This document shows positions 1 through 58,165 of a stretch of 58,165 bases of DNA, one piece after another. The notes beneath the pieces were generated by a model. That model had not been told where the DNA came from. It saw only the letters and a program-made list of their open reading frames with translations, and ran no database searches. Both the position numbers and the translations under genes were made by a program. The number at the start of each line of letters is the position of its first letter. The first letter of the stretch is position 1. This DNA is from Ferrimicrobium sp. (GTDB lineage Bacteria > Actinomycetota > Acidimicrobiia > Acidimicrobiales > Acidimicrobiaceae). Location: the NCBI GenBank assembly GCA_022690815.1, contig JALCZJ010000015.1, forward strand, positions 1 through 58,165, written 5' to 3'.

Positions 1-119
1 TCTGCCAAGGATCGATCCACAATCACCCGGATAGCACGCAGAGGATGATCTGCAGGTACCCGCTCCTCCAGGGACAGATAACTGAACATCGCACCCATCT
101 CTACCTTGGCTCCACGCAT
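1..119 (-). CDS. IS transposase, N-terminal part only (runs off the window)
   Basis: The reverse strand from an ATG at 119 encodes an N-terminus beginning MRGAKVEMGAMFSYLSLEER, followed by a VPADHPLRAIR segment. This is the characteristic start of IS4/IS5/IS1182-type transposases (DUF772-like N-terminal domain), the enzymes that cut and move these insertion sequences. A GGAGGG ribosome-binding site lies about 8 nt upstream of the ATG. Only 39 codons are in the window, so integrity cannot be judged. The exact IS family is uncertain; that it is a transposase is fairly secure from the N-terminal motif and from the IS-end-like sequence behind it. Confidence 0.75.
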   Translation of the reverse strand, partial: MRGAKVEMGAMFSYLSLEERVPADHPLRAIRVIVDRSLA

Positions 120-182
120 GATCGATTCCCTCCGTGCCCTGTTGCGGCAATTATACCACGGACTTTTTCAGCAGCCTGTTAG
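120..182 (-). mobile_element. Terminal segment of the IS (promoter and end sequence)
   Basis: Upstream of the transposase, read on the minus strand, is a perfect TATAAT box (150-155). Beyond it at about 158-182 is a GGCTGCTGAAAAAGTCCGT-type sequence, a motif common at the ends of many insertion sequences. The element appears to end within a few bases of 183, where the stop codon of the neighbouring gene begins. The other terminus and any target duplication lie outside the window, so the exact boundary is inferred. Confidence 0.55.
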
Positions 183-389
183 TCATTTCTTCTGTCCTTC
201 CCCAAAATCCTGGGTTGAATGCTTCTGTTGCTCCATCCAGGCATCGAGGTCCTTTCGAGAGAACCGCCATTGGCCCCTAACCTTGAATGCGGGGAGCTCT
301 CCGCCATGCGCCATGGAGTAGATGGTCTTTTCACCAACCTTCAACAGGGCCGCCACGTCCTTGATCGCTAGCACTTCTTCGCCTTGCAC
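183..389 (-). CDS. Excisionase-family helix-turn-helix DNA-binding protein
   Basis: A 68-aa protein with a MerR/Xis-like winged-helix layout: AIKDVAALLKVGEKTIYSM (recognition helix region, residues about 8-27) followed by the basic wing VRGQWRFSRKDLDAWM (38-53). This is the SinI/Xis 'DNA-binding domain, excisionase family' pattern, used by integrative elements for directionality or by small regulators. It starts with GTG at 389, with AGGGGAG just upstream. Its TGA at 183-185 abuts the IS end, so the IS probably inserted at or next to the stop codon. Its job is unknown; no integrase is visible nearby, although one could lie beyond the window. Confidence 0.7.
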   Translation of the reverse strand: MQGEEVLAIKDVAALLKVGEKTIYSMAHGGELPAFKVRGQWRFSRKDLDAWMEQQKHSTQDFGEGQKK

Positions 390-503
390 TGGTCTCCCCT
401 AAGACGACACTTGGAGTCGCCTGTTGATGCGCAACACCCAAGGATTGACAAGAAAAGACAGATGGTACTCTCGCATGACATATTCTACTAATCTTGTTCT
501 GTG

Positions 504-532
504 TTGCACAACACCAAACATTGGGCTAAAAT
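504..532 (+). promoter_or_regulatory. Sigma70-type promoter for the XRE regulator, with overlapping palindrome
   Basis: TTGCAC (504-509), a 17-nt spacer and TAAAAT (527-532) form a good housekeeping promoter. The ATG at 540 lies 7 nt beyond the -10, so the transcript should be leaderless. The -35 is inside GTTG-CA-CAAC (503-512), an inverted repeat that could be an autoregulatory operator for the XRE protein; that role is inference. Confidence 0.6.
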
Positions 533-539
533 TCGGCCT

Positions 540-890
540 ATGAATAGCTTTGGCGAAACCGTCCGTGACCTAAGGGTCGCACAAGATCTTGGCTTGCGAG
601 AAACAGCAAGCAAGATCGGCATTTCGCCTGCTTATCTGAGCAGGATAGAGCGAGGCAAGGAGCGCCCCCCCAGACCGGAGGTTGTTAAGGCGCTCGCCAA
701 GGAGCTCGCAGCCGACCCGGATGTTCTGTTTCGCCTCTCCTCATCGACCGACCCGGAAGTTGTTGATTTCTTGCATGAACAGCCAGAGGCAATGGCATTT
801 CTTCGTTATCTCAAAGATGCCTCGTTCACCGAGGTTGAAATGAAGCAACTATTGAAGCTTGCCGAAGACATCAAGAAGCCTGCGAAGTGA
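540..890 (+). CDS. XRE-family transcriptional regulator
   Basis: A 116-aa protein with an N-terminal Cro/C1-type HTH: VRDLRVAQDLGLRETASKIG, then SPAYLSRIERGKERPP (residues about 7-45), the typical HTH_3 recognition helix. The rest is a helical C-terminus that may serve for dimerisation. I chose ATG 540 over the in-frame GTG at 501 because a TTGCAC-N17-TAAAAT promoter ends 7 nt before it and the HTH begins directly after. No SD is present, which agrees with leaderless translation. It sits among mobile-element debris and diverges from the Xis-like gene, so it may be a relic of prophage or element control. Target genes are unknown. Confidence 0.8.
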   Translation: MNSFGETVRDLRVAQDLGLRETASKIGISPAYLSRIERGKERPPRPEVVKALAKELAADPDVLFRLSSSTDPEVVDFLHEQPEAMAFLRYLKDASFTEVEMKQLLKLAEDIKKPAK

Positions 891-903
891 GGTGTGTCAC
901 TGA

Positions 904-1359
904 TCAAAGTAAGGCAATCTCCGCCTCACGCCGCGTCACCAGTCTAGGCAAGATTTTTCCGCCTCCATAGATCCAGCGGCGCAGCTCTGTCTCGGCGGTA
1001 ATCCAGTCCCGCTGATTGATCCGCCGCAGCAGTGTCGACGTCTGCAGCCGCCCTGCGCCAAGGTTGAACGTGAAGTCAACGATGGCCGCGAGCCGACCCT
1101 CCTGCTCCGTGGCCAGAGCAGGGCAGTAGCGCAGCGTCGTCGCCAGAGCAGTCTGCAGATCGCGCGTCAGATAGACCTCCGCTTCCGCCTCCGTGATCGG
1201 TGGGTGCTTCGGGTCGCAAAGATGGCCGTACCCAATCGTCCAGAACCCTGCTGGGCAGATATAGGGAACGGCGGTGATCTCGACTCCGCGCTTCACCTTG
1301 CGCTCGAATCCCTCGAAGCGCTTGGCCAGCTCAATGGCTGCTTTTGGCACCTCGATCAC
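904..1359 (-). CDS. Phage-type lysozyme (glycoside hydrolase 24, endolysin)
   Basis: A 151-aa GH24 muramidase, which hydrolyses the MurNAc-GlcNAc bond of peptidoglycan during phage lysis. The N-terminus has the catalytic-Glu segment KRFEGFER (E16) and the conserved FWTIGYGH block (39-46). C35, five residues and T41 match the Cys variant of the E-C/D-T catalytic triad. The middle contains DFTFNLGAG, also typical of the family. About ten extra residues lie between E16 and C35 compared with T4-lysozyme-like enzymes. The start is GTG 1359 without a clear ribosome-binding site, and the junction with the hsdR fragment falls right at this start. No holin or other phage gene is adjacent, so this looks like a stranded prophage gene. 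Confidence 0.8.
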   Translation of the reverse strand: MIEVPKAAIELAKRFEGFERKVKRGVEITAVPYICPAGFWTIGYGHLCDPKHPPITEAEAEVYLTRDLQTALATTLRYCPALATEQEGRLAAIVDFTFNLGAGRLQTSTLLRRINQRDWITAETELRRWIYGGGKILPRLVTRREAEIALL

Positions 1360-2072
1360 GGCCGCACCCGATCAAACACGCGCCCACGGAACCTCAACCT
1401 GGGGAGAAGGAGGCGGACTACCAACGCCATGAGGTTGCGCAGCAGGTGGCGGGCCTGGTCGCGTTCAAGAGCGAGCTGGGGCGGTTTTGCCGCACCTACG
1501 CCTATATGGCGCAACTCATCGACTTCGGCGACCCTGAACTCGAAAACTACGCGGCCTTCGCCAAGTTGCTCGGCAAGCGCCTCGATGGCGAGGCGGTCGA
1601 GAACATCGATCTGAAGGCGCTGGTCCTGATGGGCTTCGACATCAAGGCGACGCCGCTGGTCCCGAAGCCAGACCCCGAGCAGCCCGTCCTCAAGCCCATT
1701 GGGCCAGGCGGCACCGATGGCACCGCGGACGACGCGAAGTACCTCAAGGAGATCATCGAAAAGCTCAACCACCTCTTCGGCGACGCCGCACCCGTACGCG
1801 ACCAGTTGGCGTTCGCCAACCAGGTTGCCTCGATCACGCAGGAGAGCGACGTGGTGATGGCTCAGATCGAGAACAACGCGCGCGACCAGGCCATGAAGGG
1901 CAATCTGCCAGGCGCCGTGCAGAACGCGGTGGTCAGGGCGCTCACGTCCCACCAAAAGCTGGCGACCGTTCTCCTAAAAGCCGACAAGCAAGTCATGACG
2001 GCGTTCATCGACCTGATCTACGAACTGGACAGGGATCGGCGCACGCTCGACATGGGGGACGCGGGTGCTTGA
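1344..2072 (+). pseudogene. 3' remnant of type I restriction subunit R (hsdR)
   Basis: The frame encodes about 230 residues resembling the C-terminal helical domain of HsdR, the motor/endonuclease subunit of type I restriction enzymes: VAGLVAFKSELGRFCRTYAY followed by AQLIDFGDPELENYAAFAKLL, and near the end a helix rich in KADKQVMTAFIDLIYEL. The nuclease and helicase domains that should precede it are absent; real homology seems to begin near 1375, immediately beside the start of the antisense lysozyme gene. No hsdS or hsdM is present. It is therefore a truncated relic. Its stop (2070-2072) overlaps the start of the ISL3 transposase by 8 nt. Domain assignment is by motif recognition only. Confidence 0.6.
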
Positions 2073-3369
2073 CCTACTCAATCTGCCCGGCATCGAGCCG
2101 GTGGATCTGCGCAGCGAGAACGGCTCGATCGTCATCGTCGCGCAGTACAGCCTTGAGGGGCTGCCGATATGCCCGTCGTGCGGGCAACCCATGTACCGGC
2201 ACGGCAAGCGTGTGACCGATGTGGCCGACACGCCGCTGCAAATGCAGCCCGTGCGCCTGGAGATCAGCAGGCCGCGTTTTCGCTGCGGAGCCTGCGGCAC
2301 GATGGACACGCCCGAGTTGCCATTCCTGGATGAGCGACGCCGGGCAACGCGCAGGCTCGTGGACGCCATCCGCGAGCGGTGCCTGAGCACAACATTCCAC
2401 GCCATGTCACAACAGACGGGCCTGGCCGTCAACACCATCAAGAACATCGCGCATGACCTAATCGAGGACCTTGAGCGCACCGTGCGCTACGAGACGCCGA
2501 TCATCATGGGGATCGATGAGGTGATGATCGGGGGTGACTACCGATGTGTCATCACGAACCTCGCGACCAACAGCATCTTCGACATGCTGGAGGCGCGGAC
2601 CCAGCAACACCTCAAACCCTACTTCGCGAAGCTCCCCAACAGAGAGCGCGTCGAGTGGGTCTGCATGGACATGTGGCGGCCCTACAAGAACTCGTTTGAA
2701 GCCTACTTACCGAACGCACGGCTGGTGATCGACAAGTTCCATGTCGTGCGCATGGCCTCTGACGCGCTCGAAGCTGAGCGCAAGCGTATCCAGTCCAAGC
2801 TGGATAAGGATGACCGGATCAAGGTCAAGAAGTCGCTGCGCTGGCTGACGCTCAAGCGCCCGAAGTCACTCAGCCCGACGGAGCTTCGCGCGCTCGATGC
2901 TGTGCGCGCGAACTATCCAGCCCTCGCGCTGGCCTACGACTTCAAGGAGACCTTCTACCGCATCTACGACGATCCCGACAAGGCTTCCGCAATGCGTGCC
3001 TTCGAGGCATGGGAGAACTCCATCCCGGACAAGGAGCTGAACGAGTTTCGCTCCTTGGCGAGGACGGTGTGAGACCACTACGCCGACATCTTCGCCTACT
3101 GGGACTCTCCGGCACAGATCACAAACGCCTACACCGAGAGCCTGAACGGGCTGATCAAGATCGCCAACCGCAACGGACGCGGGTATAGCTTCGAGATCCT
3201 TCGGGCCAAGGCGCTGTACGCCAAGGAGGCTCGCAAGGTGGGGAGCGTGATCCGGCTGATCGACGCCGGACAACCGCGAGTTGCAACCACCGAGGGCCGC
3301 AAGCCCGTCGATTACGGGCCGCACATTCCAACCTTGGTGGCCATGTCCGAGTCCGGCCAACTGGACTGA
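2065..3369 (+). pseudogene. ISL3-family transposase interrupted by an in-frame TGA
   Basis: Starting at GTG 2065, the product has the ISL3 layout: an N-terminal zinc-binding region with CPSCGQPMYRHGKR and FRCGACG cysteine pairs (residues about 33-75), an HTH region, and the DDE-type core with GIDEVMIGG, VCMDMWRPYKNSF and ARLVIDKFHVV. Codon 336 (3070-3072) is TGA; the same frame then continues with DHYADIFAYW and TNAYTESLNGLIKIANR, the conserved ISL3 C-terminus, to a TGA at 3367-3369. A single nonsense change (from TGG or CGA, for example) explains this, so the gene is probably dead. No clear terminal inverted repeats were found at either side. Confidence 0.85.
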
Positions 3370-3432
3370 CGGACAGCATCTCTTCCTACCTCATTTTGCA
3401 CATAGCCATTTTTCCCTGCTATCGCGCCTAGG

Positions 3433-4302
3433 GTGAGAGGGGTGGAGACATCAAAGGCTCGGATCATACTCTCAGAGCTCGTCGGTGATCCCCGTCTCGT
3501 GTTGGTAAGCGGCAAGGGAGGCGTGGGCAAGTCGAGCATCGCTCGTTTGATTGCGATGATTGCGGAGGCCGCCAGTCTCAAGCCGTTGCTCGTCCTCTTC
3601 GACGAGTTCGGTGGTGCCTCGAGCGGCATCGAACAGGTGATCCTGTTGCCGGATGCGGTCATGCTCGAATATCTTGAGACCCACGGCTTTGGACCACTTG
3701 CCCAGCGCCTGTTGAAGTCAGGGGTGATCGATGCGGTGTCCACCGCGATACCCGGCATTCGCGACCTGCTCGTGTTGGCCAAGATCAAACAGCTGGTGAA
3801 CTCGGGCATCTACGATCTCGTGCTGGTCGATGCACCCGCCTCAGGGCATCTCCTGTCGCTCCTCTCATCACCAGATGGGCTCAGTGCCATCGCATCCGAT
3901 GGGCCGATCGCCCAGCAGAGCGCCGATGTCCTTGAGCTTCTGCGTGACCAGGAGCTCACTGGTGTGGTTCTGGTCACCGTGCCGGAGGAGACACCGGTGC
4001 AAGAGACGACCGAGGTGTATGCACACCTTACGACTTCGCTGGCAACGAATGTCCTCTCGTGTATCGTGAACCGGATGCCGGCTACAGTCCAACTGCGTAC
4101 GGATCTTGTAGACGGAACGGCTGAGCAACAGGCCAACCAGTACCTTGCCTCGCGATCGGGGTTTGCCAACAAGCAGGCTCGAAGCATTCAAGAGCTTTTG
4201 GGGATCCCGACGTTTGAGTTCCCGTACGTCGAGGACGCATCCCAACCGAGTCGTGCGGCTCAATTCCTCTACGATCAGGCGGATGAGTGGGGACTGTCGT
4301 AG
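3433..4302 (+). CDS. ArsA-like ATPase, first of a pair
   Basis: A 289-aa P-loop ATPase of the ArsA/GET3/MinD group. It has the deviant Walker A VSGKGGVGKSS (residues about 25-35), a DAPASGHLL switch-type motif (about 137-145), and a VNRMPA segment near 215. The family couples ATP hydrolysis to anion export (ArsA) or to delivery of tail-anchored membrane proteins (GET3). Actinobacteria carry two adjacent halves like these, for instance M. tuberculosis Rv3679-Rv3680. The start is GTG 3433; GTG 3442 is an alternative. The stop overlaps the start of the partner gene by 1 nt (TAGTG), implying coupled translation and a heteromeric complex. No ars genes are near, so arsenite export is unlikely. Confidence 0.85.
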   Translation: MRGVETSKARIILSELVGDPRLVLVSGKGGVGKSSIARLIAMIAEAASLKPLLVLFDEFGGASSGIEQVILLPDAVMLEYLETHGFGPLAQRLLKSGVIDAVSTAIPGIRDLLVLAKIKQLVNSGIYDLVLVDAPASGHLLSLLSSPDGLSAIASDGPIAQQSADVLELLRDQELTGVVLVTVPEETPVQETTEVYAHLTTSLATNVLSCIVNRMPATVQLRTDLVDGTAEQQANQYLASRSGFANKQARSIQELLGIPTFEFPYVEDASQPSRAAQFLYDQADEWGLS

Positions 4303-5372
4303 TGGAGCTTTTCGATGCCATCGGCACCAAAGAGACGTTGGTTTGCATTGGCCCGGGAGGTGTCGGCAAGACCACCAGCGCTGCTGCCGTGGGGATGATG
4401 CTCGCCAAGGCAGGGCGTAAGGTTTGCGTACTCACGATCGATCCTGCCCGTCGACTGGCCTCGGCGCTGGGTCTTGACCGGGTGGACAACGAGCCGGTGT
4501 TGGCCAGCTCCGAACTACCCAACTATTGGGTCGCGATGCTCGACCCAAAGCAGACCTTTGACGCGATGATCAAGCGATATGCCTCGACGCCGACGCAGGA
4601 GCAAGAGATCGTTGACAACCCGGTGTATCGCAATCTGGTGACGAGGCTGTCAGGAACCCAGGAATACATGGCCTTCGAGCGACTCTGGGAGCTGCGTGAG
4701 AGTCAGCGCTTTGATACCATCGTCGTCGACACGCCACCAGCACAGGCGGCGATCGACTTTCTCCATGCACCGAGTCGGTTGGCGGGATTTTTAGACAATC
4801 GTGTGTTCAGGTTCATGCTCAAACCCCCACCGCTCTACCTGCGTCCGATCGCGATGGCAACCCGGAGTTTGGTCAAGCAGATTGCCAATGTCGTCGGTGC
4901 CGATATGGTCAACGACACGATGGCCTTCTTCCAGGCCTTTTCCGGCATTGAAGATGGGTTTCGTGAGCGCGCCCTAATGACGAGTGAGCTGCTGGCCTCC
5001 GAGACCACCAGTTATCTTTTGGTGTCATCACCAGCGCCAGATGCGTTGGCGGCAGGGAGCCGGATGGTCGAGTTGTTGCAAGGCATTGGGCATCGAGTCG
5101 ATAGCGTGCTGATCAACCGTGTGACGCCGACGTATAAGGCGTACCCACGGGATCTTGGGGCACCAAACGACGCGAAACGTGACCTTGAGCGCCTGATACA
5201 GATGCGAGAGCGCGAGCAGCTGGTGATTGACGAGTGGGGCCAAGGTCTCGGACTCGACGGCTGGTACCTTTTAGAGGATCTCGCGACCGATGTCTCAAAC
5301 CTCGCCGCGCTAGGCGAAGTGGCGATCGCTATGGAGCGCTGCGCGTTGGTACCGTTCCAGCCCAAGGAGTAG
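4302..5372 (+). CDS. ArsA-like ATPase, second of a pair
   Basis: A 356-aa ArsA-type ATPase with Walker A IGPGGVGKTT (residues about 16-25), a TIDPARRLASALG motif (about 46-58) characteristic of ArsA/GET3, and VVDTPPAQ (switch II). It is longer than its partner and has a helical insertion around residues 160-215 that could form a substrate groove. The start is taken as GTG 4302, overlapping the upstream TAG; an in-frame GTG at 4287 would add five residues. Together the two proteins probably form one two-site ATPase, as in the mycobacterial Rv3679-Rv3680 pair. The substrate cannot be deduced from the sequence. Confidence 0.85.
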   Translation: MELFDAIGTKETLVCIGPGGVGKTTSAAAVGMMLAKAGRKVCVLTIDPARRLASALGLDRVDNEPVLASSELPNYWVAMLDPKQTFDAMIKRYASTPTQEQEIVDNPVYRNLVTRLSGTQEYMAFERLWELRESQRFDTIVVDTPPAQAAIDFLHAPSRLAGFLDNRVFRFMLKPPPLYLRPIAMATRSLVKQIANVVGADMVNDTMAFFQAFSGIEDGFRERALMTSELLASETTSYLLVSSPAPDALAAGSRMVELLQGIGHRVDSVLINRVTPTYKAYPRDLGAPNDAKRDLERLIQMREREQLVIDEWGQGLGLDGWYLLEDLATDVSNLAALGEVAIAMERCALVPFQPKE

Positions 5373-5383
5373 GATAGTCACCT

Positions 5384-5836
5384 ATGGCAACCATTCTTCT
5401 TGTCACCGACTCTCCTGAGCTTGAGGAGGAGATCGCATCGACCCTCGATGCGGATGAGCACACCCTCTATTCGATCACCGAAGGTAGGGCGGCGAGAGCT
5501 GCCTGTAAAGAGGTGCAACCAGATGTTGTCGTCTTGGATTCGCAGATCGGCTCGATGGGGGGCATCGCCGTATGCATCGACCTCCGCCTTGAGGCCGATG
5601 CTAACAGGCTCGAGCCCACCCGGATTATCTTGCTCCTCGACCGTCGTGCCGATGTGTTTACCGCCAAGCGTTCTGGAGCTGATGGCTACCTCGTAAAGCC
5701 GTTGAACTCGCTCATGCTTCGTGACGCGGTGGAGACGGTGCTTGAGGGCAACCTCTTCCTCGACAACTCATATCAACCGCTTGACAGTAGTCGCGCGGTC
5801 GAAGAAGCATCTACACTGATAGCCAACGGGAAGTAG
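5384..5836 (+). CDS. Stand-alone response-regulator receiver protein
   Basis: A 150-aa CheY-like receiver with no output domain. Strand 1 ends LLVTDS with D9, the phosphoacceptor is D52 in VVVLDSQIG, and the conserved lysine is in DGYLVKPL. It should be phosphorylated by a histidine kinase that is not encoded here and act through protein contact. An AAGGAG ribosome-binding site precedes the ATG, 11 nt after the ArsA-like gene, so it is probably cotranscribed with that pair. The last four codons and the TAG (5834-5836) lie inside tRNA-Pro (from 5827), so the tRNA's 5' end is also coding sequence. The final residues about 130-150 are outside the receiver fold. Confidence 0.85.
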   Translation: MATILLVTDSPELEEEIASTLDADEHTLYSITEGRAARAACKEVQPDVVVLDSQIGSMGGIAVCIDLRLEADANRLEPTRIILLLDRRADVFTAKRSGADGYLVKPLNSLMLRDAVETVLEGNLFLDNSYQPLDSSRAVEEASTLIANGK

Positions 5837-5903
5837 CGCAGCTTGGCAGCGCGCAGCGTTCGGGACGCTGAGGTCGCGGGTTCAAATCCCGCCTTCCCGA
5901 CCA
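5827..5903 (+). tRNA. tRNA-Pro (anticodon CGG), CCA encoded
   Basis: A 77-nt cloverleaf. Acceptor strands CGGGAAG (5827-5833) and CTTCCCG (5893-5899) pair fully, followed by A73 and an encoded CCA. The anticodon stem CAGCG/CGCTG closes the loop TTCGGGA with anticodon CGG, reading CCG (proline). The T-arm GCGGG-TTCAAAT-CCCGC is canonical. The 5' ten bases overlap the end of the receiver gene, and the NUDIX ATG begins two bases after the CCA. RNase P and 3' processing would thus cut between two mRNAs. Confidence 0.95.
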
Positions 5904-5904
5904 A

Positions 5905-6759
5905 ATGAGCACGCCGATGCTGCGTGATGCAGCTACCATCATGCTGGTTCGCGATGCCCCCAACGGCTTTGAGGTGTTGCTGCTCAGGCGCAACAAGGAT
6001 CTCGCCTTCGCTGGGGGTGCACACGTGTTTCCGGGCGGGTCGGTCGATGCTGGTGATGCTGACCCGTGGATTTTGGACCGTTGTGTCGGGGTCGAACCGG
6101 GTGCCTTTGACGAACTCCTCGGTGTGCCCAACGCGCTGCGTTTTGCCGTGGCCGCGCTTCGCGAGGCTTACGAGGAGGCGGGGATTCTCCTGCGGGGATC
6201 CTCGGCAGCGCTGGATCAACGAGAACTCGAAGGCCAACTACATCGACGGCGAACGGCCCTGATCTCCGGTGAGCGCTCGTTTCGAGCGATTGTCGAAGAT
6301 CTCGACCTCTTCCTTGATGCAGGTGCACTCGCCTACGTCGCTCACTGGATCACCCCACAAGGGGCTCCTCGTCGCTTTGACACCCGGTTTTTCCTTGCTC
6401 GGGTACCATCTGACCAGCTTGCAACCCCGGATCGTTCGGAGATCGTTGGAGAGGTCTGGATTACTCCGCAAGACGCATTAGCCCACTATCGTGAGGGAGT
6501 CTTTGAGCTGGTGCTTCCTACAGTGAAGAACCTTGAATTCCTCGCGTTGTTTCACGATGTCGACGCCTTGATGGATGCAGCGCGATCCTTGTCGATGATC
6601 GAAGCGATCCAACCGCGGTTCTATCGAAGGAGCGATGGCAGCGTTGCGGTCGCGCTGCCTGGTAGTCCCGAGTTTGATCAGGCGTCTGAAACGATTCTCG
6701 CTCCCGGTGAGGCACTCCCGACTCGCCCGAGTGATGCTCAGGCCCCACCACTTGCTTGA
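5905..6759 (+). CDS. NUDIX hydrolase, NUDT19/CoA-pyrophosphatase-like
   Basis: A 284-aa NUDIX-fold protein. The N-terminus has a strand followed by VLLLRRNKDLAFAGGAHVFP and GGSVDAGD; the Nudix-box helix is ALREAYEEAGILL (residues about 83-95). The long insert between the GG and the REAYEEAG helix is typical of NUDT7/NUDT19-like enzymes, which hydrolyse nucleoside diphosphates linked to another moiety, often CoA derivatives. The substrate here is unknown. The ATG at 5905 is one base after the tRNA-Pro CCA, so any ribosome-binding site would be inside the tRNA; after tRNA processing the mRNA would be essentially leaderless. An in-frame ATG at 5917 is the alternative start. Confidence 0.85.
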   Translation: MSTPMLRDAATIMLVRDAPNGFEVLLLRRNKDLAFAGGAHVFPGGSVDAGDADPWILDRCVGVEPGAFDELLGVPNALRFAVAALREAYEEAGILLRGSSAALDQRELEGQLHRRRTALISGERSFRAIVEDLDLFLDAGALAYVAHWITPQGAPRRFDTRFFLARVPSDQLATPDRSEIVGEVWITPQDALAHYREGVFELVLPTVKNLEFLALFHDVDALMDAARSLSMIEAIQPRFYRRSDGSVAVALPGSPEFDQASETILAPGEALPTRPSDAQAPPLA

Positions 6760-6810
6760 TATCACTACGATTCAGCGATGAGAGCGATGGTGTTTCCCCA
6801 CACTTGTTAG

Positions 6811-6816
6811 TAGGCT
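6811..6816 (+). promoter_or_regulatory. -10 element (TAGGCT) for the DUF2079 gene
   Basis: TAGGCT ends 7 nt before the GTG at 6824, the spacing expected for a leaderless transcript. No convincing -35 is seen, so this rests on the shared TAnnnT-N6/7-start pattern found at other genes of the window. Confidence 0.4.
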
Positions 6817-6823
6817 AGCCATC

Positions 6824-8488
6824 GTGTCGATCGCCACCTGGTCCCACGCCGAGGACACCGGCGACGCAACGACGTTTGCTGACATTCTGGGTTCGCTATG
6901 GCCAGCCTGGCCAGATGACACGCCGACGCGTAGGCTCTGGGTGCTCGCTGGATTGGGTGCGTTCGCCCAACTTGTTGTTCTGCTGGTGTACGCGCTCAAC
7001 AAGTTCCATCATTTCGATCTCTCCGAAGACTATGGAATCGTCAATCAGGCGACCTTTGAGATCGCCCATGGACACCTCAACCCGTTTGACACCATCTATC
7101 AGGATCAATTCTGGCGTGATCAGTTTTCGTTGATGGCCTGGCCACTGGCACTGGTACGTCTTGTTACGCGCTCTGGATTGACCTTGCTCGTGGTCCAATC
7201 GCTGGCGTTGGCAGCGACGACGTTGACGGTTCTTCTCGCTGGGATCCAGGTCGTCTCTGCTCAGCGTCTTTCCCGGTCGCTCCAGTACACGCTGCTGGCT
7301 TCGCTTGCTTTCATCACCATGGCGAACCCATGGCTCTATGAGGCCGCCTCCTTTGATTTCCACTTCCAGTCGATTGCGACCGTTACGTTACTGCTGGCGG
7401 TGCTCGGTTTCTGCGGGCGTCACCATCGAGTGGCCTGGGTAATGATCGGGCTGACGTTACTCTGTGGCTCCAGTGAGATCTTGCTGGTCATCGGCGTCGG
7501 GCTCGGGTTTGTGCTCATCGGTAAGTATCGACGCACGGGACTGGCCGTTGCCGTAGTCGGGGTTCTCTGGCTGGTTGTCGATCTGGCGTTTGGTGCTCAT
7601 CAGTCGACAACGTTTGCGCTGAGCTATGGCTACCTGGCGACGACGCATCAGCCGAACCCGGCAGCGCTGGCCATCGCTCAAGGAGTTGTGCTGCACCCTG
7701 GGCATGCTTTGGGCGTGCTCACAAGCCGGCGCCTGGCTATTGAGGAGATCCTCGGCTATGGTGGGATCTTGGGCGTGCTGTTCCCTCCCGCGGGAGTGGC
7801 GACCCTGGTGGCGATCCTTGCGAACGGCCTACAGCACTCTGGGGCATTCCTGTCTCTGCAATCGGGTGGCTTCCAGAACCTCCCGGAGGTCGCCCTCCTG
7901 CTTGTTGGCACGGCGTGTGTCTGGACGTGGCTTCTGTGTGGCCCGCGTGGTCGGTTTGCCAAGCGAGTGACATCGAAGCGCTGGCCGCTCGCTACGGCCA
8001 TAGCCCTTGTCTCGCTTATCATTGCGGTGGCCGGACTTGGCATCGACGCCAAGATCCCACCCCTATGGCTTAGAGTTCCCCCAGTCGCTGCTAGCGAATT
8101 CGCTTCGATCGCGATTCCCGCCTCCGACGAGGTCATAGCCTCGGAGGGGGTTGTGGGGAGGTTCAGTGCGCGTCTCGAGGTCTTTGGGATCTTCGATGCG
8201 GAACAACACTTTCAAGCCTGTAGCTCGACCATCTTTGTCGTCGTGGCTGCGGACAATGGGTTTCAGGTCTCACCGACCGTTAAGGGCGCCCCGATTATCG
8301 CCGATCTCGATCACGATCGAGATGCCCACCGTCGTGTGGATGGGCCCCAGGTGCAGATCTTCGAACTCGTTGATCAGCAAGTCGGGACGTTTCTCAGCTT
8401 CTCGACTCATCATGGGTTGTTGGTGAGCCGGGCCCCAAGCTTTGGTGATGAGCGCTGCAGCGATGAGGATGGAAGGATTCTGTCCTAG
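6824..8488 (+). CDS. DUF2079-family polytopic membrane protein
   Basis: A 554-aa integral membrane protein with about nine hydrophobic segments between residues 40 and 410, then a soluble extracytoplasmic-type C-terminus of about 150 residues. The block HFDLSEDYGIVNQA after the first membrane segment (about residues 65-79) is the conserved acidic loop of DUF2079 proteins, which resemble glycosyltransferase-C-type enzymes using lipid-linked donors. The C-terminal domain also matches the usual plan. Biochemical function is not established for this family. The gene appears monocistronic: it is leaderless behind TAGGCT and followed by a 170-bp gap before the iron importer. Confidence 0.75.
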   Translation: MSIATWSHAEDTGDATTFADILGSLWPAWPDDTPTRRLWVLAGLGAFAQLVVLLVYALNKFHHFDLSEDYGIVNQATFEIAHGHLNPFDTIYQDQFWRDQFSLMAWPLALVRLVTRSGLTLLVVQSLALAATTLTVLLAGIQVVSAQRLSRSLQYTLLASLAFITMANPWLYEAASFDFHFQSIATVTLLLAVLGFCGRHHRVAWVMIGLTLLCGSSEILLVIGVGLGFVLIGKYRRTGLAVAVVGVLWLVVDLAFGAHQSTTFALSYGYLATTHQPNPAALAIAQGVVLHPGHALGVLTSRRLAIEEILGYGGILGVLFPPAGVATLVAILANGLQHSGAFLSLQSGGFQNLPEVALLLVGTACVWTWLLCGPRGRFAKRVTSKRWPLATAIALVSLIIAVAGLGIDAKIPPLWLRVPPVAASEFASIAIPASDEVIASEGVVGRFSARLEVFGIFDAEQHFQACSSTIFVVVAADNGFQVSPTVKGAPIIADLDHDRDAHRRVDGPQVQIFELVDQQVGTFLSFSTHHGLLVSRAPSFGDERCSDEDGRILS

Positions 8489-8567
8489 ATCGAGATCGCT
8501 TAGGGCTCCGCCGTGTCGACATTGTCACGGATGGACCAACGCTTGCACATTGTTTATGTGAGCGAGG

Positions 8568-8584
8568 TCGTCACCCGGTGACGA
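8568..8584. promoter_or_regulatory. 17-bp perfect palindrome upstream of the iron-type ABC importer
   Basis: TCGTCACC-C-GGTGACGA has perfect 8-nt arms around one base, 75 nt before the lipoprotein start at 8660. A second, weaker dyad (CCGTG...CACGG) lies near 8510-8530. The position suits an operator controlling the importer. It does not match the DtxR/IdeR or Fur consensus, so the regulator is unknown. Confidence 0.5.
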
Positions 8585-8659
8585 ATGTTCACATTGGGTT
8601 GTTTTTTTGTTTACCATCTGGCAGGTGCAAATTTTCTTTCGATAGATATCGTTAGATCC

Positions 8660-9739
8660 ATGATCAAAACATCTCGTACCCACCGAGCGCTCAAGACGAT
8701 ACTGGCCCTGGCTGGGACGGCAAGTATTTTGGCAGCTTGCGGTTCTACATCGTCAGCCTCCTCGTCAACGACGACCGCATCTAAGACCAAGAGCCCCGTG
8801 GTGCCGCTGGTGGTCTATGGGGCGGAGGGTTATGCGCCCGCGGTAGCTAAAGGTTTTCAGCAGGCGACAGGGATCCCCACGGAAATGGTGAATCACTCCA
8901 CCGGCACGCTGTTGGCAAAGATATCGGCTGAAGCCGAGAATCCCCAATGGGGAGTCTTCTGGTCGGACGGTTCAGATGCCTATGCAGCGCTCGATCAGCA
9001 ACACTACTTGTTGCGCAACTTCGAGCCGACGACAGGCACGTTAACGACTCTCGGTAAGACTCTGGTGCCTGCTGATGGCAGCTACATCCCGACTGGACTG
9101 ACGATCGCCGGCGCCTTTGTCTATAACTCCAAAGTGCTCACCAGCCCGCCGACGTCGTGGAACAGCCTGCTGACGTCACAATGGAAGGGTGCTCTTGGCA
9201 TGAACAACCCAGCAATCTCGGGACCCACCTATACTGCAGTTGCTTCAATCATGCAGCAACAAGGTGGTGTGGCGGCCGGTGAGGCCTACTTTAAGAAGCT
9301 TGCGGCTAACGGGCTCCACATCTACTCGACCAACAAGGTGACGCTCAGCGCGCTCTTGAAGGGTCAGATCAAGGTGGCGCTGGTTCAAAACTCGGCGGGT
9401 ATCGGGTTCGCGATGAACACACCAGGGTTAAAGGTTGCGTACCCTGACAAATCTGCCTTGTTGCCTAGCGTCATTGGCATCGACGGGAAAGCCTCGAAGA
9501 CAGAGATCGCTGAGGCAAAAAAGTTCGCTGATTTCGTCTATAGCCCGAAGGGTCAGGCCCTGATGTTGAGCGGTGATCCTCAAGGTGATTCGCTCTTCTT
9601 CCCGATCATCGAGGGAACGAAGGCGCATTCTGAGGTTCCAAACCTCAAAGCTATCCCGACCGACTATCCCAACCCGCTGGTGTGGGGGCCGCGGGAGTCC
9701 ACCATCAACGCCTGGTTCACCAACAACATCGTTCAGTAG
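8660..9739 (+). CDS. ABC transporter substrate-binding lipoprotein, iron(III)/phosphonate type
   Basis: A 359-aa lipoprotein: a charged N-terminus, a hydrophobic stretch and lipobox ILAAC (C27), then a Ser/Thr linker and a periplasmic-binding-protein fold of the AfuA/FbpA/PhnS cluster (VVYGAEGYAPAVAKGFQQAT, then an AKISAEAENPQWGVFW region and PTSWNSLLTSQWKGALGM). It should capture Fe(III) or an aminoethylphosphonate-like ligand outside the membrane and hand it to the downstream permease. I place the start at ATG 8660 because the signal sequence begins there; the in-frame ATG at 8585 would add a non-signal extension. It is followed after 6 nt by the permease gene. Confidence 0.85.
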   Translation: MIKTSRTHRALKTILALAGTASILAACGSTSSASSSTTTASKTKSPVVPLVVYGAEGYAPAVAKGFQQATGIPTEMVNHSTGTLLAKISAEAENPQWGVFWSDGSDAYAALDQQHYLLRNFEPTTGTLTTLGKTLVPADGSYIPTGLTIAGAFVYNSKVLTSPPTSWNSLLTSQWKGALGMNNPAISGPTYTAVASIMQQQGGVAAGEAYFKKLAANGLHIYSTNKVTLSALLKGQIKVALVQNSAGIGFAMNTPGLKVAYPDKSALLPSVIGIDGKASKTEIAEAKKFADFVYSPKGQALMLSGDPQGDSLFFPIIEGTKAHSEVPNLKAIPTDYPNPLVWGPRESTINAWFTNNIVQ

Positions 9740-9745
9740 GCACCC

Positions 9746-11524
9746 ATGGTAGCTACCCAAGAGCGACCGGTTGAGCCACAGGAGCGCCCTCAGAGTGGGT
9801 TTGTGATGACGCGCTGGCTGGCGCGCATCGCCAATGCCTTGGGCTGGCCGATCTTCTGGGTCGTGCTCGTCATTGTCTTGTTGGTGCCTACCGCGTGCTT
9901 TCTCATCCTTGCGATATCACCACGCCTGTTCGATCAGGGGAGCTCCTGGTTGACGCTCGCGGCCTTCCGCGAAGCGCTTACCGGCGTGACGCTACAAGGC
10001 ATGGCCGACTCGCTGGTGGTCGGCATCCTGGCTGCAGTGTTCGCGGTCGCCGTCGCGATCGTGCTGGCGTGGCTGTTGCAACGGACCAATGTCCTCGGTC
10101 GTCGGATTTGGTCGATTGCGCTTTGGGCGGTACTACTGGTGCCGAGTTACATCATCGCCGTCGGCTGGCAGGTTGTCCTGGGCCAGGGTGGTGTCCTCTC
10201 TACCCTTGGAATCTATAGCCCCGTCTACACCAAGATCTTTTTTGGCCCAGTCGGTTACGTGATCGTCTTGGCAATCAAAGGCTTGCCCTTTGCCTATTTT
10301 GCGGTGGCTGGGTCGATCGCGGCGTTGGGATCGAGCTACGAAGATGCGGCCAGGGTCCATGGTGGTGGGCGTGTTGCAACGCTCCGGGTCGTTGTTCCGA
10401 TGATCCTCCCATCCATCTTCGCTGGGCTCATCGTTGTCTTCGCTGAGTCGATCGCTGACTTCGGGACTGCTGCTGTGATCGCGCCCAATGCGCACTTCCC
10501 AATCGCAACCTATAACTTGTACGTTGCGCTGTCGTCGTATCCGGCCAACTTTGGGGTCGCGGCGGTCATCGGGTTGATGCTCGTTGTCGCGGTAGCGGTC
10601 GCGCTCTGGCTGCAGAAGCGCTTTCTCCGCAGCCGGTCCTATGCGGTACTTGGGGGTCGAACCAGATTGGCTGGCAAGGTACACCTGTCTCGTCGTGGCC
10701 AGCTCATGGCCCTGGCGGTGCTCGGCGTCGTATTCTTTGCCGCGATTGGTGTTCCGATCCTTGGAGCTCTCGTTTCGTCGATGCTCAAGCCCCTGGCTTC
10801 GCTCTCGATCCACAACCTGACGTTCAGTGCCTATCGTGGCCTCTTTGGGGTTTCTGGTTTGGGCACTTCGATCGCCTTCTCGTTCAAGTTGGCCGTACTC
10901 AATGGCTTTCTCGCGTTATTGCTTGGAGCCGTGATTGCACGACGACTGTCGAGGCAAGGAACCAGCCTGATCGATAAGCTGCTCGACGTGACGGTGCTGG
11001 CGGCGATTGCGCTGCCTGGCCTGGTGTTGGCCGCCGGATATATCTTTGCCTACAACCTGCCGGTACTATCCAGTTTAGGGATCAACATCTATGGGACTGT
11101 GATCGTTCTCGCCATGGCCTACCTAGCCGGTGCGTTGCCCTCTACCACGCGGGTATTAGCTGGCCCGATGTCTCAGGTGCGTGGTTCCCTGCTAGACGCC
11201 GGCCGGGTCCACGGTTCCGGGCTGGCCGAGTCCTGGTGGCGTTGCGCCATCCCGTTGATTGGGCCAAGCCTGTTGTGGGCGTGGCTTTTGACGTTCGCGG
11301 CGACGTTTTTAGAGCTGCCAGCGTCCGAGCTTTTGGCGCCCCCGGGCACCCAACCGATTGCTGTGGCTATTGTTCAAGTCCTCGGGAAGTCAAATCTTGC
11401 CCAAGGTACCGCGTTGTCGATTGTCGCTCTGTTGATCGACCTCGGGATGATCGTTGTGATCTCGCTCCTCTTTCGCTTCCTGGCACCCAAGGGTTGGCGG
11501 CGACTTGGGGCGAACGTTCTTTAA
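9746..11524 (+). CDS. ABC transporter permease, fused two-domain (FbpB/AfuB type)
   Basis: A 592-aa membrane protein made of two homologous permease halves with about 12 transmembrane segments, the usual architecture of iron(III) and thiamine/phosphonate importers. Each half carries an EAA loop that contacts the ATPase: YEDAARVHGGGRVATLRVVV in the first half (about residues 198-217) and LLDAGRVHGSGLAESWW in the second (about 481-497). It forms the channel for the substrate delivered by the upstream lipoprotein. Spacings of 6 nt upstream and 3 nt downstream indicate one operon with the binding protein and ATPase. Confidence 0.88.
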   Translation: MVATQERPVEPQERPQSGFVMTRWLARIANALGWPIFWVVLVIVLLVPTACFLILAISPRLFDQGSSWLTLAAFREALTGVTLQGMADSLVVGILAAVFAVAVAIVLAWLLQRTNVLGRRIWSIALWAVLLVPSYIIAVGWQVVLGQGGVLSTLGIYSPVYTKIFFGPVGYVIVLAIKGLPFAYFAVAGSIAALGSSYEDAARVHGGGRVATLRVVVPMILPSIFAGLIVVFAESIADFGTAAVIAPNAHFPIATYNLYVALSSYPANFGVAAVIGLMLVVAVAVALWLQKRFLRSRSYAVLGGRTRLAGKVHLSRRGQLMALAVLGVVFFAAIGVPILGALVSSMLKPLASLSIHNLTFSAYRGLFGVSGLGTSIAFSFKLAVLNGFLALLLGAVIARRLSRQGTSLIDKLLDVTVLAAIALPGLVLAAGYIFAYNLPVLSSLGINIYGTVIVLAMAYLAGALPSTTRVLAGPMSQVRGSLLDAGRVHGSGLAESWWRCAIPLIGPSLLWAWLLTFAATFLELPASELLAPPGTQPIAVAIVQVLGKSNLAQGTALSIVALLIDLGMIVVISLLFRFLAPKGWRRLGANVL

Positions 11525-11527
11525 GGA

Positions 11528-12709
11528 GTGTCGATGGGACTTGGAACGGTTAGTGCACCGAGCTTGAGGGTTGATGGTGTTAGTAAACGCTACAGTGCCG
11601 AGCGGTTAGCGCTCGACCGTGTGCGATTTCAGACACGCTCTGGTGAGTTTGTCGTCCTACTTGGCCCATCCGGTAGTGGTAAGTCGACGCTGATACGGTT
11701 GATCGCCGGCATCGAGTCTCTTGATGCCGGCGAGATTGCCTTTGACGGCAGGACCGTTGCCGACGGCAAGCGCCACCTCCCGCCAGAGGGCCGTGAGCTT
11801 GCCATGGTGTTCCAAGATTATGCCTTATGGCCGCACATGAAGGCAGTCGATAACGTTGCCTTTGCATTGCGGCGCTTGAAGATGAGCGCGCAGGAACGTC
11901 GCAATGCGTCCATGGAGATGCTTGAGCGGGTAGGGCTTGCGCAGCGTGCTCAGCAGTATCCCAATGATCTCTCCGGTGGTGAGCAGCAGCGGGTTGCCCT
12001 AGCTCGCGCGCTCGTCGCCAAGCCCGGACTGTTGCTTTTCGATGAGCCGTTATCGAACCTCGACGCGGACTTACGAGAGCGCCTTCGTGTCGAGATCGCC
12101 AGTCTCACACGTGAGTGTGGTTCTACTGCCATCTACATCACGCATGACCAGTCGGAGGCATTCGCGCTCGCTGACAAGGTCGGTGTGCTGCAGGCTGGGA
12201 AACTGGTCCAGTACTCTACCCCGGAGGCGCTCTATTCCGCTCCTGAGACACCGTTTGTCGCTCGATTCACTGGCTTGGCTGGAGAATTGGTGGGCGAGGT
12301 TGTGTCAGAGATCAATCCGAATACGTTCCTTGTGCGAGTCAATGGGATCCATTTGACGGTTCGAGCGAGCGGTTGCGATGTCGGTCGAAGCCCGAGACAC
12401 GTGCGGATCCTGATTCGCACGGCGGCGGCCACCGTGCAGGGCCTCATTGACCGGAACGAAGCATTGGGTCCCAACGAGTTTCCGGGGACGGTGTGCGACG
12501 TTGCTTTTCGTGGCCGTGGCTATGACCATGTCGTCGAGGTCGAGGGTGGGCATCGGTTGGTGGGAGTGTTTGCTCCAGAGCGGTTTGACCGAGGTGCCCG
12601 GGTTTACCTCACGCTGAACGAGGCCGGATGTTTCGCCTTTCCAGAGGAGGATGCGGCTCCAAGCGATGCGTTGGCAGGCGTTACATCCCAGGTTGGTGCA
12701 TTGAGCTGA
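11528..12709 (+). CDS. ABC transporter ATP-binding protein of the iron-type importer
   Basis: A 393-aa ATPase of the FbpC/PotA class. Walker A is LGPSGSGKSTLIRL (residues about 45-58), the Q-loop VFQDYALWPH, the signature LSGGEQQRVALARAL (about 148-162), Walker B LLLFDEPLSNLD and the switch His ITHDQSEAF. After residue about 245 comes a TOBE-type regulatory domain. It powers import through the adjacent permease. The start is GTG 11528 or ATG 11534; AAGGAG sits just before. It is the last gene of the three-gene operon. Confidence 0.9.
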   Translation: MSMGLGTVSAPSLRVDGVSKRYSAERLALDRVRFQTRSGEFVVLLGPSGSGKSTLIRLIAGIESLDAGEIAFDGRTVADGKRHLPPEGRELAMVFQDYALWPHMKAVDNVAFALRRLKMSAQERRNASMEMLERVGLAQRAQQYPNDLSGGEQQRVALARALVAKPGLLLFDEPLSNLDADLRERLRVEIASLTRECGSTAIYITHDQSEAFALADKVGVLQAGKLVQYSTPEALYSAPETPFVARFTGLAGELVGEVVSEINPNTFLVRVNGIHLTVRASGCDVGRSPRHVRILIRTAAATVQGLIDRNEALGPNEFPGTVCDVAFRGRGYDHVVEVEGGHRLVGVFAPERFDRGARVYLTLNEAGCFAFPEEDAAPSDALAGVTSQVGALS

Positions 12710-12970
12710 ACCAGCGCTTGTGCGCAGATCGTCGATGCACCTGAACCAGCGGAGCGTGAACTTGGCCTGCCTGGTTGTGGCCCTTTGCCTATACTCGGCT
12801 GCGTAAATGATTCACAGTGGTCGCAGAGACCCGGTTGCTGACACATCGGTTGAAGTAATCGCAACGCTCGGGAAGTGGCCAAGGCGGTCAACGGTTGGGC
12901 CATCATGCTCGTCGATCTGGGTCAAACAGAAGCTCCGATGATGGCGAGAGGGCAGCCTATCAGCACCGAC

Positions 12971-14086
12971 TCACGGTGCCGTGACGGCGTCCCAAAGGTG
13001 AGCGGTGCAGCTGGCCAACTGGTCATCTTGGCGCCCCAACTCTTCGAGGATTCGCGATGTCAGCTCGATCATCGCCCCCTGCTCCTCAAGCGAGGGCGCG
13101 AGCGGAAGGCTAGCCAGCAGTGGAATCGCGTAGGTGGCCGCGATGTGTGCCCCGCCTCCAGCGCCAAAGGGGGTCAGCACCTCGCCATGGGGGCATACCA
13201 GTGAACTCATGTTCTCGATAACGCCTAGCAACGATAGATTTGCCTTGATCGCAAACGAGGCGGCGCGTTCGGCGACGTGACTCGCTAGTGGGGATGGCGT
13301 TGTAACGAGGGCAACCTTGGTTGCCGGCAAGAGGCGAGCGAGGGTCATCGGAATGTCGCCGGTTCCTGGTGGCAGGTCGATAATGAGAAAGTCTGGATTG
13401 TCCCAGTCTACATCCTCGATGAAGTGCTGTAGGGCTCGCGATAGCATCAGCCCTCGCCACATTATCGCCGATCCCGCCTGCTCGACCATCATCCCCATGG
13501 AGACGACGGCCAACGTTCCTGGTCCAATGGTGGTTCGATATGGCTTGATTTGAAAGTGATTGGGATTACCATCTGCCTGCAGCCGTTCGTTGGTGGCCTC
13601 GAGCAGCTGCGGCTGTGAAAACCCCCAGATGTCAGCGTCCAATAGGCCGACGCGATAACCGCGTCGCGCGATGTTGTTCGCTAGTGCTACGGCGATCGAT
13701 GACTTGCCGACGCCGCCTTTACCAGAGGAGAAGGCGAGCAGCTGGGTCCCTTGGAGGCCTGGTGGCGTGGTTGCGCGGTCCTGAGCTCGCGAGCGCGCAC
13801 GCTGCATGGCGTCCTCCTTTTCGGAGGAGGTCAGCTCAGTGAACGCGACCGCCACCGATCGTCCACCGAGTTCGGTATCGCCCATGGCGTCGATCAGGCT
13901 GGTTTTGATCTGGTTCTTTAGCGGGCAACCAGGTGTCGTCAACGCCACGAGTACTGATACCTGGCCGGTGGTGACGGTCACCTCCCGGATCATCTTGAGT
14001 TCACCTAACGTGAGGCCAAGCTCTGGGTCAGGTAGTGATTCGGCAATGGTGCGCACCTGTGAGGCGAGCGCTGATTCGGTGGGCAT
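12971..14086 (-). CDS. mrp: Mrp/NBP35-family Fe-S cluster carrier ATPase
   Basis: A 371-aa protein with an N-terminal DUF59/MIP18 domain (residues about 5-90, containing GLTLGELKMIREV and C54 in GCPLKNQ) and a C-terminal ParA-like ATPase with SSGKGGVGKSS (120-130), LDADIWG and IIDLPPGTGD. Mrp proteins bind and transfer Fe-S clusters to apo-proteins in the cytoplasm. The family's C-terminal CPxC pair is reduced here to CPHG, so only one of the two cluster-ligating cysteines is seen at that site. The divergent neighbour on the other side of a 280-bp gap is an IscA/ErpA-like carrier, which suggests a joint role. Confidence 0.88.
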   Translation of the reverse strand: MPTESALASQVRTIAESLPDPELGLTLGELKMIREVTVTTGQVSVLVALTTPGCPLKNQIKTSLIDAMGDTELGGRSVAVAFTELTSSEKEDAMQRARSRAQDRATTPPGLQGTQLLAFSSGKGGVGKSSIAVALANNIARRGYRVGLLDADIWGFSQPQLLEATNERLQADGNPNHFQIKPYRTTIGPGTLAVVSMGMMVEQAGSAIMWRGLMLSRALQHFIEDVDWDNPDFLIIDLPPGTGDIPMTLARLLPATKVALVTTPSPLASHVAERAASFAIKANLSLLGVIENMSSLVCPHGEVLTPFGAGGGAHIAATYAIPLLASLPLAPSLEEQGAMIELTSRILEELGRQDDQLASCTAHLWDAVTAP

Positions 14087-14093
14087 ACCATCC

Positions 14094-14099
14094 AGCCTA
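14094..14099 (-). promoter_or_regulatory. -10 element (TAGGCT) for mrp
   Basis: On the minus strand TAGGCT is followed by 7 nt and the mrp ATG, the same hexamer and spacing as at the DUF2079 gene. A -35 is not evident. It indicates a leaderless mrp transcript. Confidence 0.4.
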
Positions 14100-14225
14100 G
14101 TAAACGCCTGGTAATCGCGTGGACCGATCGCCTACGATGTCGTATTGGATTCGTTGCGATGAGCGCATGGGGAATCGTCAAAGACCAGGAGTGGCCCGGT
14201 TCTGAGGTCCGTCACGGATTCGCAC

Positions 14226-14231
14226 TATACT
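14226..14231 (+). promoter_or_regulatory. -10 element (TATACT) upstream of the IscA-like gene
   Basis: TATACT is a near-consensus -10 lying 136 nt before the IscA-like ATG, in a 280-bp divergent gap shared with mrp. No good -35 is found. It would leave a leader of about 125 nt containing AGTTG...CAACT arms near 14330-14346, but no riboswitch class was recognised. Confidence 0.35.
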
Positions 14232-14366
14232 AAATTCCAAGAACACGGTAGAGTCGTAGACGTAGCCTCAAGTGTGCCGGAGTACGGTTGCCAGCGTGGC
14301 CGTGTCTGCGAAAAGATCAAGACGCAGAAGTTGCAGACCAACAACTAACGATCAAAAGGAGCGATC

Positions 14367-14729
14367 ATGGCAATGACATCAGTGAAGATTGGCAAGCGGC
14401 CCTCGGTGATCACCCTCACCGACCGGGCAGTGGCAAAGGTTGGCGCTCTGCTCGCCGAAGAGGAGGGGTCGGAGGGTCTCTTCCTTCGTGTGGCCGTTGC
14501 CCCCGGTGGGTGCTCAGGCTATAGCTATGACATGTTCTTTGACAGTGAGGTAGCCGATGACGATATCTCCACGGTGTTTGGCGACGTGCGGGTGGTCGTT
14601 GACGCCGCCTCCGCTGAGTTGATCAAGGGTGCCCAGCTCGACTACAGCGATTCGTTGAGTGAAGCTGGTTTTCACATCACCAATCCAAACGCGACCAGAA
14701 CCTGTGGTTGCGGTTCGTCCTTCTCTTAG
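14367..14729 (+). CDS. IscA/ErpA/HesB-type Fe-S assembly protein
   Basis: A 120-aa A-type carrier. The three cluster-ligating cysteines are present: C49 in APGGCSGY and C113/C115 in the C-terminal TCGCGSSFS. The family accepts Fe-S clusters from scaffold proteins and inserts them into target enzymes. An AGGAG ribosome-binding site lies 7 nt before the ATG at 14367. It diverges from mrp, another cluster carrier. Whether it is the ErpA or the IscA orthologue cannot be told from sequence alone; no isc or suf operon is in the window. Confidence 0.9.
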   Translation: MAMTSVKIGKRPSVITLTDRAVAKVGALLAEEEGSEGLFLRVAVAPGGCSGYSYDMFFDSEVADDDISTVFGDVRVVVDAASAELIKGAQLDYSDSLSEAGFHITNPNATRTCGCGSSFS

Positions 14730-14794
14730 TCCGGTTCTCATATCGGCAGGTCTTGGTCGAGCGTTCGGCCGCGACTCATCGTTGTGAAGGCGAA

Positions 14795-15466
14795 CTACTT
14801 GCCAGGGCCGTCCGGTAGTCCAAACCTGTAGCCAACCGATCGGACCGTCTGAATGAGCGATTCGTGGGACTCGCCGAGCTTTGCTCGCAACCGGCGAATA
14901 TGAACGTCGACGGTTCGTGCGCCGCCATAATATTCATAACCCCAGACCCTCGAGAGCAAGGTCTCTCGTGAGAAGACCTTGCCCGGGTGGCTGGCGAGGA
15001 ACTTAAGAAGCTCGTACTCCATGTAGGTCAGGTCCATCGGGTTGCCATCGAGTTGGGCCTGGTAGGTGTCGGTGTCGAGCATCAAGGGACCGACGCTAAT
15101 GCGGCTGTGATCGCTCACCTGGCCGTGTCGCGCCAGGAGGTGTTGGAGCCTCACGGCGAGTTCGGTCCGGTCAAAGGGGGACACAGCGAAATCGTCGACC
15201 ATGCCTTCACGCAGTGCGAGCTCGCTGACCTGGTGTCGCTCAACGAGCAGCAGCACGCCTGCGGCGTTTTCGCGGTTGCGGCGAAGCTCGCGGCACAATG
15301 CGACGGCACGGTCGAAGTCGGTGGTGGCATCGACGATGACCCCCGTTACCTGGTCTGGTACCGCGCTCTCCTCAGAGCTCAGCGTCACGAATTCGTAGCC
15401 GATGTCGTCGTAGAACTCCATAACCCGATGCAGGTTCTTGGGGGAGAAGACGGCGACGGTCGTCAA
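14795..15466 (-). CDS. GlnR-like orphan OmpR-family regulator
   Basis: A 223-aa regulator with a degenerate receiver (residues 1-115) and an OmpR winged helix (125-218: DLTYMEYELLKFLASHPG, FSRETLLSRVWGYEYYGG and RTVDVHIRRLRAKLGE). The C-terminal part closely resembles actinobacterial GlnR, the global nitrogen regulator. The receiver keeps D46 in VIVDA but lacks the acidic pair after strand 1 and has Ser where the conserved Lys belongs (DDFAVSPF), as expected for phosphorylation-independent GlnR-type proteins. It starts with TTG 15466 directly after the glutamine synthetase TAG, so translation is coupled. The position next to a glutamine synthetase gene supports a nitrogen role, but control of that gene is inferred. 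Confidence 0.75.
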   Translation of the reverse strand: MTTVAVFSPKNLHRVMEFYDDIGYEFVTLSSEESAVPDQVTGVIVDATTDFDRAVALCRELRRNRENAAGVLLLVERHQVSELALREGMVDDFAVSPFDRTELAVRLQHLLARHGQVSDHSRISVGPLMLDTDTYQAQLDGNPMDLTYMEYELLKFLASHPGKVFSRETLLSRVWGYEYYGGARTVDVHIRRLRAKLGESHESLIQTVRSVGYRFGLPDGPGK

Positions 15467-16798
15467 CTAGAGCACCCTGAGATAGCGGTTCAGCTCGTAT
15501 TGCGAGATTCGCGTGTTGTAGCGCTCCCACTCGGCGTGTTTGTTGCGGATAAACCACTCGGTGACGTGGTCGCCCAGTACCGATCGGACGATCTCAGACT
15601 CCTCCATCTGTAGCAGCGCCTCCTCGAGGCTGCTAGGCAGTGGCATGATATCGAGTGCGTCACGTTTTGACTCGGCAAGTGTGAACAGATTTTCTGTAGC
15701 CTCGCGTGGGAGTTCGGTGCTGTTCGCGAGGCCGTCAAGCCCGGCGGCGAGGATGGTCGCAAAGGCTAAGTAGGGGTTGCAGGCTGGATCCGGTGCTCGG
15801 TACTCGATTTGGTAGTTCTCTTCGCGGGTAGAAGGGGCAACGGGGACCCGCACGAGGGCCGATCGGTTGTGATGAGCCCAGGCGATATGGGCGGGCGCCT
15901 CGTAGCCGGGGACCAGGCGTTTGTAGGAGTTGACCCACTGGTTGGTGATCGCGGTCATCTCACCGGCGTGGGCGAGGAGGCCGGCAATGAAGTGGCGAGC
16001 CTGCGGGCTGAGCCCATCCGAGGAGTCGGGGTCGGCGAAGATGTTGTTATCGTCGTCAAAGAGTGCCATGTGCAGGTGCATGCCGGACCCCTGGACTCCC
16101 GCGAGTGGCTTTGGCATGAAAGTCGCCAGCACGTCAGCATTAGCGGCCACCCGTGAGATGATGAGACGTGCGGTGATGATGTTGTCGGCCATCGCTAAGG
16201 CGTCGGTGGCGCGTAGGTCGATCTCGTGTTGCGAGGGGGCGTCTTCGTGGTGCGAGTACTTGACGGCTATGCCGGCCTCCTCGAGGGCGAAGACCGTCTC
16301 TTTACGGAGCTCGGAGCCGGTATCGCTCAACGATAGGTCGAAATAGGATCCCTCGTCGATCGGCTGATTGGTGGCCGGGTTGAGGTAGAAGTACTCGATC
16401 TCTGGGGAGACGAAGAAGGTGAGCCCAAGGGCGTGCGTTCGTTCGAGTGCTCGTTTCAAGACATTGCGTGGACAGCCTTCAAAGGGCGTCCCATCCAGGT
16501 TGACCACGTCGCAGAACATGCGCGCAACGTGTGGCTGGTTGGGCAGAACCGTGAAGCTATCGGGGTCAGGTCGCGCAATGACATCGCTCTCTTGGATGCG
16601 TGAGAAGCCATCGATCGCCGAGCCGTCAAAGATCATTCCTTCGTCGAGTGCGTTGGAAAGCTCTGCCTGGGTGATTTGAAATGACTTCGGAATGCCGAGG
16701 ACATCGGTAAACCAGAGCTGGATGAACTTGATGCGGCGTTCTTCGACGACATGGAGGACGAAGCGCCGTTTGTCCTCACGTATTTTGGTTGGATCCAC
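15467..16798 (-). CDS. glnA: Type I glutamine synthetase
   Basis: A 443-aa class I glutamine synthetase: ATP-dependent ligation of ammonia to glutamate. Visible motifs are FDGSAIDGF (about 57-65), the Mg/Mn site EIEYFYL, the KPLAGVQGSGMHLHM block and NRSALVRVP with the substrate Arg. The length and the DVLGIPKSFQI start resemble the actinobacterial GlnA2 group; a recognisable adenylylation-site NLYKLP tyrosine motif is not present (NLFTLAES instead), so GlnE-type control is doubtful. The GTG start (16798) is 6 nt after a TAGAGT box. The downstream gene is the GlnR-like regulator. Confidence 0.9.
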   Translation of the reverse strand: MDPTKIREDKRRFVLHVVEERRIKFIQLWFTDVLGIPKSFQITQAELSNALDEGMIFDGSAIDGFSRIQESDVIARPDPDSFTVLPNQPHVARMFCDVVNLDGTPFEGCPRNVLKRALERTHALGLTFFVSPEIEYFYLNPATNQPIDEGSYFDLSLSDTGSELRKETVFALEEAGIAVKYSHHEDAPSQHEIDLRATDALAMADNIITARLIISRVAANADVLATFMPKPLAGVQGSGMHLHMALFDDDNNIFADPDSSDGLSPQARHFIAGLLAHAGEMTAITNQWVNSYKRLVPGYEAPAHIAWAHHNRSALVRVPVAPSTREENYQIEYRAPDPACNPYLAFATILAAGLDGLANSTELPREATENLFTLAESKRDALDIMPLPSSLEEALLQMEESEIVRSVLGDHVTEWFIRNKHAEWERYNTRISQYELNRYLRVL

Positions 16799-16804
16799 AC
16801 CCCT

Positions 16805-16810
16805 ACTCTA
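16805..16810 (-). promoter_or_regulatory. -10 element (TAGAGT) for glnA
   Basis: On the minus strand TAGAGT, then 6 nt, then the GTG of glnA: a leaderless arrangement. About 50 nt further upstream is a GTGAA-N6-GTTAAC sequence, loosely like half of a GlnR box; that match is weak. Confidence 0.4.
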
Positions 16811-17147
16811 AGGCGCTCGGGTCCCCGCTTGGATCGGTGGCTGACGCAGAGTTAACGGTGTATTCACATTGTGGCAGCTCGTTTGCTGTTGTATGGCCCA
16901 TTAGGTTCAGGGCCGGTGCATAGCGCTTGGTTGTGGAGCGCTACATTGACGCTGTTGATCGGCCGCCAAGGCCACCGTGGGGTGATTGTCCCTCTCATGA
17001 GCGCGGTTGTAATGATGGAAAAACTTGGGACGTTCGTGGTGGGTGCCCGGCTTGGCGCGGAGGGGCAAATGCCCTTCGGCGGTGCCGTTCATCGGTGTTA
17101 TCGTCAAAGCGTTGCGCAAGCCTCTTGGCCGCCGGGGCTCAGCGTCA
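16811..17147. other. Gap of about 340 bp without a convincing gene
   Basis: The stretch between glnA and the NUDIX gene holds the presumed glnA promoter region. A plus-strand frame from GTG 16871 to 17218 exists, but it lacks a ribosome-binding site, has no recognisable domain and runs antisense into the NUDIX gene, so I treat it as spurious. Confidence 0.5.
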
Positions 17148-17582
17148 TTAAGGGTTGGGCAGTCGATCCAAATATAGGCGAAGCGCCTGGGTTACCTCGG
17201 CATCAGCTGGATTCGTGAGACGTCGATCGACCTCGTCGAGACTCACCCAGGCGAGTTCATCGATCTCGTCGTCAGCCGGGTGATCGTCGATGGTGATGAT
17301 CGAGAGAAAAAAGTAGGTTACACGCTTGGGACGATCAAGAGGGTCCGGGTAGGTCAGTTCGCACAAGACGGGACCAACCTTGGTCAAGATGCCAGTCTCC
17401 TCTAGCACTTCGCGAATCGCACAGTCGGTGAGGCTCTCGTTTGGGTCACACTTACCCTTTGGCCATGACCAGTCGTCGTACTTAGGTCGATGGACGAGGA
17501 CCACCTCATAACCCTGGTGTGGGTTGCCTTGCACGACAGCGCCACCGGCTGCGAGGATTGTCGGACTCTCTTCCACTGGCAT
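17148..17582 (-). CDS. NUDIX hydrolase, MutT-like
   Basis: A 144-aa single-domain NUDIX protein. The Nudix box reads GKCDPNESLTDCAIREVLEE followed by TG (residues about 42-63), intact for metal binding. The preceding YDDWSWPKGK is typical of MutT1-like enzymes of actinobacteria, which act on oxidised nucleotides or diadenosine polyphosphates. It lacks the C-terminal phosphatase domain of MutT1. A strong GGGGGAGG ribosome-binding site is just upstream of the ATG, with a TAGTGT box before it. The substrate is not resolved. Confidence 0.85.
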   Translation of the reverse strand: MPVEESPTILAAGGAVVQGNPHQGYEVVLVHRPKYDDWSWPKGKCDPNESLTDCAIREVLEETGILTKVGPVLCELTYPDPLDRPKRVTYFFLSIITIDDHPADDEIDELAWVSLDEVDRRLTNPADAEVTQALRLYLDRLPNP

Positions 17583-17647
17583 TACCTCCCCCTGTTACAC
17601 TACTAGATGCACTTGTCACACGTAGCTTGAGTCGCTACGACAGGGCA

Positions 17648-17693
17648 GAGATGAGCACAGGGCCGAGATAAGCACAGGGCCGAGATGAGCAAA
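17648..17693. repeat. 17-bp tandem repeat, 2.7 copies
   Basis: Units GAGATGAGCACAGGGCC (17648-17664), GAGATAAGCACAGGGCC (17665-17681) and a partial GAGATGAGCA (from 17682) lie directly before the ribosome-binding site of the lipoprotein gene. The copies differ by one base. A duplication in the leader could alter expression; it is outside coding sequence if translation starts at 17709. Confidence 0.7.
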
Positions 17694-17708
17694 GAGGAGG
17701 TGACGACG

Positions 17709-18518
17709 ATGGCGACGCGGTGGATTCTCACCCGGGGGCTCTCGGCGAGCCTGCTTGGGCTCGGCGGGCTCCTGTTGGCCTCGTGTGGTAGTACGAGTCA
17801 TGCGACGAGCACCAAGTTGAATCCGGCTCATGCAACAGCGAGTGCACAACCAGTGATCGTTGCACTGCCCCCGCCTTTGGCCAGCGCCGTCGGTGTCTTT
17901 AGCACCACGCCGGTGCGCTTTAGCATTCAGGTTAACGAACACGGGCCAGGTATCGTCCATCGACCAACGGTCTATGGGGCGTGGGATCCCATCAATGGTA
18001 ATGGAGAAGTTGCCATTATCGCTGCCAACGGTGGGGTGGAGTCGGCCTATGGTGCCTCTCGCGTTGTCGACCATCGCTCCTGGAGCCTGATCAGTGGTCA
18101 CTGGTACCACGTTGGCTTCGGACAGCAGGAGATAGGTCAAGTGCTCGCTGTGCTTGAGGCGATCAAGCGTACCGGGGCGGTGCGCTCGGGTGCGTCGGCG
18201 CTGATCGCGGGGACGACGTGCGTAGGCTACTCTGGCCAATTGGGCCAGGCGCAACTGCGGCCGATCATGGTCCATGGGGCGAGCGAACTCTCCCAGGCCT
18301 TCAACGGGCTTCGTCGACTGCGCTACACCGTCTACGTCGGGGCAGGACACGTGCAAGAACTGAAGGTGGCGAGCTCCATCTCCCAGGGCAAGGTGCTGTT
18401 GCGGACGCAGTGGTTGGTTCAGTTCCTGGGCTGGGGGATGGCGCTCTCAATCCGTCCTCCACTAGCGGCCTCTGTCTTGCCCGGCAGTCCGCCACCGGGT
18501 GGCATCTTGCCGCTCTAA
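17709..18518 (+). CDS. Predicted lipoprotein of unknown function
   Basis: A 269-aa protein with a clear lipoprotein signal: basic N-terminus, a Leu/Gly-rich core and lipobox LLASC with C26, then a Ser/Thr linker. The mature part contains repeated beta-strand-like segments (FSIQVNEHGPGIVHR, GSWS-type loops, RYTVYVGAGHVQELKVA) reminiscent of LppX/LprG-like lipid-binding lipoproteins, but I cannot assign it to that family with confidence. The C-terminus ends in a Pro/Gly-rich tail. ATG 17709 is chosen because AGGAGG lies 8 nt upstream; the earlier ATG at 17685 overlaps the repeat. It is convergent with the ABC exporter genes. Confidence 0.7.
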   Translation: MATRWILTRGLSASLLGLGGLLLASCGSTSHATSTKLNPAHATASAQPVIVALPPPLASAVGVFSTTPVRFSIQVNEHGPGIVHRPTVYGAWDPINGNGEVAIIAANGGVESAYGASRVVDHRSWSLISGHWYHVGFGQQEIGQVLAVLEAIKRTGAVRSGASALIAGTTCVGYSGQLGQAQLRPIMVHGASELSQAFNGLRRLRYTVYVGAGHVQELKVASSISQGKVLLRTQWLVQFLGWGMALSIRPPLAASVLPGSPPPGGILPL

Positions 18519-18560
18519 CCGAAGGTTCGGTGAGTCGTTATCTGTGATCAAGCGAGGCTC

Positions 18561-18593
18561 AGGCGCATAGGCCTTCGACTCTGCCTAGCGCCT
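18561..18593. terminator. Hairpin between convergent genes (possible bidirectional terminator)
   Basis: AGGCGC (18561-18566) and TAGGC (18568-18572) pair with GCCTA (18583-18587) and GCGCCT (18588-18593), leaving a 10-nt loop and one bulged A. Outer arms GGTTCGG (18524-18530) and CCGAACC (18594-18600) could close a larger structure. There is no U-run on either strand, so intrinsic termination is uncertain. Confidence 0.4.
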
Positions 18594-18617
18594 CCGAACC
18601 CTATGGATGCGTTGTTG

Positions 18618-19424
18618 CTAAGCGTCTCGAATCGTGAGCTGCCAGTTGGCGATCGCGAGGATAATGATGGTATAGATCACAAGAAGACCCAGTCCTGCCC
18701 AGGCGCTGAAGGTGTCTGGCTGGGGGTGCACACTCATCATCGTCTGGCCGATCGTGAATGGCAAGAACTTGTTGATGTCGTTCGACAACGAGGTGGGCAG
18801 CGCGGTTACCAGCAATGGAAGCACCAGGACGAGGCCGACGAAGATGGTGATGGCTCCGGCGGTATGACGAACGATGACCCCGATGCCGAGGGCGAACAGA
18901 GCGAGGATCGCCATATACAGACCGGTTCCGGCGACCGCCCTGAGTACGTTGGTGCCTCCGAGGGAAGCCGTTGGCGTCGTCCCTGAAAGGAGCGCCTGGC
19001 CAGCGAAGAAGCTGGCAAAGCTCACGATCTCTGCCACGATGATGGCGACGATTGCAAACATGACGATCTTTGCGAGCAAGACCTTTGTCCGCGATGATGC
19101 TGCGGTCAATGTCGCGCTGATGGTGCCGGTGGCGACCTCGGCGGTGAAGACCAGGATGCCGAGCACGCCGAGTGCGAGCTGGCCGAGCAGGACGCCAGAA
19201 AGGCTTCGCGACGTCGGATCGAACGTGAGACGCTGAGCGACGGGGACATGGTTCCAGTTTGCCGCGATGGCGAAGGCGCCTAACGAGGAGATGCCGATCG
19301 TCAAGACGGCCGTGATTAACAGGGTGAACACGGTGGAGCGAACTGAGCGGATCTTGACCCACTCTGATGCGAGGAGGTCAGCAAAACTTTGGCGCCTCTC
19401 GGTGGTGGTTGTGGTGATGCTCAC
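18618..19424 (-). CDS. ABC-2 type permease (exporter)
   Basis: A 268-aa membrane protein with about six transmembrane helices (hydrophobic stretches from residue about 30 to 260) and a soluble N-terminus containing the LLASEWVKIRSVRSTVF motif common to ABC-2 permeases of the BcrB/NatB kind. The start codon overlaps the stop of the ATPase gene by 4 nt (ATGA), so the two are translationally coupled and should form one exporter. The substrate is unknown; such pairs export antibiotics, bacteriocins, sodium or lipids. Confidence 0.8.
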   Translation of the reverse strand: MSITTTTTERRQSFADLLASEWVKIRSVRSTVFTLLITAVLTIGISSLGAFAIAANWNHVPVAQRLTFDPTSRSLSGVLLGQLALGVLGILVFTAEVATGTISATLTAASSRTKVLLAKIVMFAIVAIIVAEIVSFASFFAGQALLSGTTPTASLGGTNVLRAVAGTGLYMAILALFALGIGVIVRHTAGAITIFVGLVLVLPLLVTALPTSLSNDINKFLPFTIGQTMMSVHPQPDTFSAWAGLGLLVIYTIIILAIANWQLTIRDA

Positions 19425-20356
19425 GCGTGCTCTCCTTCTAAGTGGACAACTGAGCTGTGCGATTGAAACTCGACGTTATCTTGCATGAGGCTCATGAAGG
19501 CGTCCTCTAGGCTGGCAGAGACGCTGGCTAACTCGTGCAAAACCAGACCTGCCGAGAACGCGATCTCGCCAATGGCGGCGGTCTCAAGTCCTGAGACCTG
19601 CAGTCCGTCGTCATCGACATCGGTCATCGTTGCTCCATGTTGGCTGAGCAGTTCGGCGAGCTCGCGTCGCTTGGGAGTGCGAACCAACGTCGTCTTACCG
19701 GAGTTGGCGTCGATGAAGTTGGCCATATCGGTGTCAGCGACAAGCTTGCCTCGACCGATCACGACCACGTGGTCGGCGGTGAGCGCCATCTCGCTCATCA
19801 GGTGACTCGAGACAAAGACACCGCGACCCTCGGCGGCGAGCCCGCGGAGCAGATGGCGAATCCAGAGGATTCCCTCCGGATCGAGTCCGTTCACTGGTTC
19901 GTCAAAGAGCAGGAGCGGTGCGTCCCCTAAGAGCGCCGCTGCGATGCCGAGACGTTGACCCATGCCGAGTGAAAAGGTGCCAGCCCTGCGGTTGGCTACC
20001 GACGTCAACCCAACGAGGTCGAGGACCTCGTCAACGCGTTGTTTTGGGATGTGGTTGGTGGTGGCCAACGCGAGGAGATGGTTACGCGCCGTTCGGCCAG
20101 GATGATAGGCCTTTGCCTCAAGCAACGCCCCGATGGTCCGGAGCGGATTCTTTAGATCGGAGAACCGCTGGCCATTGATCAAGACAGAGCCTTCACTCGG
20201 GTGATCGAGCCCCATGATCATGCGCATGGTCGTGGACTTTCCGGCGCCGTTGGGGCCGAGAAACCCGGTGACTTTTCCTTCGACAACTTGAAAGTCGAGG
20301 TGATCGACCGCCAGCGTATCCTCATAGGCCTTGGTCAGGCCCCTCGCCTCTATCAT
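19421..20356 (-). CDS. ABC exporter ATP-binding protein (BcrA/DrrA type)
   Basis: A 311-aa ATPase with Walker A FLGPNGAGKSTTMRM (residues about 33-47), the signature in the BcrA-like form FSLGMGQRLGIA, Walker B LLLFDEPVNGLD and switch His FVSSHLMSE. The FSLGMGQR signature and the C-terminal extension are typical of the bacitracin/multidrug exporter class. It pairs with the downstream ABC-2 permease. A GAGGAGATGG ribosome-binding site precedes the start. Confidence 0.87.
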   Translation of the reverse strand: MIEARGLTKAYEDTLAVDHLDFQVVEGKVTGFLGPNGAGKSTTMRMIMGLDHPSEGSVLINGQRFSDLKNPLRTIGALLEAKAYHPGRTARNHLLALATTNHIPKQRVDEVLDLVGLTSVANRRAGTFSLGMGQRLGIAAALLGDAPLLLFDEPVNGLDPEGILWIRHLLRGLAAEGRGVFVSSHLMSEMALTADHVVVIGRGKLVADTDMANFIDANSGKTTLVRTPKRRELAELLSQHGATMTDVDDDGLQVSGLETAAIGEIAFSAGLVLHELASVSASLEDAFMSLMQDNVEFQSHSSVVHLEGEHA

Positions 20357-20470
20357 CAGTCGCCATCTCCTCGGATCTTTAGTCTGCGCTAACTGCTCAA
20401 TAGTCTTATCGACAATGCTGGTAGCTAGCTGAAAACTGACTGAGTCACGATGCTACGGAGTGGTAGTTGC

Positions 20471-21298
20471 CTAACTAATGACCCGGTGCTGAAAACCGCG
20501 AATGCCGATGAAGAGCAAGAATACGAAGAAGCCCACAAGTCCCGCGTACACCCCGATCAGGTTCATATGTGGTATCCCGGTCGTGAGCGCTGCCCTGAGC
20601 CCCTCGTTGATGTAGATCAATGGGTTGATGAGCACGGCCCACTTGAGCCACGGTATCGTGGAAAGGCTGGTCCAGGGGTAGTAGACCGCCCCCAGGAAGG
20701 TCATGGGCAGCAAGATGATCGCGAAGATGAAGGCGACCTGGGTCGGTGGGACGATGGTCCCGATTGCCAGGCCGAGCGCGCCAGAGAGCACAGCGGCAAG
20801 TGGGATGATGGTCAACACGAGGGGCCAGTCGACCGAGAGATGCACGGTTGTTGCCGGAATAAAGATCGACACGATGAAGACGACCAAAGCGGCGATCAGG
20901 GCCTGGAGCGCGCCGGAGATGATCTTGGCAGTCGCGACCCCCCAGATTGGAACGGGGGCGAGCACCCGGTCCTCGATCTCTCGGGTGTAGGAGAATTCCT
21001 GTACGAGCGGCAGGGCAACAGCTTGGATGCCCTGGGTGATGATGGAGATGCCGACGACCCCGGCGACCAATAACGTCGAGAACTTGGCCTCGGCCGCAGC
21101 ACTACCACCAATGCCTTGACCGATCTTTGGAAATACGTAGGCAAGGACAAAGACGATGAGGATCGGCTGGGAGATCACCCGGACCAGAAACATCACCCAT
21201 CGTGAGAGCAACACACGGATGTCGCGCACGACCAACGCCCATATGGTCAGGGCGTAGTGGGTCCGGGTCTCGATAGTCTTATTGACCGCCAGGCTCAT
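20471..21298 (-). CDS. ABC-2 type permease of the DrrB/NodJ kind
   Basis: A 275-aa membrane protein with six predicted helices and the ABC-2 signature region near the C-terminal half (LGAVYYPWTSLSTIPWLKW, then NPLIYINEGLRAAL). The N-terminal cytoplasmic segment has VRDIRVLLSRWVMFLVRVIS, a typical ABC2_membrane start. It is coupled to the upstream ATPase gene by a 4-nt overlap. It is the membrane part of a second, independent exporter; the substrate is unknown. Confidence 0.83.
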   Translation of the reverse strand: MSLAVNKTIETRTHYALTIWALVVRDIRVLLSRWVMFLVRVISQPILIVFVLAYVFPKIGQGIGGSAAAEAKFSTLLVAGVVGISIITQGIQAVALPLVQEFSYTREIEDRVLAPVPIWGVATAKIISGALQALIAALVVFIVSIFIPATTVHLSVDWPLVLTIIPLAAVLSGALGLAIGTIVPPTQVAFIFAIILLPMTFLGAVYYPWTSLSTIPWLKWAVLINPLIYINEGLRAALTTGIPHMNLIGVYAGLVGFFVFLLFIGIRGFQHRVIS

Positions 21299-22260
21299 TC
21301 TCTTAAATCCCTTCCCGTGAGAGAGAGGAACACACTCTCGAGTGACCCCTGATTGACTGAAAGATTGCGATAGGTGACACCCAGCGCAAAGAGTTCCTTG
21401 ACCAACATCCCGAGGAGATCGGTCGGGTCGTCCGTAGCGATACTGAGCTGTGACCCCGTGACACTGACCGTCGTGTTGGGCAGTGCTTTGGCGAGCGTGT
21501 CGCTCAGCCCTGGCTCTGCCCCCTGGAGATCCAGGGAGATCTGAGCCTGCTTTGCGTAGGTGGTTTTGAGTGTCTCCGGCGTGTCAAAGGCAAGGATTTG
21601 CCCATGGTCCATGATGGCGATCTTCTCGCAGAGCTCGTCAGCTTCATCCATGTAATGGGTCGAGAGCAAGATAGTCTGGCCGGATCCGTTCAGCTCTCTG
21701 AGGATCTCCCAAAGTGCGAGCCTGCTCTGTGGATCGAGCCCGGTCGTGGGCTCGTCGAGAACCAAGATTGTTGGTCCATGCATCACCGCACGGGCTACCA
21801 TGAGACGCTGGGCCATTCCACCTGATAGGGCCCCAACCGGGGCTTGGCTCCGTTCTGCGAGCCGGAACTGGATGAGGAGCTCATCAGCCTTAGCGCGTGA
21901 CTCTTTGGAGCTCATCCCAAAGTAGCGACCGTGGAAGATCAGATTTTCTCGCACGCTGAGCGAGCGGTCCAAGGTGTTCGACTGCGGGACAACGCCGAGT
22001 GAACTCTTGGCCGCTGCTGGCTTAGCGACCACATCGATGCCGTTGATCAGCACCCTCCCAGATGTTGGGATGACCCTGGTGGTGATCATGCCAAAGGTCG
22101 TGGTCTTACCGGCGCCGTTGGGGCCAAGCAGACCATAGATGCTGCCTCTCGGAATACTAAAGCTCACTCCGCGAACGGCCGTGATCGAACCCGAATAGGT
22201 TTTGACGAGATCACGGACTTCAATCGCTGGGTTCTGGGTGCCTGGGTCTGGGGCTACCAT
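21295..22260 (-). CDS. ABC exporter ATP-binding protein (DrrA type)
   Basis: A 321-aa ATPase: Walker A LLGPNGAGKTTTFGM (residues about 43-57), signature LSGGMAQRLMVARAV, Walker B ILVLDEPTTGLD, switch His LLSTHYMDEADEL, and a C-terminal domain of about 90 residues as in DrrA. It should energise the adjacent permease. The ATG at 22260 is only 6 bp from the divergent nadE start, so its promoter must lie inside nadE. Confidence 0.88.
   Translation of the reverse strand: MVAPDPGTQNPAIEVRDLVKTYSGSITAVRGVSFSIPRGSIYGLLGPNGAGKTTTFGMITTRVIPTSGRVLINGIDVVAKPAAAKSSLGVVPQSNTLDRSLSVRENLIFHGRYFGMSSKESRAKADELLIQFRLAERSQAPVGALSGGMAQRLMVARAVMHGPTILVLDEPTTGLDPQSRLALWEILRELNGSGQTILLSTHYMDEADELCEKIAIMDHGQILAFDTPETLKTTYAKQAQISLDLQGAEPGLSDTLAKALPNTTVSVTGSQLSIATDDPTDLLGMLVKELFALGVTYRNLSVNQGSLESVFLSLTGRDLRE
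22255..22260 (+). promoter_or_regulatory. -10 element (TACCAT) for nadE overlapping the divergent start codon
   Basis: TACCAT, 6 nt and the nadE GTG (22267) give a leaderless configuration. The hexamer contains the complement of the ABC gene's start codon, so the two transcription units physically overlap. No -35 is obvious. Confidence 0.35.
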
Positions 22261-22266
22261 GACTAT

Positions 22267-24024
22267 GTGAGTCCTCTCAAGCTTGCCTGCGCACAGGTTA
22301 ATGTTGCCGTCGGAGCAATCGAACAGAACGTCGAGCGCTGTTATTCCATGATTGCGAAGGCTCGCGATCTCGGTGTGGATGTTCTATTGTTCCCCGAGTT
22401 GGCGTTGACGGGCTATCCGCCTGAGGACTTGCTGTTGCAGCCTCAGTTCATCGAGGCGAACTTGAGCGCGCTCGATGAGGTTGCGTCGATGGTCGGCGAC
22501 GATCTTGTGGTGGTAGTCGGCTTTGTTCGGCGTGCGCAGGATCTGCACAACTCGGTGGCGGTAATCTTCGATCACCAGGTGCAGTTTTGTTATGACAAGC
22601 AGATTTTGCCCAACTACACGGTCTTTGACGAATGCCGATACTTTCGCCCTGGTCTGCCCCAACAGCAGCTGCTTGAGGTCAACGGTGTTGGGGTTGGGCT
22701 CGCGATCTGCGAGGACGGCTGGTCGCCTCAGGGCGCCATTGCGCAGGCGTCGGCGATGGGTGCCGAGATCGTTCTCGTCGCCAACGCCTCTCCCTACGAG
22801 ATGGGCCGCCAAGCGGCGCGAGAACAGCTCATGGAGGTTCGCGCCACCGACGCCTCGGTAGCGATCCTGTACTGCAATCTGGTCGGAGGACAAGACGAGT
22901 TGGTGTTCGATGGAGGGTCATTTCTTGTCGATGCCGCAGGTTGCGTCACGACCCGAGCGAAGCGATTTGTCGAGGAGCTTTTGGTTGTCGATTTCGTGGG
23001 GGAGGGGGATCGGTATCGCAAGCGTCTGCTAGACCCGCGCGGTGCGTTTCGCGCCCCCAGCGAACCGTGCACCCGAGTCTCGATTACCACTCGACGAAGC
23101 GTAGATCAGGAGCGAGACGCTCATAATGGACCCGACCAGGCATCGCTGGCACCCGGGACGCCTCGGGGTCTCGCGGCACCGGTGCGCGGATTCGATCCAG
23201 ATGAGGTCATTGCTGCGCTCGTGCTTGGCACTCGTGACTATGTGACGAAGAACCGTGCGCCCGGGGTCTTGGTGGCGGTGTCGGGTGGGATTGACTCTGC
23301 ACTCGTGGCAGCCCTAGCGGTGGCGGCCCTGGGCCCAGGGCGTGTGCAATTGGTAGCCCTCCCTTCGCGGTACTCATCGCCAGCATCGTTGACCGATGCG
23401 AAGGCGCTTGCCAGCAACCTTGGATCCGAGCTCATCTCGCTCCCGATTGAAGCGGCGCATGCAGCGCTGGCGGGCATCTGTCAAGCGGCAATCCCTGTCG
23501 AAGGGCTGGTTGATGAGAATCTGCAGAGCCGCATCCGTGGTGTTATCATGATGGCACTCTCGAACGCCAGCGGTCGCCTGGTACTCACGACCGGGAACAA
23601 ATCTGAGCTTGCCGTGGGTTATTCAACACTCTATGGTGATACCGCCGGTGGCTTCGCAGTGATTAAAGATCTTTATAAGACCCAGGTGTACGCGGTTGCA
23701 GAACGTCTCAACCGTGACCGAGTCGTCATCCCTGTTGCGATCCTGTCAAAACCGCCAAGCGCTGAACTGCGACCCGAGCAGCTCGATACCGACTCGTTGC
23801 CAGACTACGCGGTACTCGACGCGGTACTCGATGAGCTCATCGACCGGGACCGGTCCGTCGCCCAGGTCATCGCCCTGGGTTTTGCGAGCGAAATGGTCGA
23901 ACGCATCGACGGACTCGTCCGCCGAAATGAATACAAGCGTCGTCAAAGCCCACTCGGGGTCCGTCTCTCCTCAAAGGCCTTCGGCAAGGACCGAAGAATG
24001 CCGATCAGCCTGGGAGATTGGTGA
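22267..24024 (+). CDS. nadE: Glutamine-dependent NAD+ synthetase
   Basis: A 585-aa two-domain enzyme making NAD+ from nicotinate adenine dinucleotide, ATP and glutamine. The N-terminal nitrilase-type glutaminase has the Glu-Lys-Cys triad: E44 in LLFPELALTGYP, K111 in YDKQILPNY and C148 in GLAICEDGW. The C-terminal synthetase carries the PP-loop SGGIDSALV (from S339) and the TGNKSELAVGYSTLYGD block. The length matches single-chain glutamine-dependent NadE. The start is GTG 22267 without an SD. It is followed within 6 nt by a small hypothetical gene, so the two may be cotranscribed. Confidence 0.93.
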   Translation: MSPLKLACAQVNVAVGAIEQNVERCYSMIAKARDLGVDVLLFPELALTGYPPEDLLLQPQFIEANLSALDEVASMVGDDLVVVVGFVRRAQDLHNSVAVIFDHQVQFCYDKQILPNYTVFDECRYFRPGLPQQQLLEVNGVGVGLAICEDGWSPQGAIAQASAMGAEIVLVANASPYEMGRQAAREQLMEVRATDASVAILYCNLVGGQDELVFDGGSFLVDAAGCVTTRAKRFVEELLVVDFVGEGDRYRKRLLDPRGAFRAPSEPCTRVSITTRRSVDQERDAHNGPDQASLAPGTPRGLAAPVRGFDPDEVIAALVLGTRDYVTKNRAPGVLVAVSGGIDSALVAALAVAALGPGRVQLVALPSRYSSPASLTDAKALASNLGSELISLPIEAAHAALAGICQAAIPVEGLVDENLQSRIRGVIMMALSNASGRLVLTTGNKSELAVGYSTLYGDTAGGFAVIKDLYKTQVYAVAERLNRDRVVIPVAILSKPPSAELRPEQLDTDSLPDYAVLDAVLDELIDRDRSVAQVIALGFASEMVERIDGLVRRNEYKRRQSPLGVRLSSKAFGKDRRMPISLGDW

Positions 24025-24030
24025 TGGTCC

Positions 24031-24456
24031 ATGTTGCCTGACTGGGCGGGAGGGTGCCACCAGCCACTTCGGCTGGCGGACGCGGCGTTAACCATCGATC
24101 GGGTCTCGCTGGCCTGCATCACCTTGGCCAGAAAGCTCATGACACCCGCCTCCGGTCCTCACCTGGTCGCTGCCGAGTTCTCTCGCTGGCTTGGGGTGGC
24201 AGCTGCCCAACTCCTTGCGGTCGGTCCCCATCCCAAGCCCGAGCTCATGAGCACGGCCCCCGATGCGCATGGCACGCTCGATGACTTCGCTCACCTGGCC
24301 ACGAAGCACCAATTCGAGGAGCTGTTGACGGTAGTTGCGGCCTTGGCCGCGGATACCGGTTGGGGTAATCGCAATTTGGCGCTGACCACGAGGCAGTTGC
24401 ATGGTGATCTGCTGTGGTGGAAATTGGAGTCAAATTTATGGGCAGTTTTGGAGTAA
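24031..24456 (+). CDS. Hypothetical protein downstream of nadE
   Basis: A 141-aa frame beginning 6 nt after the nadE stop. Third codon positions are GC-rich in the manner of its neighbours, which supports real coding. The sequence is Ala/Leu-rich, mostly helical by eye (WLGVAAAQLLAVG, FEELLTVVAALAADTG), with no membrane segment, signal or motif that I recognise. No clear ribosome-binding site is present, so it may be read through coupling with nadE. The function is unknown. Confidence 0.5.
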   Translation: MLPDWAGGCHQPLRLADAALTIDRVSLACITLARKLMTPASGPHLVAAEFSRWLGVAAAQLLAVGPHPKPELMSTAPDAHGTLDDFAHLATKHQFEELLTVVAALAADTGWGNRNLALTTRQLHGDLLWWKLESNLWAVLE

Positions 24457-24574
24457 TGGCTTGAATCATGAAGGCGTTCGATAGAGTTTTTAGAGTGTTA
24501 TCGAATCCAGCTATGGTCGTTCGAAGCGCGCGTGGTGCCCGAGGATGCAATGGGCGAGGGGAGACGTACCAGCC

Positions 24575-25507
24575 ATGAGCAGAGAACGACAGGAGCGTGA
24601 CGAAGAGGATCTCATTCGTCTCTACCTTGGCGATATCGGTACCCACTCGTTGCTGTCTAAGGAGGACGAGAGCCGACTCGGTCGTGAGATGGAGGACGCC
24701 AACGAAGCACGTCGGGAACTCAACCAGCAGAATGTCAGCGCTGAACGCCGTAGAGAGCTCTTGATCGTCATCCGGCGGGGAGAGTCGGCGAAACAGGCCT
24801 TTATCCAAGGCAATCTTCGGCTGGTCGTCTCCATTGCCAAGCGGTACCAAGCCTCTGGATTGCCTCTGCTCGATTTGATCCAGGAAGGCAACATGGGTTT
24901 GATCCATGCGGTCGAGAAATTTGACTGGCGCAAGGGCTTCAAATTTTCTACGTATGCGACCTGGTGGATCCGTCAAGCCATCAATCGGGGGATCGCGAAT
25001 ACCGGACGAACGATCCGGTTGCCGGTTCATGCAGGGGACTCGCTGGCACGTGTTCAGCGTGCACAGATGCGCCTTGAACTTAAACTCGGTCGTAGCCCCA
25101 CCGTCGGCGAACTTGCGAAAGAGGTAGACCTTCCCTATGACAAGCTCATCGAGTCACTGAAGTTCCGTGGTGACCCCGTGTCGCTCTCGGAGCCGCTGCG
25201 CGATGACGGTGATGCTGAACTTGGTGATGTGGTTGAAGACCGGTCTGCATCATCGCCGTTTGAAGCCGTCGCCGAGTCGATGCTCCCGACCGAGATCGCG
25301 AGACTCTTATCGCCACTCGATCAACGCGAACGCGATATCCTCAAGCTTCGCTACGGGCTCGATCGTGGGGAGCCTCGTACCCTTGAGGAGGTGGGCGAGT
25401 ACTTCCATCTCACCCGGGAACGCATTCGCCAGATTGAGTCCAGGGCGATGTCAAAACTTCGACATCCATCGGCAGACATCGGAGCCCGCGACCTGCTCAC
25501 TGGTTGA
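24575..25507 (+). CDS. RNA polymerase sigma factor, group 1/2 (sigma70 family)
   Basis: A 310-aa sigma factor without region 1.1. It shows region 1.2 (DLIRLYLGDIGTHSLLSKED), region 2 (LVVSIAKRYQASGLPLLDLI; then GLIHAVEKFDWRKGFKFSTY and ATWWIRQAINRGI), region 3 (GRSPTVGELAKEVDL) and region 4.2 (TLEEVGEYFHLTRERIRQIE). These are near-perfect housekeeping-type motifs recognising -10/-35 promoters, so it is either a short primary sigma or a SigB/HrdA-like group 2 factor. ATG 24575 is chosen because region 1.2 starts soon after; ATG 24545 in frame would add ten residues. Confidence 0.88.
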   Translation: MSRERQERDEEDLIRLYLGDIGTHSLLSKEDESRLGREMEDANEARRELNQQNVSAERRRELLIVIRRGESAKQAFIQGNLRLVVSIAKRYQASGLPLLDLIQEGNMGLIHAVEKFDWRKGFKFSTYATWWIRQAINRGIANTGRTIRLPVHAGDSLARVQRAQMRLELKLGRSPTVGELAKEVDLPYDKLIESLKFRGDPVSLSEPLRDDGDAELGDVVEDRSASSPFEAVAESMLPTEIARLLSPLDQRERDILKLRYGLDRGEPRTLEEVGEYFHLTRERIRQIESRAMSKLRHPSADIGARDLLTG

Positions 25508-25535
25508 GTTGACCGTTTTCTCGGGCAGCAAGGTT

Positions 25536-25541
25536 TATAGT
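25536..25541 (+). promoter_or_regulatory. -10 element (TATAGT) for a small peptide gene
   Basis: TATAGT lies 6 nt before an ATG, the leaderless spacing. TTGACC at 25509-25514 is 21 nt upstream, too far for an ideal -35. The box stands in the short gap after the sigma-factor gene. Confidence 0.4.
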
Positions 25542-25547
25542 GAAGGG

Positions 25548-25628
25548 ATGAAGAAACTCATTTTCCTCGCGATTGTTGGTGCGCTCGTGGCGGTAGCAGC
25601 GAAGAAGGTTCGCGAGACACTCGCGTAG
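25548..25628 (+). CDS. 26-aa membrane peptide
   Basis: The frame encodes MKKLIFLAIVGALVAVAAKK followed by VRETLA and TAG: a basic start, a single hydrophobic helix of about 16 residues and a charged tail. It resembles the N-terminus of the short DLW-39-like actinobacterial membrane peptides but lacks their acidic C-terminal part. A TATAGT box 6 nt upstream argues that it is expressed, probably from a leaderless transcript. GAAGGG also precedes the ATG but too closely for a standard SD. The function is unknown. Confidence 0.45.
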   Translation: MKKLIFLAIVGALVAVAAKKVRETLA

Positions 25629-26323
25629 CTTCTTTCCCCCAGGGGATTGATTGGCTGAGAACGAACGGTTTGCCTGGTGACTAGCGTCCTTGTCGCTCGT
25701 TGGAATAACATGACGACGCAGGGTTTTCGCCTACGGTAGTTCCTGGGCCGAGCAATATTGGGTAAGGTCATCCTGGTCTGGTTACGGTAGTCGAGTCCCT
25801 CGACAGAGCCCCAGTTGCACATGTCGGGTGAGGACATCTCGTAGTAGGGGTTGTGTTGTACCCAGCGATTCTCTGTCGCCGCACATCTTACGTGTTGCAT
25901 GAACAGCCCTCGATCGGGTTCGGCCACAAGAGGTAACACTTGTGGCCCAGTTACCCAACCGAAACGGCTTGCGTACCAAGGCTCGATCAGTACTCGCCAT
26001 GACATCGGTGAAAAATCACCATTCGAAGTCGCCATTCCCAGCAAGAGTGCCTCGAGTCACCAAGCATGGGCCAGCTCAGCCCTCTTGGGCGTCATGCGCG
26101 CAACGCCCATCCCATGAGGAGCATGGCCTGGGTTCGGTGCTTGGTGACTCCAAGAGCGCTGTCTCGTCATCGTAGCGTCAGCTCGATGCGGTGGGTTCTG
26201 GTAGATCGAAGACACGCCGTCGCCCGTCGCGAGACGACTTCTCGTACAGCCTGATCGCCCGAAATCCACCCCACCCTGCGAGTAACGGTTTCCCGGATCC
26301 TGGCACGCCCTCAGCACCCAGGC
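25629..26323. other. Gene-free stretch of about 700 bp
   Basis: No frame on either strand has a ribosome-binding site together with recognisable protein character; the longest ones are interrupted and compositionally unlike the neighbours. The only structured element seen is the long hairpin at 26054-26150. Confidence 0.55.
26054..26150. repeat. 97-nt imperfect hairpin bounded by 13-bp perfect inverted repeats
   Basis: GAGTCACCAAGCA (26054-26066) is the exact reverse complement of TGCTTGGTGACTC (26138-26150). Inside, GGCC (26069-26072) can pair with GGCC (26125-26128), GCTC (26074-26077) with GAGC (26119-26122), and TGGGCGT (26086-26092) with ACGCCCA (26103-26109) around a 10-nt apical loop. 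Together they make an extended stem. It could be a structured RNA or a miniature element; conserved SRP, RNase P and tmRNA motifs are absent. Confidence 0.6.
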
Positions 26324-27136
26324 TTAGCCAGTGGCCGATGAGTTCAATTGGCCAATTCGACGCCGTCGAACGATGGACCGTCCGACAAACGGCATAGCGC
26401 CGCCGGCTAACAGGGCCATGAGAAGGCCAGCGTTGCGGAGCGTGCGAAGGAGGTAGGGACGAGATACCTTTGTCGTCTCTTTGAACTCAAGAATCTCCCA
26501 CCCGCGATCCTTGGCAACCTTGGTGAGTACCCGATCGGGGTTCACTGCGACGGGGTGTCCGACCATCTCCAGCATGGGAATATCGGTATAGGAGTCGGAG
26601 TAGGCATACGAGCTGGCCAGGTCGATGGCTTCGGCCTCTGCCAACGTTGCGATCGCCTCGACTTTGTAGGGTCCGTAGGCATAAAACACCAGTTCTCCGG
26701 TGTATTTCCCAGCCTCGTCGACGCGAGAGCGCGATCCTATGAAGCCGTCGACCCCGAGAAATGAAGCCATCGGTCCGACGACCTCTTCGGGTGATGCCGA
26801 GACGAGAAATACCTTGCGGCCAGCAAGATGGTGCATGTCGATAAGATCCATGGCCTCCCGATAGATCAGTGGGGTGATAATCTCTCCGAGCGCTTCGGTG
26901 ACGACGCGGAGCACCATCGACTGCTCCCAACCCTGGGTTAGCGACAGGACTGCGTTTTCGAGTCGCTTGAGCCTTCGCTCGTTGGCGCCCAAATATTTGT
27001 AGACGGTCTGGGCATAAAGGCTGCGCGCGACCGTTCGACGTGTGATCATGCCCTCTTGAAAGAATCTTGTCCCGAGGGCGAGCATCGATGCACGGGCGAT
27101 AACCGTCTTGTCGAGATCAAAGAACACGCCCTCCAT
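26324..27136 (-). CDS. HAD-superfamily phosphatase, subfamily IB (SerB/CicA-like)
   Basis: A 270-aa HAD hydrolase. Motif I is FFDLDKTVI (D8 nucleophile, D10 acid), motif II VFLVSASPEEVVG, and motif III/IV YAYSDSYTDIPML with the metal-binding aspartates. The helical cap lies between motifs I and II (residues about 20-95). Family members dephosphorylate small molecules such as phosphoserine or lipid phosphates; the actinobacterial CicA-like group has unknown substrates. The C-terminus (about 235-270) contains a short hydrophobic stretch and a basic tail (VRRRRIG), which may associate with the membrane. It is 8 nt from the TrkA-like gene and probably in the same operon. Confidence 0.85.
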   Translation of the reverse strand: MEGVFFDLDKTVIARASMLALGTRFFQEGMITRRTVARSLYAQTVYKYLGANERRLKRLENAVLSLTQGWEQSMVLRVVTEALGEIITPLIYREAMDLIDMHHLAGRKVFLVSASPEEVVGPMASFLGVDGFIGSRSRVDEAGKYTGELVFYAYGPYKVEAIATLAEAEAIDLASSYAYSDSYTDIPMLEMVGHPVAVNPDRVLTKVAKDRGWEILEFKETTKVSRPYLLRTLRNAGLLMALLAGGAMPFVGRSIVRRRRIGQLNSSATG

Positions 27137-27144
27137 CGTTGCGC

Positions 27145-27828
27145 CTACTCCTGGGCCACAACAAGGGTTGGGGAGATGAGTGCGCCACGAAGGACATCGT
27201 CGGTCTCGTCGGTGGTGAGGCAGATCACCTCGTCGGCCTCGCGTAGCAGGGTGTCACCTCGAGGAACGGCGAGCTCACCCTCGCGCACCACGGCGACGAC
27301 CGAGGCCGAGCGGGGTAGCGCAAGGTCTTCAATCGTGCGATCGATGGCTGGAGACCCGGGTGCGAGGGTGACCTCCACGAGACGAGCTCCTGAGCGTGAA
27401 AACTGCAGGAGGCGGACGATTGACCCGACCGAGACGGCCTCTTCGACCAGCGACGATATGAGGTGAGGGGTAGAGACGGCAACGTCGACTCCCCAAGCGG
27501 GCGTGAACAGCCAGTGATTCTTTGGGTGATTGACGCGGGCAATGACGCGAGGGATCGCGTACTCCTGCTTAGCCAAGAGGGATGTTACCAGATTATCCTC
27601 GTCATCGCCGGTAGATGCGACAAGGACATCACACTCGGTCAGCCCGCATGTCGCCAGCGTCGCTAGCTCACAGCCATCCCCGACCATCCAGCGGCAGCCG
27701 ATCTCTTTGGAAAGGTGACCGACAAGTTCTTCGTCACGCTCGATCACGAGCACGCTATGCCCGGCGTCACAGAGGTCTTTGGCGAGGAACGTCCCCACCT
27801 TGCCAGCACCAATGATTGTTACGTTCAT
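27145..27828 (-). CDS. TrkA/RCK-type potassium-channel regulatory protein (second of two)
   Basis: A 227-aa protein with a Rossmann RCK_N domain (NVTIIGAGKVGTFLAKDLCD with GxGxxG, then LVIERDEE with the ribose-binding acid) and a C-terminal RCK_C domain (residues about 140-225, RLVEVTLAPGSPAIDRTI). RCK proteins gate K+ uptake or efflux by binding NAD(H) or ATP and, in some RCK_C domains, c-di-AMP. ATG 27828 is preferred; GTG 27831 overlaps the upstream stop (TAGTG). The pair plus an APC permease corresponds to mycobacterial ceoB-ceoC and Rv2690c. Confidence 0.87.
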   Translation of the reverse strand: MNVTIIGAGKVGTFLAKDLCDAGHSVLVIERDEELVGHLSKEIGCRWMVGDGCELATLATCGLTECDVLVASTGDDEDNLVTSLLAKQEYAIPRVIARVNHPKNHWLFTPAWGVDVAVSTPHLISSLVEEAVSVGSIVRLLQFSRSGARLVEVTLAPGSPAIDRTIEDLALPRSASVVAVVREGELAVPRGDTLLREADEVICLTTDETDDVLRGALISPTLVVAQE

Positions 27829-27830
27829 CA

Positions 27831-28490
27831 CTAGCTTCCTTTCAGAATTTCTTGGAGCCGTTGCGTCCCCGCCGTCGTCACCAAGACGATGGCTCGATCA
27901 CCCTCTTGCGCGATGAGTTCGCGTTCGATGAGCCTGGCTGAGGTACCACGAAGGATCGCGGCGAATTTGACTGCGTTATCGACGTTCAAGGATGCCAGCT
28001 GTACGCCGGCCAGCGAGCTTGGGAGCGAGACCTCCATAACTGATACGGTACCACTGGCGTCGGTCCAGTCGGTTGGGGTCTTCTCAGGAAAGAGTCGTCG
28101 GATCGCTTGCTCGGTGGTCCATGTCACCGTGGCAACGGTGGCGATGCCAAGGCGTTGGTAGACGACGGCCCTGCGCGGGTCGTAGATGCGGGCAACCACG
28201 TTCGGAACGTTAAAAACCTCACGGGCGATGCGGGCACTCAAGATGTTGGTGTTGTCCCCCGAGGTGACGGCGGCGAGTCCATAGGCCCCTTCGATCTTTG
28301 CTTCTTTGAGGATCTCCGGATCAAACCCCATGCCCTCAAGCCTCGTGATGTTGGGGTGTTCCGCCAAGCGTCGAAAGGCCCTGGCATTTCTATCGAGAAT
28401 CGTCACCTGGAGCCCCTGGGTCGCCAAGCGGGTAGCGAGTTCGGCTCCGACTCGCCCACAGCCAACGACCAAAATTCGATCGGATGTCAC
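27831..28490 (-). CDS. TrkA/RCK-type potassium-channel regulatory protein (first of two)
   Basis: A 219-aa RCK protein: dinucleotide-binding RILVVGCGRVGAELATRLA (residues 5-23), VTILDRN acid motif and a C-terminal RCK_C domain from about 145. It is a paralogue of the next gene and overlaps it, suggesting a hetero-octameric ring or two subunits acting on one transporter. It diverges from the APC permease gene across a 110-bp gap. No TrkG/TrkH-type pore is encoded nearby, so the likely partner is the divergent permease; this is inference. Confidence 0.87.
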   Translation of the reverse strand: MTSDRILVVGCGRVGAELATRLATQGLQVTILDRNARAFRRLAEHPNITRLEGMGFDPEILKEAKIEGAYGLAAVTSGDNTNILSARIAREVFNVPNVVARIYDPRRAVVYQRLGIATVATVTWTTEQAIRRLFPEKTPTDWTDASGTVSVMEVSLPSSLAGVQLASLNVDNAVKFAAILRGTSARLIERELIAQEGDRAIVLVTTAGTQRLQEILKGS

Positions 28491-28600
28491 CTTGCCTCCA
28501 TGACGTTGCAGTGGACCAGATTACTGCAGCTCTGTCCCGCCGGTGATCTTTAGCATAGGCTGTACTATCGTCGTTCGTAGGCGAGTTGAGGAGAGATACG

Positions 28601-30967
28601 ATGCCCGATGAAAATTCCGGATCGGCGCATGGTCGATTCCAACGTGGTTTCGAGGTGCGCTCTCCTCGGGTGCTGCCCAGACTCGAGTCCTTCAACGTTC
28701 CGGAGAAGCTGAGCTATCGGATCAAAAACCGTCTTCTTGGTCCGCCATTGGTGACAGAGGATCTTGACGAACAACGGATTGGCAAGCCCACTGCCCTTGC
28801 CATTCTCTCCTCTGACGTGATGTCATCCTCGGCTTATGCCACCGAGGCCATGCTCGGGGTCTTGGTCCCAGCGGTCGGGCTCGCCGCGTTCAAGTTGGTG
28901 GTGCCGGTCTCGCTTTTGGTGCTGGTCGTCTTGATCTTTGTGACGGCCTCATACCTCGAGGTCATCAAGGCCTACCCTAAGGCCGGTGGGGCCTACGTGG
29001 TTGCACGCGACACCTTTGGCACCGGCCTGGCGCGCGTCGCCGCTGCCTCTTTGTTTGTCGACTACATCCTCACCGTTGCGGTCTCGATCTCCGCTGGGGC
29101 CGACGCGCTTGCATCGGCCGTGCCGGTGTTGACTCCCTATGTCACTGTGATCACCGTGGTGTTCGTGATCGCAATCGCCTATGGCAATCTCCGAGGTATC
29201 CGTGAAGCGGGTAAGACCTTTGCGGTCCCGACCTATCTGTTCATCGGCTCGATGTTCTTGATGATCGGCGTCGGACTCGTCCGCGGGATCTTTGGCCACA
29301 TCCCTGTTTATACCCACTTTGGTGCTGGCGTCTATCCGGCGGGTACCGCCGGAGCTGGGCTGCTACTTGGTGCGTCGGTCTTCATCTTCTTGAAGGCCTT
29401 CGCGAGCGGTGGAACGGCCTTGACCGGCACCGAGGCGATCTCGAACGGTGTATCCGTCTTTCGCGATCCGCAACCTCGCAACGCCAGGATCACGCTGGTT
29501 GTGATGAGTGTCATTCTTGCGATTCTGCTGATGGGTGTCTCGGGACTCGCTGCCGTGACGCATGCGACCCCGTATCTCTCGGGTGACCCGACCGTTCTCT
29601 CCCAGATTGCTAAGGCGGTTTTTGGCGACTCGCTTGTCGGTCGAATTCTGTACGTGGCCTTGGACATCTTTACGATGGGCATTCTCACCTTGGCCGCCAA
29701 CACCAGCTTTGCCGGGCTGCCGTTCTTGGCTTCTTTTGCCGCATCGGATGGTTTTTTGCCCAAGAGTTTTACGGCCAGAGGTCATCGACTGGTGTACTCG
29801 AGCGCGATCGTCGCGCTGGCGATCGTTGCGGTCATTCTCCTGGTCGCCACCAACTCCAACGTCTACACGCTGATCTCGCTCTATGCCATCGGGGTGTTCA
29901 CTGGGTTCACCATCGCCGGCGCCGGTATGGTCAAGCATCATTTCATGACGCGGGAGAAGAGTTGGCGACGCAGAGCCCTCATCAACGGTGCGGCAGCAGT
30001 GCTCTCTGGGGCGGTGGATATCACCTTTATCGTCACAAAGTTCACCGCAGGCGCTTGGACGATTGTCATCATCGTTCCGGTGCTGGTACTCATCTTCACA
30101 CGCTTCAAGTACTCGCACGATTCCGAGGTCAAGGCGCTCAACGATGGGCTTGAGGCGGCTGAGCACGAGGTGCTGCCTCGCAAGCATAAGGTACTGATCT
30201 TGGTTGACGAGGTCGATGTTGCCACGGTGAATGCCCTAAACTACTCGAGAATCCTTGGTGCTGACTCGGTCACGGCCCTGCATTTTGTGCTCGATGACAA
30301 ACATGCCCAAGCGCTTGCCCAAGAGTGGGAGGCCGGAGGGTTGGGACGTACGCCGCTTGAGTTGCTTGACTGTCAAGATCGTCGCCTGCGACGAGCAACT
30401 GGGCAGGTCGTCATGGACGCCCTCAGTGATGGTGAGTCCCAGGTCTCGGTGCTGATCCCACATCGAATCTATCCGCGCTTTTCGGGCTCGCTGTTGCACG
30501 ACCAGACCTCGGGGAACTTGGCGGAGGTCATCGCCCAGCTCCCGCACGCGACGCCGATTCTGATTCCCCACCGGGTGAAGCCTCGCCGCGAGCGGACCCC
30601 AGCGATGTCGGCTCGGGCTGAGCGGAGCGCGGCTCGTACCGATGAGGCACCGCTTGACCCAACGGTCTCGGCGCTCGACACAGCCGACGGAGTGACCCCA
30701 ATTACCGGTCTCAAGCTCCGTCAACGCACACGGGTCCTTGGTCGAGTTTCGGCAATCCGGCTGAGCTCTTACCGTGGGACACCCTCGATTGCAGCCCGCC
30801 TTGAGGATGCAACTGGCGGTCTCATGTTGGTGTTTCCGGGTCGGAGTGCCGTTCCTGGGCTGAGCTCAGGCATGAACCTGAGTGCCGAAGGAACCGTGGT
30901 GGAGGTGGATGGTCACCTCGCTATGATCAATCCCCTATACGAGTTTTTGCCTTTGAACGCGAGATGA
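28601..30967 (+). CDS. APC-superfamily permease with USP-like and OB-fold C-terminal domains
   Basis: A 788-aa protein in three parts. Residues about 65-500 form a 12-helix APC core with the KimA/YdaO-like motif SSDVMSSSAYATEAM and KAGGAYVVARDTFG. Residues about 515-665 are a soluble universal-stress-like domain (HKVLILVDEVDVATVNALNY). Residues about 697-788 look like an OB-fold (LRQRTRVLGRVSAIRLSSYR, then SAEGTVVEVDGHLAMINPLY), which in mycobacteria is a separate protein near ceoBC. KimA-type members import K+ and are controlled by c-di-AMP; the ligand here is inferred. ATG 28601 has GAGGAGAG 7 nt upstream. Confidence 0.82.
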   Translation: MPDENSGSAHGRFQRGFEVRSPRVLPRLESFNVPEKLSYRIKNRLLGPPLVTEDLDEQRIGKPTALAILSSDVMSSSAYATEAMLGVLVPAVGLAAFKLVVPVSLLVLVVLIFVTASYLEVIKAYPKAGGAYVVARDTFGTGLARVAAASLFVDYILTVAVSISAGADALASAVPVLTPYVTVITVVFVIAIAYGNLRGIREAGKTFAVPTYLFIGSMFLMIGVGLVRGIFGHIPVYTHFGAGVYPAGTAGAGLLLGASVFIFLKAFASGGTALTGTEAISNGVSVFRDPQPRNARITLVVMSVILAILLMGVSGLAAVTHATPYLSGDPTVLSQIAKAVFGDSLVGRILYVALDIFTMGILTLAANTSFAGLPFLASFAASDGFLPKSFTARGHRLVYSSAIVALAIVAVILLVATNSNVYTLISLYAIGVFTGFTIAGAGMVKHHFMTREKSWRRRALINGAAAVLSGAVDITFIVTKFTAGAWTIVIIVPVLVLIFTRFKYSHDSEVKALNDGLEAAEHEVLPRKHKVLILVDEVDVATVNALNYSRILGADSVTALHFVLDDKHAQALAQEWEAGGLGRTPLELLDCQDRRLRRATGQVVMDALSDGESQVSVLIPHRIYPRFSGSLLHDQTSGNLAEVIAQLPHATPILIPHRVKPRRERTPAMSARAERSAARTDEAPLDPTVSALDTADGVTPITGLKLRQRTRVLGRVSAIRLSSYRGTPSIAARLEDATGGLMLVFPGRSAVPGLSSGMNLSAEGTVVEVDGHLAMINPLYEFLPLNAR

Positions 30968-31000
30968 AGGTCGTCGCTTGCACAAGAGAGAGCGTGGTGA

Positions 31001-33589
31001 ATGCCAAAACCGCTAGTCATTGTTGAGTCCCCCACCAAGGCACGTACGATCGCTCGCTTCTTGGGCGATGACTACGTCGTGGAGTCCTCGGTTGGGCATA
31101 TTCGTGATCTTCCACGGTCGGCAAAGGATATTCCCGCCTCAGTCAAATCTGAGCCATGGTCGCGTCTTGGAGTAAACGTTGAGAACGGCTTTGCACCACT
31201 ATACATCATTCCGAACGAGAAAAAAGATCAAGTCAAGAAGCTGAAGGCATTGTTGAAAGATGCCAACGAACTTTACCTCGCCACTGATGAAGACCGAGAA
31301 GGTGAATCCATCGCTTGGCATCTTCTGGAGGTCCTAAAGCCGTCGATCCCGATCCATCGGATGGTATTCCATGAGATCACCGATAGCGCCATCGCACAGG
31401 CGTTGGCTTCGCCCCGTGAACTCGACCAGGATCTGGTCAACGCCCAAGAGGCGCGACGCATCCTTGATCGCCTCTATGGCTATGAGGTCTCTCCGGTGCT
31501 CTGGAAAAAGGTGATGCCGAGGCTCTCAGCGGGTCGGGTGCAGTCGCCAGCAGCGCGACTACTGGTCGAACGCGAACGTGAGCGCATGCAGTTTCGTTCC
31601 TCCAGCTATGCCGATTTGGAGGCGACGCTGGCCCCAAACGACGATGAGCGTGAATTTCGGGCCAAGTTGACCCATGTGGGTGCCCAGCGCGTTGCACAGG
31701 GTCGCGATTTCCTGCCGACCGGCGGTCTCGCGCCCGCGGCCAGCGAACAAGGGGTGCTGGCCCTCGGTCATGGTGAGGCGACGTTGTTGGTTGCCGCTCT
31801 TGAAGGAGCCACGTTTTCGGTAGCTCGTGTCGATGAGAAGCCATACCGACGATCACCGAGTGCACCGTTCATGACCTCGACGCTGCAGCAAGAGGCGGGG
31901 CGTCGATTGCGGTTCTCGTCGTCAAGGACGATGAGTGTTGCACAAAGACTCTACGAGCGTGGATTTATCACCTACATGCGAACCGACTCCGTCGTTCTTT
32001 CGTCCGAGGCACTCACGGAGTCGCGGAGAATCATCACCGCGCGTTTCGGTGCCAATGAGTTGCCCGCGAATCCGAGGGTCTTTCGCTCCAAGATCAAGAA
32101 TGCCCAAGAGGCCCATGAGGCGATCCGCCCCGCTGGTGACCAGTGGAAGGCGCCTGAGGATTTGGATGGACAGCTCAGCGGTGATGAGCAAAGGCTTTAC
32201 GAACTCATCTGGCGACGAACGCTCGCATCCCAGATGAACGACGCTGTTGGCGTCGTTGTGTCGGTGACGATTGAGGCCGGCCTCACCGGCACCGTCAAGC
32301 TTGGTCAAGCCCAGTTCGCGGTCGGTGATCGAACGACGTTCGCCTCGTCAGGTCGGGTCATTACCGCTCCGGGCTTTTTTCGGATCTATCAAGAGAACCT
32401 CGACGATAACGACGATACCCAGGAGCTACCGCAGGTGACCGCCGGCCAAGAGCTTCTCGAACGGGGGATCGATGTCGTCGATCACGTGACCAATCCACCG
32501 GCGCGATATACCGAGGCCACGCTCGTTAAAGCACTTGAGGAGCGTGGCATCGGGCGCCCCTCTACGTACGCAAGCATCATTTCGACACTGCTTGATCGGG
32601 GTTATGCCTGGAAGAAGGGTCAGGCGCTCGTCCCATCCTTTGTCGCCTTCGCTGTCGTGCAGTTGATGGAGCGTTACTTTGCACACCTGGTGAACTACGA
32701 CTTTACGGCCCAACTGGAGGACGATTTGGACGAGATCGCCTCTGGCGAACGTGAAGCGATCCCGTACTTACGGAAGTTTTACTTTGGCGATGCCGACGAC
32801 GGCCTTAAGGAGGAGGTGCTCACCCAGCTCGAAGAGATCGATGCCCGCATGGTGAACACCGTCTCGATCGGAGCGACCGATGATGGCCGCGAGGTTGTTG
32901 TTCGCGTGGGTCGTTACGGGCCCTACGTTCAGCTCGACGACCGTACCGCCAGTCTGCCTGACAGCTTGACGCCCGATGAGCTGACTGTCGAGGGTGCGCT
33001 GGCCTTGCTATCGGCTTCCGAGGTGAAGGAGCGTCCACTGGGTGACATCGATGGAACGCCGGTTTTTGCGCGACTTGGACGTTACGGTGGCTATGTACAA
33101 CTTGGGGAGGGTGATAGCAAGGAGCTCAAGCGAGCCTCCCTCTTCCCATCGATGACGGTTGAGTCGGTCACCTTGGAGGAGGCAACGGCGTTGTTGTCGC
33201 TGCCACGCCTGGTAGGACTAGATCCAGAGACCGGACAAGAGATCTTCGCCCAAAATGGACGCTTTGGCCCCTATCTCACTCGGGGTCGTGAAACGCGATC
33301 CTTGGACAAACCCGAGGAGATCTTCACGATCACCCTCGAGGAGACGCTTGACAAGTTCAAGGAGCCAAAACGTCGTGGCGCACGCAGGGCGAGCTCTGTC
33401 GAACTCGGGGTCGATCCTGAGAGTGATGCGAAGGTCGTGCTGCGCTCGGGACGCTTTGGCCCTTATGTCACCGACGGCAAGGTGAACGCTTCGCTCCCTC
33501 GTGGGGTTGAGCCCACGGAGGTAACGATCGAACAGGCACTGGATCTTCTCAATGAACGCAGGGCTAAGCTCAACAACGATCGTGGCTAG
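31001..33589 (+). CDS. topA: DNA topoisomerase I (type IA)
   Basis: An 862-aa topoisomerase that relaxes negative supercoils through a transient 5'-phosphotyrosine. The Toprim domain has VIVESPTKA and LATDEDREGESIAWHL; the catalytic tyrosine is Y325 in FITYMRTDS. After about residue 590 there are several Topo_C repeats (VVVRVGRYGPYVQL, FARLGRYGGYVQLG, FAQNGRFGPYLTRG, VVLRSGRFGPYVTDG) instead of zinc fingers, as usual in actinobacteria. It starts with ATG 31001 shortly after the permease gene and overlaps tmk at its end. Confidence 0.95.
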   Translation: MPKPLVIVESPTKARTIARFLGDDYVVESSVGHIRDLPRSAKDIPASVKSEPWSRLGVNVENGFAPLYIIPNEKKDQVKKLKALLKDANELYLATDEDREGESIAWHLLEVLKPSIPIHRMVFHEITDSAIAQALASPRELDQDLVNAQEARRILDRLYGYEVSPVLWKKVMPRLSAGRVQSPAARLLVERERERMQFRSSSYADLEATLAPNDDEREFRAKLTHVGAQRVAQGRDFLPTGGLAPAASEQGVLALGHGEATLLVAALEGATFSVARVDEKPYRRSPSAPFMTSTLQQEAGRRLRFSSSRTMSVAQRLYERGFITYMRTDSVVLSSEALTESRRIITARFGANELPANPRVFRSKIKNAQEAHEAIRPAGDQWKAPEDLDGQLSGDEQRLYELIWRRTLASQMNDAVGVVVSVTIEAGLTGTVKLGQAQFAVGDRTTFASSGRVITAPGFFRIYQENLDDNDDTQELPQVTAGQELLERGIDVVDHVTNPPARYTEATLVKALEERGIGRPSTYASIISTLLDRGYAWKKGQALVPSFVAFAVVQLMERYFAHLVNYDFTAQLEDDLDEIASGEREAIPYLRKFYFGDADDGLKEEVLTQLEEIDARMVNTVSIGATDDGREVVVRVGRYGPYVQLDDRTASLPDSLTPDELTVEGALALLSASEVKERPLGDIDGTPVFARLGRYGGYVQLGEGDSKELKRASLFPSMTVESVTLEEATALLSLPRLVGLDPETGQEIFAQNGRFGPYLTRGRETRSLDKPEEIFTITLEETLDKFKEPKRRGARRASSVELGVDPESDAKVVLRSGRFGPYVTDGKVNASLPRGVEPTEVTIEQALDLLNERRAKLNNDRG

Positions 33590-34184
33590 CCAGGAGCCCG
33601 CTGGGTTGCTGGTGGTCATTGAGGGCCCCGACCGGGTAGGCAAGTCGACTCAAGTACTGCGCCTTGCCGATGAGCTCGGTGATCGGGGGCTGTCGATCTG
33701 CCTATCGCGAGAACCAGGAGGAGACGACGTCGGGGAAGCACTACGCTCGCTGATCATCGGGACCCGAGTCGATCCCTGGACCGAATTGTTTCTCTTTTTG
33801 GCCGGGCGGACTCGGCACCTTGCTGCGGTGATCGAGCCGGCACTTGGAGCTGGTCAGCTGGTTCTGCTCGATCGCTATACACCCTCGACGCTGGTGTACC
33901 AAGGGGCGTTAATCGGAGATGAACCTGTGGTTCGGCTTGCCCAGTTGCCCGTTTTTCGTGTTCCAAACTTGACTATCCTGCTTGACCGTGACAAGCCGTT
34001 AGGGGCCCTCGATGCAACGGATCGTTTCGAGGAGCTTGGGGTTGACGAATGGCATCGACGCCGTGCCCGCTATCGATCGTTTGCACAGCGCTTCGGTTGG
34101 ACCGTCGTGTCCGGGGAGGGGTCTGAGCGAGAGGTCACCGAGCGGCTCCTCGGGCTGCTGCGTGGCAAGGGAATCTGCTCGTGA
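33582..34184 (+). CDS. tmk: Thymidylate kinase
   Basis: A 200-aa dTMP kinase (dTMP + ATP to dTDP). The P-loop is EGPDRVGKST (residues 14-23), the DRY-type motif is LDRYTPSTLVYQG, and the CLSREPGG motif binds the nucleotide. In most TMPKs the loop reads G-x-D-G-x-G-K, so R18-V19 replacing G-x is unusual. I place the start at GTG 33582, overlapping the topA stop by 8 nt; the ATG at 33552 would extend it upstream into topA. It is coupled to holB by a 4-nt overlap. Confidence 0.88.
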   Translation: MASQEPAGLLVVIEGPDRVGKSTQVLRLADELGDRGLSICLSREPGGDDVGEALRSLIIGTRVDPWTELFLFLAGRTRHLAAVIEPALGAGQLVLLDRYTPSTLVYQGALIGDEPVVRLAQLPVFRVPNLTILLDRDKPLGALDATDRFEELGVDEWHRRRARYRSFAQRFGWTVVSGEGSEREVTERLLGLLRGKGICS

Positions 34185-35059
34185 GGACGTTTGTCGAGTT
34201 GGAGACGTTTCGGCCATTGAGTGTAGAGCGGATTCGTCAAGCGTTGGGAGCCAACTCATCGAGCTATCTTCTCAAGGGCCCTCGCGGTTGTGGTGCCGAT
34301 GAGTTTCTTGGCGTCATGACGCAGGCGTTAGTCTCGGATTGTGGCGGCTGTGGAACCTGTGCATCATGCGTGGCCGTTGTAGACGGTGAACACCCAGACG
34401 TGCTGTGGGCGCAAGGGGACCGCGCCAAGGCGGTGCCCATCGAGGAGCTGCGGCGTCTCGTGCGTTTTGCGAGTCTAGCGCCAACGCAGGCGCCTCATCG
34501 GGTCGTTGTGATCCCCGATATCGATACATTGCGCCTCACCTTCCCTGTGATTCTCAAGGCTCTTGAGGAGCCACCGACCGCCACGAGGTGGCTCTTGTCG
34601 GCCGCGTTGATCAGCGCAGATCTCGCTCCGGTCGCATCCCGTTGCTTTGGGATTGAACTCGAGGCGCCAACCGCCGATGAGATTGCACTCCGTTTTCAAG
34701 AGGCCAAGGTCGCCACCACTGAGCGATTGATCCGCTGGACGCGGCGGCGACTTGACCGGGTCGATCTCTTTGCTCGTGTGCCCGATGCCGAGCGGTATCT
34801 GGCTGGCTTTGAGAATTTGCCGGATCTGGTACGCGACGACGCTCGCTGGTCCATGGAGTTGGTCCGTCGTCTTACACCGGAGGATTTGGCTACCACCGCC
34901 GAGGCTGAGGAACTTGTCCAGTGTGGGCTGGAGATTTTGATCGCTTCTCATCCAGAAAATGCCGATTGGTTCGCTCGATCAACGCGTGCGTCGATGTCTC
35001 TTGCCCGGCATCTCCCCATCCAGCTCGTGCTCGCTGAGCTGATTCTGCGTCACGGATAG
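34181..35059 (+). CDS. holB: DNA polymerase III delta' subunit-like protein
   Basis: A 292-aa clamp-loader protein. It has the zinc cysteines CGGCGTCASC (about residues 48-57) and the AAA+ region HPDVLWAQ, VVVIPDIDTL and LKALEEPPTATRWLL typical of delta'. Walker A is degenerate: LKGPRGCGADEF lacks the Lys, as in non-ATPase delta' subunits. It helps load the sliding clamp during replication. GTG 34181 overlaps the tmk stop. Its order after tmk is the common bacterial arrangement. Confidence 0.87.
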   Translation: MRTFVELETFRPLSVERIRQALGANSSSYLLKGPRGCGADEFLGVMTQALVSDCGGCGTCASCVAVVDGEHPDVLWAQGDRAKAVPIEELRRLVRFASLAPTQAPHRVVVIPDIDTLRLTFPVILKALEEPPTATRWLLSAALISADLAPVASRCFGIELEAPTADEIALRFQEAKVATTERLIRWTRRRLDRVDLFARVPDAERYLAGFENLPDLVRDDARWSMELVRRLTPEDLATTAEAEELVQCGLEILIASHPENADWFARSTRASMSLARHLPIQLVLAELILRHG

Positions 35060-35085
35060 CTAAGCTACTCGAAGACTGTTGTCTG

Positions 35086-35158
35086 GCCCGGGTAGCTCAG
35101 CCGGTAGAGCAGCTCACTCGTAATGAGCAGGTCAGGGGTTCGAATCCCCTCTCGGGCT
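35086..35158 (+). tRNA. tRNA-Thr (anticodon CGT), CCA not encoded
   Basis: A 73-nt cloverleaf. Acceptor GCCCGGG (35086-35092) pairs with CTCGGGC (35151-35157) with one G-T wobble, followed by discriminator T. The anticodon stem GCTCA/TGAGC closes loop CTCGTAA with anticodon CGT, reading ACG (threonine). The T-arm AGGGG-TTCGAAT-CCCCT is canonical. No CCA is encoded, unlike the tRNA-Pro of the window. The anticodon is well supported. Confidence 0.95.
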
Positions 35159-35373
35159 CTGAGAACCAGTCGGGTTTATCCTTGACTGTATTGGAGCACA
35201 GTTTTGGAGCCAAGCGTTGGAAGCCAGCGTTCGCGCTGCGTGTTCGAGCAAGATAACCGAGATTCGGCCGAGGGTGAGCAGTTCGGAGGGGGGCGTGTTG
35301 GGTCCATGTAGGTATGTACCCATACGGGTTGGGTCCGTATCGTGGTTGACGAATCGACGAGGAACGCACGCAA

Positions 35374-35447
35374 GGCCTGGAACCAAATGGATGACCTGGA
35401 ACCGAATGGAAGACCTGGAACCGAATGGAAGACCTGGAACCGAATGA
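35374..35447 (+). repeat. 19-bp tandem repeat (about 4 copies) carrying GGAAC
   Basis: Units begin at 35374, 35393, 35412 and 35431. The second and third are identical (GACCTGGAACCGAATGGAA), the first differs by three bases and the last is shortened. Each contains GGAAC, the -35 element of SigR/SigH-type promoters, at 35379, 35398, 35417 and 35436. The array ends 30 nt before the sigR-like start. The stretch from 35159 to 35373 shows nothing else that I recognise. Confidence 0.85.
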
Positions 35448-35460
35448 CCGGGCATTCGTA
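35436..35460 (+). promoter_or_regulatory. Candidate SigR-type promoter for the sigma factor gene
   Basis: GGAA (35436-35439), 18 nt and GTA (35458-35460) approximate the GGAA-N18/19-GTT consensus of SigR/SigH promoters. Transcription would start near 35468, about 10 nt before the GTG at 35478. This would give autoregulation, as known for SigR; only the last repeat has the right spacing to a -10. Confidence 0.5.
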
Positions 35461-35477
35461 CAATGATGGGATCGTGA

Positions 35478-36065
35478 GTGGCAGATAAAAAGAATTTCTC
35501 GTCGGACGCCATGCAATACACCGAGAATCTGTATTCGGCAGCGCTACGGATGACCCATAATCCTGCCGATGCCGAAGACCTGGTACAGGAGACCTTCTTG
35601 AAGGCGTACCGAGCGTACGAATCCTTCCAGGCGGGAACCAACCTCAAGGCGTGGCTCTACAGGATTTTGACCAATACCTATATCAACATCTACCGTGCCA
35701 AGAAGCGGCGTCCAGACGAGAGTAATCTTGAGGACGTGGAGGATCTCTACCTTTATCGGCGCCTTGGCGGACTTGAGGCTGTTGCGGCTGGCCGCAGCGC
35801 TGAGGAAGAGGTCCTCGATCGGATCACCGATACCGATGTTAAGGCGGCGATCGACTCCCTGCCCGAACAGTTTCGGTTGGCCGTTGTCCTCTCCGACATC
35901 GAAGGCTTCTCATACAAAGAGATCGCTGAGATCATGGATGTGCCATTAGGTACCGTGATGAGTCGGCTCCATCGGGGAAGAAGAGCCATGCAACGAGCGT
36001 TACTGGAATTAGAGCTTCGTAAGGCTGCCGTCGGTGGTGGCCCCGAAGAGGGTAACTTTTCGTAA
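35478..36065 (+). CDS. sigR: ECF sigma factor, SigR/SigH type
   Basis: A 195-aa ECF sigma factor. Region 2 contains [20 protein letters not shown] followed by [20 protein letters not shown]; region 4 has [20 protein letters not shown] then [20 protein letters not shown]. This region-4 wording ([15 protein letters not shown]) is characteristic of the actinobacterial SigR/SigH (ECF12) group that answers thiol-oxidative stress. The next gene encodes a zinc-binding anti-sigma factor with the RsrA motif, confirming the pairing. It starts with GTG 35478, with a weak ribosome-binding site and a short leader. The GGAAC repeat array lies upstream. Confidence 0.9.
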
Positions 36066-36073
36066 GGATCATC

Positions 36074-36370
36074 ATGAATATGGATGCTTTGAGAACAACA
36101 GACGGTGAACCGGAGTCTGAGGAGTGCCGCAAGGTTATCACTCAGCTCTATGAGTTTCTCGACAGCGAGCTCACTGATGAGCGGCGTGAGCGGGTCCGCG
36201 AACATCTCGATCATTGTGGTTCGTGCCTTGAGGCCTTCGAGTTCGAGGCCGAACTCCGTGCAGTCATCGTCTCGCGTGCGAAAGAACAGGTTCCAGAGAG
36301 CCTGATGCACAAACTCGCCATGCTGATCGAAGAAGAAGAACGGCTTACGCCGAATCAAAGTTCGGAATAG
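36074..36370 (+). CDS. rsrA: Zinc-binding anti-sigma factor (RsrA-like)
   Basis: A 98-aa ZAS-domain anti-sigma factor. Ligands are C18, H44, C48 and C51 (H-x3-C-x2-C in EHLDHCGSC), the same arrangement as RsrA, where disulfide formation under oxidants releases zinc and frees SigR. The C-terminal half is helical and wraps the sigma factor. The start codon is 8 nt after the sigR stop, so they are cotranscribed. It should hold the upstream sigma inactive in reducing conditions. Confidence 0.9.
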   Translation: MNMDALRTTDGEPESEECRKVITQLYEFLDSELTDERRERVREHLDHCGSCLEAFEFEAELRAVIVSRAKEQVPESLMHKLAMLIEEEERLTPNQSSE

Positions 36371-36398
36371 TTCTAATCTTTGAATAGTTGTAAGTTGC

Positions 36399-36599
36399 AT
36401 GCCACACGGAGGGGATGAAATCGTAAACGTTCCAGATCCAGCTGGAACTGGGCGCCCAGCCCGAACCTTTGCCAAAGGTCGAGTGTGCCAAGAACCGGGA
36501 TGCGGTACCGCACTGTCGATCTACAACAAAGGAAAGTACTGCTACTTGCATGAACCTCTTGTAGTTCCACGGACGCGGGGTCGCAAGAAAATAGCCTAA
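36399..36599 (+). CDS. Small zinc-ribbon-like protein
   Basis: A 66-aa protein with the compact motif CQEPGCGTALSIYNKGKYCY followed by LH: a C-x4-C...C-x2-H set like the C-C-G-T-x-L-S-x-Y-N-x-C-x-x-H signatures found in small actinobacterial proteins and some HTH regulators. A basic tail (RTRGRKKIA) may bind nucleic acid. It follows rsrA by 28 nt, so it could belong to the redox-stress operon. The ribosome-binding site is weak; a GGAGGGG lies inside the frame rather than before the ATG, so the start is uncertain. Confidence 0.65.
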   Translation: MPHGGDEIVNVPDPAGTGRPARTFAKGRVCQEPGCGTALSIYNKGKYCYLHEPLVVPRTRGRKKIA

Positions 36600-36620
36600 G
36601 CTGCGGTGAGGAGGTAACGC

Positions 36621-37646
36621 ATGGCTGCCGTAATCGCCCGCCAATTTGCCGTGACAACCGCCAAGGTCTTTGCCCAACGAGGTTCGACCTATCAGTCTCG
36701 CACCGCGGGGCTGCGCGATTACCGTGGGGCCGCGCTGGTTGCCGCAGATGTCGTTGAACGCATCACCGGGTTCGCACTTGATCCTTCTTCATTGGTGATC
36801 GAGGGAGTCGACCGACAGGGTTGGGCCGAACGCAACATCGACTCGTACGCCGCCTTGATCCAGGAGTTGACTCCACGTGATCGTGCGAACTCGATTGGAA
36901 TGGCTGAGCTCAACGGGGTGGCACTTGGGATTTTGCTTGGCAACTTCTCAGGTAAGGTGCTCGGGCAGTACGATCCGGCCTTTGTGACAGGGGCACCGGC
37001 GGTCTGGATGGTCGATGACAACGTCGATCGTTTTGCGCGTAACGCGAGCCTCGATCCTGACGAGGTTGCGCTTTGGGTGCTGGTCCACGAGCTGACCCAT
37101 CGTGGCCAGTTCTATGGTGTGCCTTGGTTTCGCGAGCGGTTGCTTGGGCTGATGAACCAGCTCTTTCGTGCCTCAACGATCTCCCCAGTCGATCTGCTTG
37201 GCGATCTCTTCGCTCGCTTGCGTGGCTTGGGCTCTGGCCAGCCAGTCGATGTCGCGACACTGCTACTCCCTGAGCGATTACGCTCGGTTGCCCAAGATGC
37301 TACCACCATCATGACGGTGGCAGAAGGCCACGCCGAATGGGTCATGCGGCAAGTCCCGACCACGATTGTTCCGCATCGCGAGGCATTCGAGGGTGCGATT
37401 GATGCACGACGAAATGCGAGTGGAGTTGCAAAGCTCGTAGCTGAACTTTCGGGGCTGGCCTCGAAGCGGAGCCAGTACTCGCTTGGATTGCGTTTCTTCG
37501 AGGCGATCGCCGATGTTGACGTCGAGGCACCTCGGCGCGTCTTTTCCGCGCCCTCAGCGTTACCAACGGCTGAGGAGCTTCGGGAGCCAACGCGTTGGTT
37601 GCGGCGTATGAGCCTTGACGGCGCACCGGCTGGGCGCCCGTCGTAG
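36621..37646 (+). CDS. Zinc-dependent metalloprotease-like protein (DUF2342)
   Basis: A 341-aa member of the DUF2342 / 'coenzyme F420 biosynthesis-associated' actinobacterial family. The zincin motif VHELTH (H156, E157, H160) and the downstream acidic helix region MTVAEGHAEWVM (about 234-245) are present, so a catalytic zinc site is plausible. The biological substrate is unknown. A GAGGAGGT ribosome-binding site sits 5 nt before the ATG. It precedes tilS, a placement conserved in actinobacteria. A paralogue lacking the motif is at 56480. Confidence 0.82.
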   Translation: MAAVIARQFAVTTAKVFAQRGSTYQSRTAGLRDYRGAALVAADVVERITGFALDPSSLVIEGVDRQGWAERNIDSYAALIQELTPRDRANSIGMAELNGVALGILLGNFSGKVLGQYDPAFVTGAPAVWMVDDNVDRFARNASLDPDEVALWVLVHELTHRGQFYGVPWFRERLLGLMNQLFRASTISPVDLLGDLFARLRGLGSGQPVDVATLLLPERLRSVAQDATTIMTVAEGHAEWVMRQVPTTIVPHREAFEGAIDARRNASGVAKLVAELSGLASKRSQYSLGLRFFEAIADVDVEAPRRVFSAPSALPTAEELREPTRWLRRMSLDGAPAGRPS

Positions 37647-37687
37647 TCGTCGGCGCACCCGCGAATTCGAGAAGAAAGCTAAGAGGC

Positions 37688-38623
37688 ATGCTTGAGAGCC
37701 GTCGCGATCGGATCGAACGCCAACTTCACGAGCGGGGCATCGCGTTGCGTGACCTCGTGTCTCGTTCACACCTCGATCAGTGGGGGTCGGGTCCTGTGCG
37801 TGTCGGCGTCTCCGGCGGGCCAGACTCGATGGGTCTTGTCATCCTCGCCTGGGCCAATGGTCAACGAGTACATGGAGTCCACGTCGACCATGGACTTCGT
37901 CCCGACTCGTGCCATGAGGGTGCCATGATCGCCGATGCCTTAGCCTCATTCGGAATCGGACTTACCGAGTATCGCATCCTTGTCGATGACGGGGGCAACC
38001 TTGAAGACCGTGCTCGACAGGCGAGACTGGCCCGGCTCCAGGGAGCGGCCACTGCACACACCATGGATGATCAGGCCGAGACAGTGCTTGCCAATCTTTT
38101 GCGTGGTGCTGGGTTGATCGGGCTTGGAGCAATGCAGCCAGGACCTCGCCACCCGATTCTTGGACTGCGGCGTAGTGAGATGCGGGCAATCTGTGAGGTG
38201 GCTGGCGTGTGGGTGCTCGATGACCCGAGCAATCAGGATTTGCGTTTCGTTCGCAATCGAGTGCGTGCGGAGCTGATACCTCTCGCCAACGCTATCGTCC
38301 AACGTGACGTTGTCCCGATCCTTGCCCGAACTGCAGGGCAGTCGCGGGACTATGCCCAAGCGCTCGATGAGGTTCTGGGGCAGCATCCGAACGACCCCTC
38401 GGGTATGCCACCCGTCCTTGCTCGCCACCGGCTCAACGCCCAAATCGTCGCTGGTCTTGGACTGCGGCTCACGAGCGCACAACTTGAACGAGTGCGACAG
38501 GTGGCGATCGGTGCTTGCCGTGGTCATCAGATCGTAGGGGCGATCATGGTTCGAAGAGAACGAGGCAGGCTGGTCTTCGTGAGCGCCGAGGGCGTAACGC
38601 TCTTGGGCCTCGATCTTACCTGA
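37688..38623 (+). CDS. tilS: tRNA(Ile)-lysidine synthase
   Basis: A 311-aa N-type ATP pyrophosphatase that converts C34 of the tRNA-Ile CAU anticodon to lysidine, allowing AUA decoding. The PP-loop is VSGGPDSMGL (residues about 39-48); HVDHGLRPDS and ATAHTMDDQAETVLANLLRG (with the DD and RG residues) are further family motifs. The C-terminus is shorter than in E. coli TilS, as usual for actinobacteria. It follows the DUF2342 gene by 41 nt. Confidence 0.92.
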   Translation: MLESRRDRIERQLHERGIALRDLVSRSHLDQWGSGPVRVGVSGGPDSMGLVILAWANGQRVHGVHVDHGLRPDSCHEGAMIADALASFGIGLTEYRILVDDGGNLEDRARQARLARLQGAATAHTMDDQAETVLANLLRGAGLIGLGAMQPGPRHPILGLRRSEMRAICEVAGVWVLDDPSNQDLRFVRNRVRAELIPLANAIVQRDVVPILARTAGQSRDYAQALDEVLGQHPNDPSGMPPVLARHRLNAQIVAGLGLRLTSAQLERVRQVAIGACRGHQIVGAIMVRRERGRLVFVSAEGVTLLGLDLT

Positions 38624-38846
38624 ACGCCACCGGCACTCACACGAGGCGGTAATCGTTGACCGCTGCGACGGTTCTCGATTTGGTCTCAACGTCTTGTACT
38701 CATCGTTGGCGACGCCCATTGTCGGCTGCACTCACGCTTGATTGAGCTTGTTGAAGTGTTGGTGGGCTCAGTCCAACCGGTGAGAGCACGATTGCTCCTC
38801 TCCTAGGATAGAAACGGCTAGTGGGTTGTTGAGGAAGGCGGAGGCG

Positions 38847-39395
38847 ATGGGCTGGCGGGATGAGGATAGACACCTCGGCGAGGTGGTGGTCAGCGCTGAG
38901 AGAATCGCAGCGCGCGTCGGTGAACTTGGTGAACAGATCACGCAGGACTATCAAGGGCGCGCTCCTTTGTTGATCGGTGTTCTCAAGGGGGCATTTGTCT
39001 TTATGACCGATCTCGCTCGGGCAATCGACCTCCCCGTGAGTGTTGATTTCATGGCGGTCTCCTCCTATGGGGATGCGACGAAGACCTCTGGGGTGGTCAG
39101 AATCATTAAGGATCTCGATATCGACCTCGTCGATCGTGATGTCATTCTCGTCGAGGACATCATCGAGAGCGGCCTGACGCTTCGATATCTACTTCACAAC
39201 TTGCGATCCAGAAACCCGCGGTCGCTGCGGGTGTGTACGCTCTTGCTCAAGGAGGGCGAGCAGCGTGAGCTGGTGGCCCCAGATTACGTTGGTTTTTCTA
39301 TTCCGAAGGAGTTTGTCGTCGGTTACGGGCTCGACGTCGCTGAGGAGTACCGCAATCTTGCCTACATCGTGAAATATCGCGAGAAGCTATCGTGA
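38847..39395 (+). CDS. hpt: Hypoxanthine phosphoribosyltransferase
   Basis: A 182-aa type I PRTase of purine salvage (hypoxanthine or guanine + PRPP to IMP or GMP). The PRPP loop reads VILVEDIIESGLTLRYL; the second acidic residue is Glu where Asp is usual (EDIIES in place of EDIIDS/T). LIGVLKGAFVFMTDL is the PPi loop, and VVGYGLDVAEEYRNL is the C-terminal family signature. ATG 38847 follows AAGGCGGAGG; the frame opens 21 nt earlier. It is coupled to folE by a 4-nt overlap; the ftsH gene usually placed between them in actinobacteria is missing. Confidence 0.93.
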   Translation: MGWRDEDRHLGEVVVSAERIAARVGELGEQITQDYQGRAPLLIGVLKGAFVFMTDLARAIDLPVSVDFMAVSSYGDATKTSGVVRIIKDLDIDLVDRDVILVEDIIESGLTLRYLLHNLRSRNPRSLRVCTLLLKEGEQRELVAPDYVGFSIPKEFVVGYGLDVAEEYRNLAYIVKYREKLS

Positions 39396-39949
39396 CGAGC
39401 CATGACGAGGCGGTCGAAGCCGTTCGACAGGTCCTCGGGTATCTCGAGGAGTATCACGGCGCCAAGCTTGACCCGGACGTTATCGAGCGCACCCCACACC
39501 GTTGGATTGCCTTTTTGGAGGATGCAACGCGGGGGATGCGCGAGCCCGAATCAACCACGGCGCGGTTCGAGCTCGCCGATAGCGGCATGGTCAAGCTCAG
39601 CGATGTCACTTTTCACTCTCTCTGTGAGCATCATTTGCTCCCGTTCTTTGGTGCCGTGAGCATTGCGTATCGACCCACCCAATTCGTGGTGGGCATTTCG
39701 GCGTTGGTTCATATCGTTGAGCGCCATGCGCACAGGTTGCAACTTCAAGAGCGCATGACGCGAGATATCGCCAACGAGATCGCGGCCGCCACCAGCTCAC
39801 ACGAGGTCAGCGTCATGATCGAGGCCGAGCATTTGTGCATGTCGATGCGAGGTGTTGCCAAGCCCGGGACGACGGTCACGACCAACGTTGAGGTCGCTCA
39901 GGTTGCGTTCACCAGAACCTCGCACAACATCCACAAGGATGGTCGATGA
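39392..39949 (+). CDS. folE: GTP cyclohydrolase I
   Basis: A 185-aa homodecameric enzyme converting GTP to dihydroneopterin triphosphate, the first step of folate synthesis. The zinc/active-site motif FHSLCEHHLLPFFG (with Cys and two His) and the later EAEHLCMSMRGV (second Cys ligand) are intact. It begins GTG 39392 overlapping the hpt stop and ends ATGA-overlapped with folP. It is the first gene of the compact folate cluster. Confidence 0.95.
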   Translation: MTSHDEAVEAVRQVLGYLEEYHGAKLDPDVIERTPHRWIAFLEDATRGMREPESTTARFELADSGMVKLSDVTFHSLCEHHLLPFFGAVSIAYRPTQFVVGISALVHIVERHAHRLQLQERMTRDIANEIAAATSSHEVSVMIEAEHLCMSMRGVAKPGTTVTTNVEVAQVAFTRTSHNIHKDGR

Positions 39950-40770
39950 CGTCGCCTTATGACGTAGGATCTGGTGTGACGGTGATGGGCATAGTCAATG
40001 TCACTCCAGACTCGTTCTCCGACGGGGGTCGGTATCTTGATACCCAGGCAGCCATCGCCCACGGCTATGAGCTCTTTGCACAAGGAGCGAGCCTGGTCGA
40101 TGTTGGAGGCGAGTCGACGCGGCCCGGAGCCCGCACGGTTCCCGAAGATGAGGAACTGCGCAGGGTGCTTCCGGTTGTGGAGGCGTTGGCCGAACGCGGT
40201 ACCGTGTCCATTGACACCCGCAAAGCCGATGTCGCGCGCCAGGCGTTACGTGCGGGGGCGACCATCATCAATGACGTTAGCGCTTCACTCGTCACGGTGG
40301 CTGCCGATCACGGAGCCGGTTGGGTGGCGATGCATGCACAGGGTGACCCGCAAACGATGCAAACTGAACCGCGATATGTGAACGTTGTTGAGGAGGTGTT
40401 GCGATTCCTTGACAATTGTCGGGTTAAAGCCGACAGGCTTGGGGTCAGTGGGATCTATCTCGATCCGGGAATTGGGTTTGGCAAGACAGTGGAGCACAAT
40501 CTTGCCTTGCTTGGCAACCTTGCTCGTTTTAGGGAACTCGGTGCTCCGATCTTGATTGGCGTGTCCAGGAAGTCGTTTTTGGCAGGGCTTACCAGGCTCG
40601 GTCTTATTGGCGACCCAAGTGATCGCGAGGAACAAAGCCTCGCGGCGAATATCTGGGCGATTGCGAATGGTGCATCGGTAGTGCGTGTTCACGATGTTGC
40701 GCCTATCGTCGAGTACCTTCGGCTCGTCGAGGCCATTGAATCTGCAACGAGGGCTATATGTGTGACGTAA
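39946..40770 (+). CDS. folP: Dihydropteroate synthase
   Basis: A 274-aa TIM-barrel enzyme joining pABA to hydroxymethyl-dihydropterin diphosphate, the sulfonamide target. Visible motifs: MGIVNVTPDSFSDGG (residues about 13-27), DVGGESTRPGA, SIDTRK, IINDVSA, YLDPGIGFGKT and LIGVSRKSFL. Start and stop overlap folE (ATGA) and folB. Domain content is standard. Confidence 0.96.
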   Translation: MTSPYDVGSGVTVMGIVNVTPDSFSDGGRYLDTQAAIAHGYELFAQGASLVDVGGESTRPGARTVPEDEELRRVLPVVEALAERGTVSIDTRKADVARQALRAGATIINDVSASLVTVAADHGAGWVAMHAQGDPQTMQTEPRYVNVVEEVLRFLDNCRVKADRLGVSGIYLDPGIGFGKTVEHNLALLGNLARFRELGAPILIGVSRKSFLAGLTRLGLIGDPSDREEQSLAANIWAIANGASVVRVHDVAPIVEYLRLVEAIESATRAICVT

Positions 40771-41147
40771 TAGAAGTTCCAAGAGTCTCCATCATGACGC
40801 GTGTGGGCCTGACTGAGGCGGAGCGAGCCTGGCCACAGCCGATCGAAATCGGGCTGCGTCTCGAGGTCGTCATCGGGAGGGGTCTCGGCGATGACCTGAA
40901 CCAGACCTTCGACTATTCGGTGCTCGATAGGGTCATCCCGGAGGCGCTGGACCCTGCACCAAAGCTGCTGGAGACGATCGCTGAGCGTATCACCCTGGGT
41001 ATTGTGCAAAAGGCCGATTGCTCGCGGGTGAGCTTGATCCAGGTGACGATTACCAAGTGTCGGCCACCGCTCCAACTCGAGACCGATGGTGTCAAGGTGA
41101 CAATGCGTACACCTGTTTTGCACGGAGGGGTGGCTGCCGGGTCGTGA
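40758..41147 (+). CDS. folB: Dihydroneopterin aldolase
   Basis: A 129-aa aldolase producing 6-hydroxymethyl-dihydropterin. The sequence fits FolB (RVGLTEAERAWPQPIEIGL at the N-terminus, LNQTFDYSVLDRVI in the middle, LIQVTITKCRPPL near the C-terminus). The catalytic-Lys region is TITKCRPP. It overlaps folP by 13 nt and folK by 4 nt, so expression is tightly linked. The ATG at 40758 is inside the folP end. Confidence 0.85.
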   Translation: MCDVIEVPRVSIMTRVGLTEAERAWPQPIEIGLRLEVVIGRGLGDDLNQTFDYSVLDRVIPEALDPAPKLLETIAERITLGIVQKADCSRVSLIQVTITKCRPPLQLETDGVKVTMRTPVLHGGVAAGS

Positions 41148-41623
41148 GGGTCTTTCTTGGACTTGGTGCGAATCTTCGTGATCCGCAGCGCCAGATGGAG
41201 GGGGCGATCGCTCGCCTAGGGCAACCATTAGCGGCTTCGTCACTGTATCGAACGGCCCCGGTCGGTGGACCGGCTGGGCAGCCGGACTACCTGAATGCCG
41301 TGATCACCATTGCCTGGGATCGATCTCCGTTTGCGTTGTTGACGCTCATTCATCAGATTGAGGCCGATTTTGGCCGAGAGCGGCTGGTGCGTTTTGGCCC
41401 GCGCACGCTCGACATCGACATTGTGGCCATCGATGGCCTTACGATCGAGAGTCCATCCCTCACGGTTCCCCATCCAAGGGCGCATGAACGCGCCTTCGTG
41501 TTAGTTCCACTCGCAGAGGTTAGCTCCGAGTATGCCACCATCCTTGGGTGGGATGGAAGCAGTCGTGCTGAGGTGATGAATGTTGCGAACTTCGATGTCG
41601 AGAGCAGCACCTGGGTCCCGTGA
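41144..41623 (+). CDS. folK: 6-hydroxymethyl-7,8-dihydropterin pyrophosphokinase
   Basis: A 159-aa HPPK. Family blocks are VFLGLGANLRDPQRQM, SSLYRTAPVGGPAGQPDYLN, RFGPRTLDIDIVAIDG (metal-binding Asp pair) and PHPRAHERAFVLVPL. GTG 41144 overlaps the folB TGA; the open frame extends further upstream, but the homology starts here. It activates the pterin for FolP and completes the folE-folP-folB-folK set. Confidence 0.93.
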   Translation: MRVFLGLGANLRDPQRQMEGAIARLGQPLAASSLYRTAPVGGPAGQPDYLNAVITIAWDRSPFALLTLIHQIEADFGRERLVRFGPRTLDIDIVAIDGLTIESPSLTVPHPRAHERAFVLVPLAEVSSEYATILGWDGSSRAEVMNVANFDVESSTWVP

Positions 41624-41719
41624 ACGGTGGTGGTTGTGCCGGGGGTGTCGAAGCTGAGCGGCTCGATGCCGGGTAAGCGAAAGCACAGGAACGAATGGCC
41701 ATAGGCACTGGAGGAGATA

Positions 41720-42535
41720 GTGAGCGAATTGCTTTTAACGGTTGACATCGGTAACACTGATACCGTCTTTGGTTTCTATGATCTGGTGGCCCCAACGCCT
41801 GGTCGAAAGGCCGAGGATGGGCTTCGTGAGCACCTTCGTCTTGCGACCAGGTTGGATCGCACGGTCGATGAGATCTACCTCTTGTTGCGCCAGTTTGTCG
41901 ACGCACGCGGGCTTTCGCTTACCGAAGATGTGACAGGCGTTATCATCTCGTCGTCGGCCCCGAGTGCGACCCAGGCAATGATTGATCTCTCGAAGCGGTG
42001 GTTGGAGCGAACGCCACTGGTCCTCGGTCGTGGTCTTGACCTTGGGCTACGCATTCTTTACGACAACCCCAACGAAGTCGGTCCGGATCGACTTGCCGAC
42101 GCGGTTGGCGCCTATGACCTTTATGGTGGCCCAACGATCGTCGTGGATCTCGGGACGGCAACCACCTTCGACGTTATCTCGGTCGATGGGGACTATCTCG
42201 GGGGCGCCATCTGCCCCGGAGTCGTCGTGGCCCTGGATGCACTGGTCTCGAGAGCGGCTGCCCTACGCAAAGTAGAGCTCGTGGCTCCTCGCTCGGTGGT
42301 CGGCAAGACCACCGTCGAATCGATCCAGGCAGGCGTGCTCTATGGCGTAAAGGGACAGGTCGCTCAGATCGTGGCTGACACGGAGGAGATCATTGGCCCG
42401 GCGACGGTGATCGGGACCGGCGGGCTCGCTGAGTTGCTCGCACCGTTTATCCCTGTCATCAGCAGGGTCGAGCCATGGCTGACCCTTCATGGACTTAGAC
42501 TGACCTTCGAGCGCAATCGTCATCTGGCGACGTAA
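41720..42535 (+). CDS. coaX: Type III pantothenate kinase
   Basis: A 271-aa kinase that phosphorylates pantothenate in CoA synthesis. It has the ASKHA-type phosphate loops DIGNTDTVFG (9-18) and DLGTATTFDV plus the pantothenate-binding GPDRLADAVGAYDLYG. Type III enzymes resist acetyl-CoA feedback. GTG 41720 has GGAGGAGATA 6 nt upstream. panC and panD, often next to it, are not here. Confidence 0.93.
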   Translation: MSELLLTVDIGNTDTVFGFYDLVAPTPGRKAEDGLREHLRLATRLDRTVDEIYLLLRQFVDARGLSLTEDVTGVIISSSAPSATQAMIDLSKRWLERTPLVLGRGLDLGLRILYDNPNEVGPDRLADAVGAYDLYGGPTIVVDLGTATTFDVISVDGDYLGGAICPGVVVALDALVSRAAALRKVELVAPRSVVGKTTVESIQAGVLYGVKGQVAQIVADTEEIIGPATVIGTGGLAELLAPFIPVISRVEPWLTLHGLRLTFERNRHLAT

Positions 42536-42567
42536 ATGCAAAACAATCGACAGGGGAGATCGACGTC

Positions 42568-44022
42568 ATGGAGCATGAGACAGACGCATCGTTAGATGAG
42601 GAGATACCCTACGTGGTGCTTGGCGTGGAGCCAATCGGACCACTGCGGGCTTCGTTTGGCGACCTAGGGGCCGACACAAGGACAGACCGTGTCGTCACGA
42701 TCGCCGGACGTCTGATGCGTTTTCGTCGTCAAGGCAAGCTTGCCTTTGGCGATCTTGTCGACTCAACCGGTAGGATCCAACTCCTGCTGCGACGGGAGGC
42801 AACCACGGACTTCGAGCGTTTTGTGCATGAGCGTGTCTTGGGAGACTGGATCGCGGTCACTGGCGAGATCATCACCTCGCGTAGCGGTGAACTTTCGGTG
42901 GAGGTGGCCTCATGGCAACTTTTGGCGCGCGCCCGCCGAAACTTTGGCGACAAGTGGCGGGGAGTGAGTGATCCTGACATTCGCTACCGGCAGCGGTATG
43001 TTGACCTGTGGGCAAACCCGGAGGTTCGGAAGCGTCTTGCCACGCGATCTCGCATCATCACCCAGCTCCGCCACGATCTTGGTGAACGCGGGTTCATGGA
43101 GGTCGAGACGCCAATTTTGCAGCCGATCGCCTCCGGCGCGGTGGCAAGACCCTTTGTCACTCATCACAACGCGCTAGACACTGATCTCTATCTGCGTATC
43201 GCGCCCGAACTCTACCTGAAGCGTCTCGTCGTTGGAGGTTTCGAACGGGTTTTTGAGCTGGGGCGAGATTTTCGCAATGAGGGTCTTTCGCCGAGGCACA
43301 ACCCCGAATTTACGATGCTGGAGGTTTATCAGGCCTACACGGACGTCTATGGGATGATCGAGCTTACGGAGATGCTGATCTCTCATGCGGCAATGGCCGC
43401 CGTTGGCAAACTCGACGTCTCGTGTCAGGGTCAGATGATCAACCTGCACCCGCCGTTCCGAAGGGCGGCGATGGAGGAGTTGGTCTCGGAGGCGGTCGGA
43501 CGTCGTGTGAGTCTTGATGATTCGCGTGAGGAGCTCGCTCGACTTGGAGCCGACCATGGAGTCAAGGTGGAGACGACAGATGGCCCTGGTCGGATCATCT
43601 TCTCGCTCTACGAGGAGCTGGTCGAGGGAGCGATTGTTGAGCCTACCTTTGTCTTGGACTTCCCGAAAGAGGTCTCGCCCCTAGCGCGTGATCATCGCGA
43701 TCCGGCCAAGCGTGGGCGAGTTGAGCAGTTTGATCTTGTGATCATGGGTCGGGAGATGGGAACCGCGTACTCTGAGTTGAACGACCCAGATGAACAGCGT
43801 CGGCGATTCATCCAGCAAGCTGAGGCGCGACTGCACGGCGATGACGAAGCGATGCTCCTTGATGAGGACTTTTTGCGAGCGCTTGAACACGGCATGCCTC
43901 CCACGGGTGGACTAGGAATCGGTGTCGATCGATTGGTTATCCTTTTGACCGATGCTCCGCACATCAAAGAGGTGATCGCCTTCCCAGCACTTCGACCAGA
44001 GGCCCCAGCCACCGAATCCTGA
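42568..44022 (+). CDS. lysS: Lysyl-tRNA synthetase, class II
   Basis: A 484-aa class IIb enzyme. The N-terminal OB-fold binds the anticodon (residues about 40-140, IAGRLMRFRRQGKLAFGDL). Catalytic motif 1 is GFMEVETPILQP, motif 2 FRNEGLSPRHNPEFTMLE and motif 3 GLGIGVDRLVILL. The lysine-binding region is standard. A GGGGAG ribosome-binding site precedes ATG 42568. Its end faces the polyprenyl synthase gene; short CTGAC/GATC arms (44019-44055) might form a weak terminator. Confidence 0.95.
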   Translation: MEHETDASLDEEIPYVVLGVEPIGPLRASFGDLGADTRTDRVVTIAGRLMRFRRQGKLAFGDLVDSTGRIQLLLRREATTDFERFVHERVLGDWIAVTGEIITSRSGELSVEVASWQLLARARRNFGDKWRGVSDPDIRYRQRYVDLWANPEVRKRLATRSRIITQLRHDLGERGFMEVETPILQPIASGAVARPFVTHHNALDTDLYLRIAPELYLKRLVVGGFERVFELGRDFRNEGLSPRHNPEFTMLEVYQAYTDVYGMIELTEMLISHAAMAAVGKLDVSCQGQMINLHPPFRRAAMEELVSEAVGRRVSLDDSREELARLGADHGVKVETTDGPGRIIFSLYEELVEGAIVEPTFVLDFPKEVSPLARDHRDPAKRGRVEQFDLVIMGREMGTAYSELNDPDEQRRRFIQQAEARLHGDDEAMLLDEDFLRALEHGMPPTGGLGIGVDRLVILLTDAPHIKEVIAFPALRPEAPATES

Positions 44023-44119
44023 CCGATCGAGCCTTGACGGGTGCTGGATCGTCAGTCGCTCGGGCGAGGTACGACGTTCATCGTTTGACAGTAGTTGGGG
44101 GTCTAGTAGCCTGGTAGCG

Positions 44120-45151
44120 TCAGGTGGCGAGTCGCAGAATCCCGATGCCCTGGCCGACCGCAGAGCGTGCCGACTCAACCAGCTGGTTGAGCAGATTGGT
44201 CACCCAGGCGAAGTCGTAGAGTTCGAGCTTTGTGACCAGTTCGCCGACTCGGTCGCGGTATTGCTCCATGACCACGAGCGACTCCTCCAACGCACCCGAG
44301 GAGCGCAGGAGTTCGGCGATCTGGCGCAGATTCCTTGAGGTATTGGCGTTCGGGAGCAACCTTGTGAGCGCCTGAGCATCGTTTGGCTTGGCGAGGAGGA
44401 GAATCACCGGCAATGTATAAACACCTTCGACTAGGTCCTGCCCAGGCTCTTTCTTCAGGATCTCTTTGGGTGCGAAGATGTCCATGATGTCGTCGCGAAT
44501 CTGGAATACCATGCCGATGGATTCGCCGATCTCTGTGAAGATAGCTACCTCGTCGTCGGTGAGACCAGCAAGGAGCGCTGGAATTCTCGCCGAGGCCGCC
44601 ATCAACGAGGCGGTCTTGCCTGCGATGGCGGCGAGATATTCCGCGCGGTTACGATCAAGACGATGGGCGGCCGCGACCTCAAGGATCTGACCCTCACACA
44701 TCCGCGCAAGGGTATCGGCGAGCAGCGTTGCGATCTCCTGGCTCAGCCGCGCCGAGATGCCAGCGGCTTTGGCGAGCAGAAAATCTCCAGTGACGATCGC
44801 GATGAGGTTGCCAAATTTCAAGTTGACGCTTGGTACCCCTCGCCGTTCGTTCGCCTCATCCATGACGTCATCGTGATAAAGCGATGCAAGATGGACCAGC
44901 TCCACTGCGACTGCACCCTGGATGATCGCAGCATTAGAGTAGGAAGCGATCTCCTCTGGAGACCAGCCAAGTGCGTGAGCCATTGCAAACGAGATCATCG
45001 GCCTGACTCGCTTGCCTCCAGCTGCGATCAGGTGTGTTGCCGCCTCACTGATCATCGGGTCACCGGTCGTTGCAGCATCGCGCAACTGCTCTTCGAGGGT
45101 CGCTAAGGAGCGACTCATCCACGGTTCGATTAAACTGATTTCGTATTCCAC
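44120..45151 (-). CDS. Polyprenyl diphosphate synthase (heptaprenyl/octaprenyl type)
   Basis: A 343-aa trans-prenyltransferase. The first Asp-rich motif is YHDDVMDEANERRG (DDxxD) and the second FQIRDDIMDIFA; GGKRVRPMI at the N-terminus binds IPP. It builds the side chain of menaquinone or a related polyprenyl. I place the start at GTG 45151 because homology begins with VEYEISLIEPW; the frame extends upstream to 45292 without family features. A TAGGGT box ends 8 nt before this GTG. Chain length cannot be told from sequence. Confidence 0.88.
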   Translation of the reverse strand: MEYEISLIEPWMSRSLATLEEQLRDAATTGDPMISEAATHLIAAGGKRVRPMISFAMAHALGWSPEEIASYSNAAIIQGAVAVELVHLASLYHDDVMDEANERRGVPSVNLKFGNLIAIVTGDFLLAKAAGISARLSQEIATLLADTLARMCEGQILEVAAAHRLDRNRAEYLAAIAGKTASLMAASARIPALLAGLTDDEVAIFTEIGESIGMVFQIRDDIMDIFAPKEILKKEPGQDLVEGVYTLPVILLLAKPNDAQALTRLLPNANTSRNLRQIAELLRSSGALEESLVVMEQYRDRVGELVTKLELYDFAWVTNLLNQLVESARSAVGQGIGILRLAT

Positions 45152-45693
45152 CGAGTTCCACCCTAGATGGTCGGCGGGCGTAAACGTAATGCGGGTACTC
45201 GATCTTTGGCTTTGACCATGGCCCACGGGGCATGATCGGCAGGGGTTTTTGAACGGACTCCCTGTTGGTGGGTTCGCATCGGGCAGTAACATTGGTCAGT
45301 GCGTTCGCCTTGACTGGATTGGTAGTTGTGTTTGGGGCGATACCGGACGATAACACCCAGATGGTTAGCTCTTATGAGTCCCATGAAGGCAGAGGTGCCC
45401 AACTCGCGGTGGGTTCACAAGGTTGTGGCCCTGGCCGTGACGTTCGACCCAAGAGCTGGCCTGCGCGAGGTACGCGAGCTCGAGACGATCGTGGTGGGCG
45501 GTCAAGCATCGTCGTTTCGGAACGGCGCTACACCGCCGGTTCCGGTGTCGCGGGGCTGCGGAGTTAAGTTTTGTGAGAGTCTGCGAACTACGCGGGCATG
45601 GAAAGCTTGTCGTTGGTGTTGACTAGACTGATGAAAAGATAGATCGGGATTATGCGCTGCGTCACTCCAGCGGAGGATCTCGATGAGGAGGCA
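45152..45693. other. Gap of 540 bp between divergent genes; hairpin only
   Basis: Frames here have no recognisable products. The clearest structure is CGGAACGGCG (45518-45527) facing CGCCGGTTCCG (45534-45544), a hairpin with one bulge that could be an operator or attenuator for clpC. A GCGAAC at about 45582 resembles half a ClgR site; this is weak. Confidence 0.4.
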
Positions 45694-48189
<2,496 letters not shown>

Positions 48190-48351
48190 CCTCGCCACCG
48201 GCAGCGACAGCAACGATGGATCGGAGGTTCTGAGCCTTGCTAGATACGGCGGCTCCACACGGAGTGGCTGAGAGGTCTGGGGCTCAATCAGCCGATACAA
48301 TGTTCTGTCATGGTTATGGTTAGCAAGACCCGCATGCTGATAGGCCTCCTG

Positions 48352-48386
48352 CGAAGCCGACGGTAATCCCGTCGGCTTCGGCCGTT
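48352..48386 (+). terminator. Intrinsic terminator after clpC
   Basis: CGAAGCCGACGG (48352-48363) and CCGTCGGCTTCG (48369-48380) form a perfect 12-bp stem with loop TAATC, followed by GCCGTTTTG with a short T-run. It lies 160 bp after clpC and before radA. The remainder of the 306-bp gap shows nothing else. Confidence 0.7.
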
Positions 48387-48495
48387 TTGCAGCGAAGCCA
48401 GCGACCGTGTCGGGTGAGACTTGCCCTCGCCGGCAAGCCTCCGACGGTGAGCAGTTGACATCAGGTTGTCAGAGGCTCGGACTAAACCAACCACT

Positions 48496-49770
48496 ATGAA
48501 GCAAAAGTTTCGCTGTTCTGGTTGTGGCGAGCTCCATCTCACGTGGAAAGGGCAGTGTCTTGCCTGTGGTGAGTGGGGGCTCATTGGTGAGGAGTCGGAG
48601 CCGACGCGCTTGACGCGAGCGATGACAACTCCAGTGCCTCTGGCACGTGTCACACGACATCGAGAGCGTCGCTTGACATCGGGGATTGTGGGACTTGACG
48701 AACTCTTGGGGGACGGGTTCGTCTTCGGCTCCGTCGTGCTGGTCTCGGGCGAGCCGGGTGTTGGAAAATCTTCGCTCATCCTTGGACTGTCTGCCAATAT
48801 CATGGCGACGACATCGAGTCTCTACATTACCGCCGAAGAGACACAGTTGCAGCTTGCTCAGCGAGCCGAGCGGCTCGGTGGCAGCTATGACCAGCTACTG
48901 GTGCTGGCGACGCGCGACAGTGATGAGGCCCTTGCGGCGATGGAGACGACCGAGGCAAAATTTGTCGTGATCGACTCGCTGCAAGCCCTTGCGATCGGTG
49001 TCGCGTTGATGAAGGAGTTCGTTGACGCAGTCGTCAAGCTTGCCAAGTCGCGAGAGTTGGTGGTGGTTGTCATTGGTCAGGTCACAAAGGATGGCGATCT
49101 CCTCGGGCCGCGCTATGTCGAGCACATGGTGGATGCGTCGCTCATGCTCGAGGCGACTGGGGCACCTGGGATTCGTCGAGTCTTGGTTCGCAAGAATCGG
49201 TTTGGACCAAGTGATGGGGTGCGACGGTTCTCGTTGGAGGCCACAGGGGTACGGATGCTTGAGGAGTCGAATCGTCTTGAGGGAACCCCCGAGGTTGGAC
49301 GCGCATGGGCGGGGGTGAGAGTAGGCCGCCTCGCCCAGATCGTTGAGGTGAATGCCTTGGTTGGTGCGAAGTCCAAAGGACGACTTTTGTCCCGTGGGGT
49401 TGAGACCGATCGGGTTCGGTACCTGCTCAGCGTGATCGACAAACACTGTGATCTTGATCTTGCGGACCGAGAGGTCATGGTGGCCATCCCGAGCGGCAGC
49501 GTAGTATCCGATCCGCGAGTTGACCTGGCGTTGGCGATCGCGTTGGTGAGTTCGCGCCGCTCGGTACCGTTGGCTCGCCCATTGCTCGCCTGTGCTGAGA
49601 TCGGGTTGTTGGGAGAACTGATCGCCGATGACGCCATCCGAGGGTTGACACAGGCGCTGCCGGTTCCATCCCGCGAGATCATTACGCCTACGACCAAGCC
49701 ATACCTTCGGGATGTATTGACCGAGCTTGGTCTTCATAAGTCCGATCGACTTCAGGTGGTAGGCTTATAG
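48496..49770 (+). CDS. radA: DNA repair protein RadA/Sms
   Basis: A 424-aa recombination ATPase. The N-terminal zinc finger is CSGCGELHLTWKGQCLACGEWG (two C-x2-C pairs; shown split by a 14-residue spacer), Walker [10 protein letters not shown] (about residues 93-101), the RadA-specific RKNRFGPSDGV, and a Lon-like C-terminal domain (about 280-424). It drives branch migration in repair. ATG 48496 starts directly at the zinc finger; TTG 48466 in frame is the alternative. It is followed by disA after 4 nt, a conserved pair. Confidence 0.92.
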   Translation: MKQKFRCSGCGELHLTWKGQCLACGEWGLIGEESEPTRLTRAMTTPVPLARVTRHRERRLTSGIVGLDELLGDGFVFGSVVLVSGEPGVGKSSLILGLSANIMATTSSLYITAEETQLQLAQRAERLGGSYDQLLVLATRDSDEALAAMETTEAKFVVIDSLQALAIGVALMKEFVDAVVKLAKSRELVVVVIGQVTKDGDLLGPRYVEHMVDASLMLEATGAPGIRRVLVRKNRFGPSDGVRRFSLEATGVRMLEESNRLEGTPEVGRAWAGVRVGRLAQIVEVNALVGAKSKGRLLSRGVETDRVRYLLSVIDKHCDLDLADREVMVAIPSGSVVSDPRVDLALAIALVSSRRSVPLARPLLACAEIGLLGELIADDAIRGLTQALPVPSREIITPTTKPYLRDVLTELGLHKSDRLQVVGL

Positions 49771-49774
49771 ACAG

Positions 49775-50875
49775 ATGAGCGCTTCGATCACTGAATTTCA
49801 ACAAACGGCGTTGGCTAAGGTCGCGCCAGGCACCCCATTGCGGGCTGGTCTAGACCGTATCTTGCTCGCAGGGACCGGTGCGTTGGTCGTGTTGGGTGAT
49901 GCGGCAGAGGTGCTCGAGATCTGTACGGGTGGCTTTCTTATCGAGGCGGCCTTCTCACCGCAAAAGCTGTTCGAGCTCGCCAAGATGGATGGTGCTATCA
50001 TTCTCTCGGCCAACGGAACCAGAATTGTTCGAGCCAACGTCCACCTGATGCCTGATCCACGATTGGTGACCACTGAGACGGGGACGCGACATCGAACGGC
50101 TGAGCGGGTGGCCTCAAGCGTTGATGCCGTGGTGGTCGCCGTATCCGAGGAGCTATCGGTGATCTCGGTGTATTATCGCAGTCACAAACAGACCTTGCAG
50201 CCAATCCCCTCGGTGCTATCCCGCGCGAGTCAGGCACTCTCGACACTCGAGCGCTATCGAGAGCGCTTCGAATCGGTTTTGGCGAACTTGACTCCGCTAG
50301 AGCTCAATGATCAAGTTACCTTTCGAGACGTGCTCTTTGCCTTGCAGCGAGGGGAGATGGTGCGGCGTATCGGTGCTGAGATCGATGGATACCTACTCGA
50401 ACTTGGAACAGATGGTCGTTTGCTCGCGTTGCAGTCGGCCGAGATTTCGCTGGACTTCGAGGAGCGTTTCGATTCGCTGATCTTTGACTTCTTGGGCTAC
50501 TGTGATCCGCTAGAGATTGCGGCAGTTCGTGATTCGTTCTCCTCGCTATCAACCGACGACGTCACGGATCTGAGGACCTTTGCGAGTTGGGTGGCCCGAC
50601 AGGCGATCTGCGAACCACTCCGTGAGGTCTCTCTCGAACAGGGCGACCTTGCGCTCTTCACGCTGCCGTCGCGGGGTTCAAGGCTGTTGAATGGTATCTC
50701 CAGGATCCCTACTGCAGCCGTGGCATCCCTTTTGGATCGCTATCCATCGGTGGCGGCCATCCGCTCGGCACCGGAAGAGGAACTGGCTTCGTTAGATAAT
50801 ATTGGACCCGACTGGGCCAGAGTGATTCGTGAGTCTCTTGGCGTCAGTCCGGTCGTCTCGCCGCTTGAGCGCTAA
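49775..50875 (+). CDS. disA: DNA integrity scanning diadenylate cyclase DisA
   Basis: A 366-aa enzyme making c-di-AMP from two ATP. The DAC domain carries D72-G73-A74 (KMDGAIIL) and R105-H-R-T108 (RHRTAER), both essential motifs. A helical linker and a C-terminal HhH DNA-binding domain (about 300-366, [15 protein letters not shown]) follow, as in octameric DisA that senses branched DNA. The last 84 bp overlap, tail to tail, the Crp/Fnr gene. It links to the RCK and APC genes at 27145-30967, since c-di-AMP commonly governs K+ transport. Confidence 0.94.
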   Translation: MSASITEFQQTALAKVAPGTPLRAGLDRILLAGTGALVVLGDAAEVLEICTGGFLIEAAFSPQKLFELAKMDGAIILSANGTRIVRANVHLMPDPRLVTTETGTRHRTAERVASSVDAVVVAVSEELSVISVYYRSHKQTLQPIPSVLSRASQALSTLERYRERFESVLANLTPLELNDQVTFRDVLFALQRGEMVRRIGAEIDGYLLELGTDGRLLALQSAEISLDFEERFDSLIFDFLGYCDPLEIAAVRDSFSSLSTDDVTDLRTFASWVARQAICEPLREVSLEQGDLALFTLPSRGSRLLNGISRIPTAAVASLLDRYPSVAAIRSAPEEELASLDNIGPDWARVIRESLGVSPVVSPLER

Positions 50876-51562
50876 GAGCACAAGCTTGTCTGGATCCAGC
50901 ACACGATAGATGCGGTGGTTGTCGATGGCGATGGCACCACAGCGCTGCAGGGTGATCAACGCCTTGTTGGTGCGCTCGCGCGAGGCCCCGACGAGGCTTG
51001 CGATCTCCTCTTGGGTAATATCGAGAACAAACTGTTCTTGACCTTGAGAGATATCCAAGAGGCGTCGTGCGAGACGGTTGATCAGGTCGAGGTTGAGCGC
51101 CTCGACTAGGCGTTCGTCGTTCGCACGGATCCTGGCCGCGTAGGCGCCAAGAACACTCCAGCTCAGCTCGGGGTTTTCGACGAGGCTTTTGCGTAGGAGA
51201 TCGTAGGGGATGACAAGCACCAGGGATGGTTCAAGTGCTTTGGCGGTTGAAGTCCTCAAAGAGTGGTCAAAAAGGCTCAAATCTCCTACGACGGCACCAC
51301 GTGACTTGATTCCAAGCATGCACGGGCTGCCCCATGGCCCCTCGGCGAGCAGTCCGATCCGCCCAGAGCAGATCAAGAAGCAGTCCTCAGCTTGCGTGTT
51401 GTGACGATACAGTATCCCATGCTTGGGGTAGTGCTTGAGATGGGAGCCGATAAAAGTAGGCGTCATCAGCTCTCCGGAGAAGCAAGAAAACACCGGATGA
51501 CTCGCCACGAGGGCTAGCACCGTTCCGACTCCGTCACCTTCAGCACACTTGAGCACATCCAC
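50792..51562 (-). CDS. Crp/Fnr-family transcriptional regulator
   Basis: A 256-aa regulator. An N-terminal cyclic-nucleotide-binding beta-roll (residues about 25-145, [20 protein letters not shown] marks the phosphate-binding cassette) is followed by the dimer helix and a Crp HTH (about 175-240, [20 protein letters not shown]). The cassette retains R and S/T like CRP, so cAMP binding is plausible. No Fe-S cysteine cluster of FNR type. The start is GTG 51562, preceded by GGGCAGGGGG. It diverges from carD and overlaps disA at its 3' end. Confidence 0.88.
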
Positions 51563-51580
51563 CCCCTGCCCTCGAGCTGG

Positions 51581-51586
51581 TATACT
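51581..51586. promoter_or_regulatory. TATACT box in the crp-carD divergent region
   Basis: TATACT lies about 55 nt before carD; the overlapping minus-strand reading TAGTAT could serve the regulator gene. The 78-bp gap must hold both promoters. No clear -35 for either. Confidence 0.35.
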
Positions 51587-51640
51587 AGTAGAAAAGTTCA
51601 GTTAATCCTTACTGTATGTCCTTCTTGGAAGGCGGTTCCA

Positions 51641-52120
51641 TTGTCATTTGAAGTCGGCGACAAGGTCGTCTATCCCCACCATGGTGCAGCGATCATCGAA
51701 GATCGGGAGCGTCGGGAGGACTTCGGGGAAGAACGGGAGTACTTTGTCCTTAAGATCGCATACGGAGACCTGACGGTTCGTGTACCTGTTGATCTTGCTG
51801 AAGAGGTTGGTCTACGTGATGTGATCAACGACGAAGAGGTCGAAGAGGTCTTCGCCGTCCTCGGGAAAAAGGATGCGCGTATGCCGACCAACTGGTCGCG
51901 GCGGTACAAGAACCACGTCGAGAAGCTTAAGTCGGGCGACATCTATCAGGTTGCCGAGGTGGTGCGCAATTTGACGATCCGTGACAATGACAAGGGTCTT
52001 TCTGCAGGTGAGCGAAGAATGCTTGCAAAGGCACGACAGATACTGGTCTCCGAACTCACCTTTGCGCTGTCGGTCACTCCTGAAGATGCTGAGGGGCGAC
52101 TCGACAAGGCGCTCGCATAG
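51641..52120 (+). CDS. carD: CarD-family RNA polymerase-binding regulator
   Basis: A 159-aa CarD/CdnL protein. The N-terminal Tudor-like RNAP-interaction domain (residues 1-55, [19 protein letters not shown]) binds the beta subunit, and the helical C-terminal domain (60-150, with [19 protein letters not shown]) contacts the -10 upstream edge to stabilise open complexes. Start is TTG 51641 with GGAAGG upstream. The order carD-ispDF is conserved in actinobacteria. Confidence 0.94.
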
Positions 52121-52131
52121 CGGGGCGACCG

Positions 52132-53211
52132 TTGTCGGTCGCAACCTTGATTGTCGCTGCTGGTTCAGGCACGCGTTTTGGGGGCCCCAAGCAGTTTGAA
52201 CGCGTTGACGGTGTCACGCTGATCGATGCGGCGATTGCACGAGCCCGTGCGGTGTCAAATCTGATCGTCGTCGCACTTCCTCCTGGGGTGAAGCTACCAC
52301 CAGGGGCGGACGGCCTGCGGTACACGGTTGGTGCTGAGACCAGGACTGGGTCGGTTATCAACGCGTTTCGTCACCTTGATGAGACTGTTGATTACGTGCT
52401 CATCCATGACGCCGCGCGTCCGTTCGCCTCCGAGGTGCTCTTTGAGCGAGTGGTCGCGGCGCTTGCCCGTGGGTGCGCGGCGGTGGTTCCCGCGCTGGCG
52501 TCGGTTGACACGCTCAAGGTGGTCGAGGATGCGGTCGTGGTGCGGACGTTGGACAGGACAAAGATCGTTCGTGTGCAGACGCCACAAGGGTTTCACTATG
52601 ATGTGCTCGCCGCCATCGTCGAGAGCCATCGAGAGGCCACTGATGAGGCAGCAATCGCCGAGGAGCTGGGGTTTACGGTGTCGGTGGTGCCAGGGGATGA
52701 GCTCGCCGCAAAGGTGACCGTACCGGGCGACCTTGACCGCTTCCGACTCCCTCGGGTCGGCCTTGGCTTCGACATTCATCCGTTTGGAGCCAGCGGAGGG
52801 GGTGACCTCATCTTGGCCGGCACCCACTTTGGCCCTCCCGGGCTTGTCGGCCACTCCGATGGCGACTGTCTAGCGCACGCCGTCGCGGATGCGGTGCTAG
52901 GCGCCGCTGGTGTCGGTGGCATTGGTGACCTGTTTCCGGACACGGACCCTGCTCTTCATGGTGCTGACTCGATGGATCTCTTAGGTCGATGCCGTGATGT
53001 GGTCGAGGCGAAGGGCTATCGCATCCACTCTGTGGACGCGACGGTCATAGCTGAACGTCCTCGTCTTGGGCCCTCACTTGGTGTGCTCGGCAACGCCTTG
53101 GAGGAGTGTCTTGGAGCACCAACGCTGGTGAAGGCCAAACGGGCCGAAGGTCTTGGCGACCTCGGTGCTGGACTTGGGGTCGCGACGTTGGCGATCGCGT
53201 TGCTGAGATGA
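52132..53211 (+). CDS. ispDF: Bifunctional IspD-IspF (MEP pathway)
   Basis: A 359-aa fusion enzyme. The N-terminal IspD (residues about 1-205, LIVAAGSGTRFGGPKQF; HDAARPF; TPQGFHYDVL) transfers CMP to methylerythritol 4-phosphate; the C-terminal IspF (about 205-359, GLGFDIHPF, GHSDGDCLAHAVADAVLGAA, GDLFPDTDP) cyclises CDP-ME2P. The IspF metal ligands (D-x-H and second His) are intact. The start is TTG 52132. It overlaps rlmB by ATGA. The precursor supply feeds the polyprenyl synthase at 44120. Confidence 0.94.
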   Translation: MSVATLIVAAGSGTRFGGPKQFERVDGVTLIDAAIARARAVSNLIVVALPPGVKLPPGADGLRYTVGAETRTGSVINAFRHLDETVDYVLIHDAARPFASEVLFERVVAALARGCAAVVPALASVDTLKVVEDAVVVRTLDRTKIVRVQTPQGFHYDVLAAIVESHREATDEAAIAEELGFTVSVVPGDELAAKVTVPGDLDRFRLPRVGLGFDIHPFGASGGGDLILAGTHFGPPGLVGHSDGDCLAHAVADAVLGAAGVGGIGDLFPDTDPALHGADSMDLLGRCRDVVEAKGYRIHSVDATVIAERPRLGPSLGVLGNALEECLGAPTLVKAKRAEGLGDLGAGLGVATLAIALLR

Positions 53212-53942
53212 GCGAACGGAGCCTTGGTGGGACCCAGGTCGAGGGCCGTCGGGCGGTCATCGAACTTTTGCGGGCCAATCGGCGAGAGGTACACGAGCTA
53301 TGGTTTGTGCGCCACGCGGTCGATCACGAGATTGTAGCGCTGGCCGAGATCCAAGGCATACGGGTTCGGGAGGTCTCCGAGACGGCCTTCAAGGATCGGG
53401 CGTCGTCATTACAACCCCAAGGGGTCCTCGCGCTCGTCGAGCCGTTACGATCCTATCCGCTTATCGAGTTCGCCGAACCAGGGGTACTTATTCTCGTACT
53501 TGATCGCGTTCAGGACCCGCAAAATCTCGGCGCGATTCTCCGGAGCGCTGCTGCTGCTGGCGTTGACGGGGTCGTCCTGCCCGAACGTCGCGGGGCACTC
53601 GTCACTCCGGCGGTCACCAAAGTGGCCTCTGGTGCCATCGAGTACCTCCGATTCAGCGTTGTTGCCGGCATCCCGGCGGCGCTTGCGCAGCTCCAACAAC
53701 GGTCGGTTTGGACGGTGGGGTTGGCTGCTGAGGCCGAGACCGAGCTTGCCAAGTGCAACCTTCTCACCGAGTCGTTGGCCCTCGTGGTCGGGGCTGAAGG
53801 GGATGGGTTGTCGCGCTTAACCCGACAACGCTGTGATCTCCTGGCCAAGATACCGATGGCACCATCGGTTGCCTCCCTGAATGTGAGTGCGGCGACCGCA
53901 GTTGCTTTGTTTACCATTGCTGGAGCACGCGGTGTCTCATGA
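53208..53942 (+). CDS. rlmB: 23S rRNA (Gm2251) 2'-O-methyltransferase, TrmH/SpoU family
   Basis: A 244-aa SPOUT methyltransferase with an N-terminal substrate-binding domain (residues about 8-80, EGRRAVIELLRA) and the knotted catalytic domain: motif 1 LDRVQDPQNLGAILRSAAAA, motif 2 LVVGAEGDGLSRL and motif 3 SLNVSAATAVALF. ATG 53208 overlaps the ispDF stop. Position after the MEP gene fits RlmB rather than a tRNA enzyme, though the family is not fully separable. Confidence 0.88.
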   Translation: MSERSLGGTQVEGRRAVIELLRANRREVHELWFVRHAVDHEIVALAEIQGIRVREVSETAFKDRASSLQPQGVLALVEPLRSYPLIEFAEPGVLILVLDRVQDPQNLGAILRSAAAAGVDGVVLPERRGALVTPAVTKVASGAIEYLRFSVVAGIPAALAQLQQRSVWTVGLAAEAETELAKCNLLTESLALVVGAEGDGLSRLTRQRCDLLAKIPMAPSVASLNVSAATAVALFTIAGARGVS

Positions 53943-54513
53943 CGCTAAAGCCCTGCTTGTGGCCGATCGCGACGAGCTCGCGGCCTTGCTCGAAACGCTG
54001 CCCGACGAGTTGCTCGCCCAAGGTCATCGTGCCTATCAGCGACGTTTTGGCCCAGACGAAGCATTGCTTGCCGTTGCCCTTGCACACCCAGATCAGCGGG
54101 TGGGTATCGCCGCCGTTACGGCGGTTCCTCGTGCATTGCTAACGTCAGAGCTTGCGAGGCAGTGGATGCAAGACCCCTCGTGGCTCGTCGCCGAATACGG
54201 GGCCTACGTCGCTGGCGAACTCGAGGATTCTTCGCTGGTAACGACGCTCATCGCGTTAGCCAGCGGTCACGAGGAGATGCTGGTGCGTGAGGCCGCCCTT
54301 GCCAGCCTTGGTGCGATTGGCGACGAGCGTGGCCTCCCGGTGGTCATTGAAGCCCTGCGATCAAAGAACGTCTACCTTCGGAGGCGTGCCTTGGTTGTCT
54401 CGGTTGCCTTCGAATCTGATGAACTGACGAGGGCGGTCGAGGAGCTGCGCAATGATCGTGATGCGCAGATCCGCCAGCTCTTCGTTGACCTCGAGCGAGA
54501 TCCTTACCAGTAG
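53932..54513 (+). CDS. HEAT-repeat protein
   Basis: A 193-aa all-helical protein with PBS-lyase/HEAT-like repeats, e.g. EEMLVREAALASLGAIGDER (about residues 120-139), then VVIEALRSKNVYLRRRALVV. Such scaffolds bind other proteins; no enzyme motif is visible. The start is GTG 53932, overlapping rlmB by 11 nt. Its stop overlaps the convergent MreB-like gene by 10 bp. Confidence 0.72.
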   Translation: MSHDAKALLVADRDELAALLETLPDELLAQGHRAYQRRFGPDEALLAVALAHPDQRVGIAAVTAVPRALLTSELARQWMQDPSWLVAEYGAYVAGELEDSSLVTTLIALASGHEEMLVREAALASLGAIGDERGLPVVIEALRSKNVYLRRRALVVSVAFESDELTRAVEELRNDRDAQIRQLFVDLERDPYQ

Positions 54514-55484
54514 ATCGTTTTTGGGTTTGTCGCGTGGACAACCGACAGCCCTCGGGCCACCGCGAGCTCGGGTTCTGCGATGCAATGAACCTCGACGCCG
54601 AGCCTTCGCTCTAGCTCAGCGGCGAGACCGACGAGATGGGCTCCGCCACCAAGAAGCCAGAGTCCTCGATCGGCAACGTCGGTCACCAGTTGGTTGGGCG
54701 CCTTGGTGATGCAGTCGGTAATCGTCTGGATGATGAGGTCCAAGGTCGGGAGAATGGATGCGAAGATCACATCCTCAAGAATCATACCGCTGGCGCTCTC
54801 ACCATTGGCAAGGCTGCGCCCCCAGATCTTGGCCTGAGCACCACGATGCGCGCGCTCAAAGTCGACAAGCTGGGTGAGGATGTCATTGGCGACCTCTTCG
54901 GAGATGACGAGGTCACAGGTGGCCTTGACGGATTCGCGGATCGCCTGTCGAAGCGTACTCACGCTTGCGGTGGCACTCGCGCGGGAGGCGAGCTTGCCAA
55001 ACGAGACGATGCCGGCCTCAACGAGTGATTCACCGAGCACGACCGTCATGGTGCCGACCTCTCCGAGTACGTCCTCGTTGATGCCCGCCGTGGCGGCGAT
55101 CGGCGTCTCGAGTGGGGTGACCGGCTTTGCATTCAAATCCTCAAAGCAGCGCTTCAGCGAAGCGGTGTCGAGTGGGGAGGCATGAGTGGTCGCACTGAAG
55201 AGAACCTCGGAGCGCGCGAATGAACGAACCCCGATTGAGCGCAGCGCGAGCTTCAAGAAGCCGCTGACGGCCTCGGGATCAGCCGGCGCTCCCCGTTGCA
55301 TGATCTTGACGAGTTTGGTCTTCGAGCCACTGCGCAGCACCTCTTGGGCTGCCTCGGATCCTATAACCCGAACCTCCTTGCGATCAAGGTCATAGGCAGC
55401 CTCCGAGGCAAGGGTCATGATCGGCTCGTTTGCGACCTGGATCCGGGTGTTTGCGGCTCCGATGTCGACGGTGATAAGCGCCAT
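54504..55484 (-). CDS. MreB-like actin-fold protein, divergent
   Basis: A 326-aa actin/Hsp70-superfamily protein. Phosphate loop 1 is present in VDIGAANTRI (about 6-15), and the adenosine-binding LLGGGAHLVGLAAELERRLG with AVARGLSVV (C-terminal) is clearly MreB-like. The phosphate-2 loop DIGGGT is replaced by VVLGESLVEAG, so ATP hydrolysis is doubtful. mreC, mreD and PBP genes that usually accompany mreB are absent. It begins at ATG 55484, directly after the small membrane-protein gene, and is probably in an operon with it and moaE. Confidence 0.72.
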   Translation of the reverse strand: MALITVDIGAANTRIQVANEPIMTLASEAAYDLDRKEVRVIGSEAAQEVLRSGSKTKLVKIMQRGAPADPEAVSGFLKLALRSIGVRSFARSEVLFSATTHASPLDTASLKRCFEDLNAKPVTPLETPIAATAGINEDVLGEVGTMTVVLGESLVEAGIVSFGKLASRASATASVSTLRQAIRESVKATCDLVISEEVANDILTQLVDFERAHRGAQAKIWGRSLANGESASGMILEDVIFASILPTLDLIIQTITDCITKAPNQLVTDVADRGLWLLGGGAHLVGLAAELERRLGVEVHCIAEPELAVARGLSVVHATNPKTIYW

Positions 55485-55673
55485 TTACGAGCGGGGTTTC
55501 CGCGTACCGGCAGACGATTCGGCCCCTTGACGCCGATCGAGCGCCCTTCGCAACCCCTCGAAGGACCGGATGCCCTCATCGATGGAGACCGGCTTGACTC
55601 GGTGGAGCGAACTCACCACGCCGACGATCACAACGAAGCCGATAGGGATCAGTACATAGAGTAACTCAGTCAT
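55485..55673 (-). CDS. Small single-pass membrane protein
   Basis: A 62-aa protein: one N-terminal membrane helix (LLYVLIPIGFVVIVGVV, residues about 4-20) followed by a charged cytoplasmic tail rich in Arg. It is fixed between moaE (overlap 8 nt) and the MreB-like gene (adjacent stop/start), suggesting a membrane partner for the latter. No known family is recognised. Confidence 0.7.
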   Translation of the reverse strand: MTELLYVLIPIGFVVIVGVVSSLHRVKPVSIDEGIRSFEGLRRALDRRQGAESSAGTRKPRS

Positions 55674-56175
55674 GGGGGCCTTTCATGGGGGATGGTACGT
55701 CTTGCAAGGGATGGGCGGTGTTCGACCACTGGGTGGTGGTCAAGCTCACCTCTTGTTTCCAAATTGGGGCGGCTACCTTGATGGTGTCGATTCCATATCG
55801 CGCCGCTCCAAAGGCAGCGTCACGATGGCCGGCAGCACAACCGACGAGCACGCTGGAGTCACCCAGGAGCACCTCGCCAATGCGGTGGATGAGCACGACT
55901 GCGCGCACCTCATCAAAGCTGCGCTCGATGGTCGTAGCGATCTCACCGAACCGCTCGGCAACGAGGTCGAGATAGGCCTCGTAATTGATAGCGGTTACGT
56001 CATCCATCTCAGCGGAGTAGGTACGCACGGTTCCTGAGAAGAGGACGACGGCACCAGCATCGACCCGATTGAGAAAGTCGTACGCCGGTCCTACCTGGAG
56101 TGTTGCATCGGTAACCTCGAGCCATCGGCTCGCCGTCTGCTCACGCCACGGAGACTGTTGCCGTGGTGTCTCCAT
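55666..56175 (-). CDS. moaE: Molybdopterin synthase catalytic subunit
   Basis: A 169-aa MoaE that inserts sulfur carried by MoaD to form molybdopterin. Motifs are GAVVLFSGTVR (about 42-52), YEAYLDLVAERF, IHRIGEVLLGDSSVLV and the catalytic-Lys segment KVAAPIWKQE. I place the start at ATG 56175 because AGGAGG lies 10 nt upstream; a further in-frame start extends to 56220. moaA, moaC and moaD are not in the window. The N-terminal 25 residues precede the fold. Confidence 0.88.
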   Translation of the reverse strand: METPRQQSPWREQTASRWLEVTDATLQVGPAYDFLNRVDAGAVVLFSGTVRTYSAEMDDVTAINYEAYLDLVAERFGEIATTIERSFDEVRAVVLIHRIGEVLLGDSSVLVGCAAGHRDAAFGAARYGIDTIKVAAPIWKQEVSLTTTQWSNTAHPLQDVPSPMKGPHD

Positions 56176-56479
56176 TGAACCTACGCCTCCTCGCTCTGCA
56201 CGTATCATGCTTGCCGTCACTCATGTGGATCCCCGTTAAGCGAGGTACCATCACAGCGATCGTCATCTAAAAGGATAGGCCAGCTGGCCCGATATCCGGT
56301 GCCTGGTGGAGGTATTCACACTAGCTTCTAAGCAGGATCTCAGCTGGTCAGTCGCCCAGTTCAACGCTTTGAGGCTTCATAACTGAACGGAGTCGTCAAC
56401 GTGATCGTAAGAGAAACTTCTCGGTGGCCTTCGTTAGGCTACACTCTTAAGCGGTGCTATCAATGTGGTGGAGGTAACG
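56176..56479. other. Divergent gap of 304 bp
   Basis: Holds the presumed promoters of moaE and the DUF2342 paralogue. On the plus strand TAGGCT-ACACT (56435-56445) contains two overlapping -10-like hexamers about 35 nt before the gene. Nothing else is seen. Confidence 0.4.
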
Positions 56480-57655
56480 GTGGCTGATTCCGAAGAGCCG
56501 ATTAACCCATTTCAATTCATGATGGATGACATCATGAAGGCGATCGGATCGGCAAACGTCGACCCTCAGGGTCTGCGACGGCAGTTCATGGGGCTCGCGC
56601 TTGGTAACGATGGTGCCAATGAGCTGCCAGCCATGAGCGAACGCACCAGGGTAGAGTCACTGTTCGATCTTGCTAGTCGCCACCTAGAGGCCGTCAGCTT
56701 CTTATCCGAGCTGGCCGCTCCGACGCGCCATCTCGTGGTCGAGCGCCCGGTGGATACTGCGGAACGGCTGCTTAATGAGCTGAAGGCCTATCTTGATCTG
56801 CTTGCCTCGGCCCTGTCGGGTGGCGCCTCACTGAGCTCGCCAGCTGGTTCGATGGATCTCTCCCTGGGTTCCGACATGGACTTTGCCTCGCTCGCTGCCT
56901 CGCTCTCAGCCTCTCTCGGTCCCATGTTCTCGAACGCTCAGGTTGGATCGCTCGTTGGTCACTATGCGTTGTCGGCGCTTGGCTCTCAAGACCTCCTACT
57001 TCCGTTATCCACGACCGGTGAACGCGGTATCGTGGTCGCGAACGTTCAACGGGTCGCACACGCTGTCGATGTACCCATCGATGAGGTGGCGCTCTATTGG
57101 ACGATGCGTGAGCTGATCGTCGCCCGCGTGATGGCCCAGCCGGTTATTCTCGATCGACTGGACACAGAACTCCGGCTCTACCTGTTGGACCTCAAAGCTG
57201 ATACCAACCGGATAATGGAGAGTTTTGCCGAGGGGGCGATGTCGGACCCGAATTTTCTTGCCAACTTTGACCCCTCTGCCATGCTGCAACAATCATCGAG
57301 TCCTGCACAGGTGGCTAACGTAGCCGAGCTCCAGACAACGATGGCCGTGGTGCAAGCCTTTGTCGAGCTCGTCATCGACCAGATCGGCCCAGCTGTGTTC
57401 GGTAACACCGCTTGGATAGAGGCGATCAACCAGTATATCGATGAGGATCCCGGGCATGCGGTGATGGCGTCGGTGTTTGGTGTTACCCTTCCTGAGGTCC
57501 GCGCCCGAGCCGAACGGTTCGCCAGTGCGATCAAGGACTCCACCGAGGACATCGATGCGCTCGTGGCGGCCCTCAGCGATGCTACTGGCTTCCCGAGTGC
57601 TGAGGAGTTCGATGACGTTAGTCTTTGGCGCCTTCGACGTTCGGTAGATGGCTAG
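56480..57655 (+). CDS. DUF2342-like protein without the HExxH zinc motif
   Basis: A 391-aa homologue of the gene at 36621, from the 'putative hydrolase' branch of DUF2342. The aligned segment DEVALYWTMRELIVARVM corresponds to DEVALWVLVHELTHRGQF there, so H-E-L-T-H becomes R210-E211-L-I-V214 and both zinc histidines are lost. Other regions (Ser/Leu-rich residues 105-160; helical C-terminus) are also changed. It is probably catalytically inactive in the zincin sense. GTG 56480 has GGAGGT 4 nt upstream; GTG 56465 is an alternative. Confidence 0.75.
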   Translation: MADSEEPINPFQFMMDDIMKAIGSANVDPQGLRRQFMGLALGNDGANELPAMSERTRVESLFDLASRHLEAVSFLSELAAPTRHLVVERPVDTAERLLNELKAYLDLLASALSGGASLSSPAGSMDLSLGSDMDFASLAASLSASLGPMFSNAQVGSLVGHYALSALGSQDLLLPLSTTGERGIVVANVQRVAHAVDVPIDEVALYWTMRELIVARVMAQPVILDRLDTELRLYLLDLKADTNRIMESFAEGAMSDPNFLANFDPSAMLQQSSSPAQVANVAELQTTMAVVQAFVELVIDQIGPAVFGNTAWIEAINQYIDEDPGHAVMASVFGVTLPEVRARAERFASAIKDSTEDIDALVAALSDATGFPSAEEFDDVSLWRLRRSVDG

Positions 57656-58139
57656 CGGCGTCACGTCGTAACCTCCAGGGCGTTCCCAACCACAGTTCGC
57701 TCATCCGCTCAAGATCCGTCCGCTCGATCGAAGACGGATGGTCCTCAAAGTGTTCTCATGCAACCAGTACGATCAAACCACTGGGGTCAAGCCGATGAGC
57801 CGACGAAATCATGTGTGCGAACGGTGCGCCAGCGGCCGTTCGCGGCGAGCCCGAAATTCGCATCCTATGGCGCCAGATGTTGGCAGCCCTCTGGTGCACG
57901 CCGATCCTATGTCCTTAGTCCTGATGAACTAGCGCACACCACAGATGCATGTAATGCTTGTGTTGGACCGTCTCGTGAGTCATCGAACGTTTCTTGCAGC
58001 CTTGGTTGCGCGCCCTTAGTCTGATGCGGGGAATCAGAAGGACTAATTATTGTCGCCTCGAGCACGAACTTTAGATTTCGCTTTCTTGTAGTCCCCCTGG
58101 CGAGACGGCCCCTTGAAACTCCAAGGAGGTGGTTGTTAG
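57656..58139. other. Terminal gap without an intact gene
   Basis: Apart from the possible rpmB relic at 57795-57990 no frame has coding character. The minus-strand frame covering 57907-58155 is Ser/Thr/Arg-rich with no start signal and looks spurious. Confidence 0.45.
57795..57990 (+). pseudogene. Possible decayed ribosomal protein L28 (rpmB)
   Basis: Frame 1 from ATG 57795 reads MSRRNHVCERCASGRSRRAR then NSH, close to zinc-type L28 starts (MSRxCDVCGKGP...VSHSH) with C-x2-C and the SH pair at the right distance. A different frame then continues with RCWQPSGARR, similar to L28 RRWNPNIQ, and ends with a second C-x2-C (DACNACV). A one-base loss plus a small deletion between 57865 and 57880 would explain this. 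Identity is limited and no ribosome-binding site is clear. If right, an intact L28 copy must exist elsewhere. Confidence 0.3.
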
Positions 58140-58165
58140 TTGAAGGAGATAGCAAAGAAAGTGGG
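58140..58165 (+). CDS. Possible start of a LacI-type or other gene (cut by window end)
   Basis: TTG 58140 follows AAGGAGGT with a 9-nt spacing and begins LKEIAKKVG before the window ends. This wording is typical of LacI-family HTH starts, but eight residues are too few for assignment. A second ribosome-binding site, GAAGGAG (58142-58148), could serve a later start. Confidence 0.3.

What the first reader, a model, noticed from the sequence alone, without database searches (positions are those of the whole stretch)
35374..35460. Tandem array of four GGAAC elements upstream of sigR
Four 19-bp repeats each place GGAAC, the SigR/SigH -35 element, 19 bp apart, ending in one GGAA-N18-GTA promoter for the sigR-like gene. 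Multiple -35s at near-two-turn spacing could titrate or hand over the sigma factor, or be iteron-like sites for another regulator. I know of no such array in described sigR promoters. The sigR-rsrA identity is well supported; the array's function is inference.
Basis: partly seen in the sequence, partly recalled or inferred. Interest (0 to 1): 0.7.

Follow-up and report, generated by a model that had tools for sequence, protein, structure and literature searches.

The report
Species-private repeat upstream of sigR
A short DNA sequence repeated four times in front of a stress-response gene is real but looks like a chance duplication seen in one species only, while the control switch that evolution seems to have kept lies inside the gene itself, in front of the gene for its inhibitor.

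Summary
The array is real: four 19-bp units (35374-35449), GGAAC at 35379, 35398, 35417, 35436, plus a fifth GGAAC at 35361. The sigR-rsrA identity holds. The promoter-array reading does not: the array is absent from 6 of 6 congeners, units 1-3 have no -10, and unit 4 has only GGAAC-N17-GTA against the consensus GGAAY-N18-GTT. Other GGAAC arrays of this period in the order lie away from sigR, and this genome has other short-period arrays. I read it as a species-private minisatellite.

The SigR-type element that is conserved lies inside sigR, before rsrA: GGAAG-N18-GTT at 35976-36001. It occurs in 43 of 48 Acidimicrobiia-type sigR genes (0.15 expected from codon usage) and 2 of 59 other actinobacterial ones; an upstream GGAAN-N17-19-GTT shows the reverse pattern, 6 of 48 against 56 of 59. 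Its -35 lies in codons of the sigma factor's own -35-recognition helix. Such an internal promoter is proven in Corynebacterium glutamicum (PMC5483222, passages); I found no report of its deep conservation in the listings I saw. Transcription was not tested.

The parts
35086..35159 (+). tRNA-Thr (cgt), the upstream neighbour
   Evidence: ARAGORN; the same tRNA 3' end precedes sigR in all 6 congeners, 104-134 bp before it, against 318 bp here
35361..35365 (+). degenerate fifth GGAAC, 18 bp above the first unit's GGAAC
35374..35392 (+). array unit 1 (GGAAC at 35379)
35393..35411 (+). array unit 2 (GGAAC at 35398)
35412..35430 (+). array unit 3, identical to unit 2 (GGAAC at 35417)
35431..35449 (+). 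array unit 4, last three bases differ (GGAAC at 35436)
   Evidence: consensus from passages
35459..35464 (+). TACAAT, possible housekeeping -10 for sigR (inference only)
   Evidence: read from the sequence; fits the TANANT of C. glutamicum SigA promoters quoted; the sigma-70 scan reports no site here
35478..36065 (+). sigR-like ECF sigma factor gene, GTG start
35976..35980 (+). -35 (GGAAG) of the conserved internal SigR-type element, inside the codons of HRGR
35999..36001 (+). -10 (GTT) of the internal element, N18 after GGAAG; predicted start near 36010, 64 nt before rsrA
   Evidence: start position inferred
36074..36370 (+). rsrA-like zinc anti-sigma factor gene
   Evidence: TIGR03988 68.5 bits over cut-off 62.5, zf-HC2, RsrA 5frf

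Best explanation
The array is a young minisatellite. A 19-bp stretch next to the sigR start was duplicated head to tail in this species after it split from its nearest sampled relative, as other short stretches in this genome have been. It is not a bank of working SigR promoters; GGAAC is carried along because it is part of the unit. sigR itself is most likely transcribed by housekeeping polymerase from a promoter just before its GTG, perhaps with -10 TACAAT (inferred). SigR feedback in this operon most likely acts inside sigR: GGAAG-N18-GTT at 35976-36001 starts a transcript near 36010 that carries rsrA without sigR, so freed SigR makes more of its own inhibitor. Shown here: the sequences, the absence of the array from the congeners, and conservation of the internal element against codon bias. 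Inferred: duplication by slippage, transcription starts, sigma dependence and sign of feedback, the last three by analogy with C. glutamicum PrshA.
For: Array absent from 6 of 6 congeners, where sigR follows the tRNA after 104-134 bp instead of 318. At the place of the last GGAAC the alignment reads GTAGC, GTAGC, GTGGC, GCGGT, GCGGT and GCGCT in the six, and none has the GTA. Units 2 and 3 are identical over all 19 bp, as expected of a recent duplication. No -10 for units 1-3, off-consensus for unit 4. In the order 12 of 397 genomes have three GGAACs at 19-bp spacing, 7 the reversed control; none of the loci held for the 11 others has sigR within about 1.5 kb, and 10 of those 11 are ordinary 19-bp tandem arrays with other units. 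A 400-kb hand-picked sample of this genome has four other arrays of score 120 or more, one between a SigR-type promoter and trxB. Internal element: 7 of 7 genus genomes, 43 of 48 Acidimicrobiia-type loci against 0.154 expected, 17 of 18 at GC3 of 0.8 or more against 0.0096 expected; its three defining codons are the three most deviant of 124 columns. The same -35 (GGAAGA) and arrangement are a proven sigma-H promoter in C. glutamicum (passages and sections).
Against: GGAAC is in every unit, on sigR's strand, next to the gene whose product should read GGAAY; a random 19-bp unit of the window holds GGAAC with probability 0.015. The differences between units spare GGAAC. The last unit is only two steps from a consensus promoter. 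The internal -35 has G, not C or T, at its fifth base, so it is not a perfect box either, although sigma-H promoters with G there are reported and PrshA is one. GGGAAY-N18-GTT sites are not enriched genome-wide over the reversed control (13 against 22 here). Three of the 48 loci have both elements, so the two are not exclusive.
Confidence: 0.72

Rival explanations
1. A multi--35 SigR promoter: the extra GGAAC boxes hold SigR polymerase or hand it over to the last unit, raising or buffering sigR autoregulation.
For: GGAAC in all four units plus a fifth at 35361; the sigma factor has the -35-contacting residues of SigH; upstream SigR-type promoters are usual in other actinobacteria (56 of 59).
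Against: No -10 for units 1-3; GTA at N17 for unit 4, whereas PMC6411747 reports loss of activity on changing almost any -35 or -10 position and on altering the spacer (passages). Absent from 6 of 6 congeners. 19 bp is not a whole number of helical turns (about 1.8, arithmetic). Upstream SigR-type sites are uncommon in Acidimicrobiia-type loci (6 of 48).
Confidence: 0.08
2. Operator repeats for another regulator that controls sigR from a housekeeping promoter.
For: Direct repeats directly above a possible -10 TACAAT would suit an activator or repressor.
Against: Within 3 mismatches the 17-base core is found 10 times outside the array, each with 3 mismatches, so there is no sign of a shared operator; not in any congener; no inverted repeat in 35160-35480; 19-bp spacing does not keep one face of the helix (arithmetic). 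The repeat of the L131 array, also upstream of sigR, is unrelated.
Confidence: 0.12
3. An RNA element: transcripts coming from upstream fold over the repeats and affect sigR translation.
For: Read-through from the tRNA-Thr upstream is possible; no terminator-like site was found in 35060-36420.
Against: 35280-35490 folds no better than shuffles (z +1.5; 190 of 200 shuffles fold at least as well); no inverted repeats.
Confidence: 0.03

Closest known systems
Bacterial intergenic minisatellite (tandem repeat)
   Same: Near-identical head-to-tail units, between genes, absent from relatives
   Different: Copy-number variation between strains could not be tested; the unit happens to hold a SigR-like -35
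Corynebacterium glutamicum PrshA, sigma-H promoter internal to sigH (PMC3489674 sections, PMC5483222 passages)
   Same: For the internal element: inside the sigma gene, before the anti-sigma gene, -35 GGAAG(A), -10 GTTA, predicted start 64 nt before rsrA against 62-66 nt there
   Different: Proven there, only predicted here; whether PrshA uses the same HRGR codons was not checked; conservation across a class and beyond is the new part
Streptomyces sigRp2 and rsrAp (PMC5472188 passages)
   Same: sigRp2 is a SigR autoregulatory promoter upstream of sigR; rsrAp is a promoter internal to sigR
   Different: No consensus SigR promoter lies upstream of sigR here; the passages seen do not say which sigma factor reads rsrAp, and the one Streptomyces-sized genome examined (L285) lacks the GGAAG-N18-GTT element

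Membership tests
SigR/SigH-type promoter (array, last unit) | -35 GGAAY | tested here: met
   GGAAC at 35436
SigR/SigH-type promoter (array, last unit) | spacing N18 (18-19 in C. glutamicum) between GGAAY and GTT | tested here: not met
   N17; one passage gives N17-18 for the GGAAC class in C. glutamicum, so this alone is not decisive
SigR/SigH-type promoter (array, last unit) | -10 GTT | tested here: not met
   GTA
SigR/SigH-type promoter (array, last unit) | conserved in relatives | tested here: not met
   neither GGAAC nor GTA at the aligned place in 6 of 6 congeners
SigR/SigH-type promoter (array, last unit) | SigR-dependent transcription start | not testable with these tools
   no transcript data
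SigR/SigH-type promoter (internal element) | GGAA-N18-GTT | tested here: met
   GGAAG-N18-GTT at 35976-36001; fifth base G, not C or T
SigR/SigH-type promoter (internal element) | conserved beyond what the protein requires | tested here: met
   43 of 48 against 0.154 expected; top three of 124 codon columns
SigR/SigH-type promoter (internal element) | SigR-dependent transcription start | not testable with these tools
   analogy with PrshA only
SigR (TIGR02947 SigH_actino) | score over the curated cut-off | tested here: not met
   239.9 bits against 251.55; it is the best NCBIfam hit all the same
SigR (TIGR02947 SigH_actino) | -35-contacting residues of SigH | tested here: met
   nine of nine (chain numbering is offset by two from the paper's, my inference)
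RsrA (TIGR03988) | score over the curated cut-off and HxxxCxxC | tested here: met
   68.5 bits against 62.5; HxxxCxxC ORF after sigR
Minisatellite | near-identical head-to-tail units of more than about 9 bp | tested here: met
   19 bp x 3.9, 92% matches
Minisatellite | copy number varies between strains | not testable with these tools
   one genome per species is held; absent altogether from 6 of 6 congeners

The most novel reading that the evidence does not exclude
Across much of the Actinomycetota outside the Streptomyces- and Nocardioides-like lineages, the codons for the DNA-recognition helix of SigR (HRGR) contain the very -35 box that this helix reads: a self-encoded promoter that drives the inhibitor gene rsrA without sigR, kept against strong codon bias. 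Lineages that lack it mostly carry a SigR-type promoter upstream of sigR instead, so the feedback was rewired in evolution. In this species the minisatellite grew at an upstream site that SigR does not use.
Probability: 0.65. Interest if true: 0.6.

Novelty: new member of a known kind. Interest (0 to 1): 0.4.

Why it matters
It sets aside a tempting promoter-array story and offers a testable one about where SigR feedback sits in these bacteria. If the internal promoter works in Acidimicrobiia and other deep lineages, the sigR-rsrA loop there is wired as inhibitor feedback rather than as amplification, and a protein's DNA-reading helix and its target site are written in the same bases. That would be a clean system for asking how a stress circuit is rewired while its proteins stay the same.

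Tried and rejected
SigR promoter array: set aside for lack of -10 elements and of conservation. Shared operator: the unit core is not found elsewhere in the genome with fewer than 3 mismatches. RNA element: no unusual fold, no terminator. Repeat protein: ORFs of 171, 139 and 95 aa on the minus strand and 76 aa on the plus strand overlap the array; the period is no multiple of three and the congeners lack the DNA, so I did not pursue them. Genome-wide regulon search with GGGAAY-N17-SGTT led nowhere: hits (both strands) against reversed control were 13/22, 23/23, 9/18, 11/20, 18/16, 15/20 and 10/16 in the 7 genomes. trxB was informative: GGGAAT-N18-GGTT before it in this genome and in 3 of 6 congeners, none within 400 bp in the other 3; in two of those 3 a weaker second family match has GGAAT-N18-GGTT at -370. 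One search printed minus-strand loci in the wrong orientation; one search repeats it correctly and is the one used. The sigma-70 scan found nothing in the region, so TACAAT is inference. Literature: a search for tandem repeats with sigR, promoter, anti-sigma and Streptomyces found 0 papers; Ferrimicrobium with sigma factor 0 papers.

Full report
Observation. The array is there. TRF gives a 19-bp unit, 3.9 copies, at 35372-35446, score 129, the best of 25 rows in the window. In the finding's register four units fill 35374-35449. GGAAC lies at 35379, 35398, 35417 and 35436, and once more at 35361, 18 bp above. In the genome (2,544,086 bases, 60 contigs) GGAAC pairs 19 bp apart occur 7 times, 3 of them here, against 16 for the reversed control pattern. 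The 17-base core with up to 3 mismatches occurs 14 times (control 4); only the 4 copies in the array have fewer than 3 mismatches.

Genes. 35478-36065 is a SigR-like ECF sigma factor: best NCBIfam hit TIGR02947 (239.9 bits, under the cut-off of 251.55); closest PDB sequence Mtb SigH, E 5.1e-59. 36074-36370 is an RsrA-like zinc anti-sigma factor (TIGR03988, 68.5 bits, cut-off 62.5; RsrA 5frf, E 1.4e-8). The nine residues that PMC6411747 names as contacting the -35 DNA in Mtb SigH (passages) are all present (the chain numbering is offset by two, my inference). One genome of its family, G012, has a single contig of 2,158,157 bases, which I recall as Acidimicrobium ferrooxidans; the genus of the window was not established.

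Is it a promoter array? SigR/SigH promoters read GGAAY-N18-GTT: PMC3489674 quotes the Mtb, S. coelicolor and C. glutamicum consensus (passages and sections 6 and 11); PMC10012870 gives GGAAC-N17-18-cGTT and GGAAt-N18-19-GTT (passages). PMC6411747 reports that Mtb SigH polymerase is most active with a 17-bp spacer after the hexamer, which I read as N18 after GGAAY, and that changes at almost every -35 and -10 position abolished activity (passages). Here units 1-3 have no GT-type -10 at N16-N20, and unit 4 has GTA at N17. For comparison, trxB in this genome is preceded by GGGAAT-N18-GGTT, as in 3 of 6 congeners; in the other 3 none was found within 400 bp. The pattern is not enriched genome-wide (13 hits against 22 for the reversed control), so a motif match alone proves little.

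Congeners. The database returned 6 other genomes of the genus. In all 6 the same tRNA 3' end precedes sigR by 104-134 bp, against 318 bp here, and none has the array. In the SigR tree the window pairs with G005 (support 99/83). In the alignment of the region before sigR none of the six has GGAAC at the place of the last unit's GGAAC (GTAGC in G005 and G002, GTGGC in G006, GCGGT in G001 and G004, GCGCT in G003), and none has the GTA. So neither half of the candidate promoter is conserved.

Background. Of 397 genomes of the order, 12 including this one hold three GGAACs at 19-bp spacing; I count 7 genomes with the reversed control in the same table. Loci of at most about 3 kb were held for 20 of the 29 listed matches, covering all 12 genomes but not a second contig of G197. 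In 10 of the 11 others TRF shows a 19-bp tandem array with a different unit, and only the two window loci hold sigR. In 20 hand-picked stretches of this genome (400 kb, about 16%) TRF finds four distinct arrays of score 120 or more with other units; by a rough ORF test three of them overlap no ORF of 100 aa or more and one does. One, 18 bp x 4.5, lies between the SigR-type promoter and trxB. Over 107 distinct sigR loci only one other array above score 60 lies within 400 bp upstream, in L131, and its unit has no GGAAC.

The conserved element inside sigR. Scanning the operon of the 7 genus genomes for GGAAN-N16-20-GTT/GTA/GTC showed one element shared by all 7 at one place: GGAAG-N18-GTT, 498 bases into sigR (35976-36001). 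Its predicted start near 36010 lies 64 nt before the rsrA ATG. I then compared 110 sigR loci: 30 from the order search and 80 named loci from GTDB genomes, the best 80 of 570 confirmed relatives. Three duplicates were dropped. I called 48 of 107 Acidimicrobiia-type (the 30 from the order search plus those of L124-L144 that were not duplicates; the tree makes these 48 one branch, 98/87, with L145 beside it; one, L143, bears a Bifidobacterium title); 59 are others, mostly Nocardioides, Geodermatophilaceae, Micromonosporaceae, Pseudonocardiaceae and the like. All 107 have a downstream ORF with HxxxCxxC. The internal element is in 43 of 48 (41 with GGAAGA, 2 with GGAAGG) and in 2 of 59 (L145, L156). 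An upstream GGAAN-N17-19-GTT within 400 bp of sigR is in 6 of 48, including a TGGAAG site at -259 in the window that I take for chance, and in 56 of 59. Both are present in 3 of 48 and 1 of 59, neither in 2 of 48 and 2 of 59. Of the 5 Acidimicrobiia-type loci without the internal element, L028 and L029 have GGAAT-N18-GTT at -72 and -73, L142 a weaker N19 site, L141 and L144 none. The 59 are those most like the window SigR, not a random sample.

The internal element is not a by-product of the protein. Drawing synonymous codons from each gene's own usage outside the motif, 0.154 hits are expected in the 48 and 43 are seen; for the 18 with GC3 of 0.8 or more 0.0096 are expected and 17 seen; for the 59 others 0.048 expected and 2 seen. 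Ranking 124 amino-acid columns of the 48 by how far codon choice departs from gene-wide usage puts the three defining codons on top: R168 (AGA 43 of 48, AGG 3), L175 (TTG 27, TTA 18 of 48) and G167 (GGA 47 of 48); the 59 others show no such outlier in 132 columns. Every hit had N18; 16, 17, 19 and 20 were allowed and not seen. These loci are related, so the counts are not independent. The tree needs 5 changes of the trait; its bootstrap had not quite settled and several long branches are flagged.

Breadth. In 296 genomes drawn from the phylum a pattern for HRGR codons followed by GTT at N18 matches in 96, against 7 for the reversed control by my count of the table; 80 of the 96 translate like the sigma helix, 19 of 27 in the window's class and 61 of 269 elsewhere. 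I followed up 20 genomes, 11 chosen for having the pattern. Two had no sigR match, one weak match (G554) was not examined, and of the 17 loci examined 12 have the internal element (the 11 chosen ones and G592) and 5 do not; 3 of those 5 have an upstream GGAAT or GGAAC with N18-19 and GTT.

Known counterparts. In C. glutamicum rshA has a sigma-H promoter internal to sigH with -35 GGAAGA and -10 GTTAAA, starts 62 and 66 nt before rshA, sigma-H-specific in vitro and in vivo (PMC3489674 sections; PMC5483222 passages). In S. venezuelae a 300-bp fragment upstream of rsrA, internal to sigR, has promoter activity (PMC5472188 passages). I found no report of this element in Acidimicrobiia, of its conservation across the phylum or of its overlap with the recognition helix in the listings, which in part show only the top of a longer list; the library holds open-licence papers only.

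Conclusion. The element worth following in this operon is the one inside sigR. Transcription, sigma dependence and sign of feedback are inferred and need the bench.

Noticed in passing
window 35976-36001: GGAAG-N18-GTT inside sigR before rsrA, conserved against codon bias in 43 of 48 Acidimicrobiia-type loci; its -35 lies in the codons of the -35-recognition helix.
   Followed up: yes
L242 16883-16966 (own genome, just upstream of trxB): A second array, 18 bp x 4.5, between a GGGAAT-N18-GGTT site and trxB.
   Followed up: partly
L131, within 400 bp upstream of sigR: Another array upstream of a sigR gene, 38 bp x 2.4 with a 19-bp half-period, score 175, no GGAAC in the unit.
   Followed up: no
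L028 and L029, 72-73 bp upstream of sigR: A sister pair in the same family that lacks the internal element and carries an upstream GGAAT-N18-GTT instead, a possible natural rewiring.
   Followed up: partly
window 35294-35305 and 35325-35336: A 12-bp direct repeat (CGTGTTGGGTCC / CGGGTTGGGTCC) 31 bp apart in the same long intergenic region.
   Followed up: no
window 17640-17691: A 17 bp x 3.1 tandem array, score 90, at the edge of a 277-aa plus-strand ORF.
   Followed up: no
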